In this document: positions 1-34,651 of the stretch, piece after piece
Position numbering within the stretch: the first letter of the stretch is position 1
Layout: each line of letters opens with the position of its first letter
Assembly (NCBI GenBank): GCA_035540375.1
Contig: DATLGO010000037.1
Span: forward strand, 1-34,651
DNA length: 34,651 bases
Source of the DNA: Candidatus Thermoplasmatota archaeon
GTDB lineage: Archaea > Thermoplasmatota > SW-10-69-26 > JACQPN01 > JAJPHT01
Direction: 5' to 3'
Notes under the pieces: model-generated
Database searches by the model: none
Told to the model about the DNA's origin: nothing
Seen by the model: the letters and a program-made list of their open reading frames with translations, nothing else
Position numbers and translations under genes: made by a program

Positions 1-2
1 GC

Positions 3-395
3 CCCGAGGCGCGCCGACGCGAACCTTCCGCGCCGGCGGCCGACCTCTCCCCGCGCCGCGTCGAGCCCGCGCCGCGCGCCCGCGCGCCGCCCCCGCCGCC
101 CGCAACGCCGCGCATGCCGGCCCGCGCGCCGCGCGCGTCTCCCGCCTACCTCGCGGATGTGCGCGCCGCAGTGACCGCCCTCGAGGCCGACGGCCTCCGC
201 TCGCTCCCGACGAAGGCGCAGCTCGAGAAGGTCGACGCCGATCTCGCGGCGATGGAGGAGAAGCTCGCCGCAAGCCGCGGGCTTTCCGCCGAGGCGGACG
301 ATCTCGCCGCGAGCGTCCGCTCGTTGCGCGAGGCTGTCGCGGACCGCATCCGCGAAACCCGCAAGTCGCGTCCCTTCTGGAGGCGCGGCGGATGA
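3..395 (+). CDS. Coiled-coil protein, C-terminal part (5' truncated by the window edge)
   Basis: The reading frame is open from the first complete codon at position 3, with no stop before the first ATG at 114. The upstream part encodes a proline/alanine/arginine-rich stretch that reads like a linker, so the gene probably begins outside the window. The last ~85 residues are rich in A, L, E, K, D and R with heptad-like spacing and should form an alpha-helical coiled coil, ending in a basic RKSRPFWRRGG tail. The stop overlaps the next start (ATGA at 392-395), so the two genes are translationally coupled. I do not recognise the family. If the window edge is not a truncation, the protein would be 93 residues from 114. 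Confidence 0.6.
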   Translation, partial: PEARRREPSAPAADLSPRRVEPAPRARAPPPPPATPRMPARAPRASPAYLADVRAAVTALEADGLRSLPTKAQLEKVDADLAAMEEKLAASRGLSAEADDLAASVRSLREAVADRIRETRKSRPFWRRGG

Positions 396-682
396 AGGAG
401 ATCACGACGGAGAAGATCCGAAAGTACCTCGAAACGACCGACCGCGCGATGGCGAAGCTCGTGGTCATCGTTCCCGAGCGCAGCCACCTGCGGCGCATGG
501 CGGAGGACTTCCTCGTGATGGCCCGGTCGTATCGCGCCGACGCCGGCCACTTCTATGAGAAGGGCGACCACGTGAACGCCTTCGCCTGCGTGAACTACGC
601 GCACGGTTGGCTCGACGCGGGCGCGCGCCTCGGATTCTGGGACGTTGGCGGCGACGACGTCCTCTTCACGCTCGCCGAGTGA
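392..682 (+). CDS. DUF357 family protein
   Basis: A 96-residue protein matching the archaeal DUF357 family (about 80-100 residues): an N-terminal helix, then a helical core with the characteristic run of MARSYRADAGHFYEKGD, FACVNYAHGWLDAGARLG and a short acidic tail. The fold is all alpha and the molecular role is unknown; it is found almost only in archaea. Its start overlaps the stop of the coiled-coil gene by four bases, suggesting one transcript. Its 3' end overlaps the convergent MFS gene by 17 bp. Family assignment is by recognised sequence pattern. Confidence 0.85.
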   Translation: MKEITTEKIRKYLETTDRAMAKLVVIVPERSHLRRMAEDFLVMARSYRADAGHFYEKGDHVNAFACVNYAHGWLDAGARLGFWDVGGDDVLFTLAE

Positions 683-1835
683 GCGCGAAGGCCGCGAACG
701 CCGCGGCCCCGACGAGGGCGGCGAACGCGAAGGTCGCGCCCGAACCTCCCGCGTCCCAGAGGAATCCAGCGACAAGGCCGCCCGGGAGCGCCGCGAGGCC
801 TGCGGCGCCGCCCTGGAGCCCGAGGGCCGTCGCCTTGAGGTCGGGCGGCGCGAGCGCGGCGGCATGCGCCTTCTGCAGGCCTTCCGATAGTCCCATCCAC
901 GCGCTGAAGGCGAGCGTCGCAGCGACGACGGCGACGGCTCCGGAGGCGAGCGCGAAGGCGAGGGCGACGAGCGCGTAGAGCGCGTAGGCTGCGAGGAGGA
1001 GCTTTGGTTTTCCGATCCGATCCGCGAGCGCGCCCGCGGGATAGCTCGCGGTTGCGTAGACGGCGTTGAACCCGGCGTACAGGAGCAGGATCTCGACGAG
1101 GCCGAGCCCGCTTTCTGCGGCCTTGAGGACGACGAACGCGAATCCGAGATGGCCGAAGGAGAAGATCGCCGTCACGCCGACGAAGGCGCGGAGGTCGCGG
1201 GGGAGCCCGCGAAGGCTTGCGAAGAACGGCGCGCGCGGGGCGGGGGCCGCGTCGCGGCGCCGCTCGCGCACGAGCAGCGCGAGGGCGACCGCGAGGGCGG
1301 CGGGGACGAGCGAGGCGAGGAAGACGGTCCGGATCGTCGACTCGTCCTCGGAACCGAGGGCGAGGACGAGGGCGATCGCGAGGGCGGACCCGACGAAGGC
1401 GCCGGCGGTGTCGAGCGCCCTGTGCAGGCCGAAGGCGCGACCGAGCGTCGTCGACGTCGAGGCTTCCGCGATGAGCGCGTCGCGCGGCGACGAACGGATG
1501 CCCTTTCCCGCCCGGTCGACGAAGCGCGCCCCGACGACGGTCGGCCAGGCCGCGGCGAACGCGTACATCGGTCGCGCGAGCGCGGCGGCAGCGTACCCCG
1601 CGACGACGAACGGCGTGCGCCGGCGCATGCGGTCGCTCCACCAACCGGTGCCCGCGCGGCCGATAGCCTGCGTGGCGTCCGCGAGGCCTTCCATGAGGCC
1701 GACGACGACGATGGGCGCGGCAAGCGGCCCGGTGAGGAGGAGCGGCAGGAGCGGGAGCACCATCTCGCTTGCCGCGTCGTTGAGGAAGCTCACCCAGCCG
1801 AGGAGCCACACGCGGCGAGGGAGGCGATCCGCCAC
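666..1835 (-). CDS. MFS transporter
   Basis: A 389-residue polytopic membrane protein, about the size of a 12-helix major facilitator transporter. It opens with the segment WVSFLNDAASEMVLPLLP. The loop RFVDRAGKGIRSSPRDALIAE (split here as DRAGKG and SSPRDALIAE) is typical of a subfamily with conserved D-R-x-GKG-R-x-x-P-R-D between helices 4 and 5. A second cytoplasmic loop, ADRIGKPK, lies at the start of the second half. The substrate cannot be told. The start is a GTG at 1835. The gene lies 24 bases downstream of the membrane-bound regulator on the same strand and may share its transcript. Its end overlaps the DUF357 gene convergently. Confidence 0.85.
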   Translation of the reverse strand: MADRLPRRVWLLGWVSFLNDAASEMVLPLLPLLLTGPLAAPIVVVGLMEGLADATQAIGRAGTGWWSDRMRRRTPFVVAGYAAAALARPMYAFAAAWPTVVGARFVDRAGKGIRSSPRDALIAEASTSTTLGRAFGLHRALDTAGAFVGSALAIALVLALGSEDESTIRTVFLASLVPAALAVALALLVRERRRDAAPAPRAPFFASLRGLPRDLRAFVGVTAIFSFGHLGFAFVVLKAAESGLGLVEILLLYAGFNAVYATASYPAGALADRIGKPKLLLAAYALYALVALAFALASGAVAVVAATLAFSAWMGLSEGLQKAHAAALAPPDLKATALGLQGGAAGLAALPGGLVAGFLWDAGGSGATFAFAALVGAAAFAAFALTRRA

Positions 1836-1859
1836 GCGCGTGGATAAGCCGCGCGGGTC

Positions 1860-3674
1860 TTAGCCCTCGCGCTCGACGGGCACGAAGGCGACGGGCTCGG
1901 GCGCGGCGCGCACGCACACCCAGACGCCGTTGCGCAGCTCGAAGGCGATGCGTCCTTTGCGCTCGAGGGTCTTGATGTGGTGGTTCGCGCCCTGCTTCGT
2001 GAGGCCGAGCCGCTCCGCGAGCTGCTTTTGCGTGAGCGGCCCCGCGTCGAGGAGCGCGAGGATGCGCGTCTGCATCGGCGTCACCTCGTCCGCGCGCGCC
2101 TCGGGGAGACGCTCGCCGACGGGGTAGAAGCGGCGGGCCCGGCCTTCGCGCCGGCTCGCGACGAAGCGGTGCTGCTCGAGCATCTGGAGGTGATGGATCA
2201 GCGTGCCCGTGTTGAGGTCGAAGGCGCGCTTGAGCTCGCCGTAGGTCACGCCGGGCTTCGCGCGGATCGCCCCAAGCAGGGTGTCGCGGAGCGCATGATC
2301 GAGCACCTTTGGGCGCGAGAGTCGCGTGAACAGGCCGACCGCCGGGGCAAGGAGCGCGAAGCGGAGGCTCTCGCGGCGCGCGAGAAGCGCGAGGCCGACG
2401 GCAGCAAGGCTCGCGCCTCCGGCGGCGCCGGCCGTCTCGAGGGGGTGGCTCGCGATGAAGCCGGCCGGGTCCCCCCGGAAGGCCTCGAGCGGATCGTCGA
2501 CGGGAGGGATCGGATCGCCGTGGAGTGGCGGGGAGAAGATCACGGAGAGATGGAGCTGGTCGTGCGCGGCCGACGGCTTCACGAGGCCGGCGTCGACGAG
2601 CACCACGCCCATCGGCTCGGTGGTGACGGGCACGCTCCAGCCGATCTCGACCTCGCGCGATTCGCCTTCCGTCAAGACGAAGATCTCCGGCGTCACGGCG
2701 AAGGCCACGTCCGGCATCGCCTTGATGGCGGCCTGCACGCGGACTTCGCCGGGGTCGCCGCGCGTGGCGACGACGCGGACGAGGATCGTATCGTTCCGGC
2801 CGATCGGGACTTCCTTCGGATACCGTCCGATCGCTTCGAGCCGGATTTCGGCGTCGACCGTCGGCTCCGACACGGGGGGTTCCTCGTGCATCGGCGGAGC
2901 GGGATCAACGGTTGGATCGGGCGGCGGCTCGTCCGTCGCGTTGCGGATGGCGAGAACGGCCTTTCCATAGCTGCCTTGACCGTCGAGGGTCGACGCGGCG
3001 AACGTCACGAAGCGCGAGCGCTCGCGGTTCATCTCCTCAGGGATGCCCACTTCGGCCTTGCGGAGCGTGTAGCGCAGGATGCGCTCGCTGCGGGGCTCGA
3101 GGCTCATGCGCGAGGGATCGCCGGTTTCGAGGAGGTGACCGGGCGACCGGGCGACGATCGCGGTCTCGATGACGTGGGGTCCCGGGTTGCGGACGATCAG
3201 CTTGAACCGGGATTCGCCGGTCCCCGGGTCCGGCACCGCCCGGGGCTCGAGGACGAGATCGAGGATTGCGAGCCGCGCGGCAATGCGGCCTTCGCCGGGG
3301 TCGACCTGGGTCGACTCGGCGCGGATCACGATGTCCGCTCCATACGGCGCGGCCTCCCGCGGGGGAGCCGTGACCGTGAAGTGTACGATTTCGGAGGCGC
3401 GCGGAGGGATCCGGATCGCGGACGAGGCGGGGTTGACGAGGAACCGCGTGCCGTCGGTTCGAGCGGGGGACGTCGCGGTCACCTGCACGTCGAGCGTGAG
3501 GTCCGTCGGGTTCGTGATCTGCGCCTTCACGACCCGCTCCTCCGCGGGCGCGAGGAGGATCGCGCTCTCGCCCGGGCTCACGGTGAGCGCGGGCGAATCG
3601 GCCGCCGTGGACTGGGCGGCCGCAAGGGGCGCCGCGAGGACGGCGACGAGCGCGAGGAGGGGGAGGATACGCAT
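1860..3674 (-). CDS. Membrane-anchored winged-helix regulator with exported N-terminal domains
   Basis: A 604-residue protein from the ATG at 3674; an in-frame GTG at 3689 would add five residues but spoils the signal peptide (MRILPLLALVAVLAAPLAAAQ). About 390 exported residues follow, with beta-rich segments resembling NEW3/Ig-like modules (TNPTDLTLDVQVTATSP; SEIVHFTVTAPP). Two hydrophobic stretches lie near residues 415-432 and 436-452. A first winged helix (about 455-518; GELKRAFDLNTGTLIHHLQML) and a second (about 525-585; KQLAERLGLTKQGANHHIKTL) follow. This order is known from archaeal membrane-bound transcription regulators. Inference: it senses something at the cell surface and controls genes from the membrane, perhaps the exported proteins beside it. 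Ligand and targets are unknown. Confidence 0.85.
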   Translation of the reverse strand: MRILPLLALVAVLAAPLAAAQSTAADSPALTVSPGESAILLAPAEERVVKAQITNPTDLTLDVQVTATSPARTDGTRFLVNPASSAIRIPPRASEIVHFTVTAPPREAAPYGADIVIRAESTQVDPGEGRIAARLAILDLVLEPRAVPDPGTGESRFKLIVRNPGPHVIETAIVARSPGHLLETGDPSRMSLEPRSERILRYTLRKAEVGIPEEMNRERSRFVTFAASTLDGQGSYGKAVLAIRNATDEPPPDPTVDPAPPMHEEPPVSEPTVDAEIRLEAIGRYPKEVPIGRNDTILVRVVATRGDPGEVRVQAAIKAMPDVAFAVTPEIFVLTEGESREVEIGWSVPVTTEPMGVVLVDAGLVKPSAAHDQLHLSVIFSPPLHGDPIPPVDDPLEAFRGDPAGFIASHPLETAGAAGGASLAAVGLALLARRESLRFALLAPAVGLFTRLSRPKVLDHALRDTLLGAIRAKPGVTYGELKRAFDLNTGTLIHHLQMLEQHRFVASRREGRARRFYPVGERLPEARADEVTPMQTRILALLDAGPLTQKQLAERLGLTKQGANHHIKTLERKGRIAFELRNGVWVCVRAAPEPVAFVPVEREG

Positions 3675-3725
3675 CGGCGGGCACAACACTTGGGATGGGC
3701 GTTCTTAGCGCTTGCGATGATCCGG

Positions 3726-3756
3726 CCCGCCGCGCGGCGTCAAACCGCGCGGCGGG
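3726..3756 (-). terminator. Terminator-like hairpin after the 375-residue exported protein gene
   Basis: A perfect 12-bp stem (CCCGCCGCGCGG at 3726-3737 and CCGCGCGGCGGG at 3745-3756) with a 7-base loop lies about ten bases past the stop at 3766. No T-run follows on the minus strand, so this is a hairpin only. The same arrangement appears after the genes ending at 4969 and 7401. Confidence 0.5.
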
Positions 3757-3765
3757 ACGGGGGTT

Positions 3766-4893
3766 TCAGGCTTCGACCGTCGCCGAGGCGTCGGCCGACG
3801 GATTCGGCGCGGCGATGCCCGGTTCCGCAGGCCGGACGGGCGTCGGGCCGCCCTGCGGACCTTCGACCGCGATGTCGAGGACGAGCATGCCGTCGCGCAC
3901 GTGCCCGCTCACGCGGATCGGGAGGTCGAAGCTGCGGCCTTCCTCGAGCGGCACGAAGATGCGGTAGCCGTTGCCCGTCGGGTGACCCCGGATGGGCTTG
4001 TCGCAGCACGCGGCGTCGCCGACGATGACGAGGCGCGCGCGGGCCTTCGCGACCGCGTCGCCCGAGGTCGCGCCAGCCTGCGTCGTGGCGTCCATCGCGC
4101 GGGCGACCACGACGACCGTGTGGTTGCCGGGGCGGAGGTCTTCGGGCGAGGCCGCGTGGACGGCGAAGCTGCGCGTCTCGTTCGGCGCGAGGCGCGCGCC
4201 GCGCTCGTCCATCCAGACCTTGACCATGCGCTCGGGGCTGAAGGCCTCGAAGCCGAGGGCGATCGGCTCGCGGCCGTGGTTCTTCACCACGAGCTTGTAG
4301 TGGACGCGGTCGCCCGCGTGCGCCCGCTGGGCGTATGGGTCGAGCTCCATCGTGACGCGCGGCCTCGGGTCGGGCTCGGACCTCGCGACCTTCGCGACGA
4401 GCAGCGCCCTCGCCTCTTGGCCGTCCGCGGCGCGCGCGTGGAGGACGAGTTCGCCCTTCGCGCCCTCGGGGAGGTCCGCCGCGGGGCCGAGCCTGACGGC
4501 ATGCTGGACCATGCTTCGCGACGGGACGCGGTATGCGCCCTCCGCGAAGTCGGTCTTCCAGCCGCGCGTGATCGCGCCGATCGCGATCTTGAGCTCGATC
4601 GTCTCGTTCAAGGAGTTCGTGATGAAGAGCGTCGCGTTCGCGGGGCGGCCGTCGTACGCGTACGCGTGCGACGGGCGGAAGTCCATGGCGAAGGTCGCGT
4701 TCGAGGCGTCCGAGGCGTTCGCCGAGAGCCTCACGTCGCCCTCGAGGCCGCCGAGGGACGGGGACGCGTTGGCGAAGGGCCCGAAAAGCGCCGCGGCGAG
4801 GAAGGTCGCCGCGACGAAGGTCGCGAGATACCGGGGGCTCAGGTTTCGGGAAAGCATCAGGCTCACGGGAGCGAGGACCTCCCGACCGACCAT
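3766..4893 (-). CDS. Exported protein of unknown family, beta-rich
   Basis: A 375-residue protein with an N-terminal export signal (RNLSPRYLATFVAATFLAAA, then LFGPFANAS). The mature part carries N-x-S/T sites and two Ig/NEW3-like stretches (ATLFITNSLNETIELKI; VHYKLVVKNHGREPIALGF), each followed by segments about how a strand is closed by a hydrophobic pattern. A vicinal Cys pair sits in VGDAACCDKP, and the C-terminal tail is Pro/Ala-rich. There is no C-terminal membrane helix, so it is probably secreted or held by partners. A TATA-like box at 4921-4930 lies about 30 bases before the ATG at 4893, favouring this start over the internal ATG at 4857. It sits between two other exported proteins on the same strand. 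Confidence 0.75.
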   Translation of the reverse strand: MVGREVLAPVSLMLSRNLSPRYLATFVAATFLAAALFGPFANASPSLGGLEGDVRLSANASDASNATFAMDFRPSHAYAYDGRPANATLFITNSLNETIELKIAIGAITRGWKTDFAEGAYRVPSRSMVQHAVRLGPAADLPEGAKGELVLHARAADGQEARALLVAKVARSEPDPRPRVTMELDPYAQRAHAGDRVHYKLVVKNHGREPIALGFEAFSPERMVKVWMDERGARLAPNETRSFAVHAASPEDLRPGNHTVVVVARAMDATTQAGATSGDAVAKARARLVIVGDAACCDKPIRGHPTGNGYRIFVPLEEGRSFDLPIRVSGHVRDGMLVLDIAVEGPQGGPTPVRPAEPGIAAPNPSADASATVEA

Positions 4894-4920
4894 AGGGAGA
4901 CCTGAACGCCGCTTTGACTC

Positions 4921-4930
4921 CTATATGAAT
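4921..4930 (-). promoter_or_regulatory. TATA-like box for the 375-residue exported protein
   Basis: ATTCATATAG on the minus strand, in otherwise GC-rich DNA, centred about 30 bases before the ATG at 4893. This spacing suggests a leaderless or nearly leaderless archaeal transcript. Confidence 0.55.
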
Positions 4931-4934
4931 GGAA

Positions 4935-4959
4935 GGGGTCCCCGGCGGGCGGGGACCCC
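4935..4959 (-). terminator. Terminator-like hairpin after the CARDB protein gene
   Basis: A perfect 9-bp stem (GGGGTCCCC at 4935-4943, GGGGACCCC at 4951-4959) with a 7-base loop, ten bases past the stop at 4969. It is followed on the minus strand by TTCCATTCATATAG, which doubles as the next gene's promoter. Confidence 0.55.
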
Positions 4960-4968
4960 ATCGAACGC

Positions 4969-6828
4969 CTACGGAAGGATGACGCCGCCGAGCCCCGTGT
5001 TGCCCGCGAAGAGGAACGTCCGTTTCACGTCGCGGTTGTTTTCGGGGTCGACCTCGCCCCACGCGGTCGAGTATCCGCGGGCGTGGATCTCCACGTCGCC
5101 CACGGCGGCCCGGTCGCGGTTCCATCGGAACGCGTGGGACTCGCAGCTTCCGGCCTCGAGGGCGACGAGCGGCGCGTCGGCGACGCTGTCGAGCGTCTGG
5201 ATCCCTCCCGCGACCGCGCGCGCCCACACCGAGAGGCCGCCGCCGTGGAAGGTCGCGCCCCCGATGTTGCACGTCTCGACGACGATGCGGATCGGCGCGA
5301 GCGAATTCGCGACGTCGCCCGCGTCCGTCTGGATCTCGTCCTTCTCGACGGAGACGATGCGGACCCGGAGGTCCGCGAACCGGGGCTTCGGCAGGATGCC
5401 GAAGTAGAGCTCCATCTCGTTGTTCAGGTCGGACACCTCGACGACCTCCCGGGCGGCGTCCGCGAAGGCCCGGATGCGGTGGGCGCCGCGCTCGGCGACC
5501 CACTCGAGCGTCACGCGCGCCTCGGCCCCCGCGGCGAGCGGGGGCACCGAGACGGTGCCGAGGTCGTGGACGTGGTCGAGCACGAAGCGCACCTGGGACG
5601 CGCCGGCGTCCCCGTGCCCCTTGTTGCGGATCGTCGCGACGATCTCCTGGACCTCGCCTTCGACGGAGGACCCCTCGATCGTCATGTGGGCGACCACGAG
5701 GTCCGCGTGCGGGCTCGGGGCCACGTCGTAGCTCAAGGAGCCGCCGTTGTTGTCCTCGTTCGCCTCGGCGATCGCGCCCGTCGAATCGACCTCGAGCGCC
5801 ATGGTGCGAGCGCCTTCCTGCGCGTAGTAGATCGACATCCCGTAGGTCGTCGCGACCCCCGACGCAAGGGGCGGGAACCGGGAGTGGCCATAACCCTGGC
5901 CGTCGAGCTCCCATCGCGCGAAGGATTCTGGCGCGTCAACGTCTCCGAGGTTCGCGACCTCCGCGAAGACGTGGACGGGCTCGCCGTCGACGGGAATCGC
6001 CGGATCGGTCCACATCCGGAGGACCGCGAGGTCGGGCCCCGCGGGGCCGGACACCTCGTAGGTCGCCCATCCGCCGTTGTTGCCGCCGTCCCGCTCCTCG
6101 AGGTTGCCGTAGAGGTCCGCGATGACCGAGACCGTGGCGGCGCCCGCGGCGGACGTTCGGTGCGTGAAGACGACCTCGAGGGTCTCGCCCGCGCCGAGGC
6201 CGCGGGCGTACCACGACCGCTCCTCCCGCGAGAGGTCGTCGAAGAACGATACCCAGAACTCGCCCGCGGGGCGGTCGGCGGCGTTCGTGAAGCGCGCCGT
6301 CGTTTGGATCTCGTCGCCCACGCGGGGGTTCGCCGGGCTCACGTCGATCGCGTCGAACCGCAGGTCGGGGCCGGCGACGCCGTCGTACGAGAAGACCGCC
6401 ACGCGCTCGTTGTTCGATTCGTCCGATTCGGAGACCTGCATCCAGCGGTCGACCGTCACGAGGACCGCGAGGTCGCCCCGGGGGGCGGTCGCGTTCTCGG
6501 TCGCGGACACGACGAGGCGCTCCCCCGCGCCGAGGCCGGCGGCGTGGAAGAACCCACCGAGCCAGCGCGATTCCGTCTCGAAGACGACCGCGAAGGCGCC
6601 CGCGGGGCCGTGACCCGCGTTTGCGACGAGGGCCGAGAACAGGACGGGCTCGCCCGGCCTGGCGTCGGCCGGAGACTGGAAGACCTCGAGCACCACAAGG
6701 TCGGGGGCCCCCGCCGAGGCGGCCGCGCCCGCGGCGAGGGCGGGGGTTGCAAGGAGCAGGAGGAGGGCGACGGTCAGCGTTCGGAAGCGGGTCGGGATCG
6801 GGCTCGTTCGGGTCAACTCAAACCTCAC
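4969..6828 (-). CDS. Exported protein with five CARDB repeats
   Basis: A 619-residue protein from the GTG at 6828. A signal peptide (FRTLTVALLLLLATPALAAG) ends near residue 36. Five tandem CARDB (Ig-like) repeats start at about residues 42, 153, 264, 374 and 484. Four open with a (P/A)DL motif such as APDLVVLEVF, GPDLRFDAID and GPDLAVLRMW, and the repeats close with acidic D-x-x-N-N motifs (SDESNN, ERDGGNN, EANEDNN, VSDLNN, DPENN). CARDB modules are found in archaeal and bacterial adhesins and surface proteins; the partner here is unknown. No C-terminal anchor is seen. A longer frame to 6924 exists, but a CATATG box 27 bases before the GTG and the position of the signal peptide support 6828. 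Confidence 0.85.
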   Translation of the reverse strand: MRFELTRTSPIPTRFRTLTVALLLLLATPALAAGAAASAGAPDLVVLEVFQSPADARPGEPVLFSALVANAGHGPAGAFAVVFETESRWLGGFFHAAGLGAGERLVVSATENATAPRGDLAVLVTVDRWMQVSESDESNNERVAVFSYDGVAGPDLRFDAIDVSPANPRVGDEIQTTARFTNAADRPAGEFWVSFFDDLSREERSWYARGLGAGETLEVVFTHRTSAAGAATVSVIADLYGNLEERDGGNNGGWATYEVSGPAGPDLAVLRMWTDPAIPVDGEPVHVFAEVANLGDVDAPESFARWELDGQGYGHSRFPPLASGVATTYGMSIYYAQEGARTMALEVDSTGAIAEANEDNNGGSLSYDVAPSPHADLVVAHMTIEGSSVEGEVQEIVATIRNKGHGDAGASQVRFVLDHVHDLGTVSVPPLAAGAEARVTLEWVAERGAHRIRAFADAAREVVEVSDLNNEMELYFGILPKPRFADLRVRIVSVEKDEIQTDAGDVANSLAPIRIVVETCNIGGATFHGGGLSVWARAVAGGIQTLDSVADAPLVALEAGSCESHAFRWNRDRAAVGDVEIHARGYSTAWGEVDPENNRDVKRTFLFAGNTGLGGVILP

Positions 6829-6851
6829 CGGAACCGAGGAGGCGCGGGCGG

Positions 6852-6857
6852 CATATG
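6852..6857 (-). promoter_or_regulatory. TATA-like box for the CARDB protein
   Basis: CATATG, 27 bases upstream of the GTG start at 6828, in a short AT-richer patch. This spacing fits leaderless transcription and helps decide the start. Confidence 0.45.
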
Positions 6858-6948
6858 AGCTTCCTAGAAACCCGTCTTGACGCCCGCCCGCGCCCGCGCC
6901 GGGGCGGAGGTCCCCCTGGGGCATGGGATGCGCGCGGAGGACGGAACC

Positions 6949-7215
6949 CTACTTCGCGGCCTTCGCGACCGTCTCGAGACCGCTGATGATGTTCCAGATC
7001 AGCGTGCGGCCGTGGAGCGGGATGTTGGGATCGTTCGCGAGCTCGTCGAGCACCGAGATGGCGCCCGCGACGCGCACGTCGAGGGGATCCTTGCGCTCCA
7101 TGAGGAGCTTCTTCGCATTGTCGGCGCCGCGGCGGATGTTGCGCGGCACGGACGTGTCCTCGATCAGCTGATCGATGACATCCGTCACCTGGCGAAGTCT
7201 GTCGTCAGGACCCAT
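6949..7215 (-). CDS. UPF0147 family protein
   Basis: An 88-residue protein matching the archaeal UPF0147 family over its whole length: IEDTSVPRNIRRGADNAKKL in the first half, then VRVAGAISVLDELANDPNIP and LHGRTLIWNIISGLE near the end. It is predicted to be all alpha-helical and cytoplasmic; the function is unknown, but the gene is conserved across many archaea. An unusually good Shine-Dalgarno, AGGAGGT at 7223-7229, precedes the ATG, and a TTAACTAGG box at about 7272-7280 sits further upstream, so this transcript has a leader, unlike its neighbours. Confidence 0.9.
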   Translation of the reverse strand: MGPDDRLRQVTDVIDQLIEDTSVPRNIRRGADNAKKLLMERKDPLDVRVAGAISVLDELANDPNIPLHGRTLIWNIISGLETVAKAAK

Positions 7216-7222
7216 GAAAGCG

Positions 7223-7229
7223 ACCTCCT
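7223..7229 (-). promoter_or_regulatory. Ribosome binding site of the UPF0147 gene
   Basis: AGGAGGT, seven bases before the ATG at 7215. It stands out because most genes in this window lack a Shine-Dalgarno and appear leaderless. Confidence 0.7.
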
Positions 7230-7371
7230 GGGCGAAACCGCCCGGGAATCCGACCCCCTAATCCAGTGCCCCTAGTTAAGGGTATGGATGTCAAGATCGC
7301 ATTTTCCCGGGGTTCCGCTGGCTTCGCGCCTCGGTCCGTGGCTGCATAACGGTTGTGGTATGAGGACCGGA

Positions 7372-7393
7372 GCCCGGCGCGGACGCGCCGGGC
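7372..7393 (-). terminator. Terminator-like hairpin after the giant FN3 protein gene
   Basis: A perfect 9-bp stem (GCCCGGCGC at 7372-7380, GCGCCGGGC at 7385-7393) with a 4-base loop, eight bases past the stop at 7401. The rest of 7216-7400 holds the UPF0147 ribosome site and promoter and no gene. Confidence 0.5.
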
Positions 7394-7400
7394 CCCGCGC

Positions 7401-10400
7401 TCAGACCAGGACGCGCCCGATCGCCGGACTCGACCCCGGTCCCTCCCCGACGACGTTCATGCCCGCGACGCGATAGGTGTACGTCACGAGCGGGAGGACG
7501 TTGCGATCCTCGTACGACGTCATGGACGCGGGGACTGACGCGATCGGCCTCATGGGGCCGCCGTCCTCGGACCGATAGACGATCCACCCCGTCGTCGCGA
7601 ACGTCGGGTCGGCGGCGCCCGGCGTCCAGGCGACCCGCAGCGCGGGGATGAGCAACAGCATCGTGTCGACCTTGAGGCCGGTGGGCGCGCCAGGCGGGGC
7701 GGGCGCGCGGCCGACGATCGGGGGCGTGGCCGAACCTTCCCCCGCGGCGTTGCGCGCGCTCACCGCGTACGTCCGATTCTCGCCCGGGCTCGCGCCGCGG
7801 TCCGTCCACACGCGATCGGCCGTTTCGCCGAGGAGCGCGCGCGTGCCGTTCGGGTGCACCCGGTAGACGGAATACGCCTCGATCGCGAGGCCGCCGTTGT
7901 CGAAAGGCGCCCCCCAGGTCACGGTGATCGCGCCCCGCTCGGGTCCGCCCTTCGCCGCGGTCGCCGTCGGGCTCGACGGAGGCGTCGGCGCGCGCGCGGC
8001 CACGGGCGCGCTCGCGGGCCCCGCCACGCCGTCGCGCACGGCCACGACCACGTAGGCGCGCACCGCGCCCGCGGGAAGTCCCATCCGCGTGAACATCGTC
8101 TCACCGGTCTCGCCGACGAGCGTGGCGTTCGGACCTTCGTGGACGCGGTAGTGCAGCCGACCGGAGGCGTTCGCGGGCGGATTCCACGCGAGGGTGATCT
8201 CGCCGACGCGCGGGCCGGTCTTCGCGACGAGGTCCCTGATCGCGCCGGGAGGCGGGATGGGCGCCGCGAGGATCGGGCCTGCCGCGAGGCCCTGGCCGTG
8301 GGCGGTCACGGCGGCGACGCGGTACGCCTTCTCGGCGTCGTCGCCCGCGGCGCGGCGGTCGACGAACGACGTGCCCTCGACGAAGGCGATCATTTTCCCG
8401 TCCGCGACCACGCGGTAGCCCAGCACGGGCGATCCGCCGTCGCTCGAGGGCGGCGCCCACGAGAGGTTGACCTCCCCCGCGCCGGGCCCCGGCCGCGCCG
8501 CGAAGCTTGCGGGGGCGGAGGGCAGGTTTTCGAGGCCCCGCCCGTCGAACAGGATGGCCCGCGCCGCCGACGCGCGCAGGGGCCCCAGGGGACCGACGGC
8601 GTCCGTCGTGACGTTCGCGTGCAAGACGTACGCGGTGCCCGCGTCGGCGACCGGGAGCTCCACGCGGACGCGCGCGTACACGCGCTCGCCCGAGCCGTCG
8701 AGCGTCGAGGCCGAGGCCACGCGCGCGCTCCATTCCCAGGGCGCGGCCCAGCGCGTCTCGCCCGCGAAGACCGCGGCGCGCTCGAGCGCGAATTGGACGT
8801 GGCCGGGATTCCACCAACCCGTCTGGTTGAACGCCGTGACGTTCGCGAGGCCGGTGAAGAAGACGTACCCGACGTCGAAGGTCCGGGCAACCTCGCGTCC
8901 GCCCGCGCCCGCGACGATCTCGCACGCGCGCGCCTCCGGAGGGGCGTTCGCGAGATCCGCCTCTTGCGCGTACGCGGCGTCGGTGCAGAACGCCGCGCGC
9001 GGCGACCGCCCTTCGAACGAGAAGAAGCGGCGCTCGACGTGCGTCTGAAGGGACGATCCGCCCGTCTCGAGCGCGACCTCGGCCTCGAACTCGCCGTGCG
9101 TCGTGAAGAGCGTCGGGTCGGCTCGCCAGCGTTTCACGCCCTTGACGGTCTCGGGCGACATCTCGTGGGTCGTCGGTCCCGCGCACGCGGTGTGGCACGG
9201 TACCGCCGCGCCCGACGCGGCGTCGCGGATCACGAGCGTCGCCCGCGTCCATTCCGCGCCTTCGCGATCGAAGGCGACGATGACGGGCGCATGCGCCGTC
9301 GCGTTCGCGCACGCGGAGTTCGGTCCGCCCTTCGGGGCGCACGTGAACACCGTCCACGGCGTCGCGGGGGACACCCACGCGAAGCTCGCCGGCTGCACGC
9401 TCGCGATGGGCGCCTCGACGACCGAGCGGTAAGCCACGCCTTCGATCGTCACCTCGGCGATGGCGCGGATGCGCCCGCCGATCACGCGCAGGTCCGCGGG
9501 GGCGGCAAGCATTCCGCCGGGCGTCGCATAGGCGTAGACGTCGCCCAGTGGCGTTTCCGGGTAGGGGGCCCGGAGCATCACGGGGAACGGCTTCCAGGAG
9601 CCGTTCCGGGGCAGATATTCGAGCGCGATCGAATCCACGCGGCACACGCCCGGACAGGGCCCGCCCCGCGCATCCTCCGCATCCGCGTAGCCGGCGCGGA
9701 ACGTGAGATTCTCGAGGCGCGGCTCGGCGCCGCCGCGATAGAAGGGCGCGCCGGCGAAGGCGAGGCGCGGGCCGAAGGTGACGGTCGCGGCGCCCGACTT
9801 CCAGGTCTTCGAGGGATTGCCCGCGCCGTCGGTCGCGGTCATCGCGAGCGCGTACGTCCCGAGGGGCGCGCGCGGGAAGGTCGCGTTCACGCCGCCGTGG
9901 AGGCCCCGACGGTCGGATTCGCACGCCTCTTCCCCGATCGCGCACGCGAAGACCGCGGGGGCGCCGTCGAGGGTCCGGACGATGCGCGTGTCGTCGGAAG
10001 GGTCGCGCAGCGAAACCTCGACGCGGTTGTAGTCGGGGATCGCGCCCGGGTCGCGGATGTAGGCGCGGATCGCGACGGGCGCGCCCTGGGACGCCGCGCC
10101 GGACGGGAAGACCGGTTCCGCAAGGGCCGCGGGGGCGGCGACGTCGTAGAGGACGCGCGCGGAGCGCTCCACGGCGTTCGCTCCCGGATCCGTGACGCGG
10201 ACGTGGACGCGGAAGACCTCACCCGAGGCGAGGTGTGCGCGCACGTCAGGGGGGAGGACCCATTCGTAGGCGGGGAGCGTCGCGGCGCGCGTCGCGGGCC
10301 AGGTCGCGATCGCCGACGTCTGCTGGCCGGCGCCGGCCGTGACCCACTTGCCACCGCAACGGCCCGTCCCGGGGAAGCCCGGGTTGAGGTAGCACGTTAT

Positions 10401-11954
10401 CGAATCCTGCTTCTTCGAGAGATGGAAACGGATCTGCGAGAGGTCGAATCCCGTCGCGGGGGGAATCTCGTCGTCGCTCGCCTCGACGCGGAGGGTCGGC
10501 GAGGCGCCGCCGAGCACGCCCGCGAGCGGCTCGAGGAGCGATTCCGACCCCGTGAAGTCCTCGATGCCGAGGCGGACGAACGGCTCGTGCGCATTGAGGA
10601 GGACCTCGCCGCGCTCGCTCTTCCCGTTGCCCGCGTGGTCGATCGCCGTCAAGCGGAAGAAAAGAAGCCCCAGGTCCGAGCGGTTCAGACCGCCCGTGTA
10701 GGCGATGCGCATCGCGGCCTCGTATTCGTGGACGAGGCGGGCGTGCGCCTCCGTCTTGTTCGTCCACCATTCGAGCCTCCAGTCCTTGACATCGGCCGGC
10801 TTCGGGAACGCGCTCCAGTCGATGCGCGCATGCGATCCGGCGGGCGAAGCGAGGCCGAGGAAGCGGTCGCCCGTGGCGTTCGTGAGCGGCGGCGGTCGCG
10901 TGTCGGCGGGCGTGGCGACGAGGAACGTCCGCGCGTTGCCCGCGCCGTCCGTGACGGTGAAGGCCGTCGTCGGAATCGCGCCGGGGTAGGCGTCGACGCC
11001 GTCCTGCGGAAGGGGAGGCGCGCGCACCGTGTACGACTTGACGAACCGATAGGCCCCGCCCGAGAACGTCCCTTCGTGCTGCCACGCGGTCGGCGCGTCG
11101 GCCACCTTGTGCAGGTTCCCGGCGATCGACCACGAGGCCGCGTCCCACGTCGGATCCTTGAGGTCCGCGACGACGTCGATCGATTCGCCGATCCCGGCGG
11201 GCGCCTTCGAGGGCTTCTGGCTCTGGACCTCGATCTTGTAGTCCGAGGGGGCGGGGCAGTTCTCCGCCGGGTGCGGATCCGAAAGGACGCCATCGGGCGG
11301 GCAGCTGTCGAGCCGGACGTTCTTGATCAGAACGTCGAGCCTCTCCGTGCGGCCGTTCGGGACGGGTTGACCCGCGATTTCGCAGCGCGTGGTGATCGCA
11401 ATTTGGATGTCCTGCATCTCGTGGTACGGCTTCATGGGCGTGGAACCCTGGAGGCCCCGCGCGGCGATCGTGGACCGGTAGGTGTATTCCACGTTCGTGG
11501 ACCCGGCCGACGTGGACACGGGGGATGCTTCGGCGTTCGAGTAGGTTGCGGAGGTCTTCACCTGCTCGCCGATGCCGCAGACGTCGGTCGCGATGGCGAG
11601 ATCGACACGGACCGTCATCACGTCGCCGACGACGAACGGGCGGAGCTTCGGCGTGTCGTTGAACCACGCGACGCGTCGCTCGTGATGCGCCGAGGCGTCG
11701 ATGACCTCGCGCGGACCGAGGACGCCGCGACCGTACTTGATCGAGCCGCCCTGGAACGTGCTCGTGAGGTGGTAGGCATCATTGTTCTGCGAGACGCCGA
11801 CCTGGGTCACGATCACCTTGTTCGGCGACGCGGCCTCCGCGGTCGGGGCGGCGAGCACGGCGAACGCGGGCGCAAGCACGAGGGCCGCGACGAGCGCAGG
11901 CGCGGCGATGCGGCGGTCGGTCGTCGGGCGCCGGCGGGTGGAGAAGGACGTCAC
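7401..11954 (-). CDS. Giant exported protein with C-terminal fibronectin type III repeats
   Basis: A 1517-residue protein starting with GTG. The N-terminus has basic residues (STRRRPTTDRR) and a hydrophobic export signal ending near APTAEAA; the RR pair could allow Tat export but is not a good Tat motif. The middle ~1,100 residues form repeated beta-rich Ig-like units, many with phrases such as TDGAGNAR, TAIDHAGNG, VTDPGANAV and TDGAGNPS that mark the ends of bacterial and archaeal Ig-like domains, plus several Cys pairs. The last ~370 residues are four FN3 domains (DGGSPVLGYRVV; FDNGGLAIEAYSVYRV; YTYRVAGMNVVGEGPG). No membrane anchor is present at the C-terminus. A surface or secreted binding protein is likely; its ligand is unknown. 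There is no catalytic motif that I can see. Confidence 0.85.
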   Translation of the reverse strand: MTSFSTRRRPTTDRRIAAPALVAALVLAPAFAVLAAPTAEAASPNKVIVTQVGVSQNNDAYHLTSTFQGGSIKYGRGVLGPREVIDASAHHERRVAWFNDTPKLRPFVVGDVMTVRVDLAIATDVCGIGEQVKTSATYSNAEASPVSTSAGSTNVEYTYRSTIAARGLQGSTPMKPYHEMQDIQIAITTRCEIAGQPVPNGRTERLDVLIKNVRLDSCPPDGVLSDPHPAENCPAPSDYKIEVQSQKPSKAPAGIGESIDVVADLKDPTWDAASWSIAGNLHKVADAPTAWQHEGTFSGGAYRFVKSYTVRAPPLPQDGVDAYPGAIPTTAFTVTDGAGNARTFLVATPADTRPPPLTNATGDRFLGLASPAGSHARIDWSAFPKPADVKDWRLEWWTNKTEAHARLVHEYEAAMRIAYTGGLNRSDLGLLFFRLTAIDHAGNGKSERGEVLLNAHEPFVRLGIEDFTGSESLLEPLAGVLGGASPTLRVEASDDEIPPATGFDLSQIRFHLSKKQDSITCYLNPGFPGTGRCGGKWVTAGAGQQTSAIATWPATRAATLPAYEWVLPPDVRAHLASGEVFRVHVRVTDPGANAVERSARVLYDVAAPAALAEPVFPSGAASQGAPVAIRAYIRDPGAIPDYNRVEVSLRDPSDDTRIVRTLDGAPAVFACAIGEEACESDRRGLHGGVNATFPRAPLGTYALAMTATDGAGNPSKTWKSGAATVTFGPRLAFAGAPFYRGGAEPRLENLTFRAGYADAEDARGGPCPGVCRVDSIALEYLPRNGSWKPFPVMLRAPYPETPLGDVYAYATPGGMLAAPADLRVIGGRIRAIAEVTIEGVAYRSVVEAPIASVQPASFAWVSPATPWTVFTCAPKGGPNSACANATAHAPVIVAFDREGAEWTRATLVIRDAASGAAVPCHTACAGPTTHEMSPETVKGVKRWRADPTLFTTHGEFEAEVALETGGSSLQTHVERRFFSFEGRSPRAAFCTDAAYAQEADLANAPPEARACEIVAGAGGREVARTFDVGYVFFTGLANVTAFNQTGWWNPGHVQFALERAAVFAGETRWAAPWEWSARVASASTLDGSGERVYARVRVELPVADAGTAYVLHANVTTDAVGPLGPLRASAARAILFDGRGLENLPSAPASFAARPGPGAGEVNLSWAPPSSDGGSPVLGYRVVADGKMIAFVEGTSFVDRRAAGDDAEKAYRVAAVTAHGQGLAAGPILAAPIPPPGAIRDLVAKTGPRVGEITLAWNPPANASGRLHYRVHEGPNATLVGETGETMFTRMGLPAGAVRAYVVVAVRDGVAGPASAPVAARAPTPPSSPTATAAKGGPERGAITVTWGAPFDNGGLAIEAYSVYRVHPNGTRALLGETADRVWTDRGASPGENRTYAVSARNAAGEGSATPPIVGRAPAPPGAPTGLKVDTMLLLIPALRVAWTPGAADPTFATTGWIVYRSEDGGPMRPIASVPASMTSYEDRNVLPLVTYTYRVAGMNVVGEGPGSSPAIGRVLV

Positions 11955-11990
11955 GATAGCACTCCCGACGCGATCGACTTTGGGTGCATG

Positions 11991-11997
11991 TATTAAG
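11991..11997 (-). promoter_or_regulatory. TATA-like box for the giant FN3 protein
   Basis: CTTAATA on the minus strand, about 40 bases before the GTG at 11954, implying a leader of about a dozen bases. It lies close to the divergent lysS promoter in the 119-bp intergenic region. Confidence 0.45.
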
Positions 11998-12039
11998 GAT
12001 TGCGACCGGGGCCAAGGACGGGTCCCGCGCCCCGCTTCC

Positions 12040-12046
12040 TATATAC
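12040..12046 (+). promoter_or_regulatory. TATA box for lysyl-tRNA synthetase
   Basis: TATATAC, about 30 bases before the ATG at 12074, the best TATA match in the window. The spacing implies a leaderless transcript. Confidence 0.65.
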
Positions 12047-12073
12047 TGAGGGTCCTCTTTCCCCCCGGTTCCC

Positions 12074-13654
12074 ATGCATTGGGCCGACGTCCTCGCCGAC
12101 GAGCTGCACCGCCGCGGCTCGCACCACGTCTTCGCGACCGCCATCACGCCGTCCGGGCCCATCCACGTCGGGAACATGCGCGAGGTCCTCACGACGGAGG
12201 CCGTCTATCGCGCCGTGAAGGGGCTCGGCGACGACGCGGAGCTCATCTACATCGGCGACACGTACGACCCGCTCCGCAAGGTCTACCCGTTCCTCGACAA
12301 GGCGACGTACGAGCCGCACGTCGGTAAGCCGCTCTCGGACATTCCCTGTCCCTGCGGCTCGCACCCCTCGTACGCGCACCACTTCCTCGAGCCCTTCCTC
12401 GCGGACCTCGAGCAGCTGGGCGTCCGCCCGAAGGTGCTCCTCGCGCACGAGATGTACCGCGAAGGCATGTACCTCGACGCGACGAAGGACGCGATGGACC
12501 ACGCGGCGGAGATCCGCGAGATCATGCTGCGCGTCGCGAAGCGCGAGGGCAAGCTTCCGACGAACTGGATTCCGTTCAACGTGCAGTGCGCGGGCTGCGC
12601 GCGCCTGAACGGCCCCATCCCGGAGCTGTACGAATACCCGTACATCGAATACCGCTGCACCGCGTGCGGCCACGAGGGCAAGAAGGACATCCGCGTCCCC
12701 GGCGAGGGCAAGCTTCCGTGGCGCGTCGACTGGCCCGCGCGCTGGAAGTTCCTGGAGGTGACCTTCGAGGCGATGGGCAAAGACCACGCCGCGGCCGGCT
12801 CGTCGTGGGACACGGGCGTCGAGATCGTCGAGAAGGTGTACCGCTACGCGCCGCCCGTGCGCACCGTGTACGAGTTCGTGCAGGTCAAGGGCGTCGGCGC
12901 GATGCACTCCTCGACCGGCACCGCGGTGAGCGCGACCGACATGCTCGCGATGACGCCGCCCGAGGTTTTGCGCTTCCTCTTCATGCGCTCGCAGCCGAAC
13001 CGTCACATCGACTTCGACACGGGCGCGTGGATCGTGGACCTCGTGAACGACTACGACCGCTGGGAGCAGGCGTACTTCACGGGCGGCGAGGCCGCGCGCG
13101 CCGAGGCGCAGTTCAAGGACCTCGACCGGACGTACGAGCTCTCGCAGCCCTCGGGCGAGATCCCCAAGGAGGCGCCCCCGAAGGTGCCCTACAACCACCT
13201 CGTGCTCCTCGCGCAGCTCAAGTCGTCATGGGACGGCGTCCTCGAATCGCTCGTGCGCACGGAGATCGTGCCCGCGAAGCTCACCGACGAGGCCGTGGAG
13301 CACCTGAAGGAGCGCGTCGCGCACGCGCGCTGGTGGCTCGAACGCTTCGCGCCCGAGGACGCGAAGACGGAGATCAAGAAGGACCTCGCCCCCGCGATGG
13401 TCGCGGGCCTCGACGCCGCGCAACGCGCCTTCCTCGGCGCCCTCGCCGCGAAGCTCGCCGACGCGAAGTGGACGGCCGAGGCGATCCACAACACGGTGCA
13501 CGAGACGTCGAAGGAATCCGGACTCCCGGGCGCGAAGGGCTTCGCCGCGCTCTACGCGGCGTTCCTCGGCCGCGCCCGCGGCCCGCGCGCGGGGCACCTC
13601 CTCGCGAGCCTGGAGCGGGACTTCGTCGTCGGGCGGCTCAAGGCGGCGGCGTGA
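12074..13654 (+). CDS. lysS: Lysyl-tRNA synthetase, class I
   Basis: A 526-residue class I LysRS (LysK type), the form typical of archaea; it attaches lysine to tRNA-Lys in the cytoplasm. The HIGH-type signature is TPSGPIHVGNMREV near residues 25-38. The KMSKS equivalent is the MHSSTG motif near residues 276-281 (KGVGAMHSSTGT). Cysteine clusters CPCGSH near residue 93 and CAGCARL...YRCTACGHEG near 175-200 suggest zinc binding. A C-terminal helical anticodon-binding region follows. Length is normal for the family. The ATG is placed 30 bases after a TATA box, and the gene is transcribed alone, divergent from the giant FN3 protein. Confidence 0.96.
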   Translation: MHWADVLADELHRRGSHHVFATAITPSGPIHVGNMREVLTTEAVYRAVKGLGDDAELIYIGDTYDPLRKVYPFLDKATYEPHVGKPLSDIPCPCGSHPSYAHHFLEPFLADLEQLGVRPKVLLAHEMYREGMYLDATKDAMDHAAEIREIMLRVAKREGKLPTNWIPFNVQCAGCARLNGPIPELYEYPYIEYRCTACGHEGKKDIRVPGEGKLPWRVDWPARWKFLEVTFEAMGKDHAAAGSSWDTGVEIVEKVYRYAPPVRTVYEFVQVKGVGAMHSSTGTAVSATDMLAMTPPEVLRFLFMRSQPNRHIDFDTGAWIVDLVNDYDRWEQAYFTGGEAARAEAQFKDLDRTYELSQPSGEIPKEAPPKVPYNHLVLLAQLKSSWDGVLESLVRTEIVPAKLTDEAVEHLKERVAHARWWLERFAPEDAKTEIKKDLAPAMVAGLDAAQRAFLGALAAKLADAKWTAEAIHNTVHETSKESGLPGAKGFAALYAAFLGRARGPRAGHLLASLERDFVVGRLKAAA

Positions 13655-13667
13655 CGAGGCGGCCGTC

Positions 13668-14519
13668 TCACGGTGGCGGGGTCGCGATGACGCCGAGGAG
13701 GACCGGCGGAGGCGGTGTCGACGGAAGGTTGCCATACCACGCCGGGTAGGCCGCGCCGAAGTGGTGGAACGTGTACGCGCCAGGCCCCCAGCTTTCATTC
13801 TGTAAGGAATCGAGAAAGTGGCAGGGGCACGCGATGGGATCCCCTTTGGGTCCGTGAGCCCAAATGCGCTCCGTCGGTTGTAGGCCGGTGATGGCGCCGA
13901 AGGTCCCGATCATCATAGCGTTTGCGGAGATCTCGGTTTTTGCATGAAGATTGACGCGAGCCGCAGGGTAAGCGGTGAGCCTGGCCCCGCCATCAAATTC
14001 GTTCGTTGTGAGCGCGTAGGTAGCGTTTCCGCGGGTCGTAGAGACGACGTCTAGGGAGCCGTCGATGGTGGAAAGGCTGACATTCCAACGGGTGAATGGG
14101 CCGACGGCCCAGGTCAATATGCTATAGTCGCCTGTCAGCCGTCGGCCGTCGGAATGAGCCAAGGGAAAGTGCCAGAAACCGGAAGCTGTCCCATGAGTAG
14201 TTACCAAGAAGTGCGTACTTTCCTGCCCGGCCGCCTCCGCCTCGATCGAGGGCGCATTCGCGATTGACACGACATTTGCCGTCGTCAACATTTTATTTCC
14301 TGAATCGTAGAGGGTGGCCCGTACCTCGTCGGGCTTTCCGGGAACCACTTCGGATTCGTATTCGATCCGGACTACGATGTTGCTTGCGTTTTCAATGTGG
14401 ACACGACTCCACGACCAGCCCGGGCCCTCAAATTCATCGACGCCATCGACAAAGGTTCCGTGACTGGACGTCGAGGAGAAAATGAGCATCGAGAGCACGA
14501 GCGTGGTCATGGATTTCAT
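13668..14519 (-). CDS. Probable exported protein of unknown family
   Basis: A 283-residue protein with a short hydrophobic N-terminus (MTTLVLSMLIFSST) that may be a signal peptide. The rest is beta-rich with several N-x-S/T sites, a Cys pair in IACPCHF, aromatic motifs late in the protein (GAYTFHHFGAAYPAWYG), and a Pro-rich C-terminal tail. I recognise no domain. It begins six bases after the stop of the 206-residue exported protein and is probably in one operon with it. Codon third positions are visibly less G/C-biased than in neighbouring genes, suggesting acquisition by transfer or fast evolution. It ends 13 bases from the convergent lysS stop. Confidence 0.7.
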   Translation of the reverse strand: MKSMTTLVLSMLIFSSTSSHGTFVDGVDEFEGPGWSWSRVHIENASNIVVRIEYESEVVPGKPDEVRATLYDSGNKMLTTANVVSIANAPSIEAEAAGQESTHFLVTTHGTASGFWHFPLAHSDGRRLTGDYSILTWAVGPFTRWNVSLSTIDGSLDVVSTTRGNATYALTTNEFDGGARLTAYPAARVNLHAKTEISANAMMIGTFGAITGLQPTERIWAHGPKGDPIACPCHFLDSLQNESWGPGAYTFHHFGAAYPAWYGNLPSTPPPPVLLGVIATPPP

Positions 14520-14525
14520 GAGCGT

Positions 14526-15146
14526 TCAGTACTCCCGGAAGCAGCACCTGTAGAGGACGCCGTCGACGATGAACTCGTATTCGATGACGCCGCGGCCCTC
14601 GGGTTGACTATTGCCATGAACGATTTTGTCCAGCCATGTCACAGGTGAACCCGGGGGCGTTTGCCACACGTGGTTCATCGCGCCGTCAGGACAATGAACT
14701 TGGGGTTGGCACGGGTTGCCGGTATCGAACCATCGCGCGCGGAAAGCGACGACATGTTCGCCGAGCCCATAGTATTCGATGCGAGCGCACCAGTCGTGCG
14801 CACATTCAACGCTCGCGGGATTGTAGGCGCCCCATCCAAAGTGGTTGACGCCGAGCGGCGTCATGTATTCGCCCTTGCTGTAGAAGGCGATCGACCACCA
14901 TCGCGATGGGTCGTCGTCCCCACCGTTTGGCGAGACCGTTTCGCCGTCGTAATCCCACAGGAGGCCTGTGGCGTGGTCGATGTAAGTACCAGCGATCGGA
15001 ACATCGCCGAAGTCGGGGCCGCGCGTGACCAGTTCACGAATCCCGTCGGCCTCGTTCATGGCTCCGTCGAGGGGACCGGCGTTCGACAGCGGCAGCGCGA
15101 TCGTCATCATGCTCACGACCAGGATGATGGGGAGTGTTCGCCTCAT
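14526..15146 (-). CDS. Exported cysteine-containing protein of unknown family
   Basis: A 206-residue protein from the ATG at 15146, which gives a clear signal peptide (MRRTLPIILVVSMMTIALPL, then SNAG). The same frame continues upstream to 16046, but that part is a shadow of the nucleotidyltransferase gene. The mature protein has six or more cysteines (VECAHDWCARI, GNPCQPQVHCPDG, YRCCFREY), consistent with disulfides outside the cell, and is rich in W, Y and H. I recognise no family. A TATA-like CAAATATG at 15173-15180 sits about 30 bases upstream, supporting this start. It pairs with the next gene, six bases downstream, and shares its less G/C-biased composition. Confidence 0.75.
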   Translation of the reverse strand: MRRTLPIILVVSMMTIALPLSNAGPLDGAMNEADGIRELVTRGPDFGDVPIAGTYIDHATGLLWDYDGETVSPNGGDDDPSRWWSIAFYSKGEYMTPLGVNHFGWGAYNPASVECAHDWCARIEYYGLGEHVVAFRARWFDTGNPCQPQVHCPDGAMNHVWQTPPGSPVTWLDKIVHGNSQPEGRGVIEYEFIVDGVLYRCCFREY

Positions 15147-15172
15147 CGGCGACCGGAAGCCCCCCCCGACCA

Positions 15173-15180
15173 CATATTTG
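15173..15180 (-). promoter_or_regulatory. TATA box of the exported-protein pair
   Basis: CAAATATG on the minus strand, about 30 bases before the ATG at 15146, implying a leaderless two-gene transcript. Confidence 0.55.
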
Positions 15181-15192
15181 CTATCGACAGCG

Positions 15193-15210
15193 ACCCGATC
15201 GAGATCGGGT
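15193..15210. promoter_or_regulatory. Perfect 18-bp palindrome upstream of the TATA box
   Basis: ACCCGATCGAGATCGGGT has 8-bp arms around a GA centre and lies about 13 bases upstream of the TATA box of the exported-protein pair. It could be an activator or repressor site. The rest of the 293-bp gap (15147-15439) shows no gene that I can support. Confidence 0.35.
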
Positions 15211-15422
15211 GCGCGGATGAGCGACAAAATTAGGGTAGCCTGCAGCCACTTCAAGCCTACGTTGTCACGGGCGTCAGAGTACGCATCACGTCTTAAGGTC
15301 GTCCTTTTCCTCGCCCTTGACCCGCGCGAGCATCGGGTGGTGGACCCCCAGCCGGGACAGCCGTCGGTCGGTGGAACCTGTTCTTCACGGCCGAGTCGAG
15401 AAAGGTGCGCCCTCTGCCTTCC

Positions 15423-15440
15423 AAGGCGGCGGGCCGCCTT
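15423..15440 (-). terminator. Hairpin at the end of the nucleotidyltransferase gene
   Basis: AAGGCGGC-GG-GCCGCCTT, an 8-bp inverted repeat immediately at and past the stop of the nucleotidyltransferase gene. No T-run follows. A terminator role is likely but not proven. Confidence 0.4.
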
Positions 15441-15979
15441 CAAGCACGCCCTTCGATCGCGCGCTCCCAGGTCGTCACGAAGCCGTGGCGCCGGAGGCGG
15501 TCGTCGAGGTAGGCGACGTCGAGGTCGCCGCGGGCGGCGAGGAGCAGCTTGACGTCGTCGAGGTGCTTCGTGCTCGCCGGGTACTCCAGGTACGCCCGCA
15601 TCTTGATGAGGATGAGGTCTTCGGGCGCCACGATCCAGAACCGTCGGGCGAGACCCGGGAAAAGCGTCACGCTGCGGCGTCGCTTCATCGCCTCGCGGTC
15701 GATCGCGTCGCGCGCGGGATAGACTTCCACCGTGAAGCCGCGGTGCTCGAACGTGGTGTCGTCGACGATCCGGAACATCCGTTCGCGCGCGAGGCGCTCG
15801 CCAGCCCTGGCGATGCGCTCGTCGATGTCCTTCGCAAGCGCGACCTTCACGTCGGCGTCGTGCGTGGCGCGGACGACGCCGTAGTAGTTGAGCGCGAAGC
15901 TCCCGGTTACGGCCGTATCGAGGCCTTCCGCTTCGAGCGCGTCGACGACCCACGCGAGGACGTCGCGCGGGACGTTCAC
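15440..15979 (-). CDS. Nucleotidyltransferase-fold protein (AbiEii/DUF6036-like)
   Basis: A 179-residue protein with the polymerase-beta-type nucleotidyltransferase core: TGSFALNYYGVVRATHDADV (G-S followed by D-x-D) near residues 25-45, a possible third acidic residue in GFTVEVYP, and the late motif PEDLILIKMRAYLE...KHLDDVKLLL, usual in AbiEii/AbiGii- and DUF6036-type proteins. Such enzymes can transfer nucleotides to tRNA or protein and often act as toxins. The start is a GTG that overlaps the stop of the winged-helix gene (GTGA, 15976-15979), so the two are coupled. It could also be a non-toxic nucleotidyltransferase, as only the pairing argues for a toxin-antitoxin role. Confidence 0.75.
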   Translation of the reverse strand: MNVPRDVLAWVVDALEAEGLDTAVTGSFALNYYGVVRATHDADVKVALAKDIDERIARAGERLARERMFRIVDDTTFEHRGFTVEVYPARDAIDREAMKRRRSVTLFPGLARRFWIVAPEDLILIKMRAYLEYPASTKHLDDVKLLLAARGDLDVAYLDDRLRRHGFVTTWERAIEGRA

Positions 15980-16317
15980 GCGTCACCGCCGACGAGGAAC
16001 GTCTGCGACAGAAGGGCCGAAGCTTCGACGCGCTCCTCGGGCGCAAGCCGTTGGTCGCGGTTCACGCGCCGCATGTCGAGGCCGAACGGTCGCGCGTCGT
16101 CCGGCAATGGCCCGATCCAACGGTACCGCGCGGGCCGGTCGCGCGTCGCGGGGAGGACGGACACGAGTCCCAATTCCTCGAGGCGACGGAGCGTTTCGAG
16201 GACGGCCGTCCGACGGACCTCGGCGGCCGGGTGGAGCGCGCGAACCTCGGCGACCGTGAGGCCCAACCCGCGCGCGTGGTCCTCCATCAGGCCTCTGACA
16301 ATGTCATGTCGAAACAT
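15976..16317 (-). CDS. Winged-helix DNA-binding protein, partner of the nucleotidyltransferase
   Basis: A 113-residue protein from the ATG at 16317 (MFRHDIVRGLMEDHARGLG). A winged helix covers residues 1-65, with a helix-turn-helix in VRRTAVLETLRRLEELGLVS and a wing ending in ARYRWIGP. The C-terminal 45 residues are charged and may contact the partner. An alternative ATG at 16335 lies inside the palindrome and only about 20 bases after the TATA box, too close for a start. The gene is coupled to the nucleotidyltransferase by a 4-bp overlap. Inference: an autorepressor and possible antitoxin, by analogy with AbiEi/AbiEii. Confidence 0.7.
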   Translation of the reverse strand: MFRHDIVRGLMEDHARGLGLTVAEVRALHPAAEVRRTAVLETLRRLEELGLVSVLPATRDRPARYRWIGPLPDDARPFGLDMRRVNRDQRLAPEERVEASALLSQTFLVGGDA

Positions 16318-16329
16318 TCTTATCGACAA

Positions 16330-16343
16330 CGACATTTATGTCG
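16330..16343. promoter_or_regulatory. Palindromic operator candidate for the HTH/nucleotidyltransferase pair
   Basis: CGACATTTATGTCG is a perfect palindrome between the TATA-like CTATAAG (16352-16358, minus strand) and the preferred start at 16317. Further ATGTCG/CGAC half-sites lie at 16306-16311 and 16324-16327. This position would let a bound protein block transcription initiation. Confidence 0.5.
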
Positions 16344-16351
16344 CAGTTATA

Positions 16352-16358
16352 CTTATAG
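16352..16358 (-). promoter_or_regulatory. TATA-like box of the HTH/nucleotidyltransferase pair
   Basis: CTATAAG on the minus strand in an AT-rich patch, about 38 bases before the ATG at 16317, implying a leader of about ten bases. Confidence 0.5.
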
Positions 16359-16372
16359 TTTCAGACTTCGCC

Positions 16373-18148
16373 TCACTTCACCGTCACCGACTTCGCGAGG
16401 TTGCGGGGCCGATCCGGGTTGTGCCCGCGCGCGACCGCGATCTCGTAGGCGAGAAGCTGGAGGGCCGCGGCCTCGACGAGGGGCTGGAAGCGCTCCTCGA
16501 CGGCCGAGAGGCGGATCCACGTGTCGAACCCGGGCGCGTTCTCCTCCGCGACGCCGATGACGGTCGCGCCGCGGGCGCGCACCTCGGCGACGGTCGCGAG
16601 AAGGTGCTTGCGGTTGTCGCCCGTGCCCGTGAGCGCGATGACCGGGACGCCGCGCTCGATGAGCGCGAGCGTGCCGTGCTTGAGCTCGCCCGCGGGCATG
16701 CCCTCGGCGTGGATGTAGGCGAGCTCCTTGATCTTGAGCGCGCCCTCGGAGGCGACCGGGAAGTGCACGCCGCGCGCGACGAGGTAGACGTCGCGCTTCA
16801 CGGCGAGCTCGCGCGCGGTGCGCTGGATCGCGACACGCTCCGAGGCGACGAGGTCCGCGACGGCGCGCGCGGCGGCCTCGATGCCTTCGCGCGCCTCGCC
16901 GATGCGGTTCGCGCACGCGTGCGCGAGGAGCGAGAACGCGACGACCTGGTTCGCGAACGATTTCGTCGCCGCGACGCCGATCTCCGGGCCGGCCGCGAGC
17001 GGGAGCACGACGTCCGCCATGCGCGCGAGCGACGATCCTGGGACGTTCACGAGCGCGAGGACGCGCGCGCCCTGCGCCTTCGCCGCGCGGACGCCTTCGA
17101 TGACGTCGAGCGTCTCGCCGCTCTGCGACACGGCGATCACGAGCGCGCCGCGCGAGAGCGCGCGGGCGAGCGGCTCGAACTCCGCCGCGAGCACGACCTC
17201 CGCGTACGTCTCCGCGAGGTTCGCGAGGAGCGAGCGTCCGATGAGCGAAGCGTAGCGCGAGGAGCCGGCCGCGGTGATGACGATGTCCTTCGCGCGGAGG
17301 ATCTCGAGCGCCGCGTCGCGGAGCTGGTCGTCCGTCGTGGCGGCGAGCGCCGCGCGCATCGCGTCGGGGATCTCGTGGATCTCCTTGAGCGTGAAGTGGG
17401 GGAAGGAGCCCTTCGTCGCCTGCGAGGCGTCCATCGCGACCCGCGTCGGCTCGCGCGCGACGGGGCCTTCGCCGTTGCGCACGGTCGCGCCGGCGGGGTC
17501 GAGGAACGCGATCTCGTCATCCTCGAGGAAGATGACGCGGTCGGTGAAGCCGATGAACGGGAGGGCATCGGAGGCGAGGTACGTCGCGTCCGTCCCGAGT
17601 CCGATCGCGAGCGGCGCGCCGGAGCGGGCCGCGGCGATGACGCCGGGACGCGCGGCCGCGACCGCGGCGAGCGCGTACTGCCCTTCGAGTCGGCGGACGG
17701 CCGCCACGAACGCGTCCTCGAAAGCGAGGCCCGCGGCGAGATTCTCCTCGATGAGGTGCGCGACGACCTCCGAGTCGGTCTCGGAGCGGAAGCGGTGGCC
17801 GCGGCCCCTGAGCTCCGCGCGGAGCGAATCATGGTTGTCGAGGATGCCGTTGTGCACGATGGCGACGCGTTCGGCGCAGTCGGGGTGCGGGTGAGCGTTC
17901 GCGTCCGTCACCCCGCCATGCGTCGCCCAGCGCGTGTGCGAGAGGCCGACGATGCCGGGAAGCCCGACGGCCTTCGGAGCGACGTCCGACACGGGGCCCA
18001 CGGCCTTGCGCACGTGGAGGCGCCCGTCGGCGTCGAACGTGGCGATGCCGGCGGAATCATAGCCGCGGTACTCGAGCGTCTCGAGGCCGCGCGCGAGGAG
18101 GGGGGCCGCCGCCTGCCCCTTCGTGGTGATGGCGAAGATGCCGCACAC
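16373..18148 (-). CDS. glmS: Glutamine--fructose-6-phosphate aminotransferase (isomerizing)
   Basis: A 591-residue GlmS making glucosamine-6-phosphate from fructose-6-phosphate and glutamine, the entry step to UDP-N-acetylglucosamine for surface glycans. The start is the GTG at 18148, which places the catalytic Cys second (M-C-G-I-F) so that Met removal exposes it; an ORF extension to 18241 would bury it. The type 2 glutaminase domain (SHTRWATHGGVTDANAHPH, split RWATHGG and HPH) fills residues 1-220. Two SIS sugar-phosphate isomerase domains follow (SRYASLIGRSLL and AVSQSGETLDVIEG; GVHFPVASEGALKIKELAYI region). The C-terminus NPDRPRNLAKSVTVK is the canonical family ending. Transcribed divergently from the S-layer-like regulator. 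Confidence 0.95.
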   Translation of the reverse strand: MCGIFAITTKGQAAAPLLARGLETLEYRGYDSAGIATFDADGRLHVRKAVGPVSDVAPKAVGLPGIVGLSHTRWATHGGVTDANAHPHPDCAERVAIVHNGILDNHDSLRAELRGRGHRFRSETDSEVVAHLIEENLAAGLAFEDAFVAAVRRLEGQYALAAVAAARPGVIAAARSGAPLAIGLGTDATYLASDALPFIGFTDRVIFLEDDEIAFLDPAGATVRNGEGPVAREPTRVAMDASQATKGSFPHFTLKEIHEIPDAMRAALAATTDDQLRDAALEILRAKDIVITAAGSSRYASLIGRSLLANLAETYAEVVLAAEFEPLARALSRGALVIAVSQSGETLDVIEGVRAAKAQGARVLALVNVPGSSLARMADVVLPLAAGPEIGVAATKSFANQVVAFSLLAHACANRIGEAREGIEAAARAVADLVASERVAIQRTARELAVKRDVYLVARGVHFPVASEGALKIKELAYIHAEGMPAGELKHGTLALIERGVPVIALTGTGDNRKHLLATVAEVRARGATVIGVAEENAPGFDTWIRLSAVEERFQPLVEAAALQLLAYEIAVARGHNPDRPRNLAKSVTVK

Positions 18149-18179
18149 AGGACCGGGGAAGGGACGGCTCGGCCTCATG

Positions 18180-18198
18180 AAAGCATCTAAAATGCTTT
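18180..18198. promoter_or_regulatory. Palindrome in the glmS / regulator divergent promoter
   Basis: AAAGCAT-CTAAA-ATGCTTT, a 7-bp perfect inverted repeat in an AT-rich intergenic patch between two divergent genes. It overlaps the likely glmS TATA region and lies 15 bases upstream of the TTTTTTAAG box of the regulator. Although T-rich to its right, it lies between promoters, so an operator is more likely than a terminator. Confidence 0.5.
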
Positions 18199-18210
18199 TT
18201 TTGGATTCAG

Positions 18211-18222
18211 GGAATTTTTTAA
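18211..18222 (+). promoter_or_regulatory. TATA box for the S-layer-like winged-helix regulator
   Basis: GGAATTTTTTAA, centred about 28 bases before the ATG at 18246, implying a leaderless transcript and fixing the start there rather than at ATGs further upstream. Confidence 0.55.
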
Positions 18223-18245
18223 GCCTGGGAGATCGTTCCAAGGGT

Positions 18246-19190
18246 ATGCCCTACCTCGTGGACGATCGCGACGGCGAGACCCTGAGCCTCCCCGTCCGCG
18301 TCGTCGATCCGAAGCGGCTCCGCACCGCGCTCTCGCCGCAGGCGTGGGCCATCCTGCGCGCGCTCGTCGAGGGCCCCGCCACGCTCGCGGAGGTGGCGCG
18401 CCGCTGCCGCGTCGGATCCCAACGGGCGCATTACCACCTGCGCCAGATGGCGCGATCCGGCCTCGTCTCGGCTTCGCGGCGTGCGGGCGAGCGGGGCGCG
18501 CGCGACGTCACCGTGTACGACGTCGAGGACGGCGGCTTCGCGGTGGCGCTGCGCGAGATGGCGCCCGCGCCGAAGATCGCCGGAGCGAAACCAGGTGAAC
18601 GCCGCTACCTCGCGCCGTTCGTCGTCGACGGGTCGCTGCACGCGACGATCGTCGTCGGGAGTCCCGAACCGCATGGGCCGTACAAGGCGCGGTCGAAGGA
18701 CGGCGCGCACGCGATCCAGCTCGGCCTCTTCCTCGGCACCTACCTCACGTTCCCGCCAGAGGGCTCCGTCAAGCTCGACACGGAGATCCGCGAGGACGAT
18801 CTGAAGCGGAACCTCATCCTCGTGGGCGGCCCCGCGGTGAACGCGGTGACGGCGCGCATGAACGACGGCCTCCCCGTGCGTTTCGAGCACCACGAGGCCG
18901 CGGGCGTGCCCTATGGCGCGGTCGTCTCGGACGCCTCGCGGAGAACTTACCTCGAGGACGAGATCGGCGTCATCGTCCGCGCGCCGAATCCGCTCTCGCG
19001 CGAGCACGAGATCCTGCTCCTCGCGGGGCGGCGTTACACGGGCACGCGCGCGGCCGTCCTCGCGTTCACCACGCGTTTCGACGAGGTCGCGCGCGGGAAC
19101 GCATTCCGGCCCGGCACGGACGCGCGCATCGTGGAAGGCGTCGACGCCGACGCCGACGGGGTCGTCGACGCTATCGAGTTCCGCGAGTAG
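18246..19190 (+). CDS. Winged-helix regulator with an S-layer-like domain
   Basis: A 314-residue protein from the ATG at 18246. An N-terminal ArsR-type winged helix lies at about residues 20-95 (TLAEVARRCRVGSQRAHYHL as recognition region). The C-terminal ~190 residues contain LILVGGPAVNAVTARMNDGL and a stretch near IGVIVRAPNPLSREHEILLL, like the GGP-x-x-N domain seen in archaeal S-layer proteins; here no signal peptide precedes it, so it is cytoplasmic. A D-A-D-A-D-G run near the end resembles a Ca-binding loop. It diverges from glmS across a shared operator candidate, suggesting a link to surface sugar supply. Its role is an inference. It ends next to the convergent GST gene. Confidence 0.8.
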   Translation: MPYLVDDRDGETLSLPVRVVDPKRLRTALSPQAWAILRALVEGPATLAEVARRCRVGSQRAHYHLRQMARSGLVSASRRAGERGARDVTVYDVEDGGFAVALREMAPAPKIAGAKPGERRYLAPFVVDGSLHATIVVGSPEPHGPYKARSKDGAHAIQLGLFLGTYLTFPPEGSVKLDTEIREDDLKRNLILVGGPAVNAVTARMNDGLPVRFEHHEAAGVPYGAVVSDASRRTYLEDEIGVIVRAPNPLSREHEILLLAGRRYTGTRAAVLAFTTRFDEVARGNAFRPGTDARIVEGVDADADGVVDAIEFRE

Positions 19191-19868
19191 CTACGCTTCG
19201 ATCGCCCGGTCGAGCCGCTTCTGCCACGCCCGGAGGGCCTTGAAGCCCCGGGGAATCTCGTTCCCCGAGAACCGCAAAGGATGCAACGCGCCGTGGAGGG
19301 CGAAGTCGGCGAGGCTCGGGGCGTCGCCGAGGAGGAAGGGCTTCTCGGCCAGGAGGTCCTGCGCGAGGCCGCACACCTCCTTCACGCCGTTGAGGAACTC
19401 GGCCTTGCGCTTCGCCATGAGCTCGAGAGGGCCCCGCTTGCGCTCCTGCATCTCCACGAAGACCCAGCGCTCCTGGTCGTCCGCGAGCACCGAAGGCACG
19501 TCCGCGACGACGTACTTCCAGACCGCCTCCTCGACCACGTTGTGCGCCCAGCTCTCGAGGATGCGGCTCCGCGCGCGGGCGACCTTCGCGTCGCCCGGGT
19601 AGAGCGTCGGCGCCGGCTTCGTCCTCTCGGCCCAATCCGCGACCTCGGGCCAGGCCACGCCCCGGCCCGGGCCCGTCTCGATCCAGGGGACGTAGTCCTG
19701 GCCGCTCGCCCGGATGACCTTCTGGTGGTTCCCGTACGGCACCTCCACGATCCTGAAGGGGATGCGCTTGTACGCGAGGATGGCCCGGGCCTTCTCGCAG
19801 TAGTGGCTCGGCCCCAGGTAGTAGAGCTTGAACGCCGCCATCGCCTTCGGGAGGCGGCGGCGGGCCAT
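19191..19868 (-). CDS. Glutathione S-transferase-fold protein
   Basis: A 225-residue protein with the two-domain GST plan: a thioredoxin-like N-terminal part (FKLYYLGPSHYCEKARAILA, then VPWIETGPG as the cis-Pro region) and an all-helical C-terminal domain (PFLLGDAPSLADFALHGALH). The S-x-x-C in GPSHYC may be the active site. A true glutathione role is doubtful in archaea that lack glutathione, so it may use another thiol or have been acquired from bacteria. The ATG at 19868 lies 28 bases after a shared CGATAAGG box; an internal ATG at 19841 and an upstream in-frame start to 19964 are less likely. Confidence 0.85.
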   Translation of the reverse strand: MARRRLPKAMAAFKLYYLGPSHYCEKARAILAYKRIPFRIVEVPYGNHQKVIRASGQDYVPWIETGPGRGVAWPEVADWAERTKPAPTLYPGDAKVARARSRILESWAHNVVEEAVWKYVVADVPSVLADDQERWVFVEMQERKRGPLELMAKRKAEFLNGVKEVCGLAQDLLAEKPFLLGDAPSLADFALHGALHPLRFSGNEIPRGFKALRAWQKRLDRAIEA

Positions 19869-19892
19869 GAGCGCTTCGGTCGGTCGCGAAAG

Positions 19893-19900
19893 CCTTATCG
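19893..19900. promoter_or_regulatory. Bidirectional TATA-like box between GST and HAD genes
   Basis: CCTTATCG lies 28 bases before the GST start (minus, 19868) and 28 bases before the GTG of the HAD gene (plus, 19924). The identical octamer lies 26 bases before the HAD gene at 23867, so it may be this lineage's usual promoter element. Confidence 0.5.
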
Positions 19901-19923
19901 AGCGCGCATCCGAGTGCAGACGC

Positions 19924-20697
19924 GTGGCGCGCGCGGCGTTCTTCGACTTCGACCACACCCTCATCGACGCCGACGCGGGCGTCGTGCTCGGCCTCAGCCT
20001 CGGCCGCGAGGGGTACGCGCGCGCCCGCGCGTTCCGGTCGAAGCCCGTCCGCGCGGCCTACTACACGTACGTCACCGGGAAGCTCGCCTCCGTCCTCGCG
20101 CGCGGCGCGTTCCTCGCGGGCCTCTACAAGGCGCGCATCATCAAGCGCTCGACGCACGTGCGTCTGGGCTACGGCATGCTCAAGGGCGTCCGTCAGCGCG
20201 ACATGGACGCGCGCATGGCCGCGATCTGGGACGAGCGGCTCAAGGAGCTCTTCTTCCCGGACATGCTCAAGCTTCTCGACGAGCACCGCAAGCGGGGCGA
20301 CCGGCTCGTGATCGTGACGACGGCGCTGCGGCCCCTCATCGAGCACGCGAAGAAGTACATCGGCGAGGACGTGGACATCATCGCGTGCGAGCCGCACGTC
20401 GAGGAGGGCATCTGGTCGGGCCGCGTTGAGGGCCCCCTCTACGGCGCCGAGAAGCGCGACGCGATGGTGAAGTACGCGGCCGAGCGCGCGATCGACCTCA
20501 CGGAGTCCACCGCCTACTCGGACCACTGGTCCGACGTCGCGTTTTTGGAGGCCGTCGGGCACGCCGTCGTCGTGAATCCCGACCTGCGGCTCTCGCTCTT
20601 CGCGAAGCGCCGGGGATGGCGCATCCTCCGCGTGACGCCCCCGCCCCGCTCGTCGCGGGCCCAGAAGGCCCTTGCCGAACGGGAACAAGCGTCTTGA
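19924..20697 (+). CDS. HAD-superfamily IB phosphatase (SerB-like)
   Basis: A 257-residue protein with the HAD motifs in order: AAFFDFDHTLIDADAG (nucleophile Asp in DFDHT) at the very start, IVTTALRPL (motif II Thr), a conserved Lys (EKRDAMVKY) and TAYSDHWSDVAFLEAVG (motif IV acidic residues), with a long helical cap between motifs I and II. HAD-IB enzymes are phosphoserine- or phospholipid-phosphate phosphatases; the substrate here is unknown. The GTG at 19924 puts DFDHT near the N-terminus, where the family has it, and lies 28 bases after the promoter box. Upstream ATGs at 19828 and 19867 would add a tail without family support. It runs into nucS. Confidence 0.85.
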   Translation: MARAAFFDFDHTLIDADAGVVLGLSLGREGYARARAFRSKPVRAAYYTYVTGKLASVLARGAFLAGLYKARIIKRSTHVRLGYGMLKGVRQRDMDARMAAIWDERLKELFFPDMLKLLDEHRKRGDRLVIVTTALRPLIEHAKKYIGEDVDIIACEPHVEEGIWSGRVEGPLYGAEKRDAMVKYAAERAIDLTESTAYSDHWSDVAFLEAVGHAVVVNPDLRLSLFAKRRGWRILRVTPPPRSSRAQKALAEREQAS

Positions 20698-20719
20698 GGC
20701 CCCGCGCCTTTCCCGCCGC

Positions 20720-21535
20720 GTGGCCTACCGCGCCCTCGCCGACCTCGCCCCCGACGCCGCCGCGCCGTTTCTGCGCGAGGCCTTCGGGACCAAGCTCGTC
20801 CAGGTCATCGGCCGCTGCGCGATCGAGTACCGCGGGCGCGCCTCGTCGGAGCTCCCCGCGGGGGACCGCCTGGTGCTCCTGAAGCCCGACGGGACCCTCC
20901 TTGTCCACACCGCGACGAAGCTCAAGCCCGTCAACTGGCAGCCTCCGGGCTGCGAGTTCCAGGCGACGGTCGAGAACGACCGCCTGGTCGTGAGCGCGAC
21001 GCGCGACAAGCCCCGCGAAACCGTCCGGATGGTCTTCGAAGAAGTCCACGCGGTCGCCGCGCTCGAGCTCGCGGACGGCGTCGAGCTCGCTCTCGTCGGG
21101 ACCGAGGACGACCTCCAGGCGGCGCTCGCGAGGAGCCCCGACGCGATCGAGCCCGGCTTCACGTTCTGGAGACGGGAAAGGGCTTCGGGTCGCGGCCCGA
21201 TGGACCTCTACGGCGTCGACGCCCGCGGCCGGCGCGTGGTCGTCGAGGTGAAGCGCCGCGCCGCGACGGTGGGCGATGTCGAGCAGCTGCGCCGTTACGT
21301 CGAGCGCGAGAAAGGCGCGCGCGGCGACGGCGTGCGCGGCATCCTCGTCGCGCCGACCGTGAGCGAGACGGCCCGCCGCTACCTCGCCGATCTCGCCCTC
21401 GAATGGCGCGAGATCGACGTCGCGAGGCTCGTGGTTCCGAAGGAGCGTCTGCGCGCCGCGGGGCAATCGAGCCTCGCGGCCTTCGGGCGACCCTCAAGCA
21501 AGGTCGCGAAAAGCCTCCATCCAGAAAAGGGATGA
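20720..21535 (+). CDS. nucS: Endonuclease NucS (EndoMS mismatch endonuclease)
   Basis: A 271-residue NucS, which cuts both strands at mismatches or branched DNA, serving as the mismatch-repair enzyme in archaea lacking MutS/MutL. The N-terminal DNA-binding half contains LVHTATKLKPVNWQPPGCEF. The RecB-like nuclease half contains GPMDLYGVDARGRRVVVEVKRR, with the catalytic Asp, Glu and Lys, and VGDVEQLRRYVE. The C-terminus ends in QSSLAAFG, a PCNA-interacting (PIP-box) motif. The GTG at 20720 is preferred; a TTG at 20672, inside the HAD gene, would add 16 residues. Probably co-transcribed with the HAD gene. Confidence 0.9.
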   Translation: MAYRALADLAPDAAAPFLREAFGTKLVQVIGRCAIEYRGRASSELPAGDRLVLLKPDGTLLVHTATKLKPVNWQPPGCEFQATVENDRLVVSATRDKPRETVRMVFEEVHAVAALELADGVELALVGTEDDLQAALARSPDAIEPGFTFWRRERASGRGPMDLYGVDARGRRVVVEVKRRAATVGDVEQLRRYVEREKGARGDGVRGILVAPTVSETARRYLADLALEWREIDVARLVVPKERLRAAGQSSLAAFGRPSSKVAKSLHPEKG

Positions 21536-21558
21536 CCCCCGGTCACGGTCGAAGGGGC

Positions 21559-22209
21559 ATGCGAACCGCACCCGCGCTGATCGCCGTGCTCGCGATCGCG
21601 ATCGCCCTCGGTCCTACCGCGGCGGCGCAGCTGCCCGAACTCGCCGCTTCGAGCGTCGCCCTCCGCGTGAAGGGTCCCGAGGACGCCGTCGGGACGGGGA
21701 GCGTCGTCTCGCTCCCGCTTGTCGTCGAGTACGGCTACTCGATGGCCGCCCACTCGCTCGAAGCGACCACCGTCCGCCTGCACGTCGTGGAGGCGCCCTT
21801 CCACGTGATGGCGACCGTTTCGCCCGCGACGCTCTCCATGCCGCTGCAGCCGACGCTGAACGGACTCGCGAACCGCGCGTACGGGAGCGCGGTCCTCACG
21901 CTCGTCGTCGGCGAGGACGCCCCGCAGGATTCGATCCTCGTACGGGTCCGGGCCGTCGCGGAGCGCAACGGTTACATCGGCGGGAGCGAAGCGGTCGAGG
22001 ACGTGATCCTGCTCCTCAAGCGCCCGCTCCTCGACGGGAAGCCCGATGAGGCGTGCGTCTCCTCGCACGACGCCGACCTCGAAGAGGGCGGCGAGCTGCT
22101 CACGCAATCGAGCGGCATGGCCGCGGCGAGCCCGATTCCCGTCGCGGGCCTCGGCCTCGCGGGGAGCGTCCTCGGAATCGCGCTCGCCTGGAGGCGATTC
22201 AGGCCCTGA
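21559..22209 (+). CDS. Exported protein with C-terminal membrane anchor
   Basis: A 216-residue protein from the ATG at 21559: signal peptide (TAPALIAVLAIAIALGP, cleaved near AAAQ), an exported beta-rich domain of about 150 residues with a single Cys (DEACVSS), and a C-terminal membrane helix (PVAGLGLAGSVLGIALA) followed by WRRFRP. A helix plus Arg cluster at the end resembles archaeal sorting or tail-anchor signals, but no PGF motif is present. No domain is recognised. It follows nucS by 23 bases; an upstream ATG at 21532 overlaps the nucS stop. It abuts the convergent mevalonate-pathway decarboxylase gene without a gap. Confidence 0.8.
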   Translation: MRTAPALIAVLAIAIALGPTAAAQLPELAASSVALRVKGPEDAVGTGSVVSLPLVVEYGYSMAAHSLEATTVRLHVVEAPFHVMATVSPATLSMPLQPTLNGLANRAYGSAVLTLVVGEDAPQDSILVRVRAVAERNGYIGGSEAVEDVILLLKRPLLDGKPDEACVSSHDADLEEGGELLTQSSGMAAASPIPVAGLGLAGSVLGIALAWRRFRP

Positions 22210-23199
22210 TCAGAAGAGGTGCTCGCGGAGCACCCTGGCGCCCGCCCCGGGGCCGCTCGCGATGACGTCCCCGGGCGCGAGGCCGAGCTCGCGCTCGGCG
22301 CGCTGGGCGACCTCCCGCGCGGCGGCGGCCCCCGCGGCGAAGACATGGACGTTCGGTCCCGCGTCGATCGTGAAGAAGGCGGGCACGCCTTCCTCGCGCC
22401 ATTGACGCACGGCGTGGATCCCCGCCACGGTCTCGGGCGTCCAGTACACGAGCGACGGATCGCTCGTCATCATGACGGCGTGCATCAGGAGGGCGTCCAG
22501 CTCCGTCGCGCGCGCCATCCCGGCGACGTCGCGCTCGCGGATCGCTTTCCGCACGACGGGCAAGAGCTTCTCGACCTCGGCGAGGCGCGCGTCGTTCATG
22601 GGGCTCGTCTTCGCGAGGGGGTGTCCCTCGCTCGAGCCGACCTTCTTCTCGGCGCCCGAGAACACGAGCACGACGTCGTGCACGTCCCAGTGCGAAGGTG
22701 GCGCGAGCTCGACGGCGCGGCTCGCCTCGTGCGTCGTCCCCGCCTTCCATTCGACGAAGCCGCCGAGGACCGAGCGCGCGGCGCTGCCGGAGCCGAGACG
22801 AGCGTACGTCGAGGCCTCCTCGGGCGTCTTCCGGACGCCGAGCGCCTCGAAGGCCGCGACGGTGAGCGCGGCGAAGGCGCTTGCGGACGAGGCGAGACCG
22901 GCGTCGGCGCTGAAAGCGTTCTCGCTCGCGACGCGGGCCCGGGCCGAGTTGCCCACCGCCTTGCGGATGTGGTCGAGGTGGCGCGTGACGCGGGCGAGTC
23001 CCTTGCCTTTCTGGGGGGCGCCGTTCAGCGTGAAGACGTCCTCGCGGAGGGCGGCGTCGAATTCGACGGTCGTGCGCGTGCGGAGCGCCTCGACCGTGAG
23101 TCCGATGTTGGTGTTGAGGGGGAGGTTCAACTCGTCGTCCGCGCGTCCCCAGTACTTGATGAAGGCGATGTTCGCGCGCGCGTCGGCGGTGGCTTTCAT
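22210..23199 (-). CDS. mvaD: Diphosphomevalonate (or phosphomevalonate) decarboxylase
   Basis: A 329-residue GHMP-kinase-fold decarboxylase of the mevalonate pathway, making the isopentenyl unit for archaeal lipids. Visible motifs: NIAFIKYWG at the N-terminus, FSADAGLASSASAFAAL (ATP loop), LGSGSAARSVLGGFVEW (catalytic Arg), and FTIDAGPNVH (catalytic Asp). Keeping these argues for a true decarboxylase and not for the Thermoplasma mevalonate 3-kinase branch. Whether its substrate is mevalonate 5-diphosphate or 5-phosphate (as in haloarchaea) cannot be told from the sequence. The ATG overlaps the stop of the upstream HAD gene by four bases, so they form an operon. Confidence 0.9.
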   Translation of the reverse strand: MKATADARANIAFIKYWGRADDELNLPLNTNIGLTVEALRTRTTVEFDAALREDVFTLNGAPQKGKGLARVTRHLDHIRKAVGNSARARVASENAFSADAGLASSASAFAALTVAAFEALGVRKTPEEASTYARLGSGSAARSVLGGFVEWKAGTTHEASRAVELAPPSHWDVHDVVLVFSGAEKKVGSSEGHPLAKTSPMNDARLAEVEKLLPVVRKAIRERDVAGMARATELDALLMHAVMMTSDPSLVYWTPETVAGIHAVRQWREEGVPAFFTIDAGPNVHVFAAGAAAAREVAQRAERELGLAPGDVIASGPGAGARVLREHLF

Positions 23200-23867
23200 G
23201 CGAGGTCTCCCGAGAGGATCCGTCGGACCCCTTCGATGGCGGGGAGCACCACGTCCGCAGCCTTGAGGTCTTCCTTCGAGACCGTGGTGGTCACGGCCGC
23301 GACCACGGCTCCGGCGGCCTTCCCGGCCTTCACGCCGAGCGGAGCGTTCTCGACCACGAGCGTGCGGGAGGCCTCGGCGCCGAGCTTCCGCATGGCGGCG
23401 AGGTAGGGCTCGGGATAAGGCTTCGCCTGCTTCACGTCCTCGGCCGCGACGATGGCGTCGAAGCGCGAGAGGAAGGCCTCGTCGAGATGGAACCTCAGGT
23501 TCGCGGTCCGCGTGCCCGTGACGAGCGCGAGCTTGTAGCCCGCCGCATGGAGGTCGGTCACGAGCTCGTCGGCGCCGGGGTACGGCGCCGCGCGGCCGAA
23601 GGACTGGAAGACGCGCTGCTTCTCCTCCGCGATCGCCGAGACGTCGTCCGGTTCGAGCCGCACCCCCGCGTGGGCCGCGAGGCCGAGGATGATCTCGTGG
23701 GACCGTTGACCCTCGTTCAGGTAGACTTCACGCCGCCCCACGCGGATCCCCCGCGGCTCGAGCACGCGGCGGTACGCCTCGTAGTGACGGGGCATGGAAT
23801 CGATGAGAACGCCGTCGACGTCGAAAAGGACGGCCGCGAACCGTCCCGGCGGCGGAAGCCCGCTCAC
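23196..23867 (-). CDS. HAD-superfamily hydrolase, beta-phosphoglucomutase-like
   Basis: A 223-residue HAD subfamily IA protein: LFDVDGVLIDSMPRHYEAYR (motif I, nucleophile Asp in FDVDGVL), LVTGTRTANL (motif II), KQAKPYPEPYL (motif III Lys) and VVENAPLGVKAGKAAG (motif IV, here V-E-N rather than the usual V/F-E-D). These enzymes dephosphorylate small phosphate esters or act as phosphomutases; the substrate is unknown. The start is GTG at 23867, 26 bases after a CCTTATCG box (23890-23897). Its stop overlaps the mvaD start, so the pair is co-transcribed. Confidence 0.85.
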   Translation of the reverse strand: MSGLPPPGRFAAVLFDVDGVLIDSMPRHYEAYRRVLEPRGIRVGRREVYLNEGQRSHEIILGLAAHAGVRLEPDDVSAIAEEKQRVFQSFGRAAPYPGADELVTDLHAAGYKLALVTGTRTANLRFHLDEAFLSRFDAIVAAEDVKQAKPYPEPYLAAMRKLGAEASRTLVVENAPLGVKAGKAAGAVVAAVTTTVSKEDLKAADVVLPAIEGVRRILSGDLA

Positions 23868-23889
23868 GCCACCGCGAACGTGGGGCGGT

Positions 23890-23897
23890 CCTTATCG
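23890..23897 (-). promoter_or_regulatory. TATA-like box of the HAD-mvaD operon
   Basis: CGATAAGG on the minus strand, about 26 bases before the GTG at 23867; the same octamer serves the 19893-19900 promoter. Confidence 0.5.
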
Positions 23898-23975
23898 GTT
23901 TCGGAGCGGCGCGGACGCCCCCGCAAGCGACCTGAACCCCTTCGACCGCGGTCCCTGGGGCCCGGCGCGTACCCG

Positions 23976-23982
23976 CTTATAC
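23976..23982 (+). promoter_or_regulatory. TATA-like box of the first small exported protein
   Basis: CTTATAC, some 53 bases before the start, implying a leader of about 25 bases that carries a Shine-Dalgarno (GGAGG at 24022-24026, with extension to GGAGGTGAT). Confidence 0.45.
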
Positions 23983-24031
23983 CCGGGGACCCGAGCGTTA
24001 CCCTTACCCACCAAGAACGTTGGAGGTGATT

Positions 24032-24445
24032 GTGTTGGGTTGGAAACAGAAAGGAGTCCTGGCGCTCGCCGTTGTCGGCCTGTCGCTGGGCATGAATCCG
24101 AGTGTGGGCGCCGACGCCGCCGACAGCGCGCCGACGGTCACGACCACCTGTACGGGTGGCACGACCGAAACGACATGGGCGTATGCCATCGACGACGACA
24201 TGCGCCTGCATTCGGACACGGAGGGCTGGTACTACGTGCACCTGCGCGACCAGTCCGTGTGGAAAGAGTCGAACAACAGGCCCGGTCTGCAGATCACGGA
24301 CCGCGTCTGTACCGAGCGCGACATCTTCACGGGAGCCTTCGTGAGGAGCTACGTCGCGTACGGGACGGATCTGCTCATCGCGGATGCGACCCCCGGCATC
24401 GTGGTCTGGCTGCCGGACGATCCCCCGATCGTCCTCGACCGTTAG
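24032..24445 (+). CDS. Small exported protein, paralogue A of a tandem pair
   Basis: A 137-residue protein. GGAGG at 24022-24026 sits five bases before the GTG at 24032 (TTG at 24035 is the alternative), so the longer in-frame TTG at 24020 is unlikely. A signal peptide (GVLALAVVGLSLGM) ends near residue 27. The mature part carries the pair's shared core: CTGGTTET, EGWYYVHL, W-K-E-S-N-N-R-PGLQITDRVCTERD and FTGAFVRSYV, then a short acidic and hydrophobic tail (WLPDDPP). The two cysteines (TTCTGG, RVCTERD) could form a disulfide. The family is not recognised. A T-run hairpin follows at 24466-24500. Confidence 0.8.
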   Translation: MLGWKQKGVLALAVVGLSLGMNPSVGADAADSAPTVTTTCTGGTTETTWAYAIDDDMRLHSDTEGWYYVHLRDQSVWKESNNRPGLQITDRVCTERDIFTGAFVRSYVAYGTDLLIADATPGIVVWLPDDPPIVLDR

Positions 24446-24465
24446 ACCTCGGCTCTTGGACCGGC

Positions 24466-24500
24466 GGGGCGGTTTCGCCGCCCCGTCGGCCCCTTTTTTT
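24466..24500 (+). terminator. Hairpin plus T-run terminator
   Basis: GGGGCGG-TTTCG-CCGCCCC (24466-24484), nine bases of spacer, then TTTTTTT at 24494-24500, twenty bases after the stop of paralogue A. It is the most convincing terminator in the window. Confidence 0.65.
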
Positions 24501-24607
24501 CGCCTCCGGCGACCGTCGGAGCGGGATTTCCAGGCCATTTTATTCAGCGATCGCGCCCCCTGGAAGGATATCCCCCGCCCCTCGTTCCTCGCGGTCGCGG
24601 CGAACGA

Positions 24608-24615
24608 CTAAATAG
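24608..24615 (+). promoter_or_regulatory. TATA-like box of the second small exported protein
   Basis: CTAAATAG in GC-rich DNA, giving a predicted transcript start near 24640 and a leader of about 120 bases. The leader holds a 30-codon Arg-rich open frame (24655-24747, ending TGA). I cannot tell whether it is translated. The remaining part of the 24446-24761 gap is terminator and this leader. Confidence 0.45.
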
Positions 24616-24761
24616 GGCACGCGACCGAGCACCCTGTGAGGCATTGACGTGCGATGGAACGATCCGTCCGACGTGACCGTTCTCTCCGCGGTGGCCCCCG
24701 CCGCCGCCCTCGCGCGCCGAGCGTCCCGCAGACGCGGCCTCTCTGAGGGTGAACAGCTTTG

Positions 24762-25190
24762 ATGACGAACAAGATCCGAATCGGCGCGGTGGGTCTCGTG
24801 GCGCTCCTCGTGGCGCTGCCGCTCGCCGTCGCCCAGGCTCCGCCTGCCGTCGTGACGACGTGCGCGGGAGGCGCGACGCGGACCTCGCTCATCGTGGCCG
24901 TCGATGACGACAGCAGGATCGTCGGCGACACGACGGGCTGGTACTACCTCGACATCGTCGACGGCTCGCTTTGGAAGGAGAAGAACCCGACCCCCGGCCT
25001 GCAGATCACCGACATGGTCTGCACGGAGCGCGACGCGCTCACGGGCGCCTTCGTGCGCTCGTACGTGTCCGTCCCCCGCGACCTCCTGATCGCGGGCGCG
25101 AACGAAGGGTTGGGGCCGCTCTTCCACGACCTCCTCAAGCACCCGAGCGTGGATCGGGCGGAGAGGACCGTGACGGCGCTCCTCCCTTGA
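24762..25190 (+). CDS. Small exported protein, paralogue B of a tandem pair
   Basis: A 142-residue protein from the ATG at 24762, with GAGGGTGA at 24745-24752 as Shine-Dalgarno. A signal peptide (GAVGLVALLVALPLAVAQA) precedes a core that matches paralogue A closely: TTCAGGATRTS, TGWYYLDIVDGSLWKEKN, PGLQITDMVCTERDALTGA, FVRSYVSVPRDLLIAGAN. The C-terminal tail differs (LFHDLLKHPSVDRAERTV) and is helical. The two cysteines are kept in equivalent places. Paralogue A starts 730 bases upstream in the same direction, so the two arose by local duplication and have separate promoters. Function unknown. Confidence 0.82.
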   Translation: MTNKIRIGAVGLVALLVALPLAVAQAPPAVVTTCAGGATRTSLIVAVDDDSRIVGDTTGWYYLDIVDGSLWKEKNPTPGLQITDMVCTERDALTGAFVRSYVSVPRDLLIAGANEGLGPLFHDLLKHPSVDRAERTVTALLP

Positions 25191-25191
25191 G

Positions 25192-26547
25192 TTACGACGC
25201 GTCCTCGAGCGCGCGCTCCACAGCGGCGCGGACGGCCCCAGGGTCGCCGCGTCCCTTGAGCGCGCGCATCGCCTGACCGACGAGGAAGTTCACGGCTGCG
25301 GCCCTTCCGGCGCGGACGTCCGCGACAGCCTTCGGGTTGTCGCGCACCGCGGCGCGGGCCGCCTCCGCGAGCGCGTCCCCGACGACGATGGCGCCGGCCT
25401 CGGCAGCGAGCGCGGCGGCGAGACCGCCACGGTCAAGCCCCTCGCGCAGCAGTCGCGTCGCCACCTGCGGCGTGACGCGCCGCGCGGCGAGCGCCTCGAC
25501 GAGCGCGGCCGCGTCCTCCGCGGTCACGCGGGCGGCGGCGAACGGGATGCCCCGGAAGCCGAGCTCCGCGCGCAGGTCGCGGATGAAGAAGTCGTAAGCG
25601 GGCCTCCAGCCGGCGCGCGCCGCCGCGCCCTCGAAGGCGTCGGCGAGCGCGCGCTCCTCAAGGATGGGAGCCACCTCGACCTCGGGCACGCCCGCGGCCT
25701 CGGCAAGGCGCGCGCGTCGCGCAAGCGGCGACTCCGCCGGAGCGAGCGCGCGCGACAGGGCGGCGACGTCGATCGGACCCAGGTCGGGATCGGCGAAGTA
25801 TCGGTAGTCGGCCTCGGACTCTTTCGCCCTCAGTCGCGAGGTCCGACCCGTGGCTTCGTCGAATTGTCTCGTTTCCCTCGCTTGCTTTTCGCCGCGCGCG
25901 ACGGCCTCGAGCTGCCGCTCGACCTCGTAGGCGACCGCGCGCTCGACGTTGCGGGGGGAATTCACGTTCTTCACCTCGGCGCGCTCGCCGCCCGCGACCG
26001 AGACGTTGCAGTCGGCCTTGACGCCAGCCGCCGTCCGCCCGAGGTCGAGCGCCGAAAGAACGAAGCGCAGCTCTTCCAGGAAGGCCCTCGCCTGCGCCGG
26101 AGACGCGACATCGGGCTCCGTCACGATCTCCAGGAGGGGAGCGCCCGAGCGATTGTAGTCCACGAGTCCCGTGGCGAGATCGTAGGCGCCGGGATCCTCC
26201 TCCACATGGATCTCGCGAAGGCGCACACCGAGCAGCGACCCCCCCTCGACGATGGGCGTCGAAGTACGCTGGTAGTTCGACGCGAGGTCCGGGTAGAAGT
26301 AGTGCTTCCGCAGGAACGTCGCATCCGGCCTTTCCCGGGAGCCGAACACGCGGCCAAGGGCGATCGCGGCCTCGATCGCCGCGCGATTGGGCGCCATCGG
26401 CTTCGCGCCGGGCTCGCCCACGCAGGTCGGGCACACGTTCGCGTTCGCTCGCGGGGCGCGGAGGAAGTCCGCGTCGCATGGGCAGAAGAGCTTCGCCCGC
26501 GTGGCCACGTATGCGTGGACCTCGAGCCCGATGCGCGCGCCCGTCAC
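25192..26547 (-). CDS. gatB: Asp-tRNA(Asn)/Glu-tRNA(Gln) amidotransferase subunit B
   Basis: A 451-residue GatB, the tRNA-binding and kinase subunit of GatCAB, which amidates misacylated tRNA using ATP. The N-terminus has the typical RIGLEVHAYV start, a zinc cluster (FCPCDADF...ANVCPTCVGEPG), FLRKHYFYPDLASNYQ, and LLEIVTEPDV. The kinase core GVKADCNVSV and VKNVNSPRNVERAVAYEV follow, then the helical YqeY-like tail (VNFLVGQAMRALKGRGDP). It is slightly shorter than many GatB proteins but has every expected region. The ATG overlaps the gatA stop by four bases, completing a gatC-gatA-gatB operon. Confidence 0.96.
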   Translation of the reverse strand: MTGARIGLEVHAYVATRAKLFCPCDADFLRAPRANANVCPTCVGEPGAKPMAPNRAAIEAAIALGRVFGSRERPDATFLRKHYFYPDLASNYQRTSTPIVEGGSLLGVRLREIHVEEDPGAYDLATGLVDYNRSGAPLLEIVTEPDVASPAQARAFLEELRFVLSALDLGRTAAGVKADCNVSVAGGERAEVKNVNSPRNVERAVAYEVERQLEAVARGEKQARETRQFDEATGRTSRLRAKESEADYRYFADPDLGPIDVAALSRALAPAESPLARRARLAEAAGVPEVEVAPILEERALADAFEGAAARAGWRPAYDFFIRDLRAELGFRGIPFAAARVTAEDAAALVEALAARRVTPQVATRLLREGLDRGGLAAALAAEAGAIVVGDALAEAARAAVRDNPKAVADVRAGRAAAVNFLVGQAMRALKGRGDPGAVRAAVERALEDAS

Positions 26548-27911
26548 GCGCGCGCCCCCGCATGCCGCTCGGCGAACGCCATCGCTGCGAGCGCGCGCTC
26601 GTCCTCGCCGCGCCGGCCGATCACCTGGAGACCGACCGGCAGTCCGTCAGCCTCGACGGGGACGCTCCCCGCGGGGACGTCGGCGAGGTTCGCCGACACC
26701 GTGAGCGCGTCCGCCGCATACATCTCGCGCGGATCCGTCACGCGCTCGCCGACCCGGAACGCGCGGACCGGCATCGTCGGCCCCACGAGGACGTCGACGT
26801 CCGCGAGCGCGCGCGCGAAGGCTTCCGCGATGACGCCGCGCGCCGCGACCGCGGAATCGTACCACCGGCCGCGCTCCTCCCGAGACGTCACGAAGGTTCC
26901 GAGCAGGATGCGACGCTTCACCTCGGGCCCGAACGACGCCCGCGACGCGGCGGCCGAGGCCTCGTAGGGGACGTCGACGGGACCGGGGCGTCCGTAGCGG
27001 ATGCCGTCGAGCCGCTGCATGGCGCTCGCGAACTCGGCGTAGTTGAGGACGTAATACGCTGAAAGCGCGTGCGCGAGGCCAGGGAGATCGACAGGCGTCG
27101 CGCGCGCCCCGGCGGCCTCGAGCTTCGCGAGCGCCCGTTCGACGGGGCCGCGGACGTCCGGCGCGACGCCTTCGAAGAGCGCCGACGGAACGCCGATGCG
27201 CAGCCCTTCGAGCGGCTTCGCGAGGGTCTCGGCGAAGCGCGGCCGCGGCGCCCCCGCCGTTCGGGGGTCGCGCGGGTCCGCGCCGGCCGTCGCGTCGAGG
27301 AGCACCGCGAGGTCCCGGACCGTGCGCGCGATCGGCGCGGGCGATTCGAGGCTCATCGCGAGGTCCGCGAGCCCGTGGCGCGGGACGCGGCCGTGCGAGG
27401 GCCGGAACGCGGCGACGCCGCAGAAGGATGCGGGCGCGCGGACGCTGCCGCCCGTGTCGCTCCCGAGGGCGAGTTCCACGACGCCCGAGGCGACGGAGGC
27501 GCCCGCGCCCGAGGACGACCCGCCCGCGACGCGGGTCGGGTCGCGCGGGTTGAGCGTAGGCCCGAACGCGGAGTTTTCGCCGGAGGACCCGGCCGCGAAC
27601 TCGTCCATGTTGGTCTTGCCGATGACGATGGCGCCGGCGTCGAGGAGCCGCGCGACGACCGTCGCGTCGTAGGGCGCGACGTATTCCGCGAGGTGCCGCG
27701 AGCCGCACGTCATCGGCATGCCGCGCGCGGCGATGTTGTCCTTCACGCTCACGACGCGGCCCCAGAGGGGGCGGTCTTGCGGCCCTTCCGCCTCGAGCCT
27801 GCGCGCGCGTTCGAACGCCGCCTCGCGGGCGACGTGCGTGAAGGCATTGAAGGGATCGTCGCCGAGGCGCGAAAGGGCGCGCTCCACGTTCGCGACCGGT
27901 CCCGCGCTCAT
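26544..27911 (-). CDS. gatA: Asp-tRNA(Asn)/Glu-tRNA(Gln) amidotransferase subunit A
   Basis: A 455-residue amidase-signature protein that produces ammonia from glutamine for GatCAB. The Lys-Ser-cisSer triad is visible: VVSVKDNIAARG (Lys), VAGGSSSGAGASVASG (cis-Ser), and LGSDTGGSVRAPASFCG (nucleophile Ser). The ATG at 27911 overlaps the gatC stop by four bases; the longer in-frame extension to 28451 is a shadow of gatC, the tRNA and beyond. Length is normal for a GatA. Confidence 0.96.
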   Translation of the reverse strand: MSAGPVANVERALSRLGDDPFNAFTHVAREAAFERARRLEAEGPQDRPLWGRVVSVKDNIAARGMPMTCGSRHLAEYVAPYDATVVARLLDAGAIVIGKTNMDEFAAGSSGENSAFGPTLNPRDPTRVAGGSSSGAGASVASGVVELALGSDTGGSVRAPASFCGVAAFRPSHGRVPRHGLADLAMSLESPAPIARTVRDLAVLLDATAGADPRDPRTAGAPRPRFAETLAKPLEGLRIGVPSALFEGVAPDVRGPVERALAKLEAAGARATPVDLPGLAHALSAYYVLNYAEFASAMQRLDGIRYGRPGPVDVPYEASAAASRASFGPEVKRRILLGTFVTSREERGRWYDSAVAARGVIAEAFARALADVDVLVGPTMPVRAFRVGERVTDPREMYAADALTVSANLADVPAGSVPVEADGLPVGLQVIGRRGEDERALAAMAFAERHAGARA

Positions 27912-28201
27912 GGCGCCCCCTTGGGCGCGCGCACCGCCCCCGTCGCGGCGTCGCGGCGCGGGAAGGCCGCGTGGATCGCCTCGACGACCCTTTCTGGCGC
28001 AGGTGCGGCGACGTCGTCGCGCGGGGTCGTCGCCGCGGGCGGCGCGGGCGGGGGGAGCGCCGCGGCGAAATCGGCGAGGTCCGAGAACGCGCGCGTGATC
28101 GCGTCCAGGTCGCGCGCGAGGGCTTCGACTTCCGCGTCGTCGAGGTCGAGGCGCGCGAGGCGCGCGATGCGGCGCGTCTCGTCGCGATCGAACCCGGGCA
28201 T
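27908..28201 (-). CDS. gatC: Asp-tRNA(Asn)/Glu-tRNA(Gln) amidotransferase subunit C
   Basis: A 97-residue GatC, the small subunit that wraps around and stabilises GatA. The N-terminal helices ETRRIARLARLDLDDAEVEA and LDAITRAFSDLADF are the family core, followed by a Pro/Ala-rich linker and the late VVEAIHAAFPRR element. It is the first gene of the gatCAB operon, overlapping gatA by four bases. The likely promoter is the TTAAAC box at 28262-28268, shared with the divergent tRNA. Confidence 0.88.
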   Translation of the reverse strand: MPGFDRDETRRIARLARLDLDDAEVEALARDLDAITRAFSDLADFAAALPPPAPPAATTPRDDVAAPAPERVVEAIHAAFPRRDAATGAVRAPKGAP

Positions 28202-28261
28202 GCGCGCGAGCGAGCGTGTCGATCGGGCAAAGGCCTTCCGCTCGGGCGCCGATCTCGGAAC

Positions 28262-28269
28262 GTTTAAGG
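28262..28269. promoter_or_regulatory. TATA-like box shared by tRNA-Asn and gatCAB
   Basis: GTTTAAGG lies about 30 bases before the tRNA 5' end at 28296 (plus) and about 64 bases before the gatC ATG (minus). It is the only AT-rich element in the 94-bp gap, so both transcripts may use it. Confidence 0.5.
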
Positions 28270-28295
28270 AGGCGCTCGGCCAAGGGGCGGCGGTT

Positions 28296-28368
28296 GGCCC
28301 TGTAGTCTAACTGGTAGCGATCTCGGACTGTTAATCCGAGGGTCGAGGTTCGAATCCTCGCGGGGCCG
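28296..28368 (+). tRNA. tRNA-Asn (anticodon GTT)
   Basis: A 73-base cloverleaf without an encoded CCA or intron. Acceptor GGCCCTG pairs with CGGGGCC (one G-T) with discriminator G at 28368; D arm GTC/GAT; anticodon arm TCGGA-CTGTTAA-TCCGA with GTT at 28330-28332; T arm CGAGG-TTCGAAT-CCTCG. It reads away from gatCAB, whose product makes Asn-tRNA(Asn) in archaea that use the indirect route. Confidence 0.95.
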
Positions 28369-28386
28369 TCTGTGGGGGAGAGGAGT

Positions 28387-28424
28387 CTGAGGAGAGGGGG
28401 CCGCGAAAGGCCCCCTCTCCTCAG
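28387..28424 (+). terminator. Large perfect hairpin 3' of tRNA-Asn
   Basis: A 16-bp perfect stem (CTGAGGAGAGGGGGCC and its complement) with a 6-base loop, 18 bases past the tRNA. It may terminate the tRNA transcript, although no T-run follows, or be part of a structured RNA or recombination site. Confidence 0.4.
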
Positions 28425-28470
28425 GTGCGGGTTCGACACCGGACTGCACACGAGCGGCCCAATGCGCGGA

Positions 28471-28501
28471 GCGGCGCTGGGCGGAGGGACCCCAGCGCCG
28501 C
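28471..28501. repeat. Second perfect hairpin downstream of tRNA-Asn
   Basis: GCGGCGCTGGG (28471-28481) and CCCAGCGCCGC (28491-28501), an 11-bp stem with a 9-base loop. It lies in a non-coding stretch (28369-28555) and is explained by no gene end. Confidence 0.45.
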
Positions 28502-28527
28502 CTGCGTTTCACGCGGGTGCTTGGCAC

Positions 28528-28543
28528 GGTTTCCTGGGAAACC
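28528..28543 (-). terminator. Hairpin after the ExoX-C-like gene
   Basis: GGTTTCC-TG-GGAAACC, a 7-bp stem lying 12 bases past the stop at 28556 on the minus strand, where a terminator would be expected. Confidence 0.4.
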
Positions 28544-28555
28544 AAGGGGGCCTCA

Positions 28556-28987
28556 CTATGGGTGCGAGATGCCCCGACGGCCGAGTTCATTTTTCACGAT
28601 CCTCTGGGCTGTGTAGTCCAACAGGATGTTCTTGAGCATCCATTCAAGGTAGCCTCGCGGGACATCCTTGAGCAGCTTCCCACGGTACTTGCCGAAGGAG
28701 ATGACAAGTCGGCCGCTCGCATCATACTGAAGGCGCCCTGAGCGATCGACGCGCCGCCCTTTGCGAAGTCGCTGGGAGTGCTCCTTGAACTCTTGCCGAG
28801 CAACTCTCGTTTCCCCCCGCTTCGGACCCCGCTGAGAAGGGGGCGCCTGAAGGAGATCATCCCCTGGCGGTAGGGACGGCCGAGCCACAATGTAGCCTGT
28901 CAGAGGATCCTTGATCGGCAGCCCAAATTCGGCGCTCCGCCGTCGCTTCCGCACAATCTCGTCCACGTCGATCCCGCCCTCACTCAT
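28556..28987 (-). CDS. ExoX C-terminal-like (DUF3820-type) domain protein
   Basis: A 143-residue protein. Its C-terminal ~55 residues match the small domain found after exonuclease X and in DUF3820 proteins: LVISFGKYRGKLLKDVP, then RGYLEWMLKNILLDYTAQ. The first ~85 residues are basic, Pro/Arg-rich and unrecognised, and no exonuclease domain is present. Nucleic-acid binding is likely. A GGAGGT Shine-Dalgarno precedes the ATG. The start overlaps the end of the DUF4258-like gene by eight bases, so they are co-transcribed. Composition is less G/C-rich than in gatCAB, marking the gene as part of the accessory island. Confidence 0.7.
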   Translation of the reverse strand: MSEGGIDVDEIVRKRRRSAEFGLPIKDPLTGYIVARPSLPPGDDLLQAPPSQRGPKRGETRVARQEFKEHSQRLRKGRRVDRSGRLQYDASGRLVISFGKYRGKLLKDVPRGYLEWMLKNILLDYTAQRIVKNELGRRGISHP

Positions 28988-29360
28988 TGCGAAGCACCTC
29001 CACCGATTTCATCCCAGCCGCCCTGATGATCGCGTAGGCACCCCGCACGAGGAGCTGCTCAAGGACCGTCGTCGTTCCAGGCCTAACCTCAGAAAGGCCT
29101 TCGAAGTCGCTGACCCGGACTCCCTGCGGCGAAGCTGCATCGGGAGGAAGGGTCGTCAGGATGATGATCTTGCTGCAAGCGATTCGAACCCCGAAGGTCA
29201 GCTTCGTCGACCTAATACTGCACACTAGCTGCGCAAAGGAGCCGCGTTCCGTTGCGCGTTGATGTATGTAGACGCCTTCACGACAGGCTCGGCCCAGTTC
29301 GTCCACGGTGGGAACGAATCCGACGCGCTCCTGAGCGCGTTTGATGGCGTGGGTGCTCAT
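28980..29360 (-). CDS. DUF4258-like small protein (possible toxin)
   Basis: A 126-residue protein from the ATG at 29360 (MSTHAIKRAQERVGF), preceded by GAGGTC as Shine-Dalgarno. The N-terminal STHAIKRAQERVG and the spacing to GRACREGVYI resemble DUF4258 (H-A-x-x-R-x-x-x-R), a small RelE-related or toxin-like fold. The C-terminal half (LTTLPPDAASPQGVRVSDFE) is unrecognised. A longer frame to 29489 has no supporting start. It overlaps the ExoX-C gene by eight bases. The pairing could be a toxin-antitoxin or mobile-element module, but there is no direct evidence. Family assignment is tentative. Confidence 0.6.
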   Translation of the reverse strand: MSTHAIKRAQERVGFVPTVDELGRACREGVYIHQRATERGSFAQLVCSIRSTKLTFGVRIACSKIIILTTLPPDAASPQGVRVSDFEGLSEVRPGTTTVLEQLLVRGAYAIIRAAGMKSVEVLRNE

Positions 29361-29500
29361 TTCGACCTCGAGGCAGCGAGACCCGGGGGGATCCACGGGG
29401 TGCTCACTGAGTTGTTGCGGGTTCATCGGGGCGTGAAGGACGCCGGAGGAGATAGCGGCGGAGGGAAATGGGGATCGCGGCGCGCACACGTTAATTCACG

Positions 29501-29512
29501 TATTCTAGAATA
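29501..29512. promoter_or_regulatory. Palindrome in the island's divergent promoter
   Basis: TATTCTAGAATA, a perfect 12-bp palindrome in the most AT-rich stretch of the window (29489-29530), between the minus-strand pair and the plus-strand Rep-like gene. AATATAC next to it is a likely TATA box for the Rep-like gene. The rest of 29361-29549 holds no gene I can support. Confidence 0.4.
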
Positions 29513-29549
29513 TACATGTGTTAAGAGCCTCCAAGGCCATCCCCTCAGG

Positions 29550-30503
29550 ATGAGTGGGAAACGGGCGCCCCCACCAACTTTCCGGGGTGTCATTGCTGAA
29601 TTGCCTGATGGTGTTCGACTCCGATTAGAACGTTGCGATTCACTCAACAGAGTTCCGCCACGAACTGGTGTGCCGTACCGTTGGTTCCCCTGCCGCAGAT
29701 TGGGCTGGTGTCCAGCCTGCACGGAGCGAGCGCGGGGAGAATCGGCTATAGCCTACACGAAACTACTGCGGCAAGTTGGTATTGATCTGACCACCACCCG
29801 CGTCGCCCAAATTGCGTTCACATTGCCAACAGTACCTTTCAAAGAGTTCCGCCGCCAGCCGAACCTTGTCGTCTCGGCTTCGTTTGACTCGGCTTGGCAT
29901 GCTATCGCGAAAGTCCTTGTTGGGTCTGGCAGTTCAGGAATAAGCGTCAGCGAAGCCGCTTCTGGCATCTATGGTGCGATTCTTCGATTCAATCCGACGG
30001 GGCGAGCACGACCTGAATTCCCCCGATGGGCACCTACGGTTGAGGCGTTGGTTCCGGTTATGGCCACACGTTCTTCTAAGATGCAAATCAAGCCGGCTAA
30101 GTTGAACCCGGACCGCCTCCGCACGTTCTTCGCGAGTCGCTTCAAAGAGATCCTCCTCAAGAAAACGGAGCTCAATCCAGCCTCGATCACGGCCAGCTCT
30201 GCCGCCGTATCAATTGACGGCGGCGGCCGGTCACGTCCGTTGGTGTGGAACCATGAACTGATGTCGCAACATGCCCGCCATTGGTTCGGCGCCTCTATTC
30301 TTGACGCGGAGACCGCACTGACGCGCTCAAGCCAGGAAGCGGAGCGCACTGCCGCGACGATCAAGACCATTGTTGACATCGACGAGTGCTTACGGTCGGT
30401 CCGGACAGTCGGCTACCGGGGAATACTGCACTCAAGATCGAAAGGGAGGCAAGCCAATCCCTCTAAGGTCCCGTCTCCCCGCCCTCTTCGCCCTTCGGAC
30501 TGA
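29550..30503 (+). CDS. Rep/transposase-like protein with zinc-finger N-terminus and a degenerate HUH motif
   Basis: A 317-residue protein from the ATG at 29550. Cysteines at about residues 29, 48, 54 and 57 (ERCDS; WFPCRRLGWCPACTERARG) form a zinc-finger-like head, as in Rep and IS91-type proteins. VAQIAFTLPT near 85-94 and GAILRFNPTG near 142-151 match their strands, and APTVEALVPV near 161-170 aligns with the usual x-P-H-x-H-A-L-V, so both HUH histidines appear replaced by T and E. No catalytic Tyr is obvious. It may be a nicking-inactive relative or another family altogether. It overlaps the convergent 30463 gene by 41 bp. The similarity is my reading, not a database hit. Confidence 0.55.
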   Translation: MSGKRAPPPTFRGVIAELPDGVRLRLERCDSLNRVPPRTGVPYRWFPCRRLGWCPACTERARGESAIAYTKLLRQVGIDLTTTRVAQIAFTLPTVPFKEFRRQPNLVVSASFDSAWHAIAKVLVGSGSSGISVSEAASGIYGAILRFNPTGRARPEFPRWAPTVEALVPVMATRSSKMQIKPAKLNPDRLRTFFASRFKEILLKKTELNPASITASSAAVSIDGGGRSRPLVWNHELMSQHARHWFGASILDAETALTRSSQEAERTAATIKTIVDIDECLRSVRTVGYRGILHSRSKGRQANPSKVPSPRPLRPSD

Positions 30504-33306
30504 GCGACGCGCCCATCTTCGGCACGACGAAGGCGGCGACGGCGAAGAGCGCTCCGCCGAGGAGCCCGATGAGCATCACGACGCCCGGGTCGATGAGCGC
30601 GACGTTGTAGAGGAAGTAGAGCGCGAAGGCGCCCGCGCAGCACGCGATCGCCATGGGCTTGCTCCACGCCCAGACTTCCTGGCCCGGGAGCGGTCGGAAG
30701 GGCATGGAGGACGTGGCGAGGGTCGTGAGCGCGATCGCGATGCCGGCTTCCGCGAAGTCGAAGCTCCACCAAAGCCCGACGTAGTGGAAGATGACGGTGG
30801 TCGAGGCCACGGCGCCGTACACGGCGATGGAGCGGAAGGCGGCGAGGCGGCGCTGCGCGAGCGCGGAGTCGTCGCCGCGCTCGTCCTTCTCGATGAAGCC
30901 CGCGTACCCGAAGGCGCTCCTGAGGAGCGTGCTCGAGAAGGCAAGCGCGATGGTTCCGGAGACGAGCAGCTTGAACTTGGTGCGCGCGCCGGAGAGCTGA
31001 GCCAGGAGGATTTCGCTCGACCACGCCATCGCGAAGAACACGACGGCGGCGCCGCCGACGACGGGAAGACCTTCGAAGTACTGGTCGAAGTCCCATCCCT
31101 CGACGGCCTCCCACGTGAAGAAGAGCGCGAAGACGACCACGGCGATGAGACCGGCGGTGAGCGACCGGAGGTTCGCGAGGCTGCGCTTCCCGCGGTGGCC
31201 GATGAACTTCGTGCGGTCGCGCAGCTTGTCCTCGCCGATCGCGGCCGCGCCTTCGCGCAGGAAACCGAGGAAATCGAACATGCGCGCGCCCGCGACGGAG
31301 CTGAGCGTGCTCATGGTCCCGCCCGCGCCGGCGGACAGCGCCGCGGAGCTGATCATGGCCGCGGCCACGCCGGTGGCCATGGCGGCGGCCGTCTCGAGCG
31401 GCGAGGCGCGTGGGTTGAACACGAGGACGCGGGCGGAGGCGACCGTGGTCGTCGAGCCGTCGGGGTTCTCCTCGCGCGTTTCGACGCGGTAGTAGCCGTT
31501 CTCGTAGCCCGTCGTGTTCCATCTCGTCTCGCCGGAGCCGCGGGCGAGGACGTGCTCGCGGCCGTCCGGACCGATGAGGACGATGATGGTGCGCGGAACG
31601 TTCTTCACGTTCGCGACGCGCACGATGACATCGCCCCCGACGCCCTCGTCGGGGCGCGCGGGGCGCGTCGAGTTGGAGGTGAACACGAGAACGGCGGGTT
31701 CGGGTTCCCTCACCGTCTCCTGGGTCGGCGCAGACGGCCCCGGTTGCCCGGGTTCGGGCTCGCCCGTCGGGGGCGTGGGTTCGTTGCGCGTGAGGTTGAT
31801 GGGCTCGGAGGCCGGCGCGACGACGAGCGTCCCGAGCGGCGACTCGCTCGCGTGGCCCGCGATGTCCGTCGCGACGAGCGCGAGCGACCACGTTCCGACC
31901 TCCGCGGGCGAGAAGCGCGTGGCGAACGTGGAGGATCCGGTGGACGCGAGCGGCTGCTCGACCGAAGCCCCGGAAGGCGCGCGGGCGACGAGCTTGACGG
32001 TCGCCAGCCCCGAATCGGCGTCGGTCGCGGTCGCGCCCACGTCCACGCCGCCGCCGATGCGGACGCTCGCGGACGAGACGGAGCCGCTCGCGATGACGGG
32101 CGGGGCGACGTCGACGCGGAGAAGCCGGGTGAGGGGCTCGCTTTCGACGCCGCGGAGGACGGCGCGGTAGATGAGCCGAGATTCCCCTTCGGGGATGACG
32201 AACGGCTCGAGGTACTCGCGCTCGACGCCGCCGAGGACGAAGACGACCGTCGCGTTCGGGTCGCTCGGCTCGAAGGACGCAAGCGGCCGGGAGGCGTACC
32301 ATCCGCCGAATCCATCGGGCGCAGGCGGCGAGAGGCGGAGCGTCACCACGGGCGGCTCGCTCGCGACGGTCGCGCTCGCCTGGTTCGAGGCCGCACCCGT
32401 GCCGACGCTGTTCGACGCGGCGACCTGGTAGCGATACGTGCGTCCGGGTTGGACGGCGGCGTCGTCGTAGAAGGGCGTGGCCCCGCGCTCCGCGAGCAGC
32501 GTCATGGGACCTGCGCCCTCCGCGCGCAGGATGCGGTAGCCCAGGATCGGGCTGCCCCCGTCGCTTGCGGGCGCAAGCCACGTGAGCGCGATCCCGTCGC
32601 CCGCCTGCGTGGCGAGGAGCCCCGTCGGCGCCCCGGGAACCGTGGTCGTGGGCGTCGGCGCGGGCGGGTCGTGCGGCGCCTCGGTGAGGCCGAACGTGAA
32701 GGTGACGCGCGCGGTCTGCCCGGCGAGCGATTCTCCGGTGCCGCCGAGCGCGGGGTCGAGCATGAGGTCGAGCTCGAGGACCGTGCCGCCCGCGGCGCGG
32801 GAGGCGGGAGGCGCGAGCCCGTCGACGCCCCCCGCGAGCTCGCGGAGGGTGAGGCGCGCGTCGCCATCGGCGTCGAGGGCCGAGACGAGCGTGGGCAGGA
32901 TGTCCGCGCCGCCCCAGCGGGCGCGGTGGACGAGCAGGTGCGCGTCGAGCGCGTCGGCGCCGCGCGCACCCTCGATCGAAACGGAGGCTCGGAAGCCGAA
33001 GCCGTGCGCGGCGGCGTCGAGCGGGGTCGAGGTGTCGAGCGTCGCGCGACCCTTCACGATGTCGCCGGGCGCGAGGTTCTGCGCCGAGATGAATCCCCCC
33101 GCGCGGGAGCTGGCGTCGAGGCCGAGGGTGACGGTGGCATGGTTGGCGCCGAAGAACTCGACGGTCTCCCCGGACGAGGCGCCGAGCCCCGCGAAGGGAG
33201 CGTCGCCCGGGCCGTCCAGGAGGGCCGCCGTCGCGTAGGCCGCGAGGAAGGCGGCGATGGCGAAGAGCGCAAGCAGGGCGCGACCGCGCGCCGGAGGCGC
33301 TACCAT
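30463..33306 (-). CDS. Large membrane protein: exported Ig/FN3 domains and a site-2-protease-like membrane domain without catalytic residues
   Basis: A 947-residue protein from the ATG at 33306. A TM helix or signal anchor lies at about residues 9-30. Next comes a region resembling camelysin/TasA (45-210; NLAPGDIVKGRATL) with an EF-hand-like DADGDARLTLREL, then an FN3 domain (224-316; SDGGSPILGYRIL), Ig-like domains (317-497 and 535-629) and a Pro/Glu linker. Multiple membrane segments fill 636-930. The last ~215 residues follow the M50 plan: SEILL near 764 where HExxH is expected, FGYAGFIEKDE near the G-A-V region, and MPFRPLPGQEVWAWSK near 868 where N-x-x-P-x-x-P-L-D-G is usual. The key His and Asp are missing, so proteolysis is unlikely. 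The alternative TTG start at 33390 has no support. Confidence 0.75.
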   Translation of the reverse strand: MVAPPARGRALLALFAIAAFLAAYATAALLDGPGDAPFAGLGASSGETVEFFGANHATVTLGLDASSRAGGFISAQNLAPGDIVKGRATLDTSTPLDAAAHGFGFRASVSIEGARGADALDAHLLVHRARWGGADILPTLVSALDADGDARLTLRELAGGVDGLAPPASRAAGGTVLELDLMLDPALGGTGESLAGQTARVTFTFGLTEAPHDPPAPTPTTTVPGAPTGLLATQAGDGIALTWLAPASDGGSPILGYRILRAEGAGPMTLLAERGATPFYDDAAVQPGRTYRYQVAASNSVGTGAASNQASATVASEPPVVTLRLSPPAPDGFGGWYASRPLASFEPSDPNATVVFVLGGVEREYLEPFVIPEGESRLIYRAVLRGVESEPLTRLLRVDVAPPVIASGSVSSASVRIGGGVDVGATATDADSGLATVKLVARAPSGASVEQPLASTGSSTFATRFSPAEVGTWSLALVATDIAGHASESPLGTLVVAPASEPINLTRNEPTPPTGEPEPGQPGPSAPTQETVREPEPAVLVFTSNSTRPARPDEGVGGDVIVRVANVKNVPRTIIVLIGPDGREHVLARGSGETRWNTTGYENGYYRVETREENPDGSTTTVASARVLVFNPRASPLETAAAMATGVAAAMISSAALSAGAGGTMSTLSSVAGARMFDFLGFLREGAAAIGEDKLRDRTKFIGHRGKRSLANLRSLTAGLIAVVVFALFFTWEAVEGWDFDQYFEGLPVVGGAAVVFFAMAWSSEILLAQLSGARTKFKLLVSGTIALAFSSTLLRSAFGYAGFIEKDERGDDSALAQRRLAAFRSIAVYGAVASTTVIFHYVGLWWSFDFAEAGIAIALTTLATSSMPFRPLPGQEVWAWSKPMAIACCAGAFALYFLYNVALIDPGVVMLIGLLGGALFAVAAFVVPKMGASLSPKGEEGGETGP

Positions 33307-33502
33307 GGCGCCCCCCGCACCCCGCCGCGTGGGCGATACGCGGCACCGGGGGTGGGCCAACTCGTGGGCATGCCAGTCTCCATCGTTCAAGACGCCTGGG
33401 CGCTAATCAAGCCTTGGGTAGCATCCCTTGACCGGGTCGAGGGGGCCCGGGCGGTTTCGAACGATCCGCGAATCGGCCCCCTGCTTCGGATGGAGTCCCG
33501 GA
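33307..33502. other. 196-bp gap between hom and the large membrane protein gene
   Basis: No gene is supported. A TTGATTAG-like box on the minus strand near 33405-33412 may be the promoter of the membrane protein, with a leader of about 75 bases, and GGGGGCC/GGCCCCC arms around 33443 and 33475-33481 may form a terminator hairpin for hom. Confidence 0.3.
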
Positions 33503-34555
33503 TCACGGCGTGAGGAGCTCGGCGGCCCGGGCGGGGCCCGCCCGGGCCTTGACCCCGGCGGGTTTCCGCGTCCGGGCGATCGTCAGGACGTCCGAAAGCA
33601 CGGCGCCCGCCGTCTCGCGGGGACCCGCGCCCGCGCCCGTTAGCGCGATCTCGCCCGCGGACTCGAAGACGAGCCGGATCGCGTTCTTGCGCCCGGAAAC
33701 GGCGAGGGGGCTTTCGGAAGGAACGTAGAGGGGCCTCACGCGGGCGCCGTCGGCGCTCACGCGCGCGACGAGCCGCACGGCGAATCCCGAGGCGCGCGCG
33801 CCCTGGCACTCCTTCGCCGTCAGGCCCGTGATGCCGACCGTCTGCACGTCCTTGATCGAAAGATCCGATCCGTAGGCGCGCTGGTGGAGGATCGCGGCCT
33901 TCGCGGCCGCGTCGAGGCCGAGGAGGTCCAGCGAGGGATCCGTCTCGAGGATGCCCGCGGCGCGGGCCTCGGCGAGCGCGCGCTCGAACGGGACGCCCTG
34001 CTCGAGCTGCGACAGGATGTGCGTCGTGCTGCCGTTGAGGACGCCTTCGAGGTGGAGGAGCTTGTCGCCGCGGAAGGCTCCGTCGAGCACCTCGAGCACG
34101 GGCACCGCGCCCGCGACGGCCGCCGACGACGCGAGGGCGCGGCCGTACTGCTCGCCGAGCTTGCGGAGACGGCCGGGGTCGAGCGCAAGGGCCCCCTTCG
34201 CCGCGGTCACGACGTCCCTTCCGGCGGAGAAGGCGGCTTCGATCTCGGCCACGGCGGCCTCGCAGGAGGCGAGGTCCGTCGGCGTCACCTGGACCACGAC
34301 GTCGGCGGGCGAGCGCGCGGCGGCCTCGGCGGAGGACCACTCGCGGTAGCCCGCGCCGTAGGCGGAGACGGCGCCCTTGCCGAGCTTCGCGGCGAGGAGG
34401 CGCTTCGCGTCGAGCCCGTTCTCGTCGACGACGGTGCCCGAGCGATCCGTCACCGAGACCACGCGGACGGGAACGCCGCCCTCGGCCACGATCTCGACGA
34501 GCGCGCGGCCGACGTTGCCGAACCCGAGGAGGGCGACGCGGACGGGGGCGCTCAC
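33503..34555 (-). CDS. hom: Homoserine dehydrogenase
   Basis: A 350-residue enzyme reducing aspartate semialdehyde to homoserine with NAD(P)H, on the route to threonine and methionine. The Rossmann motif VRVALLGFGNVGRALVEI opens the protein; VVTAAKGALAL follows. The catalytic domain has LEGVLNGSTTHILSQ and ETDPSLDLLGLDAAAKAAIL, with the conserved Asp and Lys. A C-terminal ACT domain is absent, as in the short form of the family. The start is GTG at 34555. The 77 bp covering codons 16-41 (34435-34511) recur inverted at the window end, so DNA upstream of the start is unreliable. Confidence 0.93.
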   Translation of the reverse strand: MSAPVRVALLGFGNVGRALVEIVAEGGVPVRVVSVTDRSGTVVDENGLDAKRLLAAKLGKGAVSAYGAGYREWSSAEAAARSPADVVVQVTPTDLASCEAAVAEIEAAFSAGRDVVTAAKGALALDPGRLRKLGEQYGRALASSAAVAGAVPVLEVLDGAFRGDKLLHLEGVLNGSTTHILSQLEQGVPFERALAEARAAGILETDPSLDLLGLDAAAKAAILHQRAYGSDLSIKDVQTVGITGLTAKECQGARASGFAVRLVARVSADGARVRPLYVPSESPLAVSGRKNAIRLVFESAGEIALTGAGAGPRETAGAVLSDVLTIARTRKPAGVKARAGPARAAELLTP

Positions 34556-34651
34556 GAGGGCACACCCCCGGCGACGGCCGCGCGCTCGTCGAGATCGTGG
34601 CCGAGGGCGGCGTTCCCGTCCGCGTGGTCTCGGTGACGGATCGCTCGGGCA
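34435..34651. repeat. 77-bp perfect inverted repeat at the window end
   Basis: 34435-34511 and 34575-34651 are exact reverse complements, separated by 63 bp holding the hom start. The match stops at 34512/34574. The repeat touches the last base of the window. A length equal to a common assembler k-mer, and position at the edge, point to an assembly-graph artefact rather than biology. Confidence 0.9.

Follow-up and report, generated by a model that had tools for sequence, protein, structure and literature searches.

A probable site-2 pseudoprotease with a large exported ectodomain in a Thermoplasmatota archaeon and its small family of relatives

The membrane part of a 947-residue protein encoded on contig DATLGO010000037.1 of a Candidatus Thermoplasmatota archaeon (assembly GCA_035540375.1) is, by the statistics of sequence homology, a descendant of the M50/site-2 protease (S2P) family that has lost the residues of the active site. 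We regard it as close to certain that this is a dead S2P descendant and that its gene is functional. Its reuse as a receptor-like membrane protein is, in our judgement, evenly balanced, and for the holding of client proteins, a mechanism suggested by analogy, we put the chances slightly below even. The window is the whole stretch of DNA that was analysed (34,651 nucleotides). The gene runs on the minus strand from window position 33306 down to 30463 (947 codons, ATG start) and its product has a signal-peptide-like beginning. Its parts, in window coordinates, were as follows.

30463..33306, minus strand: whole gene, 947 amino acids; open frame, with a relative in genome G001 (36% over residues 211–926, E 2e-91)
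33220..33306, minus strand: signal peptide or signal anchor, residues 1–29; hydrophobic at 11–29 (hydropathy 2.28) behind a basic start
32662..33219, minus strand: N-terminal exported domain, residues 30–215; no match to Pfam up to E 1
32371..32631, minus strand: fibronectin type III (FN3) domain, residues 226–312; PF00041 with E 8.3e-7, passing the curated cut-off
32092..32358, minus strand: second beta domain, residues ~317–405; matches in genomes G054, G010 and G021 over residues 277–405
31408..31689, minus strand: putative juxtamembrane Ig-like domain, residues ~540–633; common to the relatives (alignment A1)
31327..31401, minus strand: Gly/Ala-rich transmembrane helix, residues ~636–660; hydropathy peak at 639–657, kept in relatives
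31171..31326, minus strand: predicted cytosolic linker, residues 661–712; basic loop with a conserved L..RT motif
30592..31170, minus strand: membrane core of apparent M50/S2P descent, catalytically dead, residues 713–905; matched to the active family by hhalign
31012..31026, minus strand: HExxH equivalent AWSSE, residues 761–765 (H to A, E to W, H to E); ungapped alignment
30682..30702, minus strand: PxxPLDG equivalent PFRPLPG, residues 869–875 (catalytic Asp to P874); alignment
30523..30585, minus strand: extra C-terminal transmembrane helix, residues 908–928; a mark of the dead family

The exported part, with FN3 and other beta domains behind the signal peptide, was large, and its union with a dead membrane domain agrees with an earlier note on this DNA. 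The same note had described exported Ig/FN3 domains. One FN3 domain was found; it was the sole Pfam call in a direct family search with the 947-residue protein and also matched FN3 chains of titin and myomesin in the PDB. The Ig-like part of the description is suggested only through the relative in genome G015, in which the counterpart of the juxtamembrane domain is a Pfam Big_7 domain (E 6e-8). Copies of the second beta domain also occurred in further surface proteins from the phylum, and it was repeated inside the G001 protein. The loop behind the Gly/Ala-rich helix was basic (nine K+R versus five D+E). The simplest topology, judged from hydropathy and loop charge, would place the ectodomain outside, with the first helix entering the membrane and the S2P core beginning on the cytosolic side.

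Taken alone, the window sequence matched a profile of active M50 proteins with an E-value of 0.0099, a level also reached by the best among 13,500 shuffled decoys. It is too diverged by itself, so the case for M50 homology runs through its relatives and not through motifs read by eye. A search of 60 related genomes yielded the close relative in G001 and a distant one in G043 (28% over the C-terminal 325 residues). After addition of the G015 protein, alignment A1 held four sequences, all without HExxH. A profile built from A1 only had matches in 238 of 390 genomes of the phylum. The best loci were fetched and encoded mostly single-domain proteins of ~210–260 residues; among the fetched loci, every single-domain protein carried HExxH and nearly all had a PFGPLDG-like motif at the predicted place. 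The retrieval of proteins with HExxH and PLDG by a profile lacking HExxH was an unbiased test of the M50 idea, which it passed.

Profile-to-profile comparison (hhalign) of nine HExxH-less sequences with 18 active relatives gave a probability of 99.4% and an E-value of 4.8e-22 over 202 columns; three dead sequences, including the window protein, still matched the active family with E 1.1e-13. The order and spacing of an M50 membrane domain, previously read from the C-terminal sequence, were thus borne out over ~235 residues, and M50 similarity was also found in the homologues. The active family in turn matched the structurally solved protease MJ0392 (PDB 3b4r; E 4.3e-10), with HELaHK on HELGH and FNLlPfgpLDG on FNLIPAFPMDG, as well as SpoIVFB (E 8.5e-5); the HExxH and Asp motifs were in register. 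Profiles of the dead family had no S2P match in the PDB, so the structural link is made only via the active family. Pfam PF02163 did not match the 947-residue protein up to E 1, its cut-off not being reached. AlphaFold models from a three-sequence alignment, covering 309 and 229 residues, had pLDDT values of 39 and 48, and Foldseek returned no match under E 1 with a model of this low confidence.

The stretch A761-W762-S-S-E765 aligned without gaps to H-E-x-x-H, both zinc histidines and the catalytic Glu being replaced. The earlier note had placed the Glu of SEILL where HExxH belongs; this Glu does lie in the HExxH equivalent, but it occupies the place of the second zinc histidine (E765), whereas the catalytic Glu is replaced by W762. 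The PFRPLPG stretch was found where the note had expected P-x-x-P-L-D-G, aligned with PFGPLDG of the active proteins. The replacement of both histidines and the catalytic Asp was confirmed, and the catalytic Glu and the AGPxxN motif were gone besides. All four catalytic positions were therefore lost in the window protein (A761, W762, E765 and P874), whose membrane core contained no substitute HExxH. H, E, H, D and G-P-N were retained in each of the 26 active sequences aligned. Among the nine close dead relatives, checked for catalytic residues as had been proposed, none kept either histidine of HExxH, the placement of the G015 protein in these columns being uncertain, and AGPxxN was absent from all nine. 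The Glu at the catalytic place was kept in G014, G050 and perhaps the G043 copy on contig C90, and the Asp in G014, G050 and the G043 copy on contig C73; G014 and G050 also had a Glu at the second His. This graded series, from Glu and Asp kept in G014 and G050 to all positions gone in the window protein, makes the path of loss traceable.

When a profile of the nine sequences was searched over the 390 genomes, a clean gap divided the matches: the nine dead forms, from six genomes, all had E-values of 7e-71 or better, and the active proteins followed at 2e-24 or worse. The remaining genomes in the orders to which G014, G043 and G015 belong yielded no further dead forms, and viral contigs contained no relatives. 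A scan of all prokaryote species with the A1 pattern returned the G001 and G043 copies only; in-depth sampling covered the Thermoplasmatota. The dead family is small and patchily distributed; its members come from four families of the phylum, and most have open frames of 881–2323 residues. A branch with 100/100 support separated all dead from all active forms, and the split persisted after masking of the catalytic residues and removal of the three longest branches. A second helix behind the P-x-G..W..K motif was predicted in all nine dead forms versus one of 51 active ones, an independent mark agreeing with one dead family. A single origin of the dead forms is likely, but not proven because the branches are long.

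The ectodomains differed in type among members: FN3 in the window protein and G001, a PQQ-type beta-propeller in G015, TIG in the G043 copy on contig C68 and Kelch in that on C90. Some members had long acidic cytosolic tails, and the tail of the C68 copy bore a zinc ribbon. The G014 and G050 proteins were 90% identical in the membrane domain, with a dN/dS of 0.10, and 43% identical in the ectodomain. In this pair, the sole testable one, which keeps the Glu and the Asp, purifying selection acts on the membrane domain. Between the window protein and its G001 relative both parts were similarly diverged (34% and 37%), so the pattern of a fast ectodomain was seen in the G014/G050 pair only. Among the neighbouring genes, a HEAT-repeat gene with double zinc ribbons adjoined the dead PQQ-propeller S2P of G015 (L078, 4164–5984, plus strand). 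A Band 7/SPFH (flotillin-like) gene lay near the dead S2P of G050 (L077, 4876–6876, plus strand), and a similar Band 7/SPFH gene was present at a contig edge in G014 (L076, 1–978, minus strand).

Changing ectodomains over a constant dead membrane module suggest reuse as a receptor or holder. The explanation that we propose starts from what the sequences show: the core descends from the single-domain M50 protease found in nearly all good-quality genomes of the phylum, and its two zinc histidines, its catalytic Glu and its Asp ligand have disappeared. It has also acquired a preceding ectodomain, complete with a transmembrane helix, and one further helix at its end. Beyond this, the core may have kept the groove for transmembrane helices, and may hold or escort client membrane proteins without cutting them. 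Holding could be controlled by the ectodomain upon binding of something outside the cell; the whole would resemble the use that iRhoms make of the rhomboid fold. A more elaborate version, in which dead S2Ps of some Thermoplasmatota are the membrane module of one-piece receptors with swappable sensors and form a control unit of regulated intramembrane proteolysis with a subtilisin and an active S2P, as hinted at by the G043 C90 cluster, we consider a long shot.

The strongest competing explanation, though an unlikely one, is that the S2P helices provide a stable multi-helix base that displays an adhesion- or enzyme-like ectodomain and binds no client. The free change of ectodomain types over a constant base would fit such an anchor, as would the drift of the four catalytic positions and AGPxxN between members. 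A single helix, however, would be a cheaper anchor for a surface protein. The low dN/dS across the base in G014/G050 and the conserved loop motifs FGxxG and PxG..W..K suggest more than anchoring, and the cytosolic tails of some members, one with its zinc ribbon, also speak against it.

The window copy of the gene was flanked by homoserine dehydrogenase and an amidase/GatB pair, and comparison with the G001 locus revealed no conserved neighbourhood, only a common FN3-type match being shared. At window positions 1860–3689 (minus strand), a gene encoded a protein of 609 residues with a signal peptide, an Ig-like region and two C-terminal winged helices of the HVO_0163 and MarR_2 types. Its product is a membrane-associated winged-helix regulator and probably what the earlier note had in mind when placing such regulators in this genome. 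This gene and the dead S2P gene lay ~27 kb apart and shared neither an operon nor conserved synteny. Two further minus-strand genes of the window encoded large exported surface proteins, one with CARDB repeats (4969–6924, 651 residues) and the other an FN3 protein (7401–11954, 1517 residues).

The active relative of this genome (C9:37928-38584, locus L035) was located on a separate contig from the dead gene. It was adjoined by a gene for a predicted exported DUF4344 putative metallopeptidase with the motif HEAGH (L035, 633–1388, minus strand; G000 C9). Active relatives were present in 54 of 56 good-quality genomes and in all six genomes with a dead form. Sequence JAJPHT010000029.1 (L071), titled 'Proteobacteria bacterium isolate Centralia_MAG_189', belonged to the archaeal family of the window, and its title looks wrong. 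On contig C90 of G043 (L132, 308–8073), the dead Kelch form, an isochorismatase, a subtilisin (Peptidase_S8) with a C-terminal hydrophobic helix and an active M50 gene were encoded within ~8 kb, the frame of the dead S2P being broken between 2353 and the second half. A subtilisin and a site-2 protease form the classic site-1/site-2 pair. The cluster hints at such an arrangement, but as a single genome it is an anecdote.

Somewhat less probable again than a simple anchor is a regulatory role dedicated to the active S2P of the same cell, which the dead protein would block or gate by joining it in a mixed complex. Such a role could account for the active relative in every genome with a dead form, for the G043 locus, where the dead and active genes are ~3 kb apart with the subtilisin between them, and would have precedents in EGY3 and iRhoms (PMC10978774, PMC3149277). 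Co-occurrence was nevertheless rejected as an argument for partnership: the active gene is near universal, its presence beside a dead form is expected, and the dead form itself is rare (6/390 genomes). In the present genome the two genes are, moreover, on different contigs.

Continued enzymatic activity through other residues is very improbable: G014 and G050 have E, E and D at catalytic positions (the catalytic Glu, the Glu at the second His and the Asp), but every member lacks both histidines, and in the window protein the four positions are occupied by Ala, Trp, Glu and Pro, in a core devoid of a substitute motif. A decaying gene or chance resemblance is hardly credible; it could draw on the window sequence alone falling within the noise of the active profile and on the frame break between the halves of the C90 copy, and is opposed by the long open frames in most members across four families, by purifying selection in the G014/G050 pair and by profile E-values of 1e-13 to 1e-22. 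The overall interpretation of the earlier note is partly supported, insofar as the sequence points to M50 descent, a dead active site and a large exported ectodomain.

We return to the proposed receptor-like reuse of a dead S2P. Intramembrane proteases that have lost activity and gained domains play important regulatory parts in animals, as iRhoms, and in plants, as EGY3. No archaeal S2P pseudoprotease, or dead intramembrane protease with added domains, was found described in the open-licence full-text papers searched. If the proposed explanation is true, archaea took the same evolutionary step with the S2P fold, giving up cleavage, retaining the hold and gaining a sensor, and the family would open a testable route to understanding how signals at the archaeal cell surface pass through the membrane. 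Among known proteins, the single-domain M50 proteases of the Thermoplasmatota (L035 type) shared with the window protein a homologous core, the order of helices and motifs and the W-x-K end motif; in contrast to it, they possess HExxH, PLDG and AGPxxN, have no ectodomain and have one end helix fewer. MJ0392 of Methanocaldococcus jannaschii also has the M50 core, linked to the window protein via the active family, but is an active zinc enzyme without exported domains. The iRhoms, which recognise the transmembrane domains of their clients (PMC7618786; also PMC6451368) and inhibit rhomboid signalling (PMC3149277), resemble the window protein as dead intramembrane proteases with added domains; they have the serine-protease (rhomboid) fold and occur in animals, and are thus an analogy only. 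EGY3 of Arabidopsis, according to passages of PMC10978774, is a chloroplast S2P pseudoprotease without HExxH that is reported to stabilise other chloroplast proteins. It is likened to the window protein by description, not by sequence, as a member of the S2P family in which HExxH is gone; it differs as a protein of the plant chloroplast, and those passages do not mention exported sensor domains. With its apparent S2P descent, lost zinc motif and conserved gene (selection being seen in the G014/G050 pair), the window family fits the EGY3-like kind of S2P pseudoprotease.
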